64,000 nt of DNA from Fulvivirga sp. M361 (lineage in GTDB: Bacteria > Bacteroidota > Bacteroidia > Cytophagales > Cyclobacteriaceae): the NCBI RefSeq assembly GCF_007097395.1, contig NZ_VKDC01000007.1:1-64000 (forward strand), written 5' to 3'. The notes below the pieces were generated by a model. It had not been told where the DNA came from and made no database searches. It saw only the letters and a program-made list of their open reading frames with translations. This document shows, in pieces, positions 1 to 64,000 of this stretch. The translations under genes and the position numbers were made by a program. Each line of letters starts with the position of its first letter. The first letter of the stretch is position 1.

Positions 1-74
1 CAAAACGAAGGCCTGTCCAGGCCACTTGACTCCCACTCCTTCATCAACTCAAACATCTTAGATTCCTTGCTCAT
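1..74 (-). CDS. N-terminus of an IS66-type TnpA-like protein, cut by the window edge
   Basis: Reading the minus strand from an ATG at 74 gives 24 open codons, MSKESKMFELMKEWESSGLD followed by RPSF, which run off the left edge. The pattern (charged start, MFEL, a helix with W, then SG and an F near residue 24) resembles the N-terminus of the small helix-turn-helix accessory protein TnpA of IS66-family elements of Bacteroidota. Only a fraction of the protein is visible, so the call rests on pattern memory alone. If correct, an IS copy lies just outside the window and its upstream end falls somewhere in 75-190, where I could not identify a terminal repeat. It could instead be an unrelated small DNA-binding protein. 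Confidence 0.4.
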   Translation of the reverse strand, partial: MSKESKMFELMKEWESSGLDRPSF

Positions 75-295
75 CGCTCTTTTTGTGAACAAAAATCACT
101 ATTCAGAAAGCATACAGCAATACGCCCAACACCGAAGGGATACCATACAACATTGAAACCGGGTTAGTTTCATCAATAAAAGCTCATTAACACTGAAATT
201 ACCCTCTCTCTGGTAATCCATGGTAGTACCGCCTAAGCAAAACAGCGTAGCAGAAATTACGCTTTTTAGCTCTTATATAGCCATTGCCCATGGCC

Positions 296-303
296 TAACT
301 TTG
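296..303 (+). promoter_or_regulatory. -7 element TAACTTTG of the first small secreted protein gene
   Basis: TAACTTTG fits the Bacteroidota -7 consensus TAnnTTTG and lies 36 nt before the ATG, leaving a leader of about 30 nt. The same box with the same leader is conserved in the inverted copy at 3860-3867. No convincing -33 TTG is seen at the expected distance. Confidence 0.6.
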
Positions 304-339
304 TATTGTTGATTTGAAAGAAACGAAACAGAGAGTAAG

Positions 340-684
340 ATGAAAAATATATTAATAGTAGCTGCCCTGATGATAGTAAGTGTAAGTTCCGCTAAAGCGA
401 ATATCAATGGAGATAGTACTGTTACAGCGCAAACAGCTGTAAATTACTTTCAGGCAGAGACCAATGAAAACACAGTTACTTTAACATGGGAAATTACAGG
501 TACAGATAAGACTCTAAAGGTAGGGATCAATATAATGAACTTAGCAGGCGAAATGGTATATCAAGCTAAAACCAATGGTTATTCATCTACGGTAACCCTT
601 GATGATAGTATAAAGCCTGGAATATATATGGCACAGATTAGTGCCGGAAACATTCAAAGAACGAAACGGTTAGTGATCCGATAA
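340..684 (+). CDS. Small secreted protein that is almost only a T9SS sorting domain (copy 1)
   Basis: 114 residues. Residues 1-20 (MKNILIVAALMIVSVSSAKA) form a signal peptide with an AKA cleavage site. After about 20 linker residues, residues 40-114 have the shape of a type A T9SS C-terminal sorting domain: a beta-rich stretch with VTLTWEITG, a VGINIMNLAGEMVY segment, then KPGIYMAQI and the closing basic/hydrophobic KRLVIR. Sorting domains normally hang on a large cargo; here no cargo is present. A paralogue sits inverted at 3488-3823 and a dead copy at 8559-8770. The gene has its own promoter and terminator, so it is monocistronic. Function is unknown; a decoy, carrier, or surface filler for the secretion machine is inference only. 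Confidence 0.8.
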   Translation: MKNILIVAALMIVSVSSAKANINGDSTVTAQTAVNYFQAETNENTVTLTWEITGTDKTLKVGINIMNLAGEMVYQAKTNGYSSTVTLDDSIKPGIYMAQISAGNIQRTKRLVIR

Positions 685-716
685 AGATAAAGTTGATTTT
701 GTGGAGAAGGGATAAA

Positions 717-747
717 AGCCTGGTCGTTGTTTCGGCCGGGCTTTTTT
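717..747 (+). terminator. Rho-independent terminator of copy 1
   Basis: AGCCTGGTCG (717-726) pairs with CGGCCGGGCT (733-742), including G-T pairs, around a 6-nt loop, followed by a run of T to 747. The same hairpin with a different loop follows copy 2. Confidence 0.8.
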
Positions 748-1138
748 CATAATGGATCTATCTCACTCTCCTGAAAATAAAATGGCAATACCGTAAACCT
801 GCTACCTTTAGTAAGTTTAATCATGTAGTTCCACTAACCCAAGGTCTGTAATCGAATGGATTGAGATGATATGAAAGAAATTTTTTAAGAAAAGTTTATT
901 GGTCTTTGTAATGTGTACACGATTTTTCTGATTCTTTTTCTAAATTCAGCACGTTTTAAATTGAAAGTTTAGCCTAAGGCAAAAAGGACCTGCCAGACAG
1001 TTAAAATATGACACTTCATAAACATTATGTAACACATTACGAGCTCATGGGCTTTTAATTTTACATTATTTTCTACTTAGACTCAAGCCCACTTACTTTG
1101 TTCATCTCAAAAAACTTTGTCAAAATTCAAGCATTACT
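748..1138. other. Intergenic, no gene recognised
   Basis: AT-rich sequence between the terminator of the first small secreted gene and the phosphatase. I see no open frame with recognisable protein character, no tRNA and no clear repeat. The end of the interval must hold the phosphatase promoter; ACTTTG strings near 1095 and 1114 are near-matches to the -7 box but not exact. Confidence 0.5.
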
Positions 1139-1894
1139 TTGATCCGAAAATCCACAGAACTCTTCCTTTTAGCCAGCTTACTTTTACCCGGTTTTATACC
1201 TAAAGCCCTTGCCCAAACTGAACATATTGCACAATACTACAACCGACTGCAAAAAGAAAGTAAGCGTGAACCTCAAACCATCCGCTTTGTGGAAGGATCT
1301 GTGGGTTTGGTAGATGATCATACCAAGCTATCACAGATACTTTTACTGCGGCATGGTGAACCCGCCCTTGATAAGAAAGGAAGGCGACGACAAGAGGCTA
1401 TTAAGTACATACACGATTACGATTCGGTCGGGGTCTATTCACCCGGATACATTCCGGTGAAACTTCTATCTGATGAACTTCAAGTCATTCATACCAGTAC
1501 TATTGCCCGGTCTATATCTACGGCAAGACTGGTATTTAATCAGGAGGATATACAGCGGCCTGACGCTCTGTTTCGAGAATTTGAACGGAAAATTTTCTCC
1601 TTTCCTAATATCAAACTTCCACTCAGTTGGTGGCTTACAGGCTCACGACTATTATGGTTTATGGGCTTCAATAAGAAAGGAATAGAAAGCTTTTCACAGG
1701 CAAAAGCAAGGGCCAAATCAGCAGCTCTCTTCCTTGAAAAAGATGCACTTGAAAATGGAAAGACCCTATTGGTTTCACATGGCTTGTTAAACCATTACCT
1801 CGTTAAGTACCTAAAGAAAAATGGATGGGAGGAGGTATATGACGGAGGTAAAGGCTACCTATCTCAGAAATTGCTCATTAGATATGAAGATTGA
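1139..1894 (+). CDS. Exported histidine phosphatase family protein
   Basis: 251 residues. An N-terminal signal peptide (about residues 1-26, ending KALAQ) indicates export. The histidine-phosphatase core is visible: LLRHGEP with RHG at about 70-72 holding the phospho-accepting His, an S-T-x-A-R-S segment near 118-125, and VSHGLLNH near 212-219 carrying the second catalytic His. No ATG lies near the signal peptide, so the start is the TTG at 1139; this is the only start that keeps the export signal. Substrate cannot be told from sequence; periplasmic members often act on small phosphate esters or phosphosugars. It stands alone inside the segment bounded by the inverted small-protein copies. 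Confidence 0.8.
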   Translation: MIRKSTELFLLASLLLPGFIPKALAQTEHIAQYYNRLQKESKREPQTIRFVEGSVGLVDDHTKLSQILLLRHGEPALDKKGRRRQEAIKYIHDYDSVGVYSPGYIPVKLLSDELQVIHTSTIARSISTARLVFNQEDIQRPDALFREFERKIFSFPNIKLPLSWWLTGSRLLWFMGFNKKGIESFSQAKARAKSAALFLEKDALENGKTLLVSHGLLNHYLVKYLKKNGWEEVYDGGKGYLSQKLLIRYED

Positions 1895-2062
1895 TTGTCC
1901 GGGCCTTCTTTGAAAATTACAACTACCGGAAAGTCCAATTTCAATAAAACAAGCCACATTTGGCAAATTGTGGAAAATACATTGTCCTTTCACTGAATCG
2001 TTTTTCTATTTCATTCACTAACCCTTACGGTTTTTAAAACTTATGTAGTCTCATTTTGATGA

Positions 2063-2737
2063 TCAGGCCCCAGGCTGCTGATTGAAAAGACGCTGCTCCA
2101 GATCAATAGCTTTCGGCACAAGCACTTCATTCTCTATTTTAGCATGTATGGTCAGGTCAAGATCAAAAAGCTCCAAACGGGTGAGTAATACATTTAGCGC
2201 CAGGTGATCAGAAAATTGTGTGCGTTCCTTTTTCAAAACTCCGATGAGTGACCTCAACTGCATTTCTACATGATCATCATGATCCAGGGCATAATTGATC
2301 AACTCAACTTTTCTTCGAAAATCATACTGAGTATTTTTACCATGCCTTAGTAAAATGAGGGCATCGACGTATGGAAACAAGTGTTGTTCCTCTTCATTAA
2401 TATGCTCAGCTAATTCCTTGCAAATCCTCTCAAAAAAATGTGATAATAAGGATACCCAATAGGTTTTATGGGATATCTTAAAATCCAATTGATGAATAGC
2501 CATATTTATTTCAGCCAATCGTCTGGTAAGGTAGAATGTATGGGTTCTCCTCAAATAGTCTAAAATTACGGGCAGATCAAATTGTTGGAATAGTGATGCT
2601 TTAAAGCATCCCGGTGACTGAAATACGTCACTGACCATTTGATAAAAATGATGATCTATGCCCGTTGGCAGGTCTATGTCAGAGTGGGGATATCGCTGTT
2701 TAACAAGTAACTGCGTATTAATGATGGTTTCTAGCAT
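2063..2737 (-). CDS. Hemerythrin-like iron protein (RIC/YtfE-type HHE fold)
   Basis: 224 residues, cytoplasmic, all-helical. Di-iron ligand candidates are spaced as in HHE proteins: H66 (RRTH), the cluster H112-x3-E116-x2-H119 in HINEEEQHLFP, H153/H156 in LDHDDHVEM, and H198-x3-E202 in IHAKIENEVLVP. This arrangement matches the C-terminal domain of YtfE/ScdA proteins that repair iron-sulfur clusters after nitrosative or oxidative damage, but the N-terminal ScdA domain with its paired cysteines is missing. A 79-residue gene ends 27 nt upstream on the same strand, so the two are probably co-transcribed. Role in stress defence or oxygen/NO sensing is inferred from the family. Confidence 0.8.
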   Translation of the reverse strand: MLETIINTQLLVKQRYPHSDIDLPTGIDHHFYQMVSDVFQSPGCFKASLFQQFDLPVILDYLRRTHTFYLTRRLAEINMAIHQLDFKISHKTYWVSLLSHFFERICKELAEHINEEEQHLFPYVDALILLRHGKNTQYDFRRKVELINYALDHDDHVEMQLRSLIGVLKKERTQFSDHLALNVLLTRLELFDLDLTIHAKIENEVLVPKAIDLEQRLFNQQPGA

Positions 2738-2764
2738 AAGTGTAAGATTTAATAGAACGGTGCT

Positions 2765-3004
2765 TTAATTAACAAATTTCAGGGAAAGGACACTCAAAGA
2801 TACATTCTGCCTTCGAAAAATGTGTAAAGCGGGTCCATGATCTTCAAACATATAACTGTAAATAATCTCAAATACTTCATAAAGGGTAGTTGCTTCACGG
2901 ACCAGGCCATTCAAAGCATATACATCACCATTGGTAAGGCAAATAGCCTTATGAATCGATCCGTTTTTGGTGCTATGTATTTGTATTTGAGCAGGTAGCA
3001 TCAT
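2765..3004 (-). CDS. Small protein of unknown function upstream of the hemerythrin gene
   Basis: 79 residues starting at tandem ATGs (3004 or 3001) with an AGGA purine stretch just before. Not recognised. It has no signal peptide or membrane segment; the sequence alternates polar and hydrophobic residues (IHKAICLTNGDVYALNGL and SVLSLKFVN at the end), suggesting a small beta-rich cytosolic domain. The 27-nt gap to the hemerythrin gene downstream suggests an operon and possibly a shared stress role. Confidence 0.6.
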   Translation of the reverse strand: MMLPAQIQIHSTKNGSIHKAICLTNGDVYALNGLVREATTLYEVFEIIYSYMFEDHGPALHIFRRQNVSLSVLSLKFVN

Positions 3005-3424
3005 TTTTTCCTCGTCATTATCTCACCTTTAAAACCTTGACATGGATATAGCAAAAGCAAGATTTACAGCATTAAACGAGCCTGATAACAACGTTATTTA
3101 GGATTTTTCTAAACAATGTAAAGATGCTTTATACCACCTAATCAGTCAATCGCTATATATAGCTATTTTGGCATAGCTACATATAAGATATTAAGAGGTT
3201 CCTATTGTGCATTAAGGCAACACTATCTCAATGGAGTACATCAAAAAATCGCAATGGGTGGATAACAAAAAAGGATCGAAAAATAACAACCGTGATTTTT
3301 ACCACGGTAATTGACTTAAAGCGCGTTACCACAGATTACCGGAAAGGCAATAATTTCTGTATTCAATAAGGTACTTTATCCCGTTTTTACGACGAAGGTG
3401 AAAGAAAAGGGGCATTAAAAAAAC
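3005..3424. other. Intergenic region with a small perfect hairpin
   Basis: No gene is recognised between the 79-residue gene and the second inverted arm. ACCGTG (3289-3294) and CACGGT (3303-3308) form a 6-bp hairpin with an 8-nt loop. The part adjoining 3004 must carry the promoter of the hemerythrin operon, but no exact TAnnTTTG box is seen. Confidence 0.45.
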
Positions 3425-3455
3425 AAAAAAGCCCGACCGATAATTCGACCAGGCT
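3424..3455 (-). terminator. Rho-independent terminator of copy 2
   Basis: On the minus strand, AGCCTGGTCG and CGGTCGGGCT pair around a 6-nt loop and run into T residues (A run 3425-3430 on the plus strand). The stem is the same as in copy 1. Confidence 0.75.
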
Positions 3456-3487
3456 TTTATCCCTTCTCCACAAAATCAACTTTATCT

Positions 3488-3823
3488 TTATCGGATCACC
3501 AACCGCTTAGTTTTTTGAACGTTTCCTATACTAATCTGTGCCATGTATACTCCTGCCTCCGCTTTACCATCAAGTGCCAGTGTAGAGGCGTAACCCTTTG
3601 AAGTAGTTTCATATACCACTGTGCCTTCTAAATTGGTGATGTTAATCACTACTTCCTCAGTGCTGTCCGCGCTAGTGATTTCCCAGGTTAACGTAATAAT
3701 GTTCTCATTTGCTTCAGCCTGAAAGTGCTCTACTGAAGTGGGTTGAGTCAAGCTGTTTACATTCGCTTTAACAGAAGTTAAACTTACTATCATCAGGGCG
3801 GCTACTATTAGTATATTTTTCAT
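3488..3823 (-). CDS. Small secreted protein that is almost only a T9SS sorting domain (copy 2)
   Basis: 111 residues, paralogue of the gene at 340-684 in inverted orientation. The first 14 residues (MKNILIVAALMIVS) and the C-terminal end (YMAQISIGN...TKRLVIR) are nearly identical to copy 1, while residues 15-85 differ at roughly half of positions. It has the same layout: signal peptide, short linker, then a beta-rich domain ending in KRLVIR as in type A T9SS sorting domains. There is no cargo domain. The pattern of conserved ends and variable centre suggests either selection for the secretion signals or gene conversion at the ends. Function unknown. Confidence 0.8.
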   Translation of the reverse strand: MKNILIVAALMIVSLTSVKANVNSLTQPTSVEHFQAEANENIITLTWEITSADSTEEVVINITNLEGTVVYETTSKGYASTLALDGKAEAGVYMAQISIGNVQKTKRLVIR

Positions 3824-3859
3824 CTTACTCTCTGTTTCGTTTCTTTCAAATCAACAATA

Positions 3860-3867
3860 CAAAGTTA
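3860..3867 (-). promoter_or_regulatory. -7 element TAACTTTG of the second small secreted protein gene
   Basis: On the minus strand TAACTTTG stands at the same distance from the ATG as in copy 1, with an identical leader. The conservation between the arms supports it as the true promoter. Confidence 0.6.
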
Positions 3868-3930
3868 GGGTACTGCGGATGGCTATATAAGAGCTAAAAA
3901 GCGTAATTTCTGCTACGTTGTTTTGCTTAG

Positions 3931-4233
3931 ATCTCATTACCAGATATTACACGAAGGGTAGCATTTTCAGTATAAAAAAGCTTTTTCAGTAATCATATCC
4001 CTGGTTAAATATCACTCGAAGACGAATGAAAAACTCCAAAGAATCAGAAGCAATGAACTAAACTTCCACAGATGGAAAGGGTACTGGTGCGGCGCACTTT
4101 GATATCAAATATGCAGACACTCTTTTAGTTCAGATAGGAGAACGTTATATAATTATGTACGAATGGTGCGGGACATCGACTAGTTTGTAACTTTCTATTT
4201 CAAAAGGCAATACTTTCTTCAAAGCATTTATCA
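3931..4233. other. Intergenic, no gene recognised
   Basis: Sequence beyond the right repeat arm up to the kinase/aminotransferase gene. I see no coding character. A TAACTTTC near 4187 is a one-base mismatch to the -7 box and could drive the downstream gene. Confidence 0.4.
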
Positions 4234-6495
4234 ATGAAAGAAATTCTTAAAACAGAATTTGGGTTTCGTTCTCCTAAGATAAAAAGGATCAACGGATATG
4301 ATAATGTCAATTATTGCATTAGAGAAAAGTCGGATCAGTTTATATTCAAAACCTATACTTATAATGATGAGCTTCTGACTATACTTAACGCAGAAAACGA
4401 AGCACTTTTGCATCTCCAGGAAAAGGATAATGATACGTTCCCCAGGCCAATTCCTTTTCGAAACGGTGATTTCATCAAAACACTGGATTTAGATGGCAAA
4501 AAAACAATATGCAGAATGCTCTCCTTCCTTGAGGGAGAATTTTCCGGCGACCAAAAACCAATAGCCGAGCTGTATCGATCTTTTGGAAGTTTCCTTGCAG
4601 AGATGGATGTAAAATTTCAAACATTCGACAACTATATCATCAGAGCAAGGCAATGGGAATGGGACATCCAATACTTGCACCTCAACAAAAAATACCTTGA
4701 GGATATTCCAGATCCGCATGACAGGAACATTGTCAGCTACTTTTTTCTTCAATTTGAAGAAATTGTGATTCCGGTATTGCCTGGTTTGAGAAAACAAATT
4801 ATTCACAATGACGCCAATGAATGGAATGTACTGGTGAATGATGGGAAGGTTTCGGGAATCATCGATTTTGGTGATTTGGCCTATACACCTTTAATCAATG
4901 AATTGGCAGTGGCCATTGTATACGCTTGCTATGACAAAGAAGATCCCCTGAAGTGGATTCCTGTTATACTAAAATCATACCATGACACGCTGCCACTAGA
5001 GCAAAAGGAACTAAACATTTTATATTATCTAATAGCAGCCAGACTTTGTATTAGCGTATGCAATTCAGCCCATGCAAAGAAGACTGACCCTGACAATACC
5101 TACGCCACAGTCAGTGAGAAATATGCCTGGAAAATGCTACACAAATGGCTAGAGGTCAACCCGCGAAGTGCAGAAAATTTATTCAGAGAAACTGTTGGCA
5201 TACCTGTCCGTCCTCAACGATCAGCAAGTGAAGAAATCCAAAAGAGGCATCAGCATTTAAGTCCAATTCTGTCCTTGAGCTATTCACAACCAATCTTTAT
5301 GGATCGTGCTGCATTTCAATACATGTATGATACCCATGGGAATACTTTTCTTGATGCCTACAATAACATTCCCCATGTCGGACATTCTCACCCCAGGATA
5401 GTAGAAGCTGGACAAAGACAACTAGCGCGGTTGAACACCAATACCCGCTACCTGTACAATTTACTGTCAGAATACGCAGAAAAACTATTGTCTAAATTCC
5501 CCAAACCTCTCAAAAAAATCTATTTTGTTAACTCAGGAAGTGCGGCAACAGACCTGGCGATGCGTATGGTTTATGCGCGTACTCAACACAGGAAAACAAT
5601 GGTTTTGGAGCATGGTTATCATGGAAATACACAGATGGCCATCGACATTAGTGACTATAAGTTCAGTAACCCAAAAGGTCAGGGTCAAAAAGACTATATC
5701 ATTAAGATACCAATTCCAGATACATATAGGGGCAAATACACTGATGAATATGCCGGTCAATATTATGCCACTGAAGCCGTTGAACAAATCGAACATGCCA
5801 ATTCACCCATTGCAGCATTTATTGCAGAACCTATTGTCGGGTGTGGGGGGCAGATTCCATTGGCAGATGGATACTTGAAAGGAATCTATCCAGCTATTAG
5901 AAAGCAAGGAGGAATTTGTATTAGTGATGAAGTACAAACAGGCTTTGGGCGCCTGGGTGGTTGTTACTGGGGATTCGAAGCTCAAGAGGTGATCCCTGAT
6001 CTGGTTATTATTGGAAAACCCATGGGCAATGGGCATCCTATAGGCGCAGTCGTTACAACAGATGAAATAGCAGAGTCTTTTAGCAAAGGGGTTGAGTTTT
6101 TTAGTTCATTTGGAGGTAACCCTGTTTCATGTGCTATCGGGTTGGCTGTATTGGAAGTCATCGAAGAAGAAAGGTTACAAGAGAATGCAAAATACGTGGG
6201 AGCGTATTATAAATCGCTATTCATGGAGCTTCAAAAGAAGTATGATTGCATTGGAGATGTCAGAGGATCAGGGTTATTTTTAGGTGTGGACATAGTGGAA
6301 GAAGGAACCCGGAAAACGGATAGAAAATTAGCCGGTCACATCAAAAACGAACTGCGACAGAAACACATCCTGATCAGCACAGATGGGCCAGATGATAACG
6401 TGCTAAAAACAAAACCACCCTTGTGCTTTACCAGGGAAAATGCCGAAGAAGTAATAGAGGCAATTGGTGACGTATTAAAAACCAGAAAAGAATGA
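4234..6495 (+). CDS. Fusion of an APH-type kinase and a class III PLP aminotransferase (putative phospho-amino-compound lyase)
   Basis: 753 residues, two enzymes in one chain. Residues 1-330 are an aminoglycoside-phosphotransferase/choline-kinase fold: Brenner motif HNDANEWN near 191 (catalytic Asp) and IIDFGD near 209 (metal-binding Asp). Residues 345-753 are a class III aminotransferase: [11 protein letters not shown] near 432 for phosphate binding, DEVQTGFGR near 565, and the PLP lysine in [11 protein letters not shown] near 595. Known relatives pair a kinase with a PLP phospho-lyase, for example hydroxylysine kinase with phosphohydroxylysine phospho-lyase and the ethanolamine-phosphate lyase. 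By analogy this protein may phosphorylate an amino alcohol or hydroxy-amino acid and eliminate phosphate and ammonia. The M23 peptidase insert found between the halves in some fusions is absent. Its stop overlaps the racemase start. Confidence 0.8.
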
Positions 6496-7190
6496 AGAAA
6501 CTCGGTTTAATTGGTGGCACATCATGGCATTCTACTATTGAATATTATCGAAATATCAATCAGCTCGTAAACGATCATTTTGGAGATAATACCAATCCAC
6601 CACTAATGGTTTATACTCTAAACCAATTCCAAATACATAGATATCAAATAGAAAATAATTGGAGGGCCATTGCCCGGTCTATAATAGAAGCAGCCTGGAG
6701 CCTTGAACGAGCAGGAGTGGAAGCTGTCATGTTTTGTGCTAATACACCACATAAGGTCTACGAGGTAGTAGAAGAAAAAGTAACTGTACCCATCATACAT
6801 ATTGCTGATGCCACCGCTCAGGAAATTAAGTCCAGAGACATAAATAAGGTTTGTTTTATTGGTACACGGTTCACTATGGAAGAGACTTTTCTTATCGGTA
6901 GAATTTCCAAATATGATATAGAGGTACAGATACCTGAAGAAAAGGTTGTAATTGAAGAATTGCACCGGATCATTCAAAAAGAACTGACCTATGGAGTGGT
7001 CCACAAACCATCAAAACAATATGTGATGGATACGTTAAAATCAATGATCGATAATGGGGCCGAAGGTGTCATTTTAGGCTGTACTGAATTTCCACTAATG
7101 ATTTCCAATGAAGATTTAACCTTCCCTATTTTTAACACGACAGAGATTCATTCAAGGGCGGCCACCCATTTTATTTTGAGTTCGAATTAA
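6492..7190 (+). CDS. Aspartate/glutamate racemase family protein
   Basis: 232 residues. The two-cysteine racemase fold is clear: LGLIGGTSWHST at the N-terminus, the first catalytic Cys in MFCANTPH near 82 and the second in LGCTEFPL near 196. These PLP-independent enzymes interconvert L- and D-amino acids by deprotonation from either face. The start codon overlaps the stop of the kinase/aminotransferase gene by ATGA, so translation is coupled and the racemase probably supplies or consumes the same substrate's enantiomer. No signal peptide, so cytoplasmic. Substrate is not decided by sequence; aspartate-type is the family default. Confidence 0.85.
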   Translation: MKKLGLIGGTSWHSTIEYYRNINQLVNDHFGDNTNPPLMVYTLNQFQIHRYQIENNWRAIARSIIEAAWSLERAGVEAVMFCANTPHKVYEVVEEKVTVPIIHIADATAQEIKSRDINKVCFIGTRFTMEETFLIGRISKYDIEVQIPEEKVVIEELHRIIQKELTYGVVHKPSKQYVMDTLKSMIDNGAEGVILGCTEFPLMISNEDLTFPIFNTTEIHSRAATHFILSSN

Positions 7191-7200
7191 ACCAAGACGT

Positions 7201-7464
7201 ATGGAACATTATGAAATTAGCAAAACCGATTTGTTGGCTATTGAAAGAACAAGATTGGCCAACGAACGTACATCTTTGGCCTATTTTAGGTCTTTTATAG
7301 TTTTTTTGAGTTCAGGGTTTGTCATTCTCAAAATAGAGGTTTTAAGCAACCTTCAGGTATTGGGTATCTCTTTTATTGTGATAGCTTTTATTTTTCTAAT
7401 CGTTGGAATAGCACGGTTTCTCTACGTCAAGAAGAAGATTAAAAAATTCTATAAGTATAAATAG
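7201..7464 (+). CDS. DUF202 small membrane protein
   Basis: 87 residues. The N-terminal segment LLAIERTRLANERTSLAYFR is the hallmark of DUF202 (YidH-like) proteins: a charged helix before two membrane spans (about 30-48 and 52-74), ending in a lysine-rich tail. It begins 10 nt after the racemase, so it is the last gene of that operon. Function of the family is unknown. Confidence 0.85.
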   Translation: MEHYEISKTDLLAIERTRLANERTSLAYFRSFIVFLSSGFVILKIEVLSNLQVLGISFIVIAFIFLIVGIARFLYVKKKIKKFYKYK

Positions 7465-8055
7465 AAGTACATCTCTGAAAAACACTCCGGTATAATGCCT
7501 ACTCAACGTACTTTTCCCTCAAAGGTATTTGACATAGAGTTATTTACTCAAATACGATTGTAACTCCCTGGAATTAGGCTAACATATTTCAACTGTACTT
7601 TTAAAGTTAGATTTCTCTACCAACAATTCTACACGGCTGCCTATTCCAAAATCATATGAGGTGCTAATCAAATGGCCAATTAGGACAAAATTTTGAGTAT
7701 CCACCGGCAATGACTTCAGGCTCCTCCTGTGGATTATCCGATTAGGGCAAATGGGCTCATGTTGGAGAAGAAGGTGGTGCCCAAAAAAAGGTATATTTCT
7801 TAAAAGAAACTGGAAAAATATTGGGGTAATAAGGAGATCCATTCCAATGGAAAATGGATTTCTGTACCTGCACTATGAGAAATTATCTATGTATGAACGG
7901 ATAGGAGATTAGTTTTTATCTCCAAAAATTTCACAATTTGTATTATCTTAAACAACGTCGTTAGTAAAGAATAAGTCCAATAAAATATCACACCCATTAG
8001 CATGGTCTAGTGTACTGTTTTTTACTTTTACCTGGAGCCATTTTTTTTTGGCAAA
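7465..8055. other. 590 bp without a recognised gene; probably gene debris
   Basis: Open frames here are short and interrupted on both strands. A minus-strand frame of 87 codons at 7579-7842 has weakly protein-like composition at its C-terminal half but no recognised motif and a poor N-terminus, so I do not call it. The position between a complete operon and a truncated glycosidase fragment suggests remnants of deleted genes. Confidence 0.4.
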
Positions 8056-8502
8056 TTGTCAAACTACTCTTCGACAAAAGAGAACAACACCTCATTTAAT
8101 GCTATTAAAAAAATGTCTGCCGGGGAAAAGATCGCACAACTGCAAGGCATTTGGATGAAGGACTGGCTGGAAGGCAGAATATTATCCCTGGATTTATGCC
8201 GGAAGAAAATACTTCATGGTATCGGTCATTTCAGGCAGTTTGCAGGATCCACTGATTTACATCCAACCGAACTAAAGAAAGTGATCAGTGATATTCAACA
8301 ATACCTGATCCACGAAGCACCAAGCGGAATACCAGCCTTATTTAGCGATGAAGCGATATGTGGCTTTTCGGCTAAGGGAGCCATTACACTTCCACAACAA
8401 ATTGGAATGGGCTTCACCTGGAAAGTGGGTCTATTACGAGAAAATACGGAGATGACGGCCGAGCGCATGACCAAAGTTGAAGCAAGTTTGGTCCAAGTAT
8501 AA
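8056..8502 (+). pseudogene. Truncated glycoside hydrolase family 3 N-terminal fragment
   Basis: The frame opens at a TTG (8056) or, more plausibly, an ATG at 8113. KKMSAGEKIAQLQG matches the start of GH3 catalytic domains (usual form MTLEEKIGQL), and HEAPSGIPALFSDEAICG with KGAITLPQQIGMGFTW matches the conserved IP-LF-DEA-HG and ATxFPQxIGLAxTW segments. The frame stops about 130 residues in, before the catalytic aspartate region, and lacks the signal peptide expected of the family. A functional GH3 enzyme needs over 500 further residues, so this is a 5' relic of a beta-glucosidase/xylosidase-like gene. Confidence 0.75.
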
Positions 8503-8558
8503 ATATGCCAGTTCCGAAAAAGAAGCTGGCGTAAAATGCTTGAATGCAGGTTTAGATG

Positions 8559-8770
8559 TTGAATTACTTTCAGGCAGATACTTATGAGAATATCGTTACA
8601 CTAGCATAGGAGATCACCGGTACGAACAGCAATGAAAAGGTAGGGATCAACGTGGTGAATTTAGACGGCAAAGTGGTATACAAAGCTACCGCAAGCAATT
8701 ATTCTTCTACTATTACGGTCGGTAGCAAAGTGTAGCCAGGCATGTACGTAGCCTGAATAAGTAGAAGAGA
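8559..8770 (+). pseudogene. Decayed third copy of the small T9SS sorting-domain protein
   Basis: Translated from 8559 the frame reads LNYFQADTYENIVTLA, stop (8607-8609), EITGTN, then VGINVVNLDGKVVYKA, SNYSSTITVGSKV, stop, PGMYVA, stop, ISR. This aligns along its length with copies 1 and 2 (NYFQAETNEN, VGINIMNLAGEMVY, KPGIYMAQIS). The first stop replaces the conserved Trp codon TGG by TAG. Signal peptide and promoter are gone, and the terminator is not preserved. Confidence 0.85.
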
Positions 8771-8950
8771 AAAATAGTATGAAAATCCAGCCAGGCCGGA
8801 CATCGAACTCATCTGTTTTTACATTTTTTTTAATCCGAATTCTCTGCTTCTGACTGCGTTGGATTATGGAGAAGGTCAATCAAACCACACTCCTATCCTT
8901 CTCCTATCAAATCAGGATTACTAAACTCTTAAAAGGGAAATCATAGGAAT

Positions 8951-8996
8951 ATGTAATCGATTACATATTATTACTTATATTTGTAATCGATTACAT
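8951..8996 (+). promoter_or_regulatory. Two identical palindromic operators on the marR promoter
   Basis: The 14-bp perfect palindrome TGTAATCGATTACA occurs at 8952-8965 and again at 8982-8995, centres exactly 30 bp apart (about three helical turns, same DNA face). The -7 element TATATTTG (8976-8983) overlaps the second palindrome, so a bound repressor would block RNA polymerase. The site lies 13 nt before the MarR start codon, which suggests autoregulation by that protein. Confidence 0.8.
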
Positions 8997-9008
8997 AAAA
9001 TACCAGTA

Positions 9009-9488
9009 ATGGATTATTTAAAAAGCTTGCAACTAATAGGCGTAACAGCACGAATTAAACGTATTAGCGACAAACTAATGCATGATGCCCGACGAGTATA
9101 TGATTACCTGGATTTACCTATTGAACCTAACTGGCACCTTGTCTTTTTGCTGTTAAAGGAAGAAAAACAACTTTCTGTAACTGAAATCTCCGGAGCATTG
9201 AAGTTTTCCCACCCTGCCATTATCAACATCATTAAAAAAATGAAAGCCTCAGGCTATGTAACCAGTACGACAGACCCTAAGGATTCCCGAAAACAAATCG
9301 TACAACTTACTGAAAAGGCAAGAAAGGAGTTGCCCAACCTGGAAGCTGAATGGGACAAAATAAAAATAGCTGTAGGCGCTATTTTCAACGATGAATTTTT
9401 AGAGCAGTTGGTTGAAGTTGAAGAGAACATGACCGAAAGTGATTTGCTTGACAGAGTGATCGAAATTAAAGCCAAAAGGAATGAATAA
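9009..9488 (+). CDS. MarR family transcriptional regulator
   Basis: 159 residues. Dimerisation helices at both ends surround a winged helix-turn-helix (about 50-115): LSVTEISGALKFSHPAIINI is the HTH, followed by IKKMKASGYVTSTTDPKDSR, the typical wing with the D-x-R signature, and TEKARKEL. MarR proteins repress operons and release DNA on binding a small ligand or oxidant. It is the first gene of a five-gene operon and sits directly behind two identical palindromes covering its promoter, so it very probably represses its own operon. No conserved redox cysteine is seen, so ligand sensing is likelier than thiol sensing. Confidence 0.9.
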   Translation: MDYLKSLQLIGVTARIKRISDKLMHDARRVYDYLDLPIEPNWHLVFLLLKEEKQLSVTEISGALKFSHPAIINIIKKMKASGYVTSTTDPKDSRKQIVQLTEKARKELPNLEAEWDKIKIAVGAIFNDEFLEQLVEVEENMTESDLLDRVIEIKAKRNE

Positions 9489-10011
9489 CAGCGTCTTTAG
9501 CCTTAAAAACTGTATCGAAATTCTACACAGTACACCTGCAGTGCTTGCAGCATTACTAAAGGGGAAAAGTGACATATGGACCATGAAAAATGAAGGGGAG
9601 AACACCTGGAGTCCAATCATGGTACTGAATCATTTGGTCCTGGCCGAACGAGATAATTGGATACCCAGAATAGAAATCATTCTTTCAGACAGTATTGATA
9701 AGACTTACAAAACATTTGAAAGGCAAAGCGAGACATTTGAAAAAAAATCAATGGATGAATTGTTAAGAGAGTTTAGCACTATAAGGGCTGAAAACTTAAA
9801 CATCCTGAATTCAAAAAGAATTTCAAATGATGACCTGAATAAAACAGCGGTACATCCAGCCTTTGGAAAAGTCACATTGAGCCAGCAAATAAGCACATGG
9901 AGTTTGCATGACTTAGGACATATAGCTCAAATATGCAGGGTCATGGCCTTTCAATATAAAAATGAAATAGGCCCCTGGAGTGAATACTTATCCATCGTAA
10001 AACACACATAA
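9481..10011 (+). CDS. DinB-like metal-dependent enzyme (first of two)
   Basis: 176 residues of a four-helix DinB/YfiT-like fold. The metal-ligand histidines expected for the fold are visible: one in MVLNHLVLAERDNW (about residue 43) and the pair in HDLGHIAQ (about 142-146). Family members include bacillithiol- and mycothiol-dependent transferases and other detoxification enzymes. The gene overlaps the end of marR by 8 nt, implying coupled translation. Paired with a second DinB gene and a GNAT gene, it may act in inactivating the compound sensed by the MarR protein; this is inference. Confidence 0.75.
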   Translation: MNNSVFSLKNCIEILHSTPAVLAALLKGKSDIWTMKNEGENTWSPIMVLNHLVLAERDNWIPRIEIILSDSIDKTYKTFERQSETFEKKSMDELLREFSTIRAENLNILNSKRISNDDLNKTAVHPAFGKVTLSQQISTWSLHDLGHIAQICRVMAFQYKNEIGPWSEYLSIVKHT

Positions 10012-10013
10012 TT

Positions 10014-10547
10014 ATGGAAGAGATACTGAGTATCCCATATCACGTGGAAAATACCACCCTGAATGATCTGGATTTTGTATGCTGGCTATATGATGAGGCC
10101 ATCAAGTACCAGAAAAAAAACAACTATTTCGGCTGGCAAGAAATGGATAGAGAATATTTGCAAAAAGAAATTGAGCGTAAACTCCATTATAAAATAGTAC
10201 AAGATGGTACTGTCATCTGTGCATTTGGTGTTGTTTTTTCAGACCCCTTGATATGGAGAGAAATGGACCAAGGGAGGTCCATCTACCTACACAGAATTGT
10301 TGTTAACCCAAATTTTAAAGGTCAAAAGCAATTTGCCAAAGTGTTGCAGTGGGCCATTAATTATTCGGCTGCCAATGGTTTGAACTCTATCAGAATGGAT
10401 ACCTGGACGGCTAATCCATCCATCATAGATTTCTATAAAGAATATGGTTTTCAATTTGTTGAAGAGTTTAAAACCGGAAATGCTGAAGACTTGCCCGTGC
10501 AACATAGAAATTTGGATGTGACATTATTAGAATATTCAATAAAATAA
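10014..10547 (+). CDS. GNAT family N-acetyltransferase
   Basis: 177 residues. The acetyl-CoA-binding core is seen in HRIVVNPNFKGQKQFAKVLQ (motif A, with a non-canonical KGQKQF in place of R/QGxGxG/A) and in WTANPSIIDFYKEYGFQFV (motif B, with the usual NP..FYKxxGF). The start is 2 nt after the stop of the preceding DinB gene. In this MarR-controlled operon it could acetylate an antibiotic or other toxic amine, but the acceptor cannot be read from sequence. Confidence 0.85.
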   Translation: MEEILSIPYHVENTTLNDLDFVCWLYDEAIKYQKKNNYFGWQEMDREYLQKEIERKLHYKIVQDGTVICAFGVVFSDPLIWREMDQGRSIYLHRIVVNPNFKGQKQFAKVLQWAINYSAANGLNSIRMDTWTANPSIIDFYKEYGFQFVEEFKTGNAEDLPVQHRNLDVTLLEYSIK

Positions 10548-10549
10548 TT

Positions 10550-11050
10550 ATGGAAATAACCAATGTAGATAACTTTTTACGCTATTACGAAAAAGTAAAG
10601 AAAAGGACGCAAAGGTTGTTCCATTGTATCCCTGAAGATAAAATAGAATGGACTTATCAAGAAGGTAAATTTACAATGGGAGATGTAATAAGGCATTTGG
10701 CCAATCTTGAACGTTATATGTTTGCAGAAAATGTTCAATTCAAAGAAAGTAAATATGCAGGCTGTGGAATTGAATATGCTAACGGACTTGAAAATGTATT
10801 AAAATACTACAATAAAAAGTACCAGGAATCTATCCACATATTTTCACAATTATCTGATACAGATCTATTAAAAAAATGCCAAACGCCCGGAGGCATTGAA
10901 ATATCAGTATGGAAATGGTTACGAGCCATGGTAGAGCATGAAATACACCATAGAGGTCAACTCTATTTGTATTTAGCTATGATGGGTATAAAAACACCTC
11001 CGATGTATGGATTAACCTCTGAAGAAGTCATTCAAAATAGCGTAAACTAA
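10550..11050 (+). CDS. DinB family protein (second of two)
   Basis: 166 residues. DinB fold with the metal-binding pattern: His in GDVIRHLANLERYMF (about 44) and the closing motif EHEIHHRGQLYLYLAMMG (about 130-147), which is the classic DinB HxxxHRGQ signature. Its sequence is distinct from the first DinB gene, so the pair is not a recent duplication. The junction before it (TAA, two bases, ATGGAA) is the same as at the previous gene boundary. Likely a thiol transferase or hydrolase of the detoxification type by family. Confidence 0.85.
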   Translation: MEITNVDNFLRYYEKVKKRTQRLFHCIPEDKIEWTYQEGKFTMGDVIRHLANLERYMFAENVQFKESKYAGCGIEYANGLENVLKYYNKKYQESIHIFSQLSDTDLLKKCQTPGGIEISVWKWLRAMVEHEIHHRGQLYLYLAMMGIKTPPMYGLTSEEVIQNSVN

Positions 11051-11057
11051 CAGAATC

Positions 11058-11297
11058 ATGGTAGATATTTTCGGCTACCTTGCTGTTGGGATCGGTTTGT
11101 TTGCTGTTACTAAAAAAAGCTTACTATCTTTCAGGTTATGGCATGTTGTGTCCTGCTTATGCTATATGGTTTATGGTATATTAAACCCTGCGTATCCTAT
11201 ATTGGTGTCCGGAGCTTTGTTTATCGTAATTCATCTGTATCGCTTGAATAAAATCAAACCATTTAGGAACAATAAAAATACACCACAGCGAGGGTAA
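11058..11297 (+). CDS. Small YgjV-like inner membrane protein
   Basis: 79 residues with three hydrophobic segments (about 4-20, 26-42, 47-62) and a basic tail. The layout FGYLAVGIGLFAVTKKSLL, FRLWHVVSCLCYMVYGILNP, then AYPILVSGALFIVIHLYRLN is that of the YgjV/CBU_0592-type membrane proteins. It closes the MarR operon, 7 nt after the second DinB gene. Function unknown. Confidence 0.65.
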   Translation: MVDIFGYLAVGIGLFAVTKKSLLSFRLWHVVSCLCYMVYGILNPAYPILVSGALFIVIHLYRLNKIKPFRNNKNTPQRG

Positions 11298-11504
11298 TCG
11301 TTGCACAGCCCAAAAAAAGATAACCTTAAGCTATAGAAAGATTAAAGTACCTACTACTTACCATTTTAACTTCATTATAGAGAGTTTGACCATTTTGGGG
11401 AGCTTGTATCTCATTAAAACACCCAATAATTGTTCAAAAAAGTATAAAGTCCAATGGAGTCATTTTGACTATTGTTACGGTCTGTTTAAAGGTAAACTTC
11501 CGGT

Positions 11505-11777
11505 ATGAGGTCCAATGTTCGAACAGGAACGCATTATGCTTTGCTACATGCACTCCGGAGGGGCCGTATAGCGGGTATTCGTAAAAACGTTAAGCCCCAC
11601 GCTCTTCGGCATTCATATGCCACCCATTTATTGGAACAAGGTATCGGTCTACAAAGCATACAAATACTAATGGGATATAATAGCCTAACTATCACTGAAA
11701 TTTACACGCACATGGCCAACACGGCTGTGAACACCATAAAAAAATCCATTAGATTAGCCCGATTAATAAAAAAATAA
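11505..11777 (+). pseudogene. C-terminal stump of a tyrosine recombinase
   Basis: About 90 codons. HALRHSYATHLLEQG carries the HxxR catalytic pair, and EIYTHM carries the nucleophilic Tyr of the XerC/D-IntI type. The intervening motif reads LMGYNSLTITEIYTH where active enzymes have GH; the His is replaced by Tyr. A stop lies in frame only a few codons before the first ATG, so the N-terminal two thirds are lost. It is a relic of an integrase, possibly of the element that once brought in neighbouring accessory genes. Confidence 0.8.
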
Positions 11778-11891
11778 CAACCACCTAGGTTTTCTTAGCT
11801 GAGTGTTCTGCTCAAATAGGAAGAATACAAAAACAGTATTAACAACAATTTTAATTAGTTGACTAAATTTTCAATACCAGAAAATAGGAAC

Positions 11892-13166
11892 ATGAAAATT
11901 ACGACGTTACTAGCACTAATTTGTTTTTTCAGCAATCCCCTCTTATCTCAACATTCAATCGATTCCCAAGCTGACCGCTTACATCAGTATTTCGGGCATT
12001 GGGTGAGCAGTGTCCATGCAAATACGGATAGCATTGGTACATTCCCCTATATTAAAATGAATAACACCTCAAAAATAGACAATAACTCTATGCACGTAGA
12101 AGTGCTTCAATATCAAAACGAAAAATACAATCCCTTGCTCACAGAATTGATTTGCTATGATTCAAAAAGTGAACAAATTATTGCTTTAGGACAAAATACC
12201 GAAGGTGTTGTTTTCAAAGGAACAGGAGGGTTTTCCAATGAAAACAAATGGGAAATGCAGGATGTCGATATGTTAGATGACTTTTACATGCAGGTCAAAT
12301 TTGATTTTCAAGGTTTAACTAATGTATTGGTAGAAGGATTTGATGAATCAGGCAAAAGTCTTTGGAAAACCCGGTACATCAAGTCTAATCCAAAGGATAA
12401 AAACATCGGCATTCAATTGGTTTCCGTCCATCAGGAAATGTTGAAAGACCCAGTAGCAACCCTACAGGAATTGGGTAGAATGGGCTACAGTTATGTGGAG
12501 ACTTTTGTTTATAATAATGGCACATTTTACGGAATGTCACCTAATGAATTTCGCGAAGTAGTAGAAGCCCAAGATATGCAATTTTTAGGTTCAATGACCT
12601 TTCACAACCTTCCTACCCCTAACTATTGGGAAAGCTCTATGCAATGGTGGTCTAAGTGTATCGACGACCACTTGGCAGCAGGTGTAGAATATTTGACAAC
12701 CTCCAACAATCAACTCAAATCCATAACAACCACAGCTGAATTGCAACGCTATTGCGATTATTATAATGCCATTGGAAAATTATGCAAAGAGAAAGGTCTG
12801 ACCTTTGCCTTTCATAATCATGCAGATGAATTTGGAATGGTCGAAGATGTTCGGATATATGATTATTTTTTGGAAAATACCGACCCTGAATATGTTCACT
12901 TTCAAGCTGACATTTATTGGATGGATGTTGGAGAAGTAAACCCTGTGGACTATTTCCAAAAACATCCAAAGCGATTTTTAAGTTGGCATATCAAGGATTA
13001 TAAAGAATTGGGTGCAAGCGGGAAAATCAATTGGATGGAATTATTTCATCACCCCGATTTTGAAGTGCCAGAATATATGGTGGCCGAGGTAGAAGATTAT
13101 TCTTATCCGTCGTTGTACAGCGTTCAGTTGGCTTGGGAATATTTATACTATGAAATATTAGATTAG
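11892..13166 (+). CDS. Secreted sugar phosphate isomerase/epimerase-like protein
   Basis: 424 residues from the ATG at 11892, which starts a clear signal peptide (MKITTLLALICFFSNPLLSQ); a TTG 33 nt earlier would spoil it. Residues about 20-165 form an unrecognised beta-rich domain. Residues about 170-424 are a xylose-isomerase-like TIM barrel: IGIQLVSVHQEM, LGRMGYSYVETF, FAFHNHADEFG with metal-ligand His and Glu, FQADIYWMDVG, LSWHIKDYKE and MVAEVEDY at the positions of the metal-binding residues. Bacteroidota encode many such exported proteins near sugar-degradation genes; no such neighbours are seen here. Confidence 0.8.
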   Translation: MKITTLLALICFFSNPLLSQHSIDSQADRLHQYFGHWVSSVHANTDSIGTFPYIKMNNTSKIDNNSMHVEVLQYQNEKYNPLLTELICYDSKSEQIIALGQNTEGVVFKGTGGFSNENKWEMQDVDMLDDFYMQVKFDFQGLTNVLVEGFDESGKSLWKTRYIKSNPKDKNIGIQLVSVHQEMLKDPVATLQELGRMGYSYVETFVYNNGTFYGMSPNEFREVVEAQDMQFLGSMTFHNLPTPNYWESSMQWWSKCIDDHLAAGVEYLTTSNNQLKSITTTAELQRYCDYYNAIGKLCKEKGLTFAFHNHADEFGMVEDVRIYDYFLENTDPEYVHFQADIYWMDVGEVNPVDYFQKHPKRFLSWHIKDYKELGASGKINWMELFHHPDFEVPEYMVAEVEDYSYPSLYSVQLAWEYLYYEILD

Positions 13167-13186
13167 ACATTTTCGCAAAACTCTGT

Positions 13187-13515
13187 TTAAAACAAATAAA
13201 AATTCAGCGGAACATTGTATATGAAGGTCATGCCCGGCAAAAGCTGGTCCCCTTTCAAGATATTCATCATAACTAAAAAATCATAGACACCCTCCGGAAT
13301 GGCAATGCTTTTTAGCAGGACCGTTGGGCTCCACTGGGCTGGTAGCAAATTTCATATGAGTATTCCTGAACAACTTCGAAGAATTGTAAAAGCCGTACCC
13401 GCATTTATCTGGAAATGCAGTGGAAGTGATTTATTCTAATGGTAACCTGGTTTTGGCGTAGCTAACTTCTCCATTATTATGTCGTTGGATTTATTGTCAA
13501 TTGGCATAATACAAC
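13187..13515 (-). other. Gap with a possible decayed gene end
   Basis: No intact gene. On the minus strand, 54 open codons lie between an in-frame stop at 13354-13352 and a stop at 13189-13187; they have protein-like composition (LPAQWSPTVLLKSIAIPEG and later NILKGDQLLPGMTFIYN) but no start codon at the front and no recognised family. This may be the 3' end of a gene destroyed upstream, or chance. Confidence 0.3.
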
Positions 13516-13752
13516 TCAAACCAGCCTCTTATTCCTAAATGCAATCCCAGAGCCGGATTTTAAGTATTTCTCAAAATTATAAGCCTTATTTCTATCACTA
13601 AAAGCGGTATAAGTAATCAATTCTACAGGTAGCCTCTCCCTTGTATATTTGACCTGACCTTGACCATGCCTTTTAATTCTTTCATCCAAATTACTGGTAC
13701 AACCTGTGTAATACGTGTTATCACTGCATTTCAAAAAATATACATACCACAT
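13516..13752 (-). CDS. GIY-YIG nuclease domain protein (UPF0213-like)
   Basis: 78 residues from the ATG at 13752, where the family always begins (MWYVYFLKCSDN). A longer open frame upstream runs through palindromic DNA and is not coding. The GIY-YIG landmarks are present: YVYFLK, YYTGCTSNLDERIKRH with the catalytic Tyr and Arg, and the metal-binding Glu in YNFEKYLKSGSG. Single-domain members of this family occur in many copies in Bacteroidota genomes; their role is unclear. The gene begins about 40 bp from two palindromes next to the tmRNA gene, a setting suggestive of a small mobile or site-specific nuclease unit. Confidence 0.85.
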   Translation of the reverse strand: MWYVYFLKCSDNTYYTGCTSNLDERIKRHGQGQVKYTRERLPVELITYTAFSDRNKAYNFEKYLKSGSGIAFRNKRLV

Positions 13753-13791
13753 AAACGAGCTTTTATTTAAAAAAACAAGAATCGAAAATGT

Positions 13792-13807
13792 AGTGGACGT
13801 GTCCACT
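13792..13807. repeat. Perfect palindrome AGTGGAC-GT-GTCCACT
   Basis: Seven-base arms around a 2-bp centre, between the GIY-YIG gene and the tmRNA gene and right beside the larger hairpin at 13811-13870. Confidence 0.7.
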
Positions 13808-13810
13808 GAA

Positions 13811-13870
13811 ACCCGAAGAAGCTTTAGCAGTGGAAGGGCAAAGCCCAACTACGCTAAAGCTTCGTAGGGT
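13811..13870. repeat. 60-bp imperfect hairpin next to the 3' end of tmRNA
   Basis: Nested arms: ACCC (13811) with GGGT (13870), AAGCTTTAGC with GCTAAAGCTT, and an inner GGGC-AAA-GCCC tip. It starts 6 bp beyond the mature 3' end of the tmRNA. It could serve as that RNA's terminator, although the T run after it is short, or be a REP-like element linked with the nearby GIY-YIG gene. Confidence 0.65.
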
Positions 13871-13875
13871 GAAAG

Positions 13876-14280
13876 TGGAGCCGGAGAGATTCGAACTCTC
13901 GTCCAGAGAAGGCAACTATCGTATCTTCTACATGCTTAGCTATGCTTTAGGTTTTCGAATAAAGCCAGGTAGATAGCGACCAAACTTTATCTTAGTTGCG
14001 ATAAATTTCACACGGACATCACAACCCTGCCAGCGCTAGTACTGTTTATCGACACTCCAGATCAAAACCTACAATACAAAGGTTTTGGAGAGTGTGGCCA
14101 GGAACCAGTCTAACTGGTTAACCTTTTAAGCCTGCTATCTCAACAATTAGTTAAGATTAGGCAGCCATGGCGTATTGATTTTCGCCAAGTAAATTGTGAG
14201 ATTATCTTTCAAGGCTCTCACCTCACGAGCCTGCATGCTTACACACGTAATCACTCATCCTGTCGAAACCGGTCGGCCCC
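13876..14280 (-). ncRNA. ssrA: tmRNA, one-piece, tag peptide GENQYAMAA
   Basis: 405 nt. The 5' end GGGGCCGACCGGTTTCGACA is the invariant start of tmRNA. The 3' end has the T-arm GAGAG-TTCGAAT-CTCTC and the acceptor strand CGGCTCC plus A, which pairs with GGGGCCG at the 5' end to form a 7-bp acceptor stem; CCA is not encoded. The tag frame lies at 14186-14157: GGC GAA AAT CAA TAC GCC ATG GCT GCC TAA, i.e. GENQYAMAA, with GGC as resume codon after TACTT. The Ala-Ala end is the proteolysis signal. It rescues ribosomes stalled on broken mRNAs together with SmpB, which is not in this window. Confidence 0.97.
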
Positions 14281-14346
14281 ATAGTATGTGGTAACCTTTA
14301 AGTATTTCAAAAAGAAACCTTGCGATTAACGGGTATTTCAAGACTG

Positions 14347-14354
14347 CAAATATA
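14347..14354 (-). promoter_or_regulatory. -7 element TATATTTG of the tmRNA gene
   Basis: An exact TAnnTTTG on the minus strand about 66 nt before the mature tmRNA 5' end. It implies a short leader removed by RNase P, as is usual for tmRNA. Confidence 0.5.
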
Positions 14355-14435
14355 GTGCGAATTAACTTTCAGATACAAATAGATGTCATAATGTCTGTTT
14401 TGACCCAATAGATCAACTTAAGTAACTTCGCGGCT

Positions 14436-15230
14436 ATGAAATATTTTTGTTTGATCGTGTCACTTTTTGCCGGTTGCCAATTCGTCAGTGCCCAAATATT
14501 AAAAGTGGATAAGGGAAGTATAGATTCGGATTCCTCACAGTATTTTTTGGGAAGTGTTAATATGGATTTTAATATTAACAACCGAAGCACCACCGTTGAT
14601 CAGGAAGTAACTTTCAAAGGGTTAAGTGCACACGCTGATCTTGTATATGTTGCCGAACAGCATGCTTACATGCTGATCAACACCATCAATTATTTTACCT
14701 CTACCGGCGGGCCGTTGATTAGCACCGGCTATGCTCATTTTCGCATTAACTTTCTTAGGCGAAGAAAACTGTCTTACGAAACCTTCACACAAGTACAATA
14801 CGATGATGGCAGGAATATGCCATTTCGCTTTTTACAGGGGGGCGGTATCAGGATTTCCCTGTCAAGAGAAGACAAGGTGAAATTTCACCTTGGTATCGGA
14901 GGCATGTGGGAAACAGAACGGTGGAAATCACTCAGTGTCGAAAACGGAGAAATAGAAAAAGAGATCTGGAAAACGTCTAACTATATCAGCGGACAGTTTA
15001 ACATTAATGAACTGGTGGACCTACACCTGATCACTTATTATCAGGGTGGAAATGACGTGGACTCCGACCTTTTCCGCAATAGGGTCAGCGGGGATGTGGT
15101 ATTTAAAGTAAAGCTTACCGATAAGCTTTCATTTCTTACCAATTTCACTTTACAATATGAAGATCGGCCCATTATCCCTATTAATAATATGGTGTACTCA
15201 TTGACAAATGGGTTAAAATGGGATTTCTAA
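14436..15230 (+). CDS. DUF481-like outer membrane beta-barrel protein
   Basis: 264 residues. Signal peptide MKYFCLIVSLFAGCQFVSAQ, then a series of amphipathic strands (FRINFLRRRKLSYETFTQVQ, GGGIRISLSR, KVKFHLGIGGMWETER, NYISGQFNINELVDLHL, DVVFKVKLTDKLSFLTNFTL) ending in a C-terminal Phe, typical of outer membrane barrels. The order and spacing fit DUF481, a family of small salt- or stress-related porin-like proteins. It is convergent with the giant gene downstream and shares a two-way terminator with it. Confidence 0.7.
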   Translation: MKYFCLIVSLFAGCQFVSAQILKVDKGSIDSDSSQYFLGSVNMDFNINNRSTTVDQEVTFKGLSAHADLVYVAEQHAYMLINTINYFTSTGGPLISTGYAHFRINFLRRRKLSYETFTQVQYDDGRNMPFRFLQGGGIRISLSREDKVKFHLGIGGMWETERWKSLSVENGEIEKEIWKTSNYISGQFNINELVDLHLITYYQGGNDVDSDLFRNRVSGDVVFKVKLTDKLSFLTNFTLQYEDRPIIPINNMVYSLTNGLKWDF

Positions 15231-15271
15231 AAGATTAACCTTAGAATGGGTTATTGGATGGGAGCCTTATA

Positions 15272-15308
15272 AAAAAGAGGCTGCCTTTTAGCAAGACAGC
15301 CTCTTTTT
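15272..15308. terminator. Two-way terminator between convergent genes
   Basis: AAAAAGAGGCTG (15272-15283) and CAGCCTCTTTTT (15297-15308) form a long stem with A and T runs on both sides, so it can stop transcription from either gene. Confidence 0.85.
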
Positions 15309-15328
15309 ACCTGTATTTATTTAACGAC

Positions 15329-18300
15329 TTACTGCTTGATAAGCAAGCTTGAAGATCTTAAAGAATTATCTTCCGCAAGGATCGTTAGTGTATAAGTACC
15401 GTCTGCCAGATTTTGAGTATGTATCTGGGTATCTATCTTACCAAACGTAGACTCAACGGTTCCTCGGAATACTTCTGTACCGAACAGGTCGTGTACTATC
15501 ATTTCATAACGACCATCTTCCTCTACTTCCATACTCACGTCAATTTTGTCTACAAACGGATTAGGGAAAGTGATAATCGTACTTTCCACTTCCTCGTCGG
15601 GAACATTGTTTTCAGAGAAGCTAAGTGAGAAAGGCGACGCCTGTGAAGAATGCGCATTAATACATGCAATACCATCCACATCAAACCCGTCAGCATTCGG
15701 ACCAAAGTCCTCGGGATTAGAAGTATCTACCACTTTCACATAAGAAATATCCATCAACCCGGCTGAAGCGATGTCAAACTCCGTGTCTTTACAGGCTTGA
15801 CCTACAAAGAAGAATTTTTCACCATCCCGTGATACAAAAACGTCTGCCGTTTCAGGGTAGCTGTCACATGAACGGTTAGCATCACGGAACGACGTTTCGA
15901 TAAGTAAGAAGTCATTTCCGGGCTGATCGAACACGGTATTGTTAAGTGCAATGACTACAGAACCACCGAAACCCAGTGAGACAAAGTTAAATCCGTCTCC
16001 CTGTTCAGGCGTTCCTATGGCATTCGTGGCATTACTACGCTTGCCCGATATCGCCCGGCCGTCATTTCGCTTGCCCTGATCAAATGCAATAAGCTCTCCA
16101 CCGTTACAGGCGTTATTGATATCACACATTTCTCCGCTGGAAGCTTTTACTACCTCTTGCAGTTCACCATTTGCGTCTAACCACTTTATCTTGGTAGTAT
16201 TCGGACCTGACAATGCTTCGGTAAAAAAGAAAGTATCATCATTGGCAGCCACGTTGATCATGCCCATCTGAGTAGTCCCTACCACTTCCCAGTCGATCAT
16301 TACCACAAATGGGTTAGGGTTTCTCACTCTCCACCTTCTGAATAGCTCAGGATTGTTAGAACAAACAGAAGTAAGGTTAAGGTCAGCGATCTCACATGGA
16401 TTAAATGCAGACTCTTCTATGGTTTCCTTCGTATTATCATCTTCATCCAGCCATTTTAATTTGAGTGTATTTGGCCGGTCTGTCAATGTAGTACTGTAGA
16501 ACATGTTCTCACCTGGCTGCAGAGTAATGCTATCCGACTCGGTAGAACCGATAATGAACCAAAAAGCGTCCCATTCAAATGTATTGGGGTTATTCACCTT
16601 CCAGACACGCTGTGCATCCGGATTATCAGAACATACGGATTCAAGCTCCATATCCAATACCACAAACTCCATTACGGTAAGATCTACGATCACCTCCGCT
16701 ACCGGTTTGTTCGGATCATTGCTGTCTATCAAAATAGTTTCGATATAGCTTCCGGGCAACAGGCCAACAGCGCTTATATTCAGGCTCACATCTACATTGC
16801 TGCCGGGTGTGATGACCCCGGTGCCTCCGGAGAGTACGGATACAAAGTCAGGCGTTGAAGCGATGTTGTAGTCAAGATCACCGGCACCCAGGTTACTGAT
16901 ATTAAAGCCGCCTTCTGTTTCAAAGCCCTCAAATATGGAAAATTTCAATGTATCAGGAGCAATGGCTATGGTTGGAGGCTGAAGCACATCCAATATAGCC
17001 GGTACCGTCACTTCCGGGTTTCTCAGGTCATCGCTACAAATAACGAGATTTGCCCCATATCGCCCAGGCTGTATCATTGATGCATCAAATTTCACCTCAA
17101 TGTCTACAGAAGAACCACCAGGTATCGTATCGGCTAGCTGACTAAGTGTTAAGCCTGTTACTCCAATAGAAACGTCATCAATTTGTGCATACCAGTCAAA
17201 ATCACCCGTCAACGGATTGTAATAGCGCCATCTTACGATAAATGTTTCAGCGCCTGCCAGGTAGTCATCCAGTTGTATCGTTACCAGTTCTCCGGGAGTG
17301 CTGAAAAAAGCACCATGATCTTCGTTCCAGCTCAGCATGGTAGTCCATGAAGCACCTCCATCCACACTGATATCTGCATCCAGGAAGTCTCTGTTTGACA
17401 AGTTTTGATAATTGGCCAGGTATTCCAGTACCATGCCGGGTCCTGCCACCTCTAACTCAGGGGTCCAAAGCTCTGTATCGTATTCTGCTGTACCAAAAGC
17501 ATCGCTACTGGCAGTAGCTGCTTCACCGGTACCTGTATAGTTACTTTCTCCATTAACAGCGGCAAAACCCCAAACTACACCCGTACCTTCATTGTCTACC
17601 ACTTTCCAGCCTTCGGGAGCAAAAGTATCTCCCTCAAAATCTTCAAACAGTACGGTCAGCCTTCCGCTGTTGGCGCTCAATAAACCTTGTGGTGTTTCAG
17701 TACCGTCACTTTCCACCATACTATCCTCACTATCGGCCAGTTTATTCAGGATGCCCTCGTCATCCCTCCAGTCTTTCACAGGTAAAATGACCTTATCGAT
17801 TGAAGATATAGCAGGCAATTCCAGGTCAGATTCGATATTGATCTTAAAGATCAGGTCAGCCTCACCTTCGTTAGCAATTGTCAACGTCTTCGATACCATT
17901 TCACCCTGGGGAATAGCTGCTTTGACAGAGTCCGGATTAACAGCAATTACCTGCGCATCAATCACAGTAAGTATAGTAGAAATTACAAACTCAGATGCGG
18001 TAGGATCATTATTTACTATAATCAGGTCCTCTTCATAAACTCCGCCTGTAAGGTTAGTCGCATCAAACGTAACTGCTACGTTCAGTGACTCACCTGCTGC
18101 CAGGGTAGCTACAGATGGCGATACGGATAAGCTTGGCTCAGGTATTCGACCATCCACTATCTGTAAATTGTCTATATCCATTACAGGACCTGAGATTTCC
18201 ATAGCACCCAGAAGTACCACCTGCTCAATATCCCCGGTAAAACCTTCGCCTGTAAATACCTCTTCACCGTCAAAGTATACTGTAAACAGGCTGGTAGCTC

Positions 18301-21300
18301 TTTCTACCTCTATGCTTACTTCAAAGTACCCTTCTGGTATAGCTACGTCAATAGGGCGAAGCTCACCACCATTATCAGCTACCACACCACTTATTGTACC
18401 ATCAGCGTTAAAGATCACACGTGTGACGACAAGTTCCGCAGTGTTAGATTGTGGTATGACCTGCCAGGTAGCCCCCAATCCATCAAGATCTATCCCTACC
18501 GACATGGAGGATATAGCATCCATACCAATACCAACTTCAGGTGTAAAGGCCAATGTCTGACCAAGGCCATCCGCTACAGATCGAATGTGCTGACTACCAC
18601 TTAATGAATTCGTAGTATCAATGACCCAGTTAACAAACTGACCGGCCCAACCTTGCTGCCCATTGATATCCCCCGGACTGAAGGTATCAAAATTAGTGGC
18701 ATACTGGATATCTGCAAATTCTACCGGTGGCTCTATGGCCATAGCACCTTGAATTTCAGGGAGCATGATAGCTGCGGAACTTATTAAATCCAGAGGTTCA
18801 CCGTTGCTGAGTGTTTTATCTATTGACATGGTACGGACAGTAGAAGCTCCCGCAGCTACTGTACCTACATTTAAGAAGTTTTCTTTGAATTGAATGTTCA
18901 ATGCACTCTCCCCTTCATTGCTGATGGTCAGCGATTGAGTATCTGACCTCCCCGCTACCAGCTCTTCAACGAGTAACGTTGTATCAGTTACTATTTTAGC
19001 AGCGTTCAACTCCTGCATACTTACCACTACACCTACTTCAGGGGTATTCAGGGCATTGCTGTTTACAATGATACCTGCTACGTAAAACCCGGGATCTACC
19101 ACTGTAGGATCAAAGCGTAATTCAACTTCAGCCGTCTCTCCTACTTCTACGGTCCCGGATGTTTTATCTAGTGCCATCCACACTTCCGTGTTTTCAATGA
19201 TCTCCACATCGTCAATCTGTGCATACCAGTTAAAATCCCCTGTATTAGGATCGTAGTAATGCCAACGGATAATAAACTCTTCAGCCCCTGCCAAAGCGTC
19301 GTCCAAAGGCATATTTACCTGCTCCCCTGGGAGACTCCTGAAAGCGCCATGATCCTCATTCCAGCTTAGTAAGGTCACCCATGTGGCCCCTCCATCTGTA
19401 CTTATATCAAGGTCAAAGAAGTCCAGGTTCTGCAGGTTTTGATAGTTGACATTATATTTAAGGGTCAGATTTTCCCTACCTGCCACATTTATAACGGGCG
19501 TCCATAATTCTGCATCGTGTTCAGCTTCTCCAAACTCGTCACTGCTTACTGTGGCAGCTTCATCACTGCCGGCATAGTTACCCTCTCCGGCATCTGCAGC
19601 AAAACTCCATTCTACTCCTGTGCCTTCATTATCAATACGGGTCCATCCTTCAGGCGGAAATATCCCTCCTTCAAAATCCTCAGAAAATAACACATCTCCT
19701 ATGGTGATAAGTCCCTGGTTAGGCAAGGGCACGTCATTAATAATAGAGCCTGCATTGTCTTTATTAAGCTTTGAGGTGACACGACTATCCATGAGTCGTT
19801 TTTCCGGGGCAGTCATCAAAGCCATTTTATCTGACATTTCCGTCGTGGATATTCCAATATCAGCGCCTATGACCGTTAAATTATAATCCAATACCTCTCC
19901 TCCGGTATTTTGTATCTCAACAATACGGGTAGACATAACATTGAAATCCACTACTTCCTGAACTACGGTAGGCTCTACCAGGATCGCAGGATCGCCGATA
20001 ACATTCAAGGTTACCGGTACGATTACCGGATCATCATTCCCCTCATTGATGGTGGCTACAATATTGGTATTAAAAGTCCCAAAATCCTGATCCGTAGCAT
20101 CAAAGGTAACATCAAGATCCACAGAAGAGCCGGCTGTGATTATACCCGTTAATGGTGTCACACTTACAAAAGGAGCACCTCGCTCCACTTCTCCGTCTAA
20201 TATTTGAACATCATCTATATCGAGTATAGAGCCAGCTATTTCCATAGGTGATAATAACACCAGTTCTTCTATATTACCGGTAATAGCCGGGCCGCTGAAA
20301 ACTTCTTCATCGTCAAAAGAAATGGTCATTTCCCGGGTAGCCCTTACAATCTCGATGTCGACTTTAAAATACCCATCCGGTATTGCCACTGGTATTGGAA
20401 CAAACAAACTCCCATCTAATCCATCTGAAATCAAAACTTCTATACCTCCTGTGGCAGTAAAACGTAGCCTGGTGTTCACCAACTCTTCACTCGGCGACTG
20501 CGGTATAATCTCCCAGGTGGTTCCGGTGCCCTGCAGGCTTAACATGACCGAAAGGGAAGATACAGGATCCGTACCTATGGGAACAGAGGGTGAAAAAGCT
20601 AATGTTTGCCCAAGGCCATCGGAAAGGCTTCGCAACTGCTGTGAACCCTGTGCCGGATTGGTAGTTTCTATTACCCAGTTAGCGAACTGTCCTACCCAAC
20701 CCTGCTGGCCATTGATATCGCCTTCGAGAAAATCTTCAAAACCCGTACCGTATTGTTCCGTAGACATCCTGCCAACAGTATTGTCCAATGGGATGGATCT
20801 GGATGAATTAGCATCTATAGGGACTCCGGTAAATGGTGAAGCTCTTTTAGCCACCGGTGTGGCAGCTTTTTCGGTTTTTAGCCTTACTTGCTTAATAGAA
20901 GAAGTCCCTACACCCCCGGCTTCATCTTCCAGGCTTATATCGAACGTTACATCTTCATCGGAAACGTTGGTCAAAGTCAACGTTTGTGTTGACGTTTCAC
21001 CCTGTTCCAATTCTTCTGATAGCTCCAGGGGATCAGCTACAACCAGCTGCTCTGGCGCCTCAAAGAAACGCACGTCATCCATAGCCATATCTCCAAGGAA
21101 ACCATCCGTAGCTACGGCTCCTCTAATACCTCTGAATACTACCTGCAAAGTATCCGAATAGCCCTCTAATGAAATGATTTGCAACAAATAAGGATCTTCC
21201 TGGGCTGTTTGTACAGGACCAGTTCGTGAAAACACATTGGTTGCCGTACCGTCTAATTCCACCACTTCTACTTCAAAAGAAACGATATCATCCCCAAATA

Positions 21301-24300
21301 AATGATACCAAAATTCAAAAGATGGTCGCTCCAGACCAGTAATCACTACGGGAGGAGTGATTAACTCCGTAGTATCGCCCACTACACCCCCGGAAGATTC
21401 CGTATAGACATAAAATCCATTGGGCGTACCCGTGGTATGATCTACCAAAGGTCCCGTAGCCCCATTAAAACCACCGGTTGGGGTTGGTCCATTTAGTACA
21501 GTCCATGTATAGGGTGGTGCAGCTGTTACCTGCCAGTCACGAGGGAAAGAGCCCGGGCCATCTTCGCCATTTTCAAAATTTTCAACATATGGAAACTCCG
21601 TAATCACTAATGGTGGTGGGTTTACCGTAACCGTAAAAGATTCATTTGCTTCATTAGCTGCCTCATCAGTGGCTGTTAGCGTAATCAATGCTTCACCAAA
21701 TTCATCAGGATTATAGGTGAGTGTAAGTTCCGTACCACTCAGGGTAGCAGTGAGTAGTGTTGCATTATCATTTGATGCAGTAAGTGTAAGGCTGGATGGT
21801 GGGTCCAACGTTGACTCAAAAACATTCGCCAGGTCGAGAACAGTGGGTTCGCTATTGACATCCACTTCAAAATTAGCCACCGGGTTGGTCACAAGAATGG
21901 CTGGAGGAGTCACTTCGAAGTTTGCGGAATAAAGGCCATTTCCATGCGTCCCTAACACCACCAATCCATCAGAATCTCTTTTTCTGATCTGCTCGATAAC
22001 TACGTTACCTATACCATCAGGGCTTTCCTGTGTCCAAACGGTAGAAGTTCCATCCAGCAGTTCAGTAGAATAAAGGCCGGTACTGGTAGCGGCAAAAAAG
22101 CGATCGTTAAACCCTACACGCGTTACCCAGCGCACAGAAGGGCCATTACCGGTTCCGTCTACATTTTCTTCCAGGTTACCGCTGATGTCGGTCCAGTTGC
22201 TTCCACCATCAATGGTTCGAAAAATACTGACGACCCCGTAATTTGAAAAGGATACAATGACGTCATTTCCATCACTTGGATTCACGTCAATACTGGTAAT
22301 ATTGCCCGATGGAAAATTTGATCCGGCTACCGAAACACCTGTCGGGTTACCTGTACTGGCGTTTTCTACTTTTATCAACTCACCTTCAGTAGAACCAAAA
22401 TAAAGAATATTCGCAGGAAGAGTAGAAATACCGATCGCGGATACGCTTCCTGAAGGTAACGAAGCATTTGTTAATTGTGTCCATCCTACCACCGGAGTTG
22501 CATTAGGAAGGTCATCGTTTCTCCAAACAGAAGTACCTGCCGCCATGTACATGATCTCGTCATTATTAGGATCTAACTCAAACGGGTTGACGAACAGAAA
22601 GCCTGATGCTCCGTTAGGGGTTATAAAATCGAAGGTCAGGGGTGAGTCACTGTCTGCATCACTATATTCCTGACGGAATGTAGTGCCTCTCTGAAAAGAT
22701 ACATAGCGTAAAGTACCATCATCACTGAATGAATTATACGCACCATCTGCTCCGGCTACCTGCGTCCAGGGGTTTTCCGAACCTGTATTATTAATAAACC
22801 AGGTACTGTTATCCTGAAACCCAGCCTGTAATTGATCACCGGGGCCTATAGAAAGGGCATAAACCTGTGTGGTGAGATAGCCATTGTTCAAAGATGTCCA
22901 GGTAACGGATTCATTACCTTGGGGACCACCGGCATCAAAAGCCCGGATGTCATCCGTGATAGAGACACCTCCGTCATGACTTGAAATAACTTTATCGGGA
23001 TTAGATGCAAAGAACTCCATGCCATGCTGATCGGGATGATGATTGGTGTAAACTCCAAAATCATTGGTTACCGCATAACCACCGACCCAATTGGTAGCAT
23101 CTATACCGGTAGCAAAACCGTCAAATGAACGATAAATATTGGTACCACCAATGAAAACAATGTTTTCGTCATTTGGATGTACTCTTACAATCAGGTTATA
23201 TCCTCCCTGCGGCTCAAAGTCGCCAACATTACCGCCAAGAGTGGGGATGTTAGCCGATCGATTTTCCCATACCCCTCCGGCTCCGGTTCCGTCACCGGAA
23301 ACATAGGTATATTTCCAAAAGCTCATACCCACTGTACCCGAACCCGGAGTTACAGATAAAAGATATAATACATTTTCATTCCCTGGAGCAGTATGGATCA
23401 CCGTCCGTCCGAAAGATGCCGGGAAAGCCGCCGGAGTAATGTTCGTCCAGGTACCTGCCGCTCCATCTGTAGATCGAAAAAGACCTCTATCAGCTGCATC
23501 ACCACTTATGGTAGCATACAATACACCTGTTGAGGTGATATGAATATCCGTAGCATCTGCAAATTCACCGGGGATTACTTCTTCAAATGTAGCGCCTCCA
23601 TCCGTGGAGCGATGTACTCCAACAAAAGAAGCTACATACAGATCACCATTCAAAGGATTGATATCCACTCCCAATATCAAATCAAAAGGATCATCACTGG
23701 AAAAAGTACCGGGAGTATTATTTTGTGTACTGGGAAGTACATTAAAAGTAAGTCCGCCGTCAGTAGATTTATAGACACCATTCCCTCCGTAGAATGCACC
23801 ATTGTCACTGGCTGAGTTACCAGATAGCTCACCTGTACCATAATACCAGACATTCTCAAATCCCGGACGTGGGTCCTGAACGATATCTGTTATACTCGGG
23901 TGCTCCTGACCCGGGGTGATCTTAACCCAGTTCAGCCCCTGATCGGTAGATCTCCACAATCCTCCGGAAACGCCTCCTGCCAGAATGATATTTTCATCCG
24001 TTCGATCAATGGCCAAAGCCCTGGTCCTGCCACCTACATTAAATGGCCCCCGGTTCACCCAGGGCGTAGACTGATCACCTGCAGCGAATGCGGCCCTTGA
24101 AAAATTTGGTCTCTTAAATGAATTCTGCAGACCAGAGCGGCTGGATCTGACATAATTCAATTCTTTTTCACGAAATGCATCAGGAATTTTACCGGTGCCG
24201 GGGTTGGCTAAACGAGCAAAATCGTAGGCCGCACGAAGTGCAGGATTGTCCCACTTTCCGGTGACTCTCAAACCTGGATTGACCTGTTTCGCCAACTTCT

Positions 24301-24433
24301 TATAGTTGTACTTAACATTAGGCCTTAGCCTGGTACTGTTCTTTGTGTCAGAGATTTGTCCCACACTGATCAGCGGTAGGAACACCACTGCCAGTAACAA
24401 GATAAATCTCGTTCTGGTAACTGTTAGATTCAT
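15329..24433 (-). CDS. Giant T9SS-exported protein with BNR propeller and tandem 680-residue duplication
   Basis: 3034 residues. Signal peptide 1-26. About 110-840: sortilin/sialidase-like propeller with many BNR/Asp boxes (STDGGxTF, STDQGLNW, TDGGSNW). About 845-935: cadherin/Ig-like domain. About 945-1125: MAM-like jelly roll. Then two tandem copies of a long unit: module A (GDINGQQGW, near 1225 and 1907) and module B (EDFEG..PEGW to QIDDV, near 1580 and 2261), each linked by choice-of-anchor-D-like strands. About 2598 and 2688: two SVCSxNP repeats. About 2958-3034: type A sorting domain (PNPFVDKIDV ... GTYTLTIL ... LLIKQ). It is thus secreted by type IX and fixed to the cell surface or released. 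Likely adhesive or carbohydrate-facing; no catalytic site is evident. Upstream on the same strand lies the TPR-CHAT gene. Confidence 0.9.
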   Translation of the reverse strand: MNLTVTRTRFILLLAVVFLPLISVGQISDTKNSTRLRPNVKYNYKKLAKQVNPGLRVTGKWDNPALRAAYDFARLANPGTGKIPDAFREKELNYVRSSRSGLQNSFKRPNFSRAAFAAGDQSTPWVNRGPFNVGGRTRALAIDRTDENIILAGGVSGGLWRSTDQGLNWVKITPGQEHPSITDIVQDPRPGFENVWYYGTGELSGNSASDNGAFYGGNGVYKSTDGGLTFNVLPSTQNNTPGTFSSDDPFDLILGVDINPLNGDLYVASFVGVHRSTDGGATFEEVIPGEFADATDIHITSTGVLYATISGDAADRGLFRSTDGAAGTWTNITPAAFPASFGRTVIHTAPGNENVLYLLSVTPGSGTVGMSFWKYTYVSGDGTGAGGVWENRSANIPTLGGNVGDFEPQGGYNLIVRVHPNDENIVFIGGTNIYRSFDGFATGIDATNWVGGYAVTNDFGVYTNHHPDQHGMEFFASNPDKVISSHDGGVSITDDIRAFDAGGPQGNESVTWTSLNNGYLTTQVYALSIGPGDQLQAGFQDNSTWFINNTGSENPWTQVAGADGAYNSFSDDGTLRYVSFQRGTTFRQEYSDADSDSPLTFDFITPNGASGFLFVNPFELDPNNDEIMYMAAGTSVWRNDDLPNATPVVGWTQLTNASLPSGSVSAIGISTLPANILYFGSTEGELIKVENASTGNPTGVSVAGSNFPSGNITSIDVNPSDGNDVIVSFSNYGVVSIFRTIDGGSNWTDISGNLEENVDGTGNGPSVRWVTRVGFNDRFFAATSTGLYSTELLDGTSTVWTQESPDGIGNVVIEQIRKRDSDGLVVLGTHGNGLYSANFEVTPPAILVTNPVANFEVDVNSEPTVLDLANVFESTLDPPSSLTLTASNDNATLLTATLSGTELTLTYNPDEFGEALITLTATDEAANEANESFTVTVNPPPLVITEFPYVENFENGEDGPGSFPRDWQVTAAPPYTWTVLNGPTPTGGFNGATGPLVDHTTGTPNGFYVYTESSGGVVGDTTELITPPVVITGLERPSFEFWYHLFGDDIVSFEVEVVELDGTATNVFSRTGPVQTAQEDPYLLQIISLEGYSDTLQVVFRGIRGAVATDGFLGDMAMDDVRFFEAPEQLVVADPLELSEELEQGETSTQTLTLTNVSDEDVTFDISLEDEAGGVGTSSIKQVRLKTEKAATPVAKRASPFTGVPIDANSSRSIPLDNTVGRMSTEQYGTGFEDFLEGDINGQQGWVGQFANWVIETTNPAQGSQQLRSLSDGLGQTLAFSPSVPIGTDPVSSLSVMLSLQGTGTTWEIIPQSPSEELVNTRLRFTATGGIEVLISDGLDGSLFVPIPVAIPDGYFKVDIEIVRATREMTISFDDEEVFSGPAITGNIEELVLLSPMEIAGSILDIDDVQILDGEVERGAPFVSVTPLTGIITAGSSVDLDVTFDATDQDFGTFNTNIVATINEGNDDPVIVPVTLNVIGDPAILVEPTVVQEVVDFNVMSTRIVEIQNTGGEVLDYNLTVIGADIGISTTEMSDKMALMTAPEKRLMDSRVTSKLNKDNAGSIINDVPLPNQGLITIGDVLFSEDFEGGIFPPEGWTRIDNEGTGVEWSFAADAGEGNYAGSDEAATVSSDEFGEAEHDAELWTPVINVAGRENLTLKYNVNYQNLQNLDFFDLDISTDGGATWVTLLSWNEDHGAFRSLPGEQVNMPLDDALAGAEEFIIRWHYYDPNTGDFNWYAQIDDVEIIENTEVWMALDKTSGTVEVGETAEVELRFDPTVVDPGFYVAGIIVNSNALNTPEVGVVVSMQELNAAKIVTDTTLLVEELVAGRSDTQSLTISNEGESALNIQFKENFLNVGTVAAGASTVRTMSIDKTLSNGEPLDLISSAAIMLPEIQGAMAIEPPVEFADIQYATNFDTFSPGDINGQQGWAGQFVNWVIDTTNSLSGSQHIRSVADGLGQTLAFTPEVGIGMDAISSMSVGIDLDGLGATWQVIPQSNTAELVVTRVIFNADGTISGVVADNGGELRPIDVAIPEGYFEVSIEVERATSLFTVYFDGEEVFTGEGFTGDIEQVVLLGAMEISGPVMDIDNLQIVDGRIPEPSLSVSPSVATLAAGESLNVAVTFDATNLTGGVYEEDLIIVNNDPTASEFVISTILTVIDAQVIAVNPDSVKAAIPQGEMVSKTLTIANEGEADLIFKINIESDLELPAISSIDKVILPVKDWRDDEGILNKLADSEDSMVESDGTETPQGLLSANSGRLTVLFEDFEGDTFAPEGWKVVDNEGTGVVWGFAAVNGESNYTGTGEAATASSDAFGTAEYDTELWTPELEVAGPGMVLEYLANYQNLSNRDFLDADISVDGGASWTTMLSWNEDHGAFFSTPGELVTIQLDDYLAGAETFIVRWRYYNPLTGDFDWYAQIDDVSIGVTGLTLSQLADTIPGGSSVDIEVKFDASMIQPGRYGANLVICSDDLRNPEVTVPAILDVLQPPTIAIAPDTLKFSIFEGFETEGGFNISNLGAGDLDYNIASTPDFVSVLSGGTGVITPGSNVDVSLNISAVGLLPGSYIETILIDSNDPNKPVAEVIVDLTVMEFVVLDMELESVCSDNPDAQRVWKVNNPNTFEWDAFWFIIGSTESDSITLQPGENMFYSTTLTDRPNTLKLKWLDEDDNTKETIEESAFNPCEIADLNLTSVCSNNPELFRRWRVRNPNPFVVMIDWEVVGTTQMGMINVAANDDTFFFTEALSGPNTTKIKWLDANGELQEVVKASSGEMCDINNACNGGELIAFDQGKRNDGRAISGKRSNATNAIGTPEQGDGFNFVSLGFGGSVVIALNNTVFDQPGNDFLLIETSFRDANRSCDSYPETADVFVSRDGEKFFFVGQACKDTEFDIASAGLMDISYVKVVDTSNPEDFGPNADGFDVDGIACINAHSSQASPFSLSFSENNVPDEEVESTIITFPNPFVDKIDVSMEVEEDGRYEMIVHDLFGTEVFRGTVESTFGKIDTQIHTQNLADGTYTLTILAEDNSLRSSSLLIKQ

Positions 24434-25086
24434 TGGATTTTGGTTTAGATTGTATATAATTATTATTGGTTATTCTTAATTGAGTTAGCAGGGGTATAAA
24501 TACCCTTCCATACAGATAGGCAAATGGCGCCAAAGGCAATCCATAGCAGTAATTAATATTCAGGACAGTAGTATTTCCCGGACAGGAAATACAGTATGGT
24601 TTCAAACCCCGGAGTACGGGGTATTTCAATAGCTTATAAGCGGCATTACCGGCAATTAATTTTAGCAACATTACAAGATCGTACGCCCCCATTAGTCAGT
24701 GTCTTTTCACATTCATTTAATCGTCTAAAAAAATGCAGAAAAGAACCGCTGCAATAAGTCAACTGTACAATTCTTGGAACCTCAGGCTAAAAATAAAACA
24801 GCTCTGATCTCAATGCCTACTCCTCTCAATCCACCTGTAATGCAAGCTAAAACTTAATCCGGGAAATTATAAGGTGATAATAATAAAATATATTACATAT
24901 GAAATATAATTTTTCAAAGCAACATGATATGAGTAAAACTGCACTCAATTGCACAATACTTACAGTAAAAAAAGAGAAGGCCTGATATAATTAATAAATA
25001 GTACAAAAATTAGATAGTCAATACCTATAGATTCAAAAAAAACTAACATGTGTCCAGTCTGAAGTGTCAGTACCAGGTGATGATCT
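24434..25086. other. 653-bp AT-rich upstream region of the giant gene
   Basis: No gene is called. It holds the promoter of the giant protein gene, a palindrome GGGTAT-AA-ATACCC at 24492-24505 and a hairpin TATTTCC/GGAAATA at 24572-24591. A frame of 114 codons at 24348-24692 overlaps the giant gene's signal peptide and has no protein character. Confidence 0.5.
24492..24505. promoter_or_regulatory. Palindrome GGGTATAAATACCC upstream of the giant gene
   Basis: A 14-bp perfect inverted repeat with 6-bp arms, about 59 bp before the start codon, where a regulator could act. No regulator gene in the window is obviously linked to it. Confidence 0.35.
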
Positions 25087-28044
25087 TTACGAATGATTCC
25101 TTTTCACCATATAGTATCCATACACCATCACAAGTAAAATGGCTAATCCTATAAGAGCAGGTAACAGGTAGTTTTTTTTCGGCTTGACAAAACTTAGGGT
25201 GTGGGGATCACCATGTAGAATAAAGGGAGCCCAATAATAAGGGTTTGAAGTGTTATTATCTGCATTTTCGAGGTATTGGAGCTTTGCCAGTTGGAGCGCT
25301 TTATCTTTTGAAACACCTCTAAAAAGCTGATCCATAAAATAGCTCATAACTTTCGATGTGGCATAGTCATTTGCTTTCCAAATGCTCATAGCCATAGCGT
25401 TACAACCGGAAGACTTAAAAGCCCTGCCCAAAGACATGACCCCTTCACCTCTTTCTAAATAACCATAACCGGTTTCACAAGCGCTTAAAACTACTATTTC
25501 AGCATCCAGATCCAAAAATTGCAGTTCTTTTAATGTCAGGAATCCATCTGCGCCAGGCAGCAGTTGCCTGGAAGGATTAAAATCGGCAAATACCAACCCG
25601 GAATGATTAAAATTTTGCTCGTCTACATAAGCGTGCATGCTCAAATGTAAAATGCCATTCTTTTCAGCCCTTGTAAGAAAATTCCTTTTGGTGGCGTCGG
25701 CTCCCATTAAAGCCTGACCATTAAAAAGATCTCTGGCATAAATCACTTCTTCGCCATTATAATTCAACTCACCGATATCACGTTCGGCAATCCATTTCAA
25801 AGAGTCTTTCTTTTTAGTCATCAAATCCTTACTGGACTTTACTGTATAAGCTGGCGCCACTCCAAAGTAATTTTTCGTCCTTTCCATAGACGTAAAATCA
25901 GACATAATACGTAGGGTAGCAGAATAATCGTAGTTAAACGAATGATCGAAAACCAGAAATGGCCAATGGCTAAAGCCTTCCTCCATGGGCATATTTTTAA
26001 GTAACAAGTCAAATGGCAGATAGCCAAGATGACCATCCGGAAAAACAGTCACATGTTCCTCTTCTTGTATTATTGGCTTCACAGGTGCTATCAAACAGTT
26101 GTATAGATAATACAAACTATGTGCGAGGGCCCTATCGGCCGTTCCATCCACCTTTCTCACTGCAGATAAAACGCTTTGAGTAGCATTTGCGATGCTATCC
26201 GCATCAGGAACGTGCATTAATTCAGCATGTTCTTTATCTGCAACTAAGAGATAAAAAGCACTTTCCCCACGGAAGCATGATAGTAAATTATCTTTATCGC
26301 TCATTAAAGTCCGGTAATCGTGCAAGGTGATCTCAGGGAAGTTTTTACTCAGTTTTACAAACTCAGGAAAAGAAGTCATTATGAAAGACTTTAGCGAATC
26401 CAATCTATCCTCGGTTTTTTTAAGATCGCTAAAAAACTGTGATATCCGGGCGCGGTCTGTAGTCTCCCGGATCTGCTGAGATAAACCAAGGTGGGTCTGC
26501 TTTATTTCATCTAATAAATCTATTAAACCGTCTGGTACATCCAGTTCATAAATGGCACGGTCACTTTGCAGGTTTTCACGTAAAAGCAAAGACTTGCCTT
26601 GTTCAATAAACTGAAATGCATACCCTGCCGTTATATCAGAACCGAGTATATCCTGCCCGATCAAACAGGTATTCAACGCTTTATCAACCAGTTTGCGATG
26701 TGTGTAGATATATTGCTGTCTGGCCAGGTTACCTACCCTGGTTTCCCGTTCACGTAAGGATAGCGCTATGCAAAGCCTAAAAGCATCCAGGCTGGCCGTT
26801 AAATAATGTTGCCGTCCGGTTGCTTCAAAATAAGACCTTAGGATAGTTGCTTTCACTTGTAAAGTGGCAATAGCCTCGGTAAGAAAGATCACATGATCTA
26901 ACGCCGGATTATCTTCTACTTCCTCCCAGGTTTGCCCATCTGCAAGTGAAAACAGGTTATCCTGTACCTTTACCAGGGCTTGATCAAATTTTCCCTGTTT
27001 CGCAAAAACAGTAGCTATTTCGTTAGCTATATTATAGGAGCTATAATGCGTTTTGCCCGGGTTATTATCATGCAACTGCTGCGCCTGGTTAAAAAAATCC
27101 AGGGCAAGGTCTTCTTTCCCCAGCTTTAGATATTGTTTACCTCTTAAGGTCAGTATTCGATGTTGCAATCGACTTGATGTATCTTCGTAAGGTTCTATTT
27201 GGTCCAAATAAACCAATGCGCTGTCATACTTCTCATAATCCTGGTGAAGACTAATGAGCCCATAGTAAGTACTTAGAATGGTATTGATATAACTATCAGG
27301 TTTTGAAAATTCCTGTAACAAGGCAATGGCTTTATGATAAGCCTCCAATGATCGACGGTAGAAAAGCTCACTCCGGTTATCATAAGCTTTGTTATACCAT
27401 GCCCCACCCAAATACGCCCAACCCAGAATTTGATAAAAGAGGGTGTCGTCATGGCCGAAGTATTCTGCTAAATTGGTCGGAAGTAAGGCCAGATATCTTT
27501 CGTAGTAAAACAATGCCTGATTAGGGTTATCCACAGAAAGGTAGGCGTTACCTAAATGACTGTGGTATATAGCGTAACCAATGCTATCTTCTACGTTTTG
27601 GGGTTCATTTTTTATCAGCAACTTATATAGTTGAATGGCCTCATGAAACTGAGTCATATCATACCTATGATGACCTTTAACCTCTACGTAATCATAAAAA
27701 ACACTACTATCTGCATTCTGAGCAAAAAGGGGCACAGCACAATAGCTTAAAATACTATCTCCTTCAAAGATCCATTGCTCTACAGCAGGTGAATAAGTGC
27801 GGCCATACTCATTGCTTATTAATTCACTTAGGAGGTAGAGCCAAACATCAAACTGTTGATTTTTTTTCGCATCATCAAGATAGGGTCTTAAATAAACCTC
27901 AAACTCCATCTCCCGTTCAAAATCATAATTCTCTATAAGAGTTATGACCCTGTCTAAAGAAGTCTGATCGCTTTGGGAAAACAGTGAAAAAGAAAGCAAA
28001 AAAAGAAAAGAAAGTAAAACTCTCTGTTGTACCTTAAGTCGCAT
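25087..28044 (-). CDS. Exported TPR-CHAT peptidase with C-terminal membrane anchor
   Basis: 985 residues. Signal peptide 1-23 (ends FSLFSQ). About 120-460: tetratricopeptide repeats (YHSHLGNAYLSVDNPNQALF and similar). About 640-955: CHAT domain, a caspase-like fold related to separase and HetF: catalytic His in LHLSMHAYVDE near 801 and catalytic Cys in VVLSACETGYG near 855, followed by GxGV..L.RAF. A hydrophobic segment at about 961-979 followed by KRNHS anchors the C-terminus in the inner membrane, so the protease faces the periplasm. TPRs probably hold a partner or substrate. Neighbours on the same strand are a lipoprotein (upstream) and the giant exported protein (downstream); a functional link is inference. 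Confidence 0.9.
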   Translation of the reverse strand: MRLKVQQRVLLSFLFLLSFSLFSQSDQTSLDRVITLIENYDFEREMEFEVYLRPYLDDAKKNQQFDVWLYLLSELISNEYGRTYSPAVEQWIFEGDSILSYCAVPLFAQNADSSVFYDYVEVKGHHRYDMTQFHEAIQLYKLLIKNEPQNVEDSIGYAIYHSHLGNAYLSVDNPNQALFYYERYLALLPTNLAEYFGHDDTLFYQILGWAYLGGAWYNKAYDNRSELFYRRSLEAYHKAIALLQEFSKPDSYINTILSTYYGLISLHQDYEKYDSALVYLDQIEPYEDTSSRLQHRILTLRGKQYLKLGKEDLALDFFNQAQQLHDNNPGKTHYSSYNIANEIATVFAKQGKFDQALVKVQDNLFSLADGQTWEEVEDNPALDHVIFLTEAIATLQVKATILRSYFEATGRQHYLTASLDAFRLCIALSLRERETRVGNLARQQYIYTHRKLVDKALNTCLIGQDILGSDITAGYAFQFIEQGKSLLLRENLQSDRAIYELDVPDGLIDLLDEIKQTHLGLSQQIRETTDRARISQFFSDLKKTEDRLDSLKSFIMTSFPEFVKLSKNFPEITLHDYRTLMSDKDNLLSCFRGESAFYLLVADKEHAELMHVPDADSIANATQSVLSAVRKVDGTADRALAHSLYYLYNCLIAPVKPIIQEEEHVTVFPDGHLGYLPFDLLLKNMPMEEGFSHWPFLVFDHSFNYDYSATLRIMSDFTSMERTKNYFGVAPAYTVKSSKDLMTKKKDSLKWIAERDIGELNYNGEEVIYARDLFNGQALMGADATKRNFLTRAEKNGILHLSMHAYVDEQNFNHSGLVFADFNPSRQLLPGADGFLTLKELQFLDLDAEIVVLSACETGYGYLERGEGVMSLGRAFKSSGCNAMAMSIWKANDYATSKVMSYFMDQLFRGVSKDKALQLAKLQYLENADNNTSNPYYWAPFILHGDPHTLSFVKPKKNYLLPALIGLAILLVMVYGYYMVKRNHS

Positions 28045-28083
28045 CCCACTAATATAAAATAACTTACCTTCTATATATACAAT

Positions 28084-28114
28084 GGCCTGTACAGTTTATA
28101 AAACCATACAGGCC
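28084..28114 (-). terminator. Hairpin after the lipoprotein gene
   Basis: GGCCTGTA (28084-28091) pairs with TACAGGCC (28107-28114). It lies between the lipoprotein stop and the CHAT gene start. No strong T run follows, so it may be an attenuator or an RNA-end stabiliser rather than a full terminator. Confidence 0.45.
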
Positions 28115-28140
28115 AAACATCTAACACTAGATTTGCTATT

Positions 28141-28803
28141 TTACCACTTTATTACTACTTCGTCCAATGGCATAGACAACATATCTTTCCCCTTCTCAGT
28201 ATGTATCTCAACCAAAATCGTGACTGGCTGACCGGGAATGTACTCTCCGGTATATCCCCAATAAACTTTGGCCTGTTTGTTTTCAGGATCGTAGATGCTA
28301 TCTTCTATTTTTCCAACCGGTATCTCATCTTTCCCTTGTACGATGATACCTTCAATATTCTCAGGCATTTCATTAGAAAATAGTACCATCTCAAATTGAT
28401 CGAGATCGATCATATCCCGATCATTTCTACAATCACCACGAGGTCTGGGTGGACATATTGGCTTTCGTAGTTTGGGGCGTAGTAAAGACCTTGTTACTAC
28501 AAGGAACAATTTTAGTTCAGCAAATTCCATATGCTCTTCCAGTATTTGTAATCTCTCCTCCACTCCGATATCAGGAACAAAACCTTTCTCTATGGCCCTG
28601 ATTTCTTCTTTAATTGTCTCAATACTGTACATTTCGCCAAAAGGGTAAGGAGCCTCTTCCGATGTTTGGGACAATTCTTCTCCATTTAGATAGTCCGTCT
28701 TAAGCCTGTTTTTTTCAAAGATCTGATCTCCTTCCAGTTGACAGCCAAACAGGCCTAAGCCAATGGATAATAAGATCATCATGTTAAAGTGAGTGTTTTT
28801 CAT
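28141..28803 (-). CDS. Lipoprotein of unknown function
   Basis: 220 residues. The N-terminus MKNTHFNMMILLSIGLGLFGC ends in a lipobox LFGC-Q, so it is a membrane-anchored lipoprotein with Cys21 as lipidation site. The body is not recognised: acidic, with a helical segment (about 60-110) and a Cys/Pro-rich turn (PICPPRPRGDC near 115-125), then a beta-rich C-terminal part (QAKVYWGYTGEYIPGQPVTI). It stands immediately upstream of the TPR-CHAT peptidase on the same strand, separated by about 96 bp with a hairpin. Confidence 0.75.
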   Translation of the reverse strand: MKNTHFNMMILLSIGLGLFGCQLEGDQIFEKNRLKTDYLNGEELSQTSEEAPYPFGEMYSIETIKEEIRAIEKGFVPDIGVEERLQILEEHMEFAELKLFLVVTRSLLRPKLRKPICPPRPRGDCRNDRDMIDLDQFEMVLFSNEMPENIEGIIVQGKDEIPVGKIEDSIYDPENKQAKVYWGYTGEYIPGQPVTILVEIHTEKGKDMLSMPLDEVVIKW

Positions 28804-29003
28804 TTTCAGTTGGTTTTAAAGGTTGATAAATGTTAATGGGTATGTTTCTTTCCTTATCCTCAGGGCCATTAATTAGTCAGTGAGGGCCTTGAAATTTGGT
28901 CATACCGCTGCTTTATGCCCTATGAAAATAAAATGTAAACACTCATCACCATTTTATTATCAGAGATTTAAAATGCCGCTTAGTTTTTTTTAACTTCGAG
29001 ACA

Positions 29004-30757
29004 ATGGAGCAATTTGTAGTATCAGCCAGAAAATACAGGCCTCAGGGTTTTGAAGAGGTAGTGGGTCAGGAACATATTACTACTACGCTTAAGAATGCCA
29101 TTGACAATAATCAACTTGCGCAGGCACTCCTTTTTTGTGGCCCACGTGGTGTAGGTAAAACTACTTGTGCACGTATACTGGCCCGCATGATCAATGAGTT
29201 TGATGAGGAAAATGAAGCTAATACACTTAATATCTTCGAATTAGATGCGGCTTCAAATAATTCGGTGGATGACATCCGTAACCTGATTGACCAGGTAAGG
29301 TATCCACCGCAATACGGCAAGTATAAGGTCTATATCATTGATGAGGTACATATGCTTTCCAACGCAGCGTTTAATGCGTTCTTAAAAACGCTGGAGGAGC
29401 CACCGTCATATGCTATCTTCATCCTGGCTACTACTGAAAAACACAAAGTGATCCCCACCATATTGTCAAGGTGTCAGATCTTTGATTTCAACAGGATACA
29501 GGTATCGGATATTTCAGGTCACTTAAGAAGAATATCGGAACGTGAAAATATTTCCGCTGAAGATGAGGCGTTGCATTTAATAGCTCAAAAGGCAGACGGT
29601 GCCTTAAGAGATGCGTTATCAATATTTGATCTTATCGTAACATTTTCTTCAGATAGAAATGTCACTTATCAGTCTACCATTGATAATCTTCATATCCTGG
29701 ATTATGAGTACTATTTTAAATTAACAGACTATTTGCTCGCTGAGAACCTAAGTCAAACACTACTTCTTTTTGATGAGATCTTAAAGCTTGGGTTTGATGG
29801 TCATAATTTTATCATAGGGTTAAGTGAACACCTTCGTAACCTCATGGTATGTAAGGATAATGCTACTGTACAGCTCATGGAGGTTCCTGATAACACCAAA
29901 GCCAGGTACATTGAGCAAGCTAATAATGCCTCATTATCTTTTGTTCTTTCATGTCTGAATATAGCCAGCCAGTGTGATCTCAGCTACAAATCCAGCAAAA
30001 ATCAACGGCTCCATGTAGAGCTTGCACTGATGAAAATGGCACATATCAACGCTGCTGTCAATTTAGCCATTCATCAGGAGGATGGATTAAAAAAAAAAGT
30101 AATGTAGCGAGCGAGCCAGCTCCAAACGAACCGACAAAAAGTGAATCGGCCAGGCCTGTTTCAGCTCCTGCAAAAGAAAGTGTATCACCTGCTGAACAAG
30201 GCACGAAGCCAGACACACCTATTGCTCCATTAAAATCAACTGTACCTAAGTCAGTTAACCCTACAACTAAAACCAGGCCATCACACTTAAAATCAACACC
30301 TGGAATAGCTGACCTGAAAAATATCTCTTCTATGCAATTACCTGCAGAAGAGGACGAGAGCAAAAAGCAAACAGAAGAAACCTACGGTTCTGACCCTTTC
30401 ACACTTGCAGACTTAAAAAAGCAATGGGACCACTTTGCTGAAGCCAGAAAAAAGGAAGGTAAAGATTCCGAATATGCCGTACTTAAGCAAGAGATCGAAC
30501 TAATTGATAATCATAAAATAGTATTGAAGCTCACCAACGCTGTAAAACTCAACATACTGGATAGATTCCGGTCGGACCTGATCACCCATTTAAAAACTGC
30601 CTTAAACAATGGTGCTATAGAGTTAAGCGCTGAGCTGCATGAAGAAGAGTCTGTACGAACTCCTTACACTAACAAAGAAAAGTTTGAATATATGGCAGAA
30701 AAAAAGCCTATTCTTCATGAGTTGAAAAACAGGCTAGGATTAGATCCCGATTTTTAG
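29004..30757 (+). CDS. dnaX: DNA polymerase III gamma/tau subunit, frame split by a ten-A run
   Basis: The zero frame (29004-30107) encodes 367 residues: AAA+ clamp-loader ATPase with Walker A GPRGVGKTT near 45, Walker B IIDEVHML near 112, LDAASNNS, SRCQIFDF (arginine-finger SRC) and domain III. It ends in KKKVM just after A10 at 30089-30098. In the -1 frame the protein continues without a stop to 30757, through a Pro/Ala/Ser/Thr/Lys-rich linker and a C-terminal domain ending LGLDPDF, giving a tau of about 583 residues. As in Escherichia coli (ribosomal -1 shift) and Thermus (RNA slippage), both products may be made. The zinc-module cysteines usual between Walker A and LDAASN are absent. A homopolymer sequencing error is the plain alternative. 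Confidence 0.9.
30076..30098 (+). promoter_or_regulatory. Putative frameshift site of dnaX: AGGAGG, 7-nt spacer, A10
   Basis: AGGAGG (30076-30081) precedes ten consecutive A (30089-30098). Zero-frame codons over the run are TTA AAA AAA AAA GTA. A -1 slip there enters the open downstream frame; staying in frame meets TAG at 30105. An internal Shine-Dalgarno-like element before an A-rich slippery heptamer is the arrangement that stimulates shifting in E. coli dnaX. Only weak downstream stems (GAGC/GCTC near 30110) are seen. Confidence 0.6.
30089..30757 (+). CDS. dnaX: tau-specific extension of DnaX (-1 frame)
   Basis: About 222 codons readable only after a -1 shift. Residues 1-80 of the extension are a low-complexity linker (SNVASEPAPNEPTKSESARP and so on). 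The last 115 residues form a compact domain (DLKKQWDHFAEARKKEG, LKLTNAVKLNILDRF, KEKFEYMAEKKP, LGLDPDF). In this phylum that tail is normally fused in one frame to the ATPase and should mediate contact with the polymerase core or helicase. No good start codon or intergenic space precedes it, so it is not a separate gene. Confidence 0.8.
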   Translation, partial: KKKSNVASEPAPNEPTKSESARPVSAPAKESVSPAEQGTKPDTPIAPLKSTVPKSVNPTTKTRPSHLKSTPGIADLKNISSMQLPAEEDESKKQTEETYGSDPFTLADLKKQWDHFAEARKKEGKDSEYAVLKQEIELIDNHKIVLKLTNAVKLNILDRFRSDLITHLKTALNNGAIELSAELHEEESVRTPYTNKEKFEYMAEKKPILHELKNRLGLDPDF

Positions 30758-30763
30758 CTATCG

Positions 30764-31675
30764 TTATTCCTTATAGTTTTTAAAATTGTAAACTACACCA
30801 AGATTCAACGCCTGGCTTAACTGAACTTCATCTACCTGATCAAAGTCGTACACCATGATCAGGCCTAAGCTTACATCCATAAAGTCGTTTACTTTAGCAG
30901 AAAGCAATAGATCCAAACGATGGTCTATCTTATCAAACTCCAATTCTTCATAGTTGGCAAATAGAATGTACTTCCATTTCAGGTTCAGGTTTTTGGCTAT
31001 GTCCTTATTAAAATCCGCAACGAGCTGAAAAGCCAACCATTCTGTTCTGATATTATCGCCAAGATCCACACCAAAAGCACCTTTTAACGGATCCTCTGGT
31101 GACGGAGTATTGGCCAGGTTATCATTTGAAACAACGGTGATCCTCGGGGAGAACGGGGATAGCCTTAAGCTGAAATAGTCAACAGGTTTATATTCAAAAC
31201 CCAGTGATGTGGTGATAAACGCAGGTGAAAACAGGCCTGAGATCAAGCTATCATACGTTTCACCATTAGGTCTTTCCTGGTCATAGGCAAAACCATCGGC
31301 AAACTGTGTGAGAAGTGATAGTGATGTGAACAGTGACCATTTCGCATTGAGCTTTCTTCCATATTTGGTATCTAAAAAAACTCTGTCGAGTGATTTCCTG
31401 CTACTTTGTCCATCATTCTTCAGCACACCATAAGCCAGGTCAATTTCATTGTCCCATGAATGGACGTCCCTGGTATAATTTGCTTTGTAGTTCAAAAATG
31501 TATTCACCCCTATGGAATTAACACCACCCCCTGTCCAGTTATCTGAAAAAGAGGCTTGATTAAAATTTATCCCGGCCCTAAAGGCCTTTTTCCAATAAGT
31601 GGTGTCAGGGGATTGAGCGTTCAGGTAATAAACGTTCAAAAGTACCAATAGCGACAAGAGTAAGTTTTTTTTCAT
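30764..31675 (-). CDS. DUF3078 outer-membrane-type protein
   Basis: 303 residues from the ATG at 31675, which opens the signal peptide MKKNLLLSLLVLLNVYYLNAQ; an upstream in-frame ATG would precede it with a charged extension. WKKAFRAGINFNQASFSDNW and GGGVNSIGVNTFLNYKANY are the hallmark of DUF3078, a Bacteroidota family with barrel-like strands. Many alternating strands and a terminal YNFKNYKE fit an outer membrane protein. Function is unknown. Its end lies 6 bp from the end of dnaX, transcribed convergently, with no hairpin between them. Confidence 0.85.
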   Translation of the reverse strand: MKKNLLLSLLVLLNVYYLNAQSPDTTYWKKAFRAGINFNQASFSDNWTGGGVNSIGVNTFLNYKANYTRDVHSWDNEIDLAYGVLKNDGQSSRKSLDRVFLDTKYGRKLNAKWSLFTSLSLLTQFADGFAYDQERPNGETYDSLISGLFSPAFITTSLGFEYKPVDYFSLRLSPFSPRITVVSNDNLANTPSPEDPLKGAFGVDLGDNIRTEWLAFQLVADFNKDIAKNLNLKWKYILFANYEELEFDKIDHRLDLLLSAKVNDFMDVSLGLIMVYDFDQVDEVQLSQALNLGVVYNFKNYKE

Positions 31676-31810
31676 GGTCCGGAATGGGTTAAGATGAGTT
31701 TTAATTTGCACAATTTTAATTGAACATCAACAGGTTAACGAGCATATTCTATGAATACACTCTTTTACTCGTTAATTCTTAGAGTAGGTACGATAAGCAG
31801 TAAAAACCTG

Positions 31811-32221
31811 TTAGAGGTTATTAACCTTCACTTCTTCCAGAGCAGTTTCAGTAAGTGGCTTCGTGATGAATTTTATCACATGATTATTATTCACAATCTT
31901 GTCAATGTCACGTTTGTTATCTGAACTGGACAGAATGATTACCTTACACTTGTCCTTAATAACATCACTGAATTTTTCAAACTCATACAGGAATACAAAG
32001 CCATCTACAATAGGCATATTAATATCCAGAAATATGAGATTTGGAAGATCGTCTATATTATCCTGGTTTTCCCTGAGATAATCCAGTGCGCTCTTCCCTG
32101 AATTCTTAACTTCGACCCGGTTGGCAAACTTCGTTATTTCAATGATACGTTTACTGATAAAGTTATCTGTATCATTATCATCTACGAGCATTACCAGTTC
32201 TATTGGCTTGGAGTCACTCAA
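31811..32221 (-). CDS. Single-domain response regulator (CheY-like)
   Basis: 136 residues, receiver domain only. Acidic pocket D14/D15 (MLVDDND), phospho-acceptor D66 (IFLDINMP), Ser at about 97-99 (VIILSSSD) and the conserved Lys in KFITKP near 120. The subtype resembles receivers that follow hybrid kinases or Rcp-type phytochrome partners. It has no output domain, so it passes phosphate or acts by protein contact. No histidine kinase is in the window. It lies between DUF3078 and the transglycosylase gene, with its own upstream space. Confidence 0.9.
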   Translation of the reverse strand: MSDSKPIELVMLVDDNDTDNFISKRIIEITKFANRVEVKNSGKSALDYLRENQDNIDDLPNLIFLDINMPIVDGFVFLYEFEKFSDVIKDKCKVIILSSSDNKRDIDKIVNNNHVIKFITKPLTETALEEVKVNNL

Positions 32222-32360
32222 CGTTCAATTCTTTTTGTGAATAATATGTTGGCGTAAATTTGACTAAATATATCTCTTTTTAATCAAAAAAAGCAACTAG
32301 TTCAGAGTTGATTGCGAAGGTATAATTAAAAAAAACAAATCCATTCCACCAGAGACATAT

Positions 32361-34346
32361 TTATTTGACTTTCATAGAGTTTTTGATCTTAATTTTCTCT
32401 CCTAACTTAATACTTAGTTCTTTTTTATCATTCCATTGTACAATATCCTGTATAGTAACACCATGATTTCGAGCTATACTGTATAGTGTATCTCCTTCAA
32501 TTACTGTATACAGTATAAACTTTTCATCCTCCTCAAGGGTTTCTTTAGGTATGCTTTCAGCAGATGCTCCACTGCTTTGTTCCGGATATACCGTCAACTC
32601 TTGTCCAATGCTTAATTTGTCATTAATTTTCAGATTATTCCATTCCAAAATGTTCAATACACTAACACCATATATCTTTGAAATAGCATAGAAAGTTTCC
32701 CCTGCAACTACCACGTGTGTTCTGCGAACAACGTCCCGGGAAAGTTGTGATGTGCCCGTTTGGTCTTGTTGACCGGCGACCTCCTCGTCCAATGTACTGA
32801 TAGATGAAGGCTCTTTTTCAGTCGTAACATATTCCTTGTGCTCCTCATTCAAAGAATCTGATGGTGACAAAGGAGGGGCATCTTGCAATTGTTCAAGTGA
32901 ATCCAGTTTTTCAGGTAATGTTAATGGTTGTGTTACTCTTTCATCGATTTCCTGGTCTTTTGCCTCTTCTTCGGACGTAGTTACTTGTAAAACTTCTATT
33001 ACCTCTTTATCAACTACCTGAACAGGAACCTCAGGCGCCGTTTCTACCTCCCTGTATTCAATAGGTACTTTTGCAGGTCTTATATAACGAAGCCATATCA
33101 CACGACCAGGTTTAATGGCATCGTCTTTCATACGATTTTTAAGACGTAGTTTTTTAAGTTTGACAGCATATTTCTGAGCAATATCCCAAAGTGTCTCACC
33201 TGGCTGTACCACATGGTAATGTGTTTTACCTTTCGACTTTTTTGGTCTTAAGTAATAGGCCTGACCAGCTTTCACTTTGTCATCTATATCCAGATCATTG
33301 TATTTAAGGAATTTGGCAAGTTCCAGTCTGCCTTTTTTAGCTAATTGTGGGATCTTGTCTGTCGGACCAGCTATAATACCTCTAAGTCCATTAATAACTA
33401 TAACACTCCCAAAATTAGCCTTTTCAGCGCCTTTGATCTTCGGGAATTCTGCCGGATCATCAAAGTTATAGGCTATTTCCGGGATGCTGCTTAAAGTAAC
33501 AGTATTCTCGTTTCGATCATGATTAGAAGCCAGTAAAGCTGGTGAAGAGGCATCTGAAGGTACAATAACAACGTAGTTTTTGTCTGAGGGTATTTTACCT
33601 CTTTTCAGCCACTTATTGTATTCTTTTACTTCATCTGCGTCCACACGATAAATGGCTGCGATCCCGGACAATGTTTCATTCGCTTCCGCATGATGCTCTA
33701 TCAACTTTAATTGTCCCTCTCCTTTTATTGCATCCTGGTAGGCAATCTTATGTGCAAGGTATTTCTTTACATACCAATAGGTTTTTTTATTGATCACCAT
33801 CGATTTATCACCACGATATTTCTCAACACCGGCTTTTAAGGCTGCTCCTGCCCCCATCTGGTAAGCCTGAAGGGCCATTAACCAGTTATCAAAATAGGTG
33901 AAATTGTTTTTTTTCAAGTACTTGGCCGCCCCGTGAGAGGCCGATACTATATTCATACGTTCATCAACATGCCGGTCCACCCTCAGACCTACTTCCATGG
34001 CGGTAAAATCCTTGAACTGCCAGAAGCCTACCGCTTTCGAAGAAGAAACTGCATCTGACACCAGACCACTTTCCTGTAATACCAGGTATTTGAAATCATC
34101 CGGAAGTTTTTCCCGGGCAAATACTTTCTCGATAATAGGGAAATAACTCTTTGCTTTTTCTACCTGAATATTAAAATAGGTAGGGCTCCTGTGAAGCCGG
34201 TCTACATCTTTCTGGATCTCCGCCCTGGCGCCATCAGCAATACGCAATTTTAGATTGGCAAACTCCATTTTCGCAGGAACCCTGGGTACCTGGGCTCCGC
34301 AAAAAACAGGCAACAGCACCAATAGCGCTAAAAATCGTGACCTCAT
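32361..34346 (-). CDS. Lytic murein transglycosylase with four LysM repeats (MltD-like)
   Basis: 661 residues. Signal peptide 1-18 (ends FCGAQ). Residues about 60-185 form the SLT lysozyme-like domain: catalytic Glu in LVLQESGL near 91, then SSSKAVGFWQFKDFTA and the NWLMALQAYQMGAGA segment. LysM modules follow near 220-265 (ANETLSGIAAIYRVD), 380-425 (PGETLWDIAQKYAV), 550-595 (AGETFYAISKIYGV) and 612-657 (EGDTLYSIARNHGV). An acidic Ser/Thr-rich linker separates modules 2 and 3. It cleaves peptidoglycan between MurNAc and GlcNAc in the periplasm. The start is 7 bp after the O-methyltransferase stop, so it is in that operon. Confidence 0.92.
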   Translation of the reverse strand: MRSRFLALLVLLPVFCGAQVPRVPAKMEFANLKLRIADGARAEIQKDVDRLHRSPTYFNIQVEKAKSYFPIIEKVFAREKLPDDFKYLVLQESGLVSDAVSSSKAVGFWQFKDFTAMEVGLRVDRHVDERMNIVSASHGAAKYLKKNNFTYFDNWLMALQAYQMGAGAALKAGVEKYRGDKSMVINKKTYWYVKKYLAHKIAYQDAIKGEGQLKLIEHHAEANETLSGIAAIYRVDADEVKEYNKWLKRGKIPSDKNYVVIVPSDASSPALLASNHDRNENTVTLSSIPEIAYNFDDPAEFPKIKGAEKANFGSVIVINGLRGIIAGPTDKIPQLAKKGRLELAKFLKYNDLDIDDKVKAGQAYYLRPKKSKGKTHYHVVQPGETLWDIAQKYAVKLKKLRLKNRMKDDAIKPGRVIWLRYIRPAKVPIEYREVETAPEVPVQVVDKEVIEVLQVTTSEEEAKDQEIDERVTQPLTLPEKLDSLEQLQDAPPLSPSDSLNEEHKEYVTTEKEPSSISTLDEEVAGQQDQTGTSQLSRDVVRRTHVVVAGETFYAISKIYGVSVLNILEWNNLKINDKLSIGQELTVYPEQSSGASAESIPKETLEEDEKFILYTVIEGDTLYSIARNHGVTIQDIVQWNDKKELSIKLGEKIKIKNSMKVK

Positions 34347-34353
34347 AAGTGAT

Positions 34354-34989
34354 TTACAATTTTCTGGTTATCATCAATCCATCTCTGATTGGAAACAAAA
34401 CGTTTTGAACACGGCTATCATTATGAACTTTTTTATTAAAATCATCAATACCTTGTGTGTCTTTATCTTTTTTTTCATCCAGTACTTTCCCACTCCAGAG
34501 TACATTATCGGCTATAATATATCCTCCCTTATTCATCTTTTCTATCACCAGATCAAAATAATTGGAATAATTGATCTTATCAGCATCAATGAAAACCAGG
34601 TCAAATGTGTAGTCCAGAGTGGGTATAATATCAAGTGCATTACCGATTTTATAAACTACTTTATTCAATATTCCAGCTTCTTCCAGGTGATGTCTAACTC
34701 TGTCTTCCAGCTCTTCGTTAACATCTATTGTCACCAATCTGCCTTCTGACTGCATACCTTCTGCCAGGCAGAGGGCTGAATACCCAGTATACGTACCTAT
34801 TTCAAGAATATACTTCGGACGTATCATATGCGAGAGCATAGATAACACTCTTCCCTGCAAGTGGCCTGAAAGCATCCGTGGCATGATCACATTAGCATGG
34901 GTATCTCTGTTGATACCATGCAAGAGCCTTGATTCTGGCTCAGTATGTAGCTCAGCATAATTCTGGATGTCCTTATTGATAAATTCCAT
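34354..34989 (-). CDS. SAM-dependent O-methyltransferase (catechol/caffeoyl-CoA type)
   Basis: 211 residues from the ATG at 34989 (MEFINKDIQNYAE), the usual start for the family; an earlier ATG adds 14 unsupported residues. Class I Rossmann fold: ILEIGTYTGYSALCLAEG (motif I, SAM binding) near 50-68, LVTIDVNEE (motif II, ribose), LVFIDADKINYSNYFD (metal-binding Asp), and YIIADNVLWSGKV. Small-molecule O-methyltransferases of this family are metal dependent and act on vicinal hydroxyls. It lies between an M16 peptidase and the MltD-like gene, an arrangement that recurs in the phylum as far as I recall; its link to cell-wall work is unclear. Confidence 0.9.
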   Translation of the reverse strand: MEFINKDIQNYAELHTEPESRLLHGINRDTHANVIMPRMLSGHLQGRVLSMLSHMIRPKYILEIGTYTGYSALCLAEGMQSEGRLVTIDVNEELEDRVRHHLEEAGILNKVVYKIGNALDIIPTLDYTFDLVFIDADKINYSNYFDLVIEKMNKGGYIIADNVLWSGKVLDEKKDKDTQGIDDFNKKVHNDSRVQNVLFPIRDGLMITRKL

Positions 34990-35059
34990 GGTTATCTTTG
35001 GTATTTTGATACTTCGTAGGTTTCTATTCAAATTTCAAATAGCGGGTCATCTTCCTCAA

Positions 35060-36295
35060 TTAATTTTCCGGCAGGTAAATAAGCTGACTAAGCTGATCAT
35101 CCACAAACATTTCCCTGGCAATATCCTGAAGTTCATTGGCCTTTATACTTTTTATCCTGTTGAAGATACTTTCAATCGTATCAATTCGTCCAAGGTCCAG
35201 CATACTTTTCCCCATCATAAGCATCAGGCTTGTATTATTTTCTTCTGCCATAGCAAGCTGCCCCATAATTTGCTCTTTTGCATTGTGGAGTTGCAATGTG
35301 CCCAATGGCTTATTTTTTAATAGCTGTAGTTCTTTTTTCACCAGGCGCATACTACGATTCAATTGCTTGGGTTCCGTCGCAAAAAATATAGCAAACAAAC
35401 CGGTATCTATGTATGCCTGGTAAGATGCGTCCACAGAATACACAAAGCCGTGCTTTTCCCTCAATGCCAGGTTCAGCCTGGAGTTCATACCTGGCCCTCC
35501 CAAAATATTGGTAAGTACAAAAAAAGGTATTCTACGTTCATCTTCCAACGCATAGGCTTCACAGCCAATCGCACAGTGTGCCTGTGTCAAACTTCTGTTC
35601 ACCTTTCTTTGTACTGCTTTATAACCGGTAAACAGACTCCTCTTCTGTCCGGCATTCATAGATGGCACGTCCTTTAAGTATTTCTCAGCGAGCCTGAGCA
35701 CCTTCTTAAAAGGTAAATTACCTACCGAGCAAAAAACTATTCTTTCGGTATTAATATGTTCCTTAATAAATTGCTTAAAATCATCACGACGAAAAGATTG
35801 TACACTTTCAGAGGTCCCTAAAATATTCATCCCCAAAGCGTGGTCTCCAAACACCACGGTATCAAATTCATCCTGGATGGCATCGTCCGGCGCATCATAA
35901 TACATGGCCATTTCTTCCAGAATGACATTACGCTCCCGTTCTATTTGCTTTTCAGGAAATATAGAGTCAAACGTAATGTCAGATAAAAGCTCAAACGCCT
36001 TTTCATAGTGTGAATCCAAAACGGAAGCATAAAAAGTGATTTTCTCTTTTGTAGTATAGGCATTTAACTCACCGCCTACCGAATCAATACGATTCAAAAT
36101 ATGAAAGGCTTTTCTCTTTGAGGTACCTTTAAAAGCCATATGCTCCCAAAAATGAGCTATCCCTTGATTCTCATGTGATTCATCCCTGCTACCAATATCC
36201 AACATAAATCCGCAGTGAGCTACCTTAGTATGCGTCACCTGCTTATGAATTACCCGTATCCCGTTCGGGAGTGTATGTATTTCGTATTCCTTCAT
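35060..36295 (-). CDS. M16 family zinc metallopeptidase
   Basis: 411 residues from the ATG at 36295 (MKEYEIHTLPNGI); a TTG 15 nt upstream is an alternative start. The inverted zinc motif HxxEH appears as HFWEH in GIAHFWEHMAFKGT near 47-57, with the third ligand in NVILEEMAMY about 75 residues later. The second, non-catalytic half carries the R/Y pair region (GGPGMNSRLNLALREKHGFVYSV). This is the short processing-protease type, about 410-430 residues, cytoplasmic (no signal peptide). First gene of the operon with the O-methyltransferase and the transglycosylase. Confidence 0.92.
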   Translation of the reverse strand: MKEYEIHTLPNGIRVIHKQVTHTKVAHCGFMLDIGSRDESHENQGIAHFWEHMAFKGTSKRKAFHILNRIDSVGGELNAYTTKEKITFYASVLDSHYEKAFELLSDITFDSIFPEKQIERERNVILEEMAMYYDAPDDAIQDEFDTVVFGDHALGMNILGTSESVQSFRRDDFKQFIKEHINTERIVFCSVGNLPFKKVLRLAEKYLKDVPSMNAGQKRSLFTGYKAVQRKVNRSLTQAHCAIGCEAYALEDERRIPFFVLTNILGGPGMNSRLNLALREKHGFVYSVDASYQAYIDTGLFAIFFATEPKQLNRSMRLVKKELQLLKNKPLGTLQLHNAKEQIMGQLAMAEENNTSLMLMMGKSMLDLGRIDTIESIFNRIKSIKANELQDIAREMFVDDQLSQLIYLPEN

Positions 36296-36377
36296 CTCCT
36301 TTTCAAACAATGCGCAAACTTAACTATTTTTTGAGCTCTCTAAGCATAGTTACAGATGTGTGGAACTTATTTCTTAT

Positions 36378-36403
36378 GCCTGTTTTGTATAGTCAAAACA
36401 GGC
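36378..36403. promoter_or_regulatory. Perfect 10-bp hairpin between divergent genes
   Basis: GCCTGTTTTG (36378-36387) and CAAAACAGGC (36394-36403) are exact complements around TATAGT. It lies between the divergent M16 and 36475 genes, with no T run on either strand, so an operator is more likely than a terminator. Confidence 0.45.
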
Positions 36404-36474
36404 TAGAACCACTTCCACAAAAATTTGACCTTTCTAAACAAATCAGATAACCAGTTTCTTCTTATCATTAGTAT

Positions 36475-36855
36475 ATGATTATCGGCCATAAAACTCTCGA
36501 CCTGTATGGTAAAATGCTTTTTGAAACGGTCATAATAAAACCACCTTTTCATAAGTCTAATCTTATGCCAACGGTTTATTTTAAAGAGGGAGAAAGATAT
36601 AAGCAACAATTTGCTGAATACCATGATGAAGCCTGCACCATTATCCCGGAGTTTGGCACACACTTCGAACGTTTTTTAGAGCCGGTAGATTCCCAGGGAG
36701 ACCTGCCTCAACCGAATGAAATACACCGGTTCTACTTTGATTCCCGTGAAGGGATGCAGGCTATGGTATCAGATGAAAGAATGCAGAAATTATTTCCTAA
36801 AATAGATGAATCGCTGGATAATCTGATCTTTATGATCGGTGAAGCAATCCAGTAA
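36475..36855 (+). CDS. Uncharacterised protein, possible small dimeric alpha/beta-barrel
   Basis: 126 residues, no signal peptide or membrane segment. Not firmly recognised. The stretch VIIKPPFHKSNLMPTVYFKE is followed by an alpha-beta pattern (IPEFGTHFERFLEPV, HRFYFDSREGMQAMVSDERM, LFPKIDESLDNLIFMIGEAI) in which HRFYFDSREGMQAMVSDE resembles the second half of DUF1330/EthD-like ferredoxin folds. The first ATG (36475) is used, but the ATG at 36514 is a fair alternative. It is a single gene with a shared two-way terminator after it. Confidence 0.6.
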   Translation: MIIGHKTLDLYGKMLFETVIIKPPFHKSNLMPTVYFKEGERYKQQFAEYHDEACTIIPEFGTHFERFLEPVDSQGDLPQPNEIHRFYFDSREGMQAMVSDERMQKLFPKIDESLDNLIFMIGEAIQ

Positions 36856-36890
36856 TAGGAAAAGTATTTTAAACTGACTTAAAGGAAATT

Positions 36891-36918
36891 AAAAAGGCCG
36901 CTTTGAGCGGCCTTAAAT
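36891..36918. terminator. Two-way terminator between the 36475 gene and sodA
   Basis: AAGGCCGC (36894-36901) pairs with GCGGCCTT (36907-36914) around TTTGA, with A and T tracts on either side. Confidence 0.8.
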
Positions 36919-36940
36919 TATAGTATCACTGAAATTGAAT

Positions 36941-37546
36941 TTATTGAGCGGCTTTGTACCTTTTAGTCACTTCATCCCAGTTAATAACATTAAAAAAAGC
37001 TGCTATATAATCTGGTCTCTTATTCTGATAGTTAAGGTAATAAGCATGTTCCCATACGTCAAGTCCTAAAACGGGTGTTCCTTCACAACCAATTCCCGGC
37101 ATAAGCGGGTTATCCTGGTTAGCGGAAGAGCATACTTCTACTTTGCTGTCAGCTTTTACACACAGCCATGCCCAACCTGACCCAAATCGAGTTGCAGCAG
37201 CTTTAGAAAAAGCATCCTTAAATCCATCAAACGATCCATAAGCAGCGTTAATAGCATCTGCCAGATCACCTGTAGGTTCGCCGCCGCCATCAGGCGACAT
37301 CACTCTCCAGAAAAGATCATGATTGTAATAACCACCGCCATTATTTCTCACAGCAGCGTTATCGGTGTGACTTGCCAATAACTCTTCGATAGACTTTCCT
37401 TCCATAGGAGTATCTTTCACAGCGTTATTCAAATTATTGGTATATCCTGCATGGTGTTTACCATGGTGGATCTCCATAGTTCTTGCATCAATATGTGGTT
37501 CTAAAGCATCATGCGCATAAGGCAGATCGGGTAGTTCGAAAGCCAT
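36941..37546 (-). CDS. sodA: Superoxide dismutase, Fe/Mn family (Mn-type features)
   Basis: 201 residues, full length. Metal ligands H27 (MEIHHGKHH), H76 ([10 protein letters not shown]), D163 and H167 ([12 protein letters not shown]). Gly-rich NNGGGYYNH and Gln144 in NQDNPLMP are typical of manganese rather than iron enzymes, though metal choice cannot be settled from sequence. It converts superoxide to hydrogen peroxide and oxygen in the cytoplasm. No signal peptide. Monocistronic, with a strong terminator. Confidence 0.95.
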
Positions 37547-37647
37547 AGTTGATTTCGTTTTTTAATGGTTAAAATTAGAAGAAAGTAAATATAGCAAGCA
37601 ATGGGTCGGTAAGAAAAGGAAAGAGACAGATTATATTGATGACGTCA

Positions 37648-38109
37648 TCAGTTTTTCCTATGGTCGCGAAGCTTTTGAAAAAAATTCAACACCAATTGAG
37701 AAGACTCTTCCTGTAGTGGTCCGCGAACCACTTCGGTTTTAGGATGAACCATTTTCGGATTGATGGTTGTAAAGCCTCTCTTATCATCACTCGCAGCATA
37801 AACGAGTTTAGTAAGTTGCGACCAGTATAATGCTCCGGCACACATACCACATGGCTCCAATGTCACGTATAAGGTGCAGTCTGTAAGATATTTAGTTCCT
37901 AAATGATTCGTAGCAGCGGTTACTGCCAACATTTCAGCGTGTGCTGTAGGGTCACTCAGGCGTTCTGTTTGATTATAAGCACGTGCAATAATTTGATTAT
38001 TGGCCACTATCACCGCACCAACAGGTATCTCATTCTCATCACGTGCCATTAGGGCCTGCTTAAAAGCCTCTTTCATAAAATGACCATCACTATGAACAGT
38101 TAAGCTCAT
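37648..38109 (-). CDS. tadA: tRNA-adenosine deaminase / nucleoside deaminase
   Basis: 153 residues from the ATG at 38109; a longer open frame upstream overlaps the previous gene. Cytidine-deaminase-like zinc site: HAE in PTAHAEMLAV near 57-59 and PCxxC in LEPCGMCAGALYWS near 86-89, the TadA/ guanine-deaminase arrangement. TadA makes inosine at the wobble position of tRNA-Arg(ACG). The ATG overlaps the preceding stop as TGATG, so translation is coupled. Some close relatives deaminate guanine or other bases, hence slight doubt. Confidence 0.88.
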   Translation of the reverse strand: MSLTVHSDGHFMKEAFKQALMARDENEIPVGAVIVANNQIIARAYNQTERLSDPTAHAEMLAVTAATNHLGTKYLTDCTLYVTLEPCGMCAGALYWSQLTKLVYAASDDKRGFTTINPKMVHPKTEVVRGPLQEESSQLVLNFFQKLRDHRKN

Positions 38110-38666
38110 CAAATATTCTTTTTTACTTTGATGGAAGACATGACCCGACTGGCTTTCCCCTGCCACTCTTCTTTAAAGCGACTGTGACAGTTGAAGCTGA
38201 ATACAAGTGTTTTCCCGTTTACAATAAGGTACTGTATGTAATTATATCTGTGAATAGGCTCTTTTTTATCCAGTGAATAAGCCTCTCCATTGATCCTGGA
38301 ATCAAATTCAAAAACGATGAACTTCCGACCATCAATCTCCACTACATCCTCCTTGATCATGTTCACCTTGTCGTAAAGATTGAAAATGCTGGCCTTAAAA
38401 AAATCTTTCGCAATAAATACATCACGTTCTCTCCATGCGGTAGCAGAAACATTTACACTAAAGTCCACCAATCTGGATTCATTCGTGTAAGCGCCTACCG
38501 GGCTTCGCACTGAAGGATAACGCTGGGCAATATCCTCGGGAGACATGGGGTAAAAGTTGTCTGGCAATGAAACCGTAATCGACTCATTTACCTTAGTCTT
38601 GACCAGCTTATTTTGAAAAGGTAGTACAAATAATACTATCGACGAGATCAGTATGGATTTAAACAT
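38109..38666 (-). CDS. Exported protein of unknown function upstream of tadA
   Basis: 185 residues. Hydrophobic N-terminus (MFKSILISSIVLFVLPF) is a probable signal peptide or anchor. The rest is an alpha/beta domain (ITVSLPDNFYPMSPEDIAQR, VDGRKFIVFEFDSR-like, YIQYLIVNGKTLVFSFNC, MSSIKVKK) that resembles small lipid- or PsbP-like folds seen in many secreted Bacteroidota proteins, but I cannot name a family. Its TGA overlaps the tadA ATG. Confidence 0.7.
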   Translation of the reverse strand: MFKSILISSIVLFVLPFQNKLVKTKVNESITVSLPDNFYPMSPEDIAQRYPSVRSPVGAYTNESRLVDFSVNVSATAWRERDVFIAKDFFKASIFNLYDKVNMIKEDVVEIDGRKFIVFEFDSRINGEAYSLDKKEPIHRYNYIQYLIVNGKTLVFSFNCHSRFKEEWQGKASRVMSSIKVKKNI

Positions 38667-38772
38667 AATTAAACATTGAACATAAAAATTACATTCTTAC
38701 AAACCAGGATTCCAACGATTTTATTACGACCAACACACTGCTTTCTCAGGAATTAAATTTGCGAAAGCTGCA

Positions 38773-38809
38773 TTATGTTATGCAACATAAAACAAACCCC
38801 TTAAATTTG
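38773..38809 (+). promoter_or_regulatory. aspS promoter with palindrome in the upstream region
   Basis: TAAATTTG (38802-38809) is an exact -7 element, giving a leader of about 15 nt. TTATGTT (38773-38779) and AACATAA (38784-38790) make a 7-bp inverted repeat around ATGC, placed over the -20 to -35 zone where a regulator could block polymerase. Confidence 0.55.
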
Positions 38810-38831
38810 CGCCTCAAAATTAGAAATAAGA

Positions 38832-40577
38832 ATGCTACGAACACATACCTGCGGTGAATTAAGAGTAAATCATGTGAACACCGAAGTAACACTTTGCGGA
38901 TGGGTACAACGAACACGTAATAAAGGAAGCGTTATATGGGTGGACCTCCGCGACAGATATGGCATTACACAGCTAATTTTTGAAGAGGGCAGCACCACTA
39001 CGGAGCTCATGACTCAGGCAACAAAATTAGGACGTGAATTTGTAGTGAAGGCTTCAGGAACCGTGGTAGAACGATTAAGCAAGAATGATAAGATCGAGAC
39101 AGGTGATATTGAAGTAAAGGTTAGTGCGCTTGAAGTTTTAAACAAATCAAATGTACCTCCCTTCACCATTGAAGATGATACTGACGGCGGTGACGAATTA
39201 AGAATGAAATACCGCTATCTTGATCTAAGGAGAGGACCTGTACGTAATAATTTACAATTGCGCCATAGAATGATGCAGGAAACCAGGAGCTACCTGGACG
39301 ACCAGGGCTTCATGGAAGTCGAAACTCCTGTCCTGATCAAGTCCACTCCGGAGGGAGCAAGAGACTTTGTAGTTCCATCAAGAATGAATGAAGGAGAGTT
39401 TTATGCGCTTCCACAATCTCCTCAAACTTTTAAACAACTTTTGATGGTATCGGGCATGGATCGGTACTTTCAGATTGTTAAATGCTTCAGGGACGAAGAC
39501 CTACGTGCTGACCGGCAACCTGAATTTACCCAGATAGACTGTGAACTTTCCTTCATAGATCGTGAGGATGTGCTGACTATCTTCGAAGGCATGATAAAAC
39601 ATCTGTTCATGTCGCTCAAAGGAATAGAAATAGGAGATATAGACCGTATGAGTTATGATGATGCTATGCGCCTCTACGGTTCTGACAAACCTGACACGCG
39701 TTTTGATATGCAATTTGTTGAATTAAACGGAGTGGCTCAGGGTAAGGGGTTCAATGTATTTGATGCTTCAGAAATAGTAGTGGGTATCTGTGCCAAGGGA
39801 TGTAGTAATTATACCAGGAAGCAGTTAGACGCACTTACAGATTATGTAAAAAAACCTCAGGTAGGTGCCAAAGGCCTGGTATATGTAAAATGTAACGAAG
39901 ATGGTTCTTTCAAGTCATCCGTAGATAAGTTCTACACACAGGAAGATCTGAAATCCTGGGCGGAAGAGATGAATGCCTCGGCAGGTGACCTTCTATTAGT
40001 ATTAAGCGGAGATAAAGATCATACACGTAAGGCTATGAATGAATTACGCCTTCATATGGGTGATGCGCTCAACTTACGAAACAAAGACGAGTACAAAGCA
40101 CTGTGGGTACTGGACTTTCCATTGCTGGAATGGGACGAAGAAACAACACGTTTTCATGCAATGCATCATCCCTTTACTTCACCCGTCCCCCAGGACCTCG
40201 ATAAACTGGAAAGTGCCCCTGGAGAGGTAAAAGCTAATGCCTACGATATGGTAATAAACGGAGTAGAGGCCGGTGGTGGCTCCATACGTATCCATGACAG
40301 AACCATACAACAGCGGATGTTCAAACAATTGGGTTTCACCGATGAGGAGGCACAAGACCAATTCGGCTTTCTCATGGATGCCTTTGAATATGGTGCGCCA
40401 CCACACGGGGGTATTGCCTTTGGGTTTGATCGATTATGTGCATTATTCGGAGGTTCTGATTCAATACGTGACTTTATTGCCTTCCCTAAGAACAACTCAG
40501 GTCGGGACGTAATGATTGACAGCCCTAGCCCGGTGGATAGGGTGCAACTGGATGAATTGGGTATTAGTCTAAAATAA
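38832..40577 (+). CDS. aspS: Aspartyl-tRNA synthetase (bacterial type)
   Basis: 581 residues, full length. N-terminal OB-fold anticodon-binding domain (1-105, [20 protein letters not shown]), class II core with motif 1 (around 140), motif 2 ([18 protein letters not shown] near 215-232), a GAD insert (about 280-415) marking the bacterial form, and motif 3 ([15 protein letters not shown] near 520-534). It charges tRNA-Asp with aspartate in the cytoplasm. Single gene with its own exact TAnnTTTG promoter. Confidence 0.97.
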
Positions 40578-40594
40578 TGACTTAAATATTAGTA

Positions 40595-41692
40595 TTAAGC
40601 GGGCTGTAAGTCTGGTTCCTTGTCCTTGCCAAACCTTTTAAGTGTTTTGTAGTGTGATACAAGTGCGCCATAGAAAGTTTTATTTTCATGATAAGGCACT
40701 CCATGTTCTGTGGCTACCTCTTCTACAATTTTGGAGATAGCAGGATAGTGTACATGACAAATATTAGCAAACAAGTGATGTTCTACCTGGAAGTTTAGTC
40801 CACCGCAAAGGAAACTGGCTAACCAGCTTTTACGTGCAAAATTAGCAGTAGTATGCATTTGATGAACCGCCCATGACTCTTCTACAAACCCTTTTTCATC
40901 TGGTTCAGGAAAATCTATTCCCTCTACGGTATGAGCTAACTGAAAAACGAGCCCCAAAACAAGCCCCTCGGCCAGGTGCATAAATATGAAACCGATGATG
41001 AACTGCCACCAGGTAATATCCATAACCAATAATGGAACTACTATGAAGAGTGTATAATATACAGTTTTAAAAAAGAACAGATTAAAATATTCACCTCTTG
41101 GATGATTGGTATTTTCAGTGTGACCTATTTTAGGACTGAAAAATTTTACATAATCCTTTCTGAATACCCAGGATAGCGAGGCAAGGCCGTATAGAAAAAA
41201 AGCATAAATATGCTGATATTTCATAATAGGTTTCATCTCTTCTAATTTTGACAACCTGACAAGACCAGGGGCTACATCCAGATCTTCATCATGTCCTGGG
41301 ATATTGGTATACGTATGATGCACCATATTATGGGTAATTTTCCATACATAAGCATTAGCTCCTATCAGGTTAAAAACATAGCTTAAATACTTATTCACAT
41401 AACCATTGGATGAATAACTACCGTGAATCGCATCATGGCAAACATTAAAACCTATAAAGGCCTGCACCATCCCAATGGCAATGGTTAAAGCAAAAGTTAC
41501 CGGCAGGCTAAATCCTCCCCAAATGATCAATATGTAAAGAGCCACCAAAAGTCCTAAAAACAATACTGTTTTAAAGACCATTTCTCCATTTGCGTTTTTG
41601 CTGATATTTCGCGACTTGAAATATTCATCTACTCTTTTCTTTACTTCTACATAGAACCCCGGACGATTCTTTCCATTGAATTTTATTTTCAT
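40595..41692 (-). CDS. Membrane fatty acid desaturase (acyl-CoA/front-end type)
   Basis: 365 residues. Four membrane spans (about 40-60, 66-84, 195-215, 220-245) and the three histidine boxes that bind di-iron: HDAIH (86-90), HNMVHH (121-126) and QVEHH (about 304-308). The Gln in QVEHH is typical of front-end and linoleoyl-CoA-type desaturases, though the N-terminal cytochrome b5 domain of eukaryotic forms is lacking. It introduces double bases-type unsaturation, i.e. C=C bonds, into acyl chains to control membrane fluidity. Convergent with aspS. Confidence 0.9.
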   Translation of the reverse strand: MKIKFNGKNRPGFYVEVKKRVDEYFKSRNISKNANGEMVFKTVLFLGLLVALYILIIWGGFSLPVTFALTIAIGMVQAFIGFNVCHDAIHGSYSSNGYVNKYLSYVFNLIGANAYVWKITHNMVHHTYTNIPGHDEDLDVAPGLVRLSKLEEMKPIMKYQHIYAFFLYGLASLSWVFRKDYVKFFSPKIGHTENTNHPRGEYFNLFFFKTVYYTLFIVVPLLVMDITWWQFIIGFIFMHLAEGLVLGLVFQLAHTVEGIDFPEPDEKGFVEESWAVHQMHTTANFARKSWLASFLCGGLNFQVEHHLFANICHVHYPAISKIVEEVATEHGVPYHENKTFYGALVSHYKTLKRFGKDKEPDLQPA

Positions 41693-41984
41693 AGTCTGAA
41701 TGTTATTCGATTAACGCGCTTTTTTTTAGTAAGCAAAGGGTTTATCCATCTGGTTGTCAAGCACAACAAACTCTCTATAACCAAAAAATAAGGACACTTA
41801 CAGAAAAAGTTTAACAATAAAGGAGGATGTTTTGTACAAATATTGCCAAGATAAGCTGAACAAAGTTAAGGAGCGAAATAAATAGGTAATTTATTTGTGG
41901 ACCTCTATGTCCAAAACTAAAACTCCCTCTTAGATAAAACCGTGATATTTAAGAGGGAATTCTAACAGATTCGGAAAACAAAGA

Positions 41985-42620
41985 CTATTTCAATGAAGGC
42001 GGAAGTTTGATGTCTGAGGGTAATACTTCATCGGCAATTGGGTCTGAATATATCATTTTCATGGGCACCACACCGGCCCAAATATCAAGGTCATAATCTG
42101 GCTTGTCATCATTAGGCCCACCTGAACGAACCTTAGCCGATGCCTGTTCTATCTCCAACTCCAATACTTCTGTGGCCTTTAATTCCTTCTCATTCGGTAA
42201 TCTCACTTCATCCCAACGTCCTTTTAAAACCTGTTCCGAAATAATAAAAAGGGCGTGTTCTTTGAGCTCTTGACTTACACTCTTGGCAGTACCGTAGACT
42301 ATTGTTGAACGATAGTTGGCCGAATGATGAAAAGCTGAACGTGCCAGCACAATACCATCTACGTGAGTAACTGCCAGTGACATGGGCACCCCTTTCTCAA
42401 GATGACGAATCATTCTGCTGGAAGTGGCCCCATGAAGATATAATTTGTTACCCTCTCTGCCATAGAGTGTAGGAATAATAAAAGGTTGACCATCGAGCAC
42501 AAAACTAACGTGGCAAACAAATGCGTCATCCAAAATTTTATACACGGTCTCCTGGTCATAATGACCGCGAGTAGGAACGCGTCTCACCTTGTTCCGCTTA
42601 TCTATAGAATATTCACTCAT
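41985..42620 (-). CDS. Pyridoxamine 5'-phosphate oxidase-like flavin protein
   Basis: 211 residues, FMN-binding split-barrel fold: RVPTRGHYDQETVYKILDDA at the N-terminus, FVCHVSFVLDGQPFIIPTLY, LYLHGATSSRM, AVTHVDGIVLARSAFHHSAN, STIVYGTAKSV and a PWE-less C-terminus. This is the PNPOx-like family whose members are frequently neighbours of MocR regulators. Here the MocR gene is 1.4 kb away with an ATPase gene between, so the pair is probably split by an insertion. Its actual substrate is unknown; it is not the biosynthetic PdxH. Confidence 0.85.
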   Translation of the reverse strand: MSEYSIDKRNKVRRVPTRGHYDQETVYKILDDAFVCHVSFVLDGQPFIIPTLYGREGNKLYLHGATSSRMIRHLEKGVPMSLAVTHVDGIVLARSAFHHSANYRSTIVYGTAKSVSQELKEHALFIISEQVLKGRWDEVRLPNEKELKATEVLELEIEQASAKVRSGGPNDDKPDYDLDIWAGVVPMKMIYSDPIADEVLPSDIKLPPSLK

Positions 42621-42786
42621 AGTCTCATGGTTTATACATTCTTCCCCATCGACCTATTAATAAAATTATAACATCATAGGCCTGCGTAAATATAAACCCA
42701 AACCGGATCATCCAATGGTACCATTTTTAATTTATCATATAGTCCGGTTTGCATCGCAAAATGATTAAGTAAGCTATGTGTAAGGC

Positions 42787-43908
42787 TTACATTTGCTGAA
42801 GCCAACGCATCAAAAGCGTATCATGTAGGGTGTAGTTGCTGCCTGTTTGGATGATAAATTCCTTTTTGATCAATGTTTTTAACGCTGTACTCACCGAACT
42901 GGCAGCTCCCAGGGCATACTGCTGCAGGAAACTCTGCCCCAAGGGGTTTTCAACGGTTTCAGCTTTTGCCAGCGCGCCTAATAGTTTCCATTGAAAATGT
43001 GTAAACAATTGTTGGTAACTGGAAAACAACGGGACTTCCTGTTGAATAATTTCATGGAAAACCTCTCCTAACAGGCCATTATCCACGTGATCCGTTCTCC
43101 CATATAGTTTATTACAAACCAATTGTACATAATAGGTTTGCATCCGGGTCCAATCAAAAATTTTGTTGAAGTGTAAAGGGTCAATAGATTTTCCTGCTTT
43201 TTCAAAGTGTTCAGTGATAAAATTCAAGTAAACAGGTTGGGGTAATGTATCTAATGGAAGCAGTTGAGCACTACGATAAAAAGGTCGTGACTTTTCGCTG
43301 AACATGGATTGCATCATATGCCTATGACTACCACTGAATACAAACCGGACCATGGGGTAAGCCTGTACCCAGGTGCGAAAAGTAGCTTCGGCATGCTTCT
43401 CCGGATAATTGACAATTTGCTGAAATTCATCGATACAAATAATGACCGGTTTTTTTCTTTCTGATAAAAATTTACCGATAGCTTCCAAAGAACCGGGAAC
43501 AGAATGAGGCCCCACCATACCAAAAGTGATTTGCGGTGTACCATTTAAAGGATCTATACCAAAAGTAGCCCCCACCGAACCTATAAGCTTCATAAGGGCG
43601 GTGCCTATACCTGTGTTCAGCGACCCAAAACGTTGTACAATTTCTGAAGCTATACGTTTATTAGCATCCGCCAGATCCGTAGTTCCGAGTAAGTCTACAA
43701 ATACACCTTCAGCTTTTTTTACTTTTTCCAATTGATAAAAAAAATGCTTAATCAAAGCTGTTTTACCCGTTCTCCGCCAGGCATACAAAACCGTATTTCG
43801 TTCATTATTGAATTGTTCAATAAGCCAATCCAATTCTTTTTCCCGATCGCAGAAGTATTCAGGGCTGTGATATCCTGAAAGAACAAATGGGTTAGTAGGT
43901 TTTCTCAT
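42787..43908 (-). CDS. Archaeal-type P-loop ATPase (AAA, PF01637-like)
   Basis: 373 residues. FCDREKELDWLIEQF precedes the P-loop LYAWRRTGKTALIKHF (Lys49), the RR-x-GKT form typical of the archaeal ATPase family; Walker B is VIICIDEFQQI near 158; a sensor FVFSGSHRHMM near 197. The C-terminal 120 residues look like a winged-helix domain (SVSTALKTLIKKEFIIQTGS). The family's role is unknown in most cases; some members accompany mobile elements or defence genes. A TTACGT-A-ACGTAA palindrome lies 23 bp upstream of the start. Confidence 0.88.
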   Translation of the reverse strand: MRKPTNPFVLSGYHSPEYFCDREKELDWLIEQFNNERNTVLYAWRRTGKTALIKHFFYQLEKVKKAEGVFVDLLGTTDLADANKRIASEIVQRFGSLNTGIGTALMKLIGSVGATFGIDPLNGTPQITFGMVGPHSVPGSLEAIGKFLSERKKPVIICIDEFQQIVNYPEKHAEATFRTWVQAYPMVRFVFSGSHRHMMQSMFSEKSRPFYRSAQLLPLDTLPQPVYLNFITEHFEKAGKSIDPLHFNKIFDWTRMQTYYVQLVCNKLYGRTDHVDNGLLGEVFHEIIQQEVPLFSSYQQLFTHFQWKLLGALAKAETVENPLGQSFLQQYALGAASSVSTALKTLIKKEFIIQTGSNYTLHDTLLMRWLQQM

Positions 43909-43930
43909 TACGCGAATAACATTACGTATT

Positions 43931-43943
43931 TTACGTAACGTAA
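43931..43943. promoter_or_regulatory. Palindrome TTACGT-A-ACGTAA in the ATPase/MocR divergent region
   Basis: Perfect 6-bp arms about a single base. A further TTACGTA (43922-43928) lies just before and ACGTAAGTTAC just after, making a cluster of related half sites between two divergent starts (43908 and 44052). Confidence 0.5.
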
Positions 43944-44051
43944 GTTACACAGTAATGATTTACCGTCAAAACTCAGACCATCGATCTATTCTTTAATTAC
44001 AAAATCCGGTGTATTTTTATTGACTAAAATTACACTCAATAGGGTCCGGTT

Positions 44052-45512
44052 ATGTTTCCATGGAAATCTACTATACGAATTGAAAGCGATTCAAATCGTC
44101 CTAAATATTTACAGATCTCCGACCGTATGATCAGAGAAATTAGCATTGGAAGGCTCCAACCGGCACAGAAAATTCCAGGATCGCGTAAAATGGCTGAACT
44201 CCTGCAATTAAATCGTAAAACAATAATTCAGGCCTATGATGAGCTCACAGCTCAGGGTTGGTTAGAAATCCGATCTTCATCAGGCACATATATTGCGCAT
44301 AACCTACCAATACGGAAATCGATTCCCCTCACAGCAACGCCTGTAATAACAGTACCCTACCCCACTGATCTGCCTGAGCAATACCCTTTCATTGAAAGCT
44401 ATTCCGCACTGCCGGAGGGCGCCTTGCAAGTGGACGGGGGTTCACCGGATCACAGGATAGCTCCTATCGACTGGATATTTAAAGAGTGCAGATCCATTGC
44501 CAAAAGTCGCTCAGGGGGCAAACTACTCACCTACTCAGATGTGCGTGGTGATATGGTATTACGTAAAACTCTGGCGCATTACCTTTCTGAATCCAAGGGA
44601 ATGAGCGTTTCTAAAGAAAACTTACTGATTACCCGTGGCAGTCAAATGGGTATTTTTCTTGCTATCAAAGGACTCATAGAACAAGGAGATACTGTAGTGG
44701 TAGGAAGTACAAGCTATGATGCGGCTGACTGGGCAATTCAATACCACGGCGGACAGCTACAACGTATAACGGTCGACGGGGAAGGATTAGACACCGAAGA
44801 GCTTGCGCTTCAGTGTGAAAAATCGAACGTAAAATTAGTATATGTCACACCACATCATCATTTTCCTACCACCGTCACTCTTTCCAATGCTCGAAGAATA
44901 CACCTGTTGGAATTAGCCGTGAAATATAACTTTATCATACTGGAAGATGATTATGACTATGACTTTCACTACCATAGTAGCCCTCTTCTTCCTCTGGCAA
45001 GCTTAAACCACGGAGGGCGTGTGGTCTATATCGGGTCATTTAGTAAGATATTTGCTCCTAATATAAGAGTAGGTTACCTCGTGGGCACACCGGAAATGGT
45101 AGAAGGATTCAGTAAGATCCGTCGTATCATTGATCGACAAGGTGACCATATTATGGAACGTGTCATGTCAGAAGCTATCCATACCGGTGAGTTAAACCGG
45201 CATTTAAAAAAAAGCGTACAAATCTACCGCCAACGACGTGACCAACTCGCTTTTTTATTGTCTTCAGTACTTTCAAATACTGTTTCTTTTAAGATCCCTG
45301 AAGGAGGTATGGCCATTTGGACCACGTTTAAGAGTACTCCCCTCCACCAACTAAATCCATACATCAATCAATTAGGTGTATATCCTGATATTGACAAACT
45401 GTTTTCGAAGAAATATAACGCCCTGCGCATTGGGTTTGCCTCACTGAATGAAAATGAACTTACAAGAACCGTTGACGCGTTTTCAACGGCCCTAAAACAA
45501 ATGAATACCTAA
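44052..45512 (+). CDS. MocR-type transcriptional regulator (GntR HTH fused to aminotransferase)
   Basis: 486 residues. N-terminal GntR winged HTH (about 15-80: YLQISDRMIREISIGRLQPAQ, LPGSR-like KIPGSRKMAELLQLNRKT). Residues about 110-480 are a class I aminotransferase fold; the PLP lysine lies in GSFSKIFAPNIRVGYLVG near 331, and EDDYDYDFHY near 299 holds the Asp for the PLP pyridine. MocR/PdxR proteins sense PLP or amines and control vitamin B6 or amino acid genes, usually a divergent neighbour. The nearest candidate target of this type is the PNPOx-like gene beyond the ATPase. Confidence 0.93.
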   Translation: MFPWKSTIRIESDSNRPKYLQISDRMIREISIGRLQPAQKIPGSRKMAELLQLNRKTIIQAYDELTAQGWLEIRSSSGTYIAHNLPIRKSIPLTATPVITVPYPTDLPEQYPFIESYSALPEGALQVDGGSPDHRIAPIDWIFKECRSIAKSRSGGKLLTYSDVRGDMVLRKTLAHYLSESKGMSVSKENLLITRGSQMGIFLAIKGLIEQGDTVVVGSTSYDAADWAIQYHGGQLQRITVDGEGLDTEELALQCEKSNVKLVYVTPHHHFPTTVTLSNARRIHLLELAVKYNFIILEDDYDYDFHYHSSPLLPLASLNHGGRVVYIGSFSKIFAPNIRVGYLVGTPEMVEGFSKIRRIIDRQGDHIMERVMSEAIHTGELNRHLKKSVQIYRQRRDQLAFLLSSVLSNTVSFKIPEGGMAIWTTFKSTPLHQLNPYINQLGVYPDIDKLFSKKYNALRIGFASLNENELTRTVDAFSTALKQMNT

Positions 45513-45540
45513 TAATCTGTAAGAAAAACAGGCTGTTAGA

Positions 45541-46959
45541 TTACACCGCCCTCATTTTAAGTTTTTTTCTTAGCTCTTCCACTGAAGATTTAAAACCGGC
45601 ATTGGTATCCATCATATCGTTAACGGATTGTACTGCATGGATTACCGTACTATGATCACGTCCTCCAAAATGGTAACCTATGGCTTTTAACGAATGATTG
45701 GTGTACTCCTTGGAAAAATACATGGCCACCTGGCGGGCGATTACGATCTCCTTTTTCCTGATTTTGTCTTTTAACGAGCTCACTTCTACTTTAAAGTATT
45801 CAGACACTGTTTTCTGGATGTAATCTATACCCACCTCCGTTTCTATGTCTTGCACGATGTTCTTCAGTGTCTGCTTAGCTAGCTCAAGATCAATCTCCAT
45901 TTTATTCAGCGAGGCATGTGCGATCAACGAGATCAAGACTCCTTCCAACTCTCTTACATTAGTGTCCACACTATACGCCAGGTATTCAATCACGTTATCA
46001 GGTATCAAAATACCATCTGATTGCATCTTCCGCTGGATAATAGCCACCCGCGTTTCATAATCCGGTTGTTGGAGGTCAGCAGTAAGTCCCCATTTAAAAC
46101 GTGAAAGTAATCGCTCTTGCAACCCTTTCAAGTCACGGGGAGGGCAATCACTGGTCATTACGATCTGCTTGCCTGCCTGGTGCAGATGATTGAAAATATG
46201 GAAGAATATTTCCTGTGTCCGCTCTTTACCCGCCAAAAACTGAACATCATCAATGATGAGGATATCCACCTGCATGTAAAAATTCTGGAATTCCTGGATC
46301 TTGTTATTCTTCAACGCATCAATAAACTGGTTGGTAAACTTCTCTGAGGACACATATAATACAAACCGATCACCCAGCTTATTCTTGATCTCATTACCAA
46401 TGGCCTGAACCAAATGCGTTTTGCCAAGGCCTACCCCACCATAAAGCATAAGTGGATTAAAAGAAGTAACTCCAGGCTTTTGCGCTACAGCATATCCCGC
46501 TGACCGGGCTAACCGGTTGCAATCCCCCTCTATGTAAGAGTCAAATGAATAGTTGGGATTCAACTGGGACTGTTGGTAGAGGGTATCTACTGATTTAAGT
46601 TCAAAGGGAGATTTATATTCTTCGCGTCGATGGGCTCCAAACCCGTTACCTGTGGCTTTGTTGGGCAAATTAACAGCCAATGGCTTAGACTTACTGTTTC
46701 CACGATCCACTATCACAGAATACTCCAGCCTGGCCTGAGGCCCTAACACCGAAGTGATCGCTTTTTTAAGGATGTGTATATAATGTTCTTCAAGCCATTC
46801 GTAAAAAAACTGGCTCGGCACCTGGATGGTCAACACATCTTCGTGACATTTGGTAGGAACAATCGGTTTGAACCATGTATTAAAACTTTGCTCTGCTATA
46901 TTGTTTTTAATTACCCTGAGGCAATCATTCCATACAGATTCACAATCTTCAAGCATCAA
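45541..46959 (-). CDS. dnaA: Chromosomal replication initiator DnaA
   Basis: 472 residues, full length. Domain I (1-90, WNDCLRVIKNNIAEQSFNTW), a linker, domain III AAA+ (Walker A GGVGLGKTHLVQAIGNE near 175, Walker B LIIDDVQFLAGKE near 235, SRF box LLSRFKWGL near 285), and domain IV DNA-binding (GYHFGGRDHSTVIHAVQSV near 430-448, the DnaA signature). It binds DnaA boxes and melts oriC. No cluster of TTATCCACA boxes is visible in the upstream gap, so oriC is likely elsewhere. It is convergent with the MocR gene and divergent from mutA. Confidence 0.97.
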   Translation of the reverse strand: MMLEDCESVWNDCLRVIKNNIAEQSFNTWFKPIVPTKCHEDVLTIQVPSQFFYEWLEEHYIHILKKAITSVLGPQARLEYSVIVDRGNSKSKPLAVNLPNKATGNGFGAHRREEYKSPFELKSVDTLYQQSQLNPNYSFDSYIEGDCNRLARSAGYAVAQKPGVTSFNPLMLYGGVGLGKTHLVQAIGNEIKNKLGDRFVLYVSSEKFTNQFIDALKNNKIQEFQNFYMQVDILIIDDVQFLAGKERTQEIFFHIFNHLHQAGKQIVMTSDCPPRDLKGLQERLLSRFKWGLTADLQQPDYETRVAIIQRKMQSDGILIPDNVIEYLAYSVDTNVRELEGVLISLIAHASLNKMEIDLELAKQTLKNIVQDIETEVGIDYIQKTVSEYFKVEVSSLKDKIRKKEIVIARQVAMYFSKEYTNHSLKAIGYHFGGRDHSTVIHAVQSVNDMMDTNAGFKSSVEELRKKLKMRAV

Positions 46960-47198
46960 CCAAAATTAAAACCTAGTTAAAAGATTCAAGAGCCAGAAAT
47001 CAGCTGGCGAAAAAAGGGTAACAAATTTGCCAAAAAAATGACGAAGATAAAAGGATAGGCTCATAGGAATTATGGAATATTTTTTTGCCTTAAGATATAT
47101 GAATATGAATTCTTTAAAATGTATAAATAGGATATTAAACCCTTTCAACTGAATCAAAAAATCACGCTTATGGCTTAACTTTACCTGAGTGAGACAAT

Positions 47199-48359
47199 AT
47201 GATTATGAATCAAAATCAAAAACTTCTATTTTCTCATTTTTCCAAGGTAAACAAGGAAAAATGGGCGGAAAAAGCTACTAACGATCTAAAAGGTGAAGAC
47301 GTCTTCAAGAAGTACACCTGGGAACTTGAACCCGGTATACATATTTTACCTTATTATGATCCATCGGATCTGCAAGCCAATGCTCAATATGAAGCATTTC
47401 ACAACAGATTGGCTATGCCTGATCATCCTACGGCCAACGCACGCGTATGGCACAACCTACAACATTTAACTGTTGAAGACGAAAAGATTGCCAATCGGGA
47501 AGCCCGGGATGCCTTGAACAGTGGTGCCGATGGAATAATATTCAATATACCACACAGTGTTGATTTTAAGTCGCTTTTGGAAAATATCAAATTGGAGCAT
47601 TGTAACATTTCATTCCAATTTTCGAGGGAAAGTGCCACTGACCTTGCGGAAGGGTTATTTACTTTTTTTCAATCCTCAGCATTGAAACCTGAACAAATCA
47701 CAGGGACCATAGAATTAACCGAAGGTACTGTTAATGAAAAACTGGCGATGTTCAATAAGTTCAAAGACTATACCCAGTTCCGTGTCCTTCTTAACGAGTC
47801 AAAAACTGACACCCACGGATTTTCAGAATCCATAGCGGCCCAGCTGAAAGCTACTATTCAACTTATTGAGGCAGCACAAACCGCTGGCAACCCATTGGAG
47901 GAAGTATTGACCAAATGCACTGTAAACACTTCTGTAGGCCCTGATTATTTTGCTGAAATAGCCAAGATAAGAGCTTTAAGAATGCTCTTCTTTCAGGTAG
48001 CCCGTGCTTATGACGTTTCCACATTTTTACCTGAACATGTTAAGATACGAGCTGTCTCAGACCCCTGGATCAACGAGGCCTATCAACCACATGGAAATAT
48101 GCTTAAAGCCAGTACCGGAGCTATGGCAGCTATTTTAGGTGGATGTGATGAACTATTGGTAGTTCCGGAAGATAATGATCAATCACTCATGGTACGCATT
48201 GCTCGCAATGTATCTTCTATTTTAAAAGAAGAAGTCTTTCTGAAAGGCTCAGCAGACCCGGTGGCGGGCTCTTATTATTTAGAGAATCTTACCAATGACA
48301 TTGCCCAAAAGGCATGGCATATATTTCAGTCCACACTTGAAGAAGAAACAGTATCATGA
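47199..48359 (+). CDS. mutA: Methylmalonyl-CoA mutase small subunit
   Basis: 386 residues. MutA fold seen in [33 protein letters not shown], the barrel segments and [20 protein letters not shown] (near 300). It lacks the C-terminal degenerate B12-binding domain that many MutA proteins carry, so it is the short form common in Bacteroidota. It pairs with MutB; the ATGA overlap to mutB gives coupled translation. Catalytic cobalamin is held by MutB only. Confidence 0.93.
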
Positions 48360-50479
48360 GACCAGATTTTAAAAATATAACCTATAATCAGTTCCAACCA
48401 GAACATAAACAAGAAAACCTGGAGAGCTGGTCAGCAGCAGAAGGCATTAAAATTCCTCCTGTTCTACATAAAGCAATATTAGACAACCTGGAGCATATTG
48501 GCTTTGCAGCAGGCATTCCACCCTATTTACGTGGCCCGTACTCCACAATGTATGCCGGCAGACCCTGGACCGTAAGGCAATATGCAGGTTTTTCTACTGC
48601 ACAAGAGTCCAATGAGTTTTATCGCAAAAACCTGGCAGCGGGTCAAAAAGGCCTTTCAGTAGCCTTTGACCTGGCTACACACAGAGGATATGACTCAGAC
48701 CATGAACGTGTAACAGGTGACGTGGGTAAGGCAGGAGTAGCCATTGATTCGGTACTGGATATGAAAGTACTTTTCGATCAGATCCCACTGGACAAAATGT
48801 CCGTTTCCATGACCATGAATGGCGCAGTAATCCCCATCATGGCATTCTACATCGTAGCGGCTGAAGAACAAGGTGTAAAACCTGAATTACTCAGTGGCAC
48901 CATACAGAATGATATTTTAAAAGAATTCATGGTACGGAATACCTACATTTATCCTCCGGCTCCTTCCATGAAGATCATAGCAGACATTTTTGAGTATACT
49001 GCTCAACATATGCCTAAGTTCAATTCCATTAGTATCAGCGGATATCATATGCAGGAAGCCGGCGCTACGGCAGATATCGAGCTGGCATATACACTGGCCG
49101 ATGGTTTGGAATATCTGCGAACAGGAATAAAAGCGGGACTGGACATTGATCACTTTGCTCCCCGTTTGTCTTTTTTCTGGGCGGTTGGTATGAACCATTT
49201 CATGGAGATCGCAAAAATGCGCGCAGGACGTTTGTTGTGGGCAAAAATTGTAAAGCAATTTGAGCCAAAAAATGCTAAGTCGCTGGCATTACGCACTCAT
49301 TCTCAAACCTCCGGGTGGAGTCTTACCGAGCAGGACCCTTATAACAATGTGACGCGTACCTGTATAGAAGCGCTGGCAGCAGCACTGGGTCATACACAGT
49401 CCTTGCACACAAATGCTCTCGATGAAGCCATTGCGCTACCTACAGATTTTTCAGCAAGAATTGCCAGAAACACTCAACTATACCTGCAAAAGGAGACCAA
49501 TATCACACGGGTAGTGGACCCATGGGCAGGTTCACACTATGTTGAATACCTGACCAATGAGTTAGTGCATAAAGCCTGGAAATTAATTGAAGAGGTAGAG
49601 GATCTGGGTGGAATGGCCAAGGCCATGGAAAGTGGTCTGCCTAAAATGAGGATTGAAGAGGCCGCAGCCCGTAAACAGGCCCGTATAGATTCCAAAAAAG
49701 ATGTTATAGTGGGTGTGAACCGCTATCAGACTGACGAAAAGCCTGATTTCGAAATATTGGAAGTTGATAATACCAAAGTACGACGTGAACAGATTGAACG
49801 TCTTGAAAAACTAAAATCAGAAAGGGACAATGAAGCGGTAACGTCAGCTTTAGATAGCATAACACAAGCTTCGGAAAAAGGAGAAGGTAATTTATTAGAA
49901 CTCGCTGTTAATGCAGCTCGTCATAGAGCTACACTAGGAGAGATCTCTATGGCAATGGAAAAAGTTTTTGGCAGGTACAAAGCCACTATTCGCTCTATAT
50001 CAGGTGTTTATGCAACAGAACTAAAAATGGATAACACATTTAACGAGACAAAGTCATTGTCCGACAAATTTGCTGAACTGGAAGGACGAAGACCCCGTAT
50101 CATGGTGGCTAAGATGGGACAGGACGGCCATGACCGCGGCGCTAAAGTCATTGCTACCAGCTTTGCAGACCTGGGCTTCGATGTGGACGTTGGCCCACTT
50201 TTCCAAACACCAGATGAAGTAGCAAGACAGGCAGCAGAAAATGACGTTCATGTCATTGGTGCTTCAAGCCTTGCCGCTGGTCATAAAACATTGATCCCTC
50301 AGTTGATCGAATCACTGCAGCAATTAGGCAGAGGAGACATAATGGTGATAGCCGGTGGAGTCATTCCACAGCAAGATTATGATTTTCTTTATGAAAATGG
50401 TGTAGCGGGTGTTTTCGGACCGGGAACAGTGATATCTGACGCAGCCAGGGACATATTAAATAAATTAATGAAAGACTAA
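48356..50479 (+). CDS. mutB: Methylmalonyl-CoA mutase large subunit
   Basis: 707 residues. N-terminal TIM barrel (about 40-400: [54 protein letters not shown]) with substrate and radical residues, and a C-terminal B12-binding domain (about 570-707): [14 protein letters not shown] near 583-596 holds the cobalt-ligand His, [15 protein letters not shown] and GGVIPQQDY follow. It interconverts succinyl-CoA and methylmalonyl-CoA, linking propionate and branched-chain/odd-chain breakdown to the TCA cycle. Confidence 0.96.
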
Positions 50480-50665
50480 CTATTTAATATCCAATTAATT
50501 AAATTTAGAGATTGCTTTAATTCATTTTAAACAGCGCTTTAGCTGATTGAATAAAATGTTTAAAATGCTGGTCAAACCCAGAAAATCTCTATTTCAACAT
50601 GTGTTAACTGCATGGCAGTGGTTTGGTCCATACTCAATTGTAGGTCAACCTTAATCACTTTAGCC

Positions 50666-53600
50666 ATGCAGTACAACTACATGCGATATTTATGCTTCTC
50701 ATTGTTCATCCTGCTCTCGGTGCCAACAGCAGCTCAGGAAGGGGGGAAATATGGCAAGATATTATTAAAGGCCGATGCACAATACGAAATAGGTGCTTAT
50801 GTAAAAGCCAGCAAATATCTGGAGAAGTACAAAAAGAAAGTAATCAAAAAATATGGGGCCAGGAATGAATACTTGCCCCTATTTTATATAAGGAGGTCTA
50901 AATTCAACCTGGCTGAAGGGCTGCTGATAGACTTTGAGAATTCGATAGAGCAGGCTATCACCGCCAGTAGCGCCATCTATGGTGAAGCGTCTAAAGAACA
51001 TGCCATCACGCTTCTTGACATAGGTGAGATATTAGCCCACTACGGTGACTACCTAAGAGCAGAGGAATACATTCGATCGGCACAAAAAACCCTGGAAGCA
51101 TCAAAAGCACTAGATGACAGGTTAAAAGCCAAAAGTGACTTAACCCTGGCCAGGGTGCTAACGGGCCGTGGGTTTTATAATCAGGCCCTGAGCTTTATCG
51201 ATGAAAATCTGGATTATTTCAAATCGAGGGCCGTAAGCAAAGAATCATTCGTAGATGACAAAGGAAGATTACAAAGTAAACGCCTTCCCGAGGAAGAAGT
51301 AAATGAAAGGCTTGGTGACTATGCGGAACTATTAACACTGCATGGCAACGTATTTCGGAAAAGAGGTAGTTACAAAGAAGCAGATGCCGCTTTCAAACTG
51401 GCCAGAACCTGGATAGACAAGAACCTGGGAAATGCCAGTCTGGCCTATGTTCAAAATCAACTCGATTTCGGTCAGTTCCTCTTAGAAAATGGCCTTCGAG
51501 ACTTTAGCAGTGACGACGTAAAAAATGAAAGATTTGATAAGACATTAAATCATCTCAAAAAAAAGCATGAAGAATCACATTTCCTTGCCTTTGAGCTCTA
51601 TGAGCAACTTTTGAAGTACTATCTGAAGACCGATAGCAAATCAAAGTATAAAAATCTCAAAATTGAATATGAAAAGGCGATCAAGAAGAATTTCAAACGT
51701 AACAGTATTCATTACATTAATTTAGAAACCATTGAGTTTGACGCCAAGCTTGACAAGGAAAAAACAAACAATTTAGCCTCCAAAGCAGCCGTTCAGGCCA
51801 ATAGTAATGCACTTCCTAAATATCATAAGAAGCGCATCCAAATTCTTGATTTTCTTTACCGGCTGGCGCTACAGGAAAAAAACTACAACGCCGCATCAGC
51901 AAATCTTAATGACATCCTGGAGATCAAAAAGGAGCTGTATGGCGACGATTCCCCGGAATATCATTTGGCACGGATTGAATTGGCTAGTTACTACGTAGAT
52001 TTCTCGGATAAAATCAAAGAAGCAGAAGCCATTTACAGTGAAAGCTTTGAAGGTATAGTAGAACCACAGATAGACACCTGGCATAAAGATTATGTATCGA
52101 TACAAAATCATCTGGCTAAATTTTATGCCAGTACAGATCAATACGCACTGGCTATAGCAGCCATTGATAAAGCCAGTGATGGTGCAGCAGTTAAATTTTC
52201 ATCGGTAGACCCTGCCTACGGTGAAGTACTGAATAATCAGGCACAGTTATACCTTAGCCTTGCTAATTACGACAAAGCCGAAGAAAGTCTGAACAAATCG
52301 CTGGCGATTTTCAAAGAGTATCGTAGAGACGAAAACTGGGTCATTGAATACATTAATACTCAGGCCACACAGGCACAACTCAAAGTGATCCAAGGGCTGT
52401 TTGATGAAGCGGAAGACATCATGAATCGCTCCAAAAAAACACTTAAAAGGGTCAATAACCCAAGTAACTACAATGATCTCGCCTCAAGCCAGGGATTAGC
52501 CAGGGTATACATGCCCCTCGGCAGATTTAGAGAAGCTAATGAGTTACTAGACAGAATTATAGTCGAATATCAATTGCGCTATGGCTCCAGTTCCCGTAGG
52601 TTGATCCTGCCTCTGGTATATCGTGGTCAACTGGAACTTACTGAAGGAGAATACACATTTGCAGAAAAAACGGCAAGACGGGCCAATCAGATCGCCACCT
52701 CCATCTACGGCGAAAATTCTTCTAAAGTAGCACCTACACTCTCACTATTAGCAGATATTTATACCAGTATCGGAGATTATCCTAAAGCGCAGGATAATAT
52801 TGAAAAGGCAATCAGAATCCAGGAGGCCCAATTTGGGCGTCAACATGTAGATGTCGCCAAATCACTGGCCCAGCTTGGTCTGATTAAATTTTACCAGGGT
52901 GATAACCTTACGTCAGCCGAAAAAATCATTGAAGAAGCAAAAGATATTATCGCTGCCAAACTTGGAAATCGCAACCCTACTTATGCTGATGCGTTAACTG
53001 ATCTCGCAAAGATTTACATCTCCGAAAAGAGGTTCGATGATGCATTCAATGCGCTTACTCTGGCAGAAACGATATGGCTCTCTAAAGCAGGCAAACGCAA
53101 CAATATCAATGCAGCCAGTATTTACTCACTCATAGGGGATATCCATTACTTACAACGCGACTATGATAAGGCGGAAGAAGAGTATGAAAAATCAAAAAAG
53201 ATCTATCAAAACAAATTCAGTAAAAACCACCCTGAGTATGTAAAAATACTATCCAAATTGAGTAAGGTGTATTATATGGAGGGAGACACCAAAAAATCCA
53301 GAAATTACATCGAAGAGGCATTGGCCAACCACCAAAACTTTATTCGAGCCTTTTTCCCGGCTTTAAGTGAGCGAGAAAAAGCTAAATTTTGGAATACGAT
53401 ACGCCCTGACTATGAATTTTACAACACGCTTGCATTCAAGATTGCAGCAGAAGATAAAAGAGCAATTGGTGACGTGTACAATAATGCTTTGCTCACCAAG
53501 GCAATCTTACTAAATTCCTCCATCAAGATCCGTGAACGTATCGCCAATAGTAATGATGATGAATTGAAAGAGAAGTACAATGACTGGCTTGCAAAGAAAG

Positions 53601-54907
53601 AGGAGCTCACCAACGTGCTTTCCATGAGCCTGCAACAACTCCAGGAGAACGAAATTGATCCGATAGTACTTACCCATGAAGTAGAACAGATAGAGAAAGA
53701 GTTAAGTCAAAAATCGGAGCTTTTTTCACAAAGTGTAGAGGACAATACCATCGTATGGAATCAGGTTCAGGAAAAACTGGAACCTAATGAAGTAGCTATG
53801 GAAATGGTAAGGTATCGATACTTTGATCACGTACTGACAGACTCTGTAATATATGCCGCCATGTATTTGAAAAACAAGAAAGAGCAGTCTACTCCAGGGG
53901 TAGTATTATTAGGTGATGGTAAGAACATGGAAAACAAGCTTTTCAAGTTCTATCGTAATAGTATCATATACCGCATCAAAGACCCATACAGCTTTGATGC
54001 ATACTGGGAACCGATCATGAGTGCCCTGGGTACTTATTCTACGCTTTACTTATCTGCGGATGGTGTTTATAATCAGATCAACCTGGAAGCAATACCGATG
54101 GAAGATGGGAAATACGTTATTGACAATTCTAATATTGTGCTGGTAAGTAACACCAAAGATATCTGGACAAGGAGTACCAGAACACGACTGGTCCAAAACG
54201 AGAAAAAAGCTTCAATGTTCGGAAACCCTGAATTTTATCTGACAGCCAGTACAGGTGATATCAATCCGCTCCCGGGAACCCAGGTAGAAGTACAAGAACT
54301 AAAAGACTTACTAAGAACAAGAGGATGGGACACTTCCTCATACACCGACATCTCCGCCAGTGAAGATGAAATAAAGCGATTAAATAACCCTAAAGTATTT
54401 CATATTGCTACACACGGTTTTTTCACCCCGGCAGAACAGATGACCGAATCAGACCGACTGGTACAGAGTGAAAGCTCCGCAGCGCGTAATCCGTTACTAA
54501 GAACAGGCCTGCTGCTTACAGGAGCCGGAGATTTACTTCAAAAAACAGAGTTCAACTACAATGCTGAAAGTGGCATCTTAACAGCTTATGAGGCCATGAA
54601 CCTTAACCTTGACCAAACAGAGCTTGTGGTGTTAAGTGCATGTGAAACAGGGTTAGGTGAATTAGCCGTAGGGGAAGGCGTTTACGGATTACAGCGTGCT
54701 TTCCTGGTAGCAGGAGCCAAAGTACTTATTATGAGTATGTTTAAAGTAGATGATGTAGCCACTCAAAAACTGATGAGCAAATTCTATAAAAAATGGCTCG
54801 AAACAGGCAAAATGAGAGAATCATTTATTTTGGCGAAAAAAGAACTTAGAAATGAATACCAGGACCCTATTTTCTGGGGGTCTTTCATTATGATAGGTAT
54901 GGACTGA
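50666..54907 (+). CDS. Large exported TPR-CHAT protein
   Basis: 1413 residues from the ATG at 50666, which (or the ATG at 50681) opens the signal peptide MRYLCFSLFILLSVPTAAQ; an upstream ATG adds a hydrophilic extension. About 30-950: many TPRs (YGEASKEHAITLLDIGEILAH, YDKAEESLNKSLAIFKE, YAEALTDLA-like). About 1070-1413: CHAT domain with catalytic His in FHIATHGFFTP near 1247 and Cys in VVLSACETGLG near 1325, then GEGVYGLQRAF and WGSFIMIGMD at the end. It ends at the CHAT domain, with no membrane anchor, unlike the CHAT protein at 25087-28044. Exported caspase-like proteases with TPRs; target unknown. Confidence 0.9.
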   Translation: MQYNYMRYLCFSLFILLSVPTAAQEGGKYGKILLKADAQYEIGAYVKASKYLEKYKKKVIKKYGARNEYLPLFYIRRSKFNLAEGLLIDFENSIEQAITASSAIYGEASKEHAITLLDIGEILAHYGDYLRAEEYIRSAQKTLEASKALDDRLKAKSDLTLARVLTGRGFYNQALSFIDENLDYFKSRAVSKESFVDDKGRLQSKRLPEEEVNERLGDYAELLTLHGNVFRKRGSYKEADAAFKLARTWIDKNLGNASLAYVQNQLDFGQFLLENGLRDFSSDDVKNERFDKTLNHLKKKHEESHFLAFELYEQLLKYYLKTDSKSKYKNLKIEYEKAIKKNFKRNSIHYINLETIEFDAKLDKEKTNNLASKAAVQANSNALPKYHKKRIQILDFLYRLALQEKNYNAASANLNDILEIKKELYGDDSPEYHLARIELASYYVDFSDKIKEAEAIYSESFEGIVEPQIDTWHKDYVSIQNHLAKFYASTDQYALAIAAIDKASDGAAVKFSSVDPAYGEVLNNQAQLYLSLANYDKAEESLNKSLAIFKEYRRDENWVIEYINTQATQAQLKVIQGLFDEAEDIMNRSKKTLKRVNNPSNYNDLASSQGLARVYMPLGRFREANELLDRIIVEYQLRYGSSSRRLILPLVYRGQLELTEGEYTFAEKTARRANQIATSIYGENSSKVAPTLSLLADIYTSIGDYPKAQDNIEKAIRIQEAQFGRQHVDVAKSLAQLGLIKFYQGDNLTSAEKIIEEAKDIIAAKLGNRNPTYADALTDLAKIYISEKRFDDAFNALTLAETIWLSKAGKRNNINAASIYSLIGDIHYLQRDYDKAEEEYEKSKKIYQNKFSKNHPEYVKILSKLSKVYYMEGDTKKSRNYIEEALANHQNFIRAFFPALSEREKAKFWNTIRPDYEFYNTLAFKIAAEDKRAIGDVYNNALLTKAILLNSSIKIRERIANSNDDELKEKYNDWLAKKEELTNVLSMSLQQLQENEIDPIVLTHEVEQIEKELSQKSELFSQSVEDNTIVWNQVQEKLEPNEVAMEMVRYRYFDHVLTDSVIYAAMYLKNKKEQSTPGVVLLGDGKNMENKLFKFYRNSIIYRIKDPYSFDAYWEPIMSALGTYSTLYLSADGVYNQINLEAIPMEDGKYVIDNSNIVLVSNTKDIWTRSTRTRLVQNEKKASMFGNPEFYLTASTGDINPLPGTQVEVQELKDLLRTRGWDTSSYTDISASEDEIKRLNNPKVFHIATHGFFTPAEQMTESDRLVQSESSAARNPLLRTGLLLTGAGDLLQKTEFNYNAESGILTAYEAMNLNLDQTELVVLSACETGLGELAVGEGVYGLQRAFLVAGAKVLIMSMFKVDDVATQKLMSKFYKKWLETGKMRESFILAKKELRNEYQDPIFWGSFIMIGMD

Positions 54908-54931
54908 TCAGAAAAATTTCAAAATTGTAGG

Positions 54932-54959
54932 TAGGGAAGTTCACACTTCCCTATTTTTA
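54932..54959 (+). terminator. Rho-independent terminator of the second CHAT gene
   Basis: TAGGGAAGT (54932-54940) and ACTTCCCTA (54945-54953) pair around TCAC, followed by TTTTTAT. Confidence 0.85.
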
Positions 54960-54990
54960 TTCGCTCAATAGCCGTTTATTTAACGCCACC

Positions 54991-55812
54991 ATGGAGGGAA
55001 TAAAAAAGCAAAAAGCCTGGAAAGAAAAGCTTTATGTCATCATTTTTGAAGCCGATACTTTCTTGGGTAAAATCTTTGATATCATCCTGCTCATTGCCAT
55101 ACTGCTCAGTGTATTGGCTGTAATGCTGGAAAGTGTAGTAAGCCTCAAAGAAGATTATGGAGATGAATTATATATCATCGAGTGGATATTCACCATTTTC
55201 TTTACGATCGAATACGTGATCCGTATCATTATCGTTGAAAAACCCTGGCGTTATATTCGAAGTTTCTTTGGCATTGTAGACTTACTGTCAATAATCCCAA
55301 CGTATCTCAGCCTGTTTATTTTAGGAGCACAATCTTTATTGATCATCAGAAGTATACGATTGTTACGCGTTTTCAGAGTACTGAAAATGGTGCGTTTCCT
55401 GGGAGAAGCATCACAACTCACCAATGCACTTAACGCCAGTAAGGCCAAGATAATCGTTTTTATAGGCGCTGTATTTGCCATGACAGTAATTATGGGTACG
55501 CTGATGTATATGATAGAAGGTACGGAAAATGGCTTTACCAGCATTCCCAAGAGTATCTATTGGGCTGTAGTAACTTTGACAACAGTGGGTTACGGTGACT
55601 TAGCGCCACAAACACCCATGGGGCAGGGCTTAGCAACACTTATCATGATTTTAGGTTACGGGATCATAGCGGTCCCTACCGGAATTGTAACGGCTGAAAT
55701 AACACAAAGCAAAGTAATGAGAGAAGTGAATAATAAAATTTGTTCTGAATGTAACGCTAAGGAACATGATCTTAATGCCAATTATTGTAAGTTTTGTGGA
55801 ACCGCTCTTTAG
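54991..55812 (+). CDS. Voltage-gated potassium channel with a C-terminal zinc ribbon
   Basis: 273 residues. Six spans of a Kv-type channel (S1 about 27-47, S4 about 115-136 with RSIRLLRVFRVLKMVRFL basic repeat, pore and selectivity filter TTVGYGD near 196-202, S6 near 215-235). The C-terminus is unusual: CSECNAKEHDLNANYCKFCG (about 250-271) is a CxxC...CxxC zinc-ribbon tail, likely cytoplasmic, that may gate or scaffold the channel. It lies alone after the terminator of the CHAT gene. Confidence 0.92.
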   Translation: MEGIKKQKAWKEKLYVIIFEADTFLGKIFDIILLIAILLSVLAVMLESVVSLKEDYGDELYIIEWIFTIFFTIEYVIRIIIVEKPWRYIRSFFGIVDLLSIIPTYLSLFILGAQSLLIIRSIRLLRVFRVLKMVRFLGEASQLTNALNASKAKIIVFIGAVFAMTVIMGTLMYMIEGTENGFTSIPKSIYWAVVTLTTVGYGDLAPQTPMGQGLATLIMILGYGIIAVPTGIVTAEITQSKVMREVNNKICSECNAKEHDLNANYCKFCGTAL

Positions 55813-55847
55813 GCTATTAGAAATGTAATCAAAATAGGTTATACAGC

Positions 55848-58800
55848 CTAGCCTCGCTGGTCCGTCTCGTCTTTCGAATGATGGTTGACAAAACGTGATA
55901 AGTTTTCTTTTACGACTTCCCTGTTATTCCAAAATTCACGACTAAATACACCTGTGAAATTCCACTTCTTCTTACTGAGTACAAAGGGTGTATAAACGTG
56001 TGCATCTTTGATCGACTGACTTTGATAATAAAGGTCATCATCTGTGAGAATCAGTCCTAAATATTGTTCACTACTCTTCACAGTAATGTCAGCAAATGGA
56101 AGTTCTTCCTTAAAAGTAAATGCATCGAAATTATCAACAAGCCACTTATCCAATTGTTGTTTCAGGTACCAATGCGCATGACGCTTGTCTGCAGGCATAA
56201 GTGAAGGTTTAAATTTACCCTTAGAAACATCAAGGGCATATTCCAGGTATTTCTTGAGCAACTTGGGACCATCATTCTTAGTCTCTTCCACCTTTAATTG
56301 GGAAGGCATAATACTACTAATGACCATTATTTTTTCTCTGGCCCTTGTAACCGCTACATTCAACCTATTTTCGCCGTCAGCTGCATTCAGGCTACCAAAA
56401 TGCATCGCCATTTTACCCTTTGCATCCGGTGCATAAGCTGTAGAAAACAGGATAATATCTTTCTCATCACCCTGTACATTTTCAATATTTTTGACAAACC
56501 AGTTGTTTGGAATTACCTTTTCAGAAGATGTGGCTTTCTCGTCTATTAAGTCCAGGATCAACTGTTGCTGTTTAGCATTAAAAGTCACTACACCAACCTC
56601 TTTATCAGGATGATGATCCAATATCTCCATCAAGACTTCTACCACTTTTTCAGCTTCAATGTGGTTAGTATTGTTTTCCCAGATCCCATCTACTTTTAAA
56701 TATTCAATAGCCGGTTCAGCACTGTTTACCACATCATAATCTGGTAATAACTTCAAATTGCCTTCATAGAAGTGCTGGTTAGAAAATTCTATCAGGTCAA
56801 GTGATTTACTACGATAGTGTCCTTTGAGTTGAACAGACATCAAATGTTGGTCTGCCAGGGAGAGCAAGGAGTCTACTTCCAGGGCAGGCACATCGGTATC
56901 AATTTCATCGCCATAGCGTACCTGATAAACATCGGATGGCTTAAGCTGCTTATCATCACCGGCAATCAATAACTGCCGTCCCCGATACATTGCAGGTATA
57001 CCACGCTCAACAAAGCACTGCGAAGCTTCATCGAATATCACCAGGTCAAACATAGATCGCATCGGAAAAATGGCTGATACGGATTCCGGAGAAGCCATCC
57101 AGCAAGGCATCAAATCAAATACCTCTTCATAATACTCACCGATCAACTTTCTCAGAGGCCAAATTCGCTTCTTTTTGGTCACCTGATGATGAACCTCACG
57201 ATAAGTGACCATATTATTTAAACGGTTATACTCAGCTTTTTCATAGGTCCTTTCACGTGCTCGCAGTAGTAGCATTTCATTACTGATCTGCATTTTATCT
57301 CTAACACAGTTCTGTAATTCGGCAGTCGTTTTAAGAAACCGGGAAGAAGACACCGTTCTCAATACCGGATATTTTGTTTCGATATGCTCAATCCATGCTG
57401 TTCTAAGACTATTTTGAAAAAGGGCTTCCACCTGCTCCGGGGATGGGTCCGGAAGTTCATCCATTATCTTGTCCACCGCCTGGAGTTCATAAGCCATCAT
57501 ACCATCCCGCAGCTTATCAAACTCGCAAAGAGATTCAAAATCCCGCCTTAACGTAGTCTTCATTTCGTCAATGAACCCTCTGTTTTCAAGACCTTTAGAT
57601 ATTTGACCCTCATTTAAATAGAATAACCATTGTGCTTTCCGCTCCGGAATATCCTTTATGAGTTGATAAATGTGCTCTAATTGATCTCTAAACTCTTCAA
57701 ATGTTAGTTTTTGCACATTGAAGAACTCACGGAAATTCCTTAAAGAGTTGAAAATCAACTTCGCTTTTACGGCTAGTTTTATAATATAGAACCAATTCTG
57801 GAAATGTCCCTTCTCATAGCGCTCAGGGATGCCTGTTACCCAGTCTCTACCACGAAGTTTAGTGATATTATGCTCAAGGTTTAGCCGATTATCAATCTTT
57901 TCTACCATGGTATTAAAACCTGCCCGGTTTCTTTTCAATTGATTCTCAGACAACACCCTCCTTATAAGGAATTTATCTTTTGAAAAAAGCTTCCAATGTA
58001 TCAGCCTTAAAATACTACGGCGTGCATTCATCTCGCGTTGTAACGTCTCCTGAAATTTTCCAAGCATATCTGAAGCCAGGGAAAGCTCTGGACCCACCCC
58101 TTTGTAACACTCCATTAACACACGTTCTGTATTAGACAGCCACAATACACTGGTCTCATCATCAGAATAAGACGCCATATGTTGAAAAAGTCGGTACGCC
58201 TCCTTGTTCTTCAAAATACCAAGCATTTCTACAATATAGTCCCGCTTACCGAGAAAATATTCACAGTCTTTTAAGGACAGCCGAGCTCCTATTTGTGCTT
58301 CAAGTAAAGCTCCTATTTCATCTTGATATGATGGAATATCATCCAAAATGTCAATTATTTTACGCTCATCAGTTACAGTGTAGTTTTTAAAGGACCGCCT
58401 CTCTTTCCACGGATAATTGGATGCCCGGTGATTTAAAGCATATTCCGCATAATCTTTGAGCTTGGCTGAAAAAGCAGTAATATCTTCGAAACGAAACTGG
58501 GTATATTCTTGTCTGAAATTAACCACCGGCTTTTCTCTGTCAGAAGTTAAGTAAAGTTCTTTGACAGATAATCCACATTCAGATTCATCGAATAAAGCAT
58601 ATTTAAATTCTTCAAGTTCAGCGGTAATTTGGTCTATGCGTCTGCTGTTTTGAAGAAACTTTCGCTCCAGTTGTATACTGTCCAGGCCATTATTTTTAAT
58701 CTTATACTCGTCAATGCGGCCTATTTGCCGAGCCACTTTGGCATAGATATTCTTTCTGTCGTTCCTGAAGTCATGCACTAAGCCAACGAAATCTGTCATG

Positions 58801-59891
58801 TCAATGTCATGCATACGATCATATACTACATCCAGCGCCGCTCTCTTCTGACAGACCACCAGTACTTTTTTACCAATAGCAATATGATCGGAGATAAGAT
58901 TGCAGATCAGCTGAGATTTGCCGGTACCGGGAGGGCCCTGTACCACTACAGAATTGCCATTTTTAATTGCTCTAATGGCATTTTCCTGGTGCGCATCCAT
59001 CTTAAAAGGCGTCACCATTTTCTCCTCATCTACACTATCAAGAAACGTGTATTTCTTTAAGCCCGGATGTGTTTCTGGCTCGGCCTGTGTCCTTTCCTCA
59101 AAAAAGCGATCTATGTCCTCGATTTTATTGTCTTCAATCAGTTTTACATAATCAGGCACCAGCTGTGACCCTGCCTGTGGAAAAATGCCCAATACTGCTT
59201 CCGGAAACATCTTAAGCTCTCCATTGGCATGTTTTTCTTCAAATTCCGGTTTTTTAAAGACCTTAAAAGGTTGTAGGACCGATTGAAAATTTTCCTGGTT
59301 AAAATTGACCTCTACGGGACTGTCCTTCAGTAGTTGATACAAAGCTGTACGGAAAACAGTACTGTCGTCATCAAATTCCTCAAAGGACCGGTCCAGAAAA
59401 TCATCCGATATTGGAATATCATTGTAATGTGAATAGGCAAGAAAAAAGGATTTATTGAATGTTATCCCTTCGTAAACACGCGGTGTAAGCAGCCAATTGT
59501 CTTTCTGAATATCTAATGTGACGGGAAAAAACAATACCGGGCAGGAAACAGACGTACCATCGTTAAATTTGCCTCTTACAAAAGGCCATCCAACATAAAG
59601 GTCTTTTGAACCTCGTTCTTCCTGAATAAATTCATCAATACGTCTAAGCTTTTTAAGCCTCCGGCTTACCAAATTTGTATCCTCATGACGAGGATCCATC
59701 AGGGGGCTTAGTACTTTTCTACGACCACCAATCAAGTGTTCTATAATGGAAAATGACCCTGATTCTGTAATAAAGTTCAGGTCATGCAGATCTAAAAATT
59801 GATCGGCTGACAACCTGCGCAGCATTAGTGAACGGTTATTGCCGGATAGATTAGTTAGCCTTTTAAGATATGATTTTAGCACTTCGTGCAT
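55848..59891 (-). CDS. Large SF1 (UPF1/Dna2-like) helicase with DUF4011-type start and degenerate nuclease tail
   Basis: 1347 residues. N-terminus LTNLSGNNRSLMLRRL resembles the DUF4011 opening (LLDLSxRNxLLxF). Q motif AHQENAIRAI and Walker A VVQGPPGTGKSQLICNLI near 320; Walker B FDLVIFDEASQC near 950; IAGDDKQLKP; GxDEKDIILFSTAY and the last motif NVAVTRAREKIMV near 1182. A long helical region lies between motifs Ia and II. The last 100 residues read like the Vsr-like nuclease found at the tail of such proteins (FADITVKSSEQYLGLILTDD), but the usual ECDG and H are replaced. Possible role in DNA repair, RNA/DNA processing or defence. Confidence 0.85.
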   Translation of the reverse strand: MHEVLKSYLKRLTNLSGNNRSLMLRRLSADQFLDLHDLNFITESGSFSIIEHLIGGRRKVLSPLMDPRHEDTNLVSRRLKKLRRIDEFIQEERGSKDLYVGWPFVRGKFNDGTSVSCPVLFFPVTLDIQKDNWLLTPRVYEGITFNKSFFLAYSHYNDIPISDDFLDRSFEEFDDDSTVFRTALYQLLKDSPVEVNFNQENFQSVLQPFKVFKKPEFEEKHANGELKMFPEAVLGIFPQAGSQLVPDYVKLIEDNKIEDIDRFFEERTQAEPETHPGLKKYTFLDSVDEEKMVTPFKMDAHQENAIRAIKNGNSVVVQGPPGTGKSQLICNLISDHIAIGKKVLVVCQKRAALDVVYDRMHDIDMTDFVGLVHDFRNDRKNIYAKVARQIGRIDEYKIKNNGLDSIQLERKFLQNSRRIDQITAELEEFKYALFDESECGLSVKELYLTSDREKPVVNFRQEYTQFRFEDITAFSAKLKDYAEYALNHRASNYPWKERRSFKNYTVTDERKIIDILDDIPSYQDEIGALLEAQIGARLSLKDCEYFLGKRDYIVEMLGILKNKEAYRLFQHMASYSDDETSVLWLSNTERVLMECYKGVGPELSLASDMLGKFQETLQREMNARRSILRLIHWKLFSKDKFLIRRVLSENQLKRNRAGFNTMVEKIDNRLNLEHNITKLRGRDWVTGIPERYEKGHFQNWFYIIKLAVKAKLIFNSLRNFREFFNVQKLTFEEFRDQLEHIYQLIKDIPERKAQWLFYLNEGQISKGLENRGFIDEMKTTLRRDFESLCEFDKLRDGMMAYELQAVDKIMDELPDPSPEQVEALFQNSLRTAWIEHIETKYPVLRTVSSSRFLKTTAELQNCVRDKMQISNEMLLLRARERTYEKAEYNRLNNMVTYREVHHQVTKKKRIWPLRKLIGEYYEEVFDLMPCWMASPESVSAIFPMRSMFDLVIFDEASQCFVERGIPAMYRGRQLLIAGDDKQLKPSDVYQVRYGDEIDTDVPALEVDSLLSLADQHLMSVQLKGHYRSKSLDLIEFSNQHFYEGNLKLLPDYDVVNSAEPAIEYLKVDGIWENNTNHIEAEKVVEVLMEILDHHPDKEVGVVTFNAKQQQLILDLIDEKATSSEKVIPNNWFVKNIENVQGDEKDIILFSTAYAPDAKGKMAMHFGSLNAADGENRLNVAVTRAREKIMVISSIMPSQLKVEETKNDGPKLLKKYLEYALDVSKGKFKPSLMPADKRHAHWYLKQQLDKWLVDNFDAFTFKEELPFADITVKSSEQYLGLILTDDDLYYQSQSIKDAHVYTPFVLSKKKWNFTGVFSREFWNNREVVKENLSRFVNHHSKDETDQRG

Positions 59892-59940
59892 GTGAGATCA
59901 GTATATTGAACTACGAATATATGGTTTCAATTAGTAAGAA

Positions 59941-60669
59941 TTAGAACTTTAGATAAGGTTCTATTCGCGCCAAAGTTAACGAGTCAATTAAATGCATAGT
60001 ATCCAAATCTTCAATACTTGTGAACTGACCATGTTGGAACCTGTAAGCTGTGATGGCCCGCGCTACTTTTTTACTAATATAAGGATGTCGACTGAGGTCA
60101 TAATCATCGAACAGATTAATCTCGATCCACTTAGGGTGGTAACCAGATGAAATGAACGTAAGTGTATCGAGTTGTAAAATAACTGAATCAGCGAGTCCGT
60201 AGACCTCATTGAATTGTTTTTTTGATACAAAACCGCCCAGTGCATTTCTGTAATTAACAATTCTCCTGGAAAAAACTTTCCCTATTCCTTTCAACCGCTT
60301 TAACGCTGTCGTATCCGCCTGATTTATATCGAAGACCTGGATTTTCGCCTGAGGTTTTGAATAATTCTTTTTTATTGAACTAGTAAAAGATTTCCTGTTT
60401 GTCCGCTTTTTAGGGGCATCATAGGTTCGAAATTTTTTAGGTTTTAGTGGTTCTGTGTTGTCCAATACAGCATTTATTCTGATAACGGTCAAAAGGCTAT
60501 CCATCTTTTTTTGATCGGTCATCTTATACGCTGTATCTGGTTTGGCATATTTCATCCAAAAAATACCTGCAGTCATTGTAAGTAATAGGATTAAAAATAT
60601 TACAAAGCCGTTAGCTTCGGTAGTTGAAATACCGAAGCTATTCTTAAACCAGATAATGAGTTTCTTCAC
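59941..60669 (-). CDS. Membrane-anchored helix-hairpin-helix protein (ComEA-like)
   Basis: 242 residues. N-terminal membrane span about 20-40 (GFVIFLILLLTMTAGIFWM), a basic linker (KKRTNRKSFTSSIKK), then two HhH modules: FDINQADTTALKRLKGIGKV (about 115-134) with SRRIVNYRNALGGF, and INLFDDYDLSRHPYISKKV (about 180-200) with ARAITAYRFQHGQF. ComEA binds double-stranded DNA during uptake; this type (about 240 residues, single TM) is common in Bacteroidota. It is the only competence-like gene in the window, downstream of nothing relevant. Confidence 0.88.
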   Translation of the reverse strand: MKKLIIWFKNSFGISTTEANGFVIFLILLLTMTAGIFWMKYAKPDTAYKMTDQKKMDSLLTVIRINAVLDNTEPLKPKKFRTYDAPKKRTNRKSFTSSIKKNYSKPQAKIQVFDINQADTTALKRLKGIGKVFSRRIVNYRNALGGFVSKKQFNEVYGLADSVILQLDTLTFISSGYHPKWIEINLFDDYDLSRHPYISKKVARAITAYRFQHGQFTSIEDLDTMHLIDSLTLARIEPYLKF

Positions 60670-60902
60670 ACTACACCTTTAAACCAAACTAAAGTGAAAC
60701 ACGTTAATTTAAAAATAAAGCACATCTTTTTTTAAACATGAGGCAACGCTCACCATTCACCGCTACGTATGATATACATCAGCAATATTATATGATCATT
60801 ATCAGCTTTACTCTTTCTTTATCTGAATAGCTTTGATAAAATGGTTTAATTTGAATCTATTATAAATAGTAAAACTCTTTTTAAAGAATGCTCTTTGTAA
60901 TT

Positions 60903-60910
60903 AGTTTTGT
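60903..60910 (+). promoter_or_regulatory. -7 element TAGTTTTG of hemA
   Basis: Exact TAnnTTTG 18 nt before the hemA ATG, predicting a very short leader of about 12 nt. Confidence 0.45.
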
Positions 60911-60928
60911 ACGTGAATTTTAGGTTAA

Positions 60929-62197
60929 ATGGTAAATTCGTTCAGATTCGTTGGCGTTTCGTTTAAGAATACTCCTCTGGAAGTCAGGGAAAAACTGGCC
61001 CTCGATGAGTCACTGGTAAAAAAGCTGCTGGTTTTTTTACGTGATTTTTCAGAAGCTTCAGACGTTCTGGTATTAAGTACCTGTAACCGTACTGAAATTT
61101 ATTATAGTCATGATTCTGACCTTTCCAATGAAATACTCAAGGGACTATGCTTACTCCGTGGTGTAGAATACAATGACCTCACGGATTATTTCCATACTTC
61201 CGAAAACAACACGGAAGCCGTCAGGAGATTGTTTAATGTAGCCTTAGGTTTGGAGGCACAGGTGATCGGAGACATGCAAATCATCAACCAGGTCAAAAAT
61301 GCGTACCAATGGAGTGCAGATGAAGATATGGCCGGCCCCTTCCTGCACAGGTTAATGCATACCATATTTTTCACCAATAAACGGGTAGTTCAGGAGACAC
61401 CTTTTCGGGATGGGGCAGCTTCTGTATCCTACGCTGCAAAAGAATTAATTGAAGAAATCACCACCGATATAGTAGATCCTAAAGTATTGATATTAGGTTT
61501 GGGAGAAATCGGCGAAGACGTTTGTAAGAATTTTGTAGGCTCAGCATACGAGGTTGTAGTGGCAAACCGCACGCTTTCCAAAGCCCAAATGATAGCGGCT
61601 GAATGTGGTTTTAAAGTAATATCCTTTGAAAATGCCACCGAACAGATCCAACATGCAGATGTAATCATATCATCCATTTCAATGGATAAACCTTTCATTA
61701 CGAAAGAGATGATCGATGCCATTGACTTACACTCTTTTAAGTTTTTCATAGACCTTTCAGTGCCCAGAAGTGTAGATATGAATATAGAAAGTATACCAGG
61801 TGCACTGGTATATAATATCGATAACATCCAGAACAAAGCCTCTGAGGCGTTGGACAAGAGAATTTCGGCAATTCCTATGGTAAGAAATATCATTGAAGAG
61901 GCCATAGTTGATTTCCAAGACTGGTCAAAGGAGATGATCGTTTCCCCAACCATCAAGAAACTTAAAAATGCACTCGAAGAAATTCGCAAAGAGGAATTGG
62001 AAAGGTACCTTAAAGATGCATCCGAGCAAGAGTCCAAGATGGTCGACAAAGTGACCAAAAGTATCATGCAAAAAGTAATGAAATTACCTGTGCTTCAGTT
62101 AAAAGCTGCCTGCAAAAGAGGTGAGGCAGAAACATTGATCGATGTACTGAATGACCTGTTTGATCTCGAAAAACAGTCTGTTGAGATTAAGAAGTAG
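60929..62197 (+). CDS. hemA: Glutamyl-tRNA reductase
   Basis: 422 residues. N-terminal catalytic domain with the nucleophile Cys52 in LVLSTCNRTEIYY and SFKNTPLEVREKL; NADPH-binding domain VLILGLGEIGEDVCKNF near 188-204; and a helical dimerisation tail (about 310-420). It converts glutamyl-tRNA to glutamate-1-semialdehyde, the first committed step of haem and cobalamin synthesis, which serves the B12-dependent MutAB also in this window. Usual length, own promoter. Confidence 0.95.
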   Translation: MVNSFRFVGVSFKNTPLEVREKLALDESLVKKLLVFLRDFSEASDVLVLSTCNRTEIYYSHDSDLSNEILKGLCLLRGVEYNDLTDYFHTSENNTEAVRRLFNVALGLEAQVIGDMQIINQVKNAYQWSADEDMAGPFLHRLMHTIFFTNKRVVQETPFRDGAASVSYAAKELIEEITTDIVDPKVLILGLGEIGEDVCKNFVGSAYEVVVANRTLSKAQMIAAECGFKVISFENATEQIQHADVIISSISMDKPFITKEMIDAIDLHSFKFFIDLSVPRSVDMNIESIPGALVYNIDNIQNKASEALDKRISAIPMVRNIIEEAIVDFQDWSKEMIVSPTIKKLKNALEEIRKEELERYLKDASEQESKMVDKVTKSIMQKVMKLPVLQLKAACKRGEAETLIDVLNDLFDLEKQSVEIKK

Positions 62198-62295
62198 CTC
62201 CTGCGCTACTAAATCTCCGAAGTTTAAAAGAAATATAACCTACGGATTTTGTCCGGTTGGCTTTTCATGCTTTTTTTTGCACAAAAAATTAAAGC

Positions 62296-63066
62296 ATGTT
62301 ACCTCATAAGCTGTCCATTTACATTTTGCTTTTTTTTCTGACCTTTAATGCCTCAGGCTGGGGCATCACCGGCCATAGGGTGATAGGCAAAATTGCAGAA
62401 ATGCACCTTTCAAAACGGGTAAAAAAGAAACTAACCGCAATCCTGTCCAATGAATCTCTCGCTGAGGTGAGCACCTGGATGGATGAGATACGTTCGGACA
62501 GGCAATATGACCATACACATGACTGGCATTGGGTAACCATACCTGATGAAATGACCTACCAACAAACCGAAAAAAACAAGAACGGAGATATCATTGCCAG
62601 TATTGAACGATTAATAAAAGAGTTAAAATCCGGAGGGCTAACTGAAAAGCAGGAGACCGAACATTTAAAAATGCTGATACATTTAGTAGGTGATATCCAT
62701 CAGCCCCTGCACGTGGGAACCGGAAAAGACAAGGGCGGTAACGATGTCAAGGTAAAGTGGTTCTGGGAAAATTCAAACCTGCACCGAGTCTGGGACAGCG
62801 GAATGATAGATAAAAAGCAATACAGCTATTCTGAATTAGCTGACCGCCTCAAACGTACCTCAAAGAGAGACATCATACAGTTACAAGCTGCTTCTGTACT
62901 TGATTGGGCCAACGAGTCAAAATCATTCCGTAAGCAATATTATGACCTACCTGAAGATAACAGTATTAATTATAACTACATGTACCAGCACTGGAGCACT
63001 GTAGAGTTAAGGTTACTTCAGGCAGGGGTCAGGCTTGCGGGAATATTGGAAGATATCTATGGTTAA
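62296..63066 (+). CDS. S1/P1-type zinc nuclease
   Basis: 256 residues. Signal peptide 1-21, after which mature Trp22 would be the first residue; in this family the N-terminal Trp amine and carbonyl bind zinc. Other ligands: H27 (WGITGHRVIG), D in STWMDEIRS, H in THDWHWV, LVGDIHQPLHVG (Asp/His), and NLHRVWDSGMI. All zinc-site motifs are intact. It degrades single-stranded DNA/RNA and removes 3'-phosphates outside the cytoplasm, probably for phosphate or nucleoside scavenging. Confidence 0.93.
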   Translation: MLPHKLSIYILLFFLTFNASGWGITGHRVIGKIAEMHLSKRVKKKLTAILSNESLAEVSTWMDEIRSDRQYDHTHDWHWVTIPDEMTYQQTEKNKNGDIIASIERLIKELKSGGLTEKQETEHLKMLIHLVGDIHQPLHVGTGKDKGGNDVKVKWFWENSNLHRVWDSGMIDKKQYSYSELADRLKRTSKRDIIQLQAASVLDWANESKSFRKQYYDLPEDNSINYNYMYQHWSTVELRLLQAGVRLAGILEDIYG

Positions 63067-63075
63067 TTTCTATCA

Positions 63076-63996
63076 CTATGTGACTTTCCGGTAATAAAAC
63101 ATTTGATTAACATAGTCAAGGACTATGGTAAATTCCTTCCATAATCCGGACCCTATTGAACCTTCTGCGTTGTTGATTTCGCTGCTGCTAAATTCCCTTT
63201 TTAACATGTGGTAGTCTGTACGTACAGCTAAATTCTTCAACTCAAGCAAGTTATTCACATCTTTGTACCCGGCAATACTACCGTTGATCCCTTTACCTAC
63301 CTCACAACGCAGCTTTTTTACTCCCTTGAAGTAGTTTGTATCATCTTTCATAAAAAGAATGACATTACGTGACGAACCTGTATCAATATGAAAAAAACCA
63401 TTGGCACTATTATCTGGTGTTATCCCATAATCAAGTTTTATGTAAGGTTTAGTATCCTTCAGAGTCAATTCCATTGACTTATATCCGGAAGGAGGAAGGT
63501 AATAGCCTGGTTCTGTCAAAGTGATCACTTCCTGTTTATAATCAATTGTTACAGCAAATCGGCTAAATACCTGATAACCTATGATACCATGAATGACAAC
63601 CTCATCATTATAAGGAAAAAAGTATTTATCATTGGCTATCAAAATACTGATCCCTTTACCTAATGCATCACCAAATTCCACTTGGTTATCCAGGGATAAG
63701 CGAGCCGTTTTGTGGCGATTTCTACCATAACCATTTAGCACGATCTCTTTAGGTAAAAGTTCAAACTTGCGTTTAAAGTGGTTACCAAATAATATAACCG
63801 AACGTCCTCCGGTATCTAATACCAGGTTGAGTTCCATCTTATTATTAATCTTTACAGGGACAACGATCAGATTATTGATCAATCGAAAATTGATAAAACT
63901 TTCCTGCTTATCATTGATAAGTTCGAACCCTTTGTAATCGTCTGCAAAAGAAAATTGCTGTAACAGAAAGGACAGCATAATTAGGGCATACCGCAC
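63076..63996 (-). CDS. Exported aspartyl protease with two DTG motifs
   Basis: 306 residues from a GTG at 63996, near the window edge, so the true start may lie beyond it; the ATG at 63978 gives a shorter signal peptide. Two active-site motifs: LVLDTGGRSVILF (Asp61) and FHIDTGSSRNVILF (Asp near 205), with the hydrophobic-Gly loops GIIGYQVFSRFAV and GSIGSGLWKEFTI after each. Two DTG motifs in a 300-residue chain suggest a pepsin-like pseudo-twofold made of two retropepsin-like lobes. The family is common in Bacteroidota as exported peptidases of unknown substrate. Confidence 0.85.
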   Translation of the reverse strand: MRYALIMLSFLLQQFSFADDYKGFELINDKQESFINFRLINNLIVVPVKINNKMELNLVLDTGGRSVILFGNHFKRKFELLPKEIVLNGYGRNRHKTARLSLDNQVEFGDALGKGISILIANDKYFFPYNDEVVIHGIIGYQVFSRFAVTIDYKQEVITLTEPGYYLPPSGYKSMELTLKDTKPYIKLDYGITPDNSANGFFHIDTGSSRNVILFMKDDTNYFKGVKKLRCEVGKGINGSIAGYKDVNNLLELKNLAVRTDYHMLKREFSSSEINNAEGSIGSGLWKEFTIVLDYVNQMFYYRKVT

Positions 63997-64000
63997 CTGT

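Follow-up and report, generated by a model that had tools for sequence, protein, structure and literature searches.

The dnaX gene of Fulvivirga sp. M361 is divided into two reading frames at a run of ten A residues, and this two-frame gene is very probably expressed by programmed slippage of RNA polymerase on the run. The gene lies on the + strand of the window, the whole stretch of 64,000 nucleotides that was analyzed. For this dnaX, we infer slippage itself, the two proteins, and their ratio from sequence, on the basis of the anatomy of the gene and its comparison with dnaX loci of relatives.

The zero frame begins at the ATG at 29004 and is closed by the TAG at 30105–30107. This open reading frame (29004–30107, 367 amino acids) is gamma-like, comprising the clamp-loader ATPase and domain III, and ends with GLKKKVM. 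The A10 run occupies 30089–30098, at codon 362 of 584, and the zero-frame codons across it read TTA AAA AAA AAA GTA. From the run onward, the –1 frame stays open as far as the TAG at 30755–30757 and contains the tau-specific COOH-terminal region (30098–30757), and the third frame is closed by a TAA at 30100–30102. If the polymerase slips, transcripts containing A10 or A13 would end at the zero-frame TAG and those containing A9 or A12 at the TAA, the latter yielding gamma-like products of 365 or 366 amino acids; all four messages would stop no more than two codons beyond the run, their gamma products being 365 to 368 amino acids long. Messages containing A8, A11, or A14 are predicted to continue into the tail and to yield tau of 583 to 585 amino acids in total, and a ribosomal –1 shift would reach the same region. 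The original prediction had placed the break exactly at the A10 run, with a gamma ending in KKKVM and a –1 frame open through a conserved tail, and all three features were recovered.

Both pieces of the gene were recognized by profile searches. The NH2-terminal open reading frame matched TIGR02397 (E value of 5.2e-116) and the Pfam entries DNAX_ATPase_lid and DNA_pol3_gamma3, and it covered positions 1 to 367 of the NCBIfam dnaX model NF011531. The –1-frame tail matched the COOH-terminal part of NF011531 (positions 407 to 612 of 614, E value of 1.6e-22), and a Pfam search with the tail gave no match. The whole-protein cut-off of NF011531 (685 bits) was reached by neither piece alone. Given that the NH2-terminal open reading frame and the tail match the same model, the two frames correspond to one gamma/tau protein cut at the run. 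Differences between the tail and 13 same-genus loci amounted to 46, 33, and 64% at codon positions 1, 2, and 3, respectively, and the tail looks coding.

The source genome is a draft of 8.13 Mb in 148 contigs, and homopolymers are error-prone, so that the split might reflect a sequencing or assembly error, with a true run of A11 (or A8) and a continuous gene, or a pseudogene. We searched 28 genomes and found dnaX in 27 of them, the source genome included; one same-genus genome (G005) gave no dnaX match in the genome search. The A10 run and the same split were present in 12 of the 13 same-genus relatives with a dnaX match, and A10 with tau in the –1 frame was present in 36 of the 38 loci from other genera of the family, the other two loci having A10 with tau in the 0 frame and A11 with tau in the –1 frame, respectively. 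The exception within the genus, G006 (locus L013), is assembled as one contig and has A11 and a continuous tau frame, unlike L010 and L012; the runs in the four one-contig genomes of the genus are A10, A10, A10, and A11. The continuous gene at A11 in this assembly counts in favor of an error in our draft, but the relatives with the same A10 and split rule out sequencing error as the cause of the dnaX split. The coding appearance of the tail and the presence of a single dnaX match in the genome at an E value of ≤1e-60 also speak against a pseudogene, and we regard error or decay as highly improbable. The alignment of related dnaX genes that had been proposed as a check thus showed both the run and the split to be conserved, and G006 and its A10 relatives amount to a natural frame-swap experiment within the genus.

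The same comparison bears on phase variation at the DNA level, in which the length of the run would vary between cells and tau would be switched on and off. A long mononucleotide run and the existence of A9, A10, and A11 alleles among relatives would suit such a switch, but the run length is nearly fixed (A10 in 12 of 13 same-genus relatives). Tau is essential in well-studied bacteria, which would make the off state costly. Both non-tau frames are, moreover, closed in 267 of 307 loci, suggesting that all frames are read, and phase variation accordingly seems to us a very improbable explanation.

The A run is conserved far beyond the family. Our survey contained 379 loci, consisting of search returns and 200 stretches picked manually out of the matches listed rather than of every match, and removal of 10 loci identical at the site left 369 distinct loci. 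In 311 of these loci, a run of A9 to A12 was found toward the end of domain III (A10 in 252, A9 in 37, A11 in 21, and A12 in 1). By kinship to the source genome, runs of at least nine A residues were present in the gene itself (1/1) and in 13/13 loci of the genus, 38/38 of the family, 46/55 of the order, 109/123 of the class, and 38/60 of the phylum, as well as in 66/79 loci of named genomes. Such runs numbered one per 321,394 bases in total in domains I to III of the surveyed loci and 9 in 113,614 bases of their tails. The dnaX run is the only one of at least nine A residues in the window and one of 16 exact A10 runs on both strands of the draft. Judged from these frequencies, the A run at the dnaX site is more than chance, and its wide conservation supports the programmed production of gamma and tau that had been predicted. 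Among the 58 loci without such a run, one (L084) stops short of the site, and those other than the Pontibacter-type and A_AAA_AAG loci described below had no clear slippery site by pattern.

The frame of the tau region is much less constant than the run. With four loci that end too early for scoring (L049, L142, L248, and L375) left out of the frame counts, tau was in the –1 frame relative to the upstream frame in 173 of 307 loci, in the 0 frame in 129, and in the +1 frame in 5. Parsimony on one FastTree tree of the NH2-terminal part required at least 39 changes of tau frame, a count that tree error may inflate. More than one state occurred within 14 of 87 family codes or names and within 5 of 181 genus codes or names, with group codes and NCBI names being counted apart and some families possibly counted twice. 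Loci of Algoriphagus, Belliella, Echinicola, and Marivirga are split at A10, those of Pedobacter and Rufibacter have A10 within a continuous frame, and genus g85 includes both A10 with tau in the 0 frame (L336, L338, and L341) and A11 with tau in the +1 frame (L335, from G209).

Whichever frame encodes tau, the other frames tend to be closed. Both non-tau frames were closed within six codons in the 267 of 307 loci mentioned above, compared with 13.3% (n = 7343) and 12.4% (n = 6140) of controls, and in 190 of 224 loci after dereplication at 85% identity, compared with 15.1%; this closure is partly built in, given that a split gene is defined by its zero-frame stop. What the definition does not account for is that, within six codons, split loci close the third frame (159 of 173) and unsplit loci the +1 frame (105 of 129), compared with 35 to 45% for single frames in controls. 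This closure would be explained by a device that distributes readers over all three frames. Among unsplit genes, closure within three codons was more frequent for the –1 frame (120 of 129 loci) than for the +1 frame (48 of 129), a difference that leans toward a –1 bias and against a wholly even device.

Such a bias would also fit a different origin of tau, namely a ribosomal –1 frameshift at A_AAA_AAA assisted by pairing of AGGAGG with 16S rRNA, which would be the E. coli device with the roles of the two products exchanged. A –1 ribosomal shift needs no closure of the third frame, however, and therefore does not explain it, and the five loci with tau in the +1 frame are out of its reach. The finding that 53 of the 311 runs end in a zero-frame AAG also counts against it. 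Codon phase was dropped as an argument against ribosomal shifting, because any run of at least nine A residues holds A_AAA_AAA in every phase, and we therefore rely on the direction of the shift and on closure of the third frame.

Several features of the window are nevertheless those expected of a ribosomal site. A_AAA_AAA heptamers lie in frame inside the run, and AGGAGG (30076–30081), located 7 nt upstream of the run as had been pointed out, ends 10 nt before the last of these heptamers. This spacing between the Shine-Dalgarno (SD)-like element and the slippery heptamer is that of E. coli dnaX. The only kind of tRNA-Lys seen was tRNA-Lys(UUU), which would permit ribosomal slipping on AAA_AAA; it was the sole tRNA-Lys among the 30 of 35 listed tRNA loci that were read, with 150 of 402 first candidates having been scored. 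Four further matches to the tRNA-Lys anticodon-loop pattern were rejected, all of them being at places where ARAGORN found no tRNA. Sites of ribosomal type also occur in relatives.

AGGAGG, on the other hand, was present in only one of the 14 genomes of the genus, with two others having GAGGAG, and in 6 of the 311 loci with at least nine A residues, and this lack of conservation rules it out as a conserved ribosomal stimulator. The hexamer is real and situated where the original prediction had placed it, yet within the genus it is peculiar to this genome. SD-like 5-mers preceded the run in 44 of 311 loci, compared with 2.4 and 5.9% in controls, and 54 of their 76 occurrences within 30 nt were situated 1 to 4 nt from the run, an excess that is not fully explained. 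Downstream of the run, no unusual structure was detected in the window (z of 0.35 and –0.76), and the survey gave a mean z of –0.51 with 10.4% of values below –2, compared with –0.23 and 7.1% for the control. Stems starting 0 to 12 nt after the run showed no excess in the survey other than a small one at 0 nt. A downstream stem-loop as stimulator is therefore without support in the window and has little in the survey. The ribosomes of Bacteroidia are reported to have an occluded anti-SD sequence and generally to fail in recognizing SD sequences, yet prfB frameshift sites persist (PMC8710568), and such sites with SD-like elements are common in Bacteroidia. A search of the draft with a sequence for the 3′ end of 16S rRNA gave 15 one-mismatch matches and no exact one. 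Overall, a ribosomal origin of tau appears unlikely, and Thermus-type polymerase slippage fits better than does E. coli-type ribosomal shifting, the two mechanisms that had originally been named side by side. AGGAGG may simply form the loop of a hairpin adjoining the run, and it could still make a small ribosomal contribution in this species.

The window sequence ATTCATC-AGGAG-GATGGAT (30069–30087) can form a 7-bp hairpin that ends 1 nt before the run, with a 5′ arm at 30069–30075, a loop at 30076–30080, and a 3′ arm at 30081–30087, AGGAGG corresponding to the loop and the first base of the 3′ arm. A ribosome positioned at the run should occlude this stretch. Taken alone, the window hairpin had a z of –0.44, with 56 of 200 shuffled versions of the 45-nt stretch folding at least as well. 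Over the survey, the position is enriched in stems: those ending 0 to 3 nt before the run with a score of at least 14 were found in 35.4% of the 311 loci (9 of 14 own-genus loci), the corresponding values being 9.3% for dinucleotide shuffles and 7.9% for control places. The excess was greatest at a distance of 0 to 4 nt and was gone by ~8 nt. Mean folding energy for the 34 nt adjoining the run was –6.82, compared with –3.2 to –4.7 for windows ending 8 to 150 nt away, with the GC content beside the run being slightly higher (0.50 versus 0.41 to 0.48 in control windows). Among representatives, 175 of 228 folded better than their own controls and 51 folded worse (sign test, p = 4e-17).

Enrichment was apparent whichever frame encodes tau (34% versus 7% for –1, 29% versus 8% for 0, and 3 of 5 loci for +1). 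It was pronounced at A10 runs (38% versus 7%, n = 177), hardly evident at A11 runs (11% versus 6%, n = 18), and not detected at A9 runs (6% versus 10%, 32 representatives). The stem sequences vary by lineage, reaching 10 bp in Rufibacter locus L095 and 9 bp in L053, and therefore are not a single stretch of coding sequence passed on by descent. Hairpins are absent from many loci; for one family, inspection by eye revealed a common stem in 10 of 14 loci and none in the other four, with one of the 10 (L171) having a paired change of C-G to U-A.

Such enrichment of stems beside the run is what would be expected for slippage assisted by a hairpin in the nascent RNA. The RNA-DNA hybrid in RNA polymerase is 9 to 10 bp (PMC5009743), so that a hairpin abutting A10 would be located at the point of RNA exit from the hybrid. 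In the mechanism that we propose, A10 would fill the hybrid, and the rA:dT hybrid would slip to give transcripts with other numbers of A residues. We consider it rather likely, though less so than slippage itself, that the hairpin next to the run promotes this slippage by acting on the polymerase from the RNA exit channel.

Three known systems resemble this arrangement in part. In Thermus thermophilus dnaX, polymerase slippage occurs on A9, tau is the zero-frame product and gamma requires slippage, and the run is located seven-eighths of the way through the gene (PMC5009743, PMC1088944). The window shares with Thermus, in which two subunits are made from one gene, a run of at least nine A residues and nearby stops in both non-tau frames; unlike in Thermus, gamma is the zero-frame product, slippage would be needed for tau, and the run falls at codon 362 of 584. 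In the IS630 element of Roseiflexus (Penno et al. 2015), slippage occurs on T5C5, removes one C, and depends on a hairpin (PMC5009743). The possible window hairpin would likewise lie directly 5′ of the run in the manner of an intrinsic terminator, whereas the run itself is A10, of a kind able to slip unaided, and a change of +1 or –2 would be needed. With E. coli dnaX, the window shares the gene, AAA lysine codons, and, in this one species, an SD-like hexamer. It differs in that the run is A10 rather than A6G, there is no A_AAA_AAG and no downstream stem-loop, the upstream SD-like element is not conserved, and the products are exchanged.

Two-frame dnaX genes of this kind have been described previously. 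Antonov et al. 2013 reported 17 two-ORF dnaX genes, nine of them with 10 As, from 12 genera in a survey that included 20 Bacteroidetes species (PMC3711429), and transcriptional realignment was inferred from likeness to Thermus (PMC3711429). The window conforms to this type, having two open reading frames in a –1 relation at A10, a conserved arrangement, and a tau that requires recoding. The available portion of that description does not include the frame-free distribution, the one-ORF A10 relatives, third-frame closure, or the run-adjacent hairpin (PMC3711429). In the literature that we consulted, mostly open-access articles without supplements, we found no report of a frame-free distribution of dnaX across the phylum, of a hairpin at the dnaX run, or of the Pontibacter dnaX site.

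In Pontibacter and its kin, which account for 15 of the 58 loci without a run of at least nine A residues, the site consists of exactly A7 with GCTAA directly after it, the latter stopping the –1 frame immediately. Conserved GGTAG..CTACC and then GGCACC..GGTGCC elements follow downstream. A further search yielded 33 distinct sites from 46 loci tried, the remainder being repeats or not fitting the pattern. When these elements were drawn as a pseudoknot, 99.4% of cells paired, compared with 22 to 56% when the drawing was slid along the sequence. No pair co-varies, the stretch being nearly invariant, and the pseudoknot thus remains a prediction. The A7 site is likely a ribosomal –1 site with a possible H-type pseudoknot. 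Run-adjacent upstream stems were also present at some of the Pontibacter sites (15% versus 3%, n = 33), an observation at odds with a neat separation of the two mechanisms. The loci of Pontibacter and genus g97 (L066–L088 in part, L334, L343, L344, L348, and L381–L410) have the site at about codon 375, and in G691 (Pontibacter) the dnaX open frame is only 401 amino acids. In scattered relatives, an E. coli-like A_AAA_AAG occurs at the same place: in L201, where AGGGAG lies upstream, in L356, which has a strong downstream hairpin, and in L330 and L039, in which the gene is split.

For the phylum as a whole, we see evenly balanced chances that much of it has kept one RNA-polymerase device at dnaX, consisting of a hybrid-length A run and frequently a nascent hairpin, while the tau frame has wandered among 0, –1, and +1, and that in Pontibacter this device has apparently been replaced by a ribosomal one (A7, an immediate –1 stop, and a possible pseudoknot). 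The A run, most often exactly A10, together with the abutting hairpin would be built like an intrinsic terminator in which A residues replace the U residues, and the device would split one gene into gamma and tau whatever the frame of the tail. If this is correct, much of the phylum relies on a stuttering RNA polymerase for its tau, the reading frame as it appears in the DNA is not the decisive one, and annotation programs may label many such dnaX genes as broken or truncated. The natural variants, which include loci with and without a hairpin, run lengths from A9 to A12, tau in three frames, and the apparent switch in Pontibacter, would then provide material with which to test the action of nascent hairpins on a slipping polymerase.

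Two other features of the window were recorded. A T9 run at 8041–8049 is the sole run of at least nine T residues, and the minus strand at 25087–28044 contains a 985-amino acid open reading frame whose COOH-terminal half, following repeats, appeared by eye to be a CHAT-like domain.
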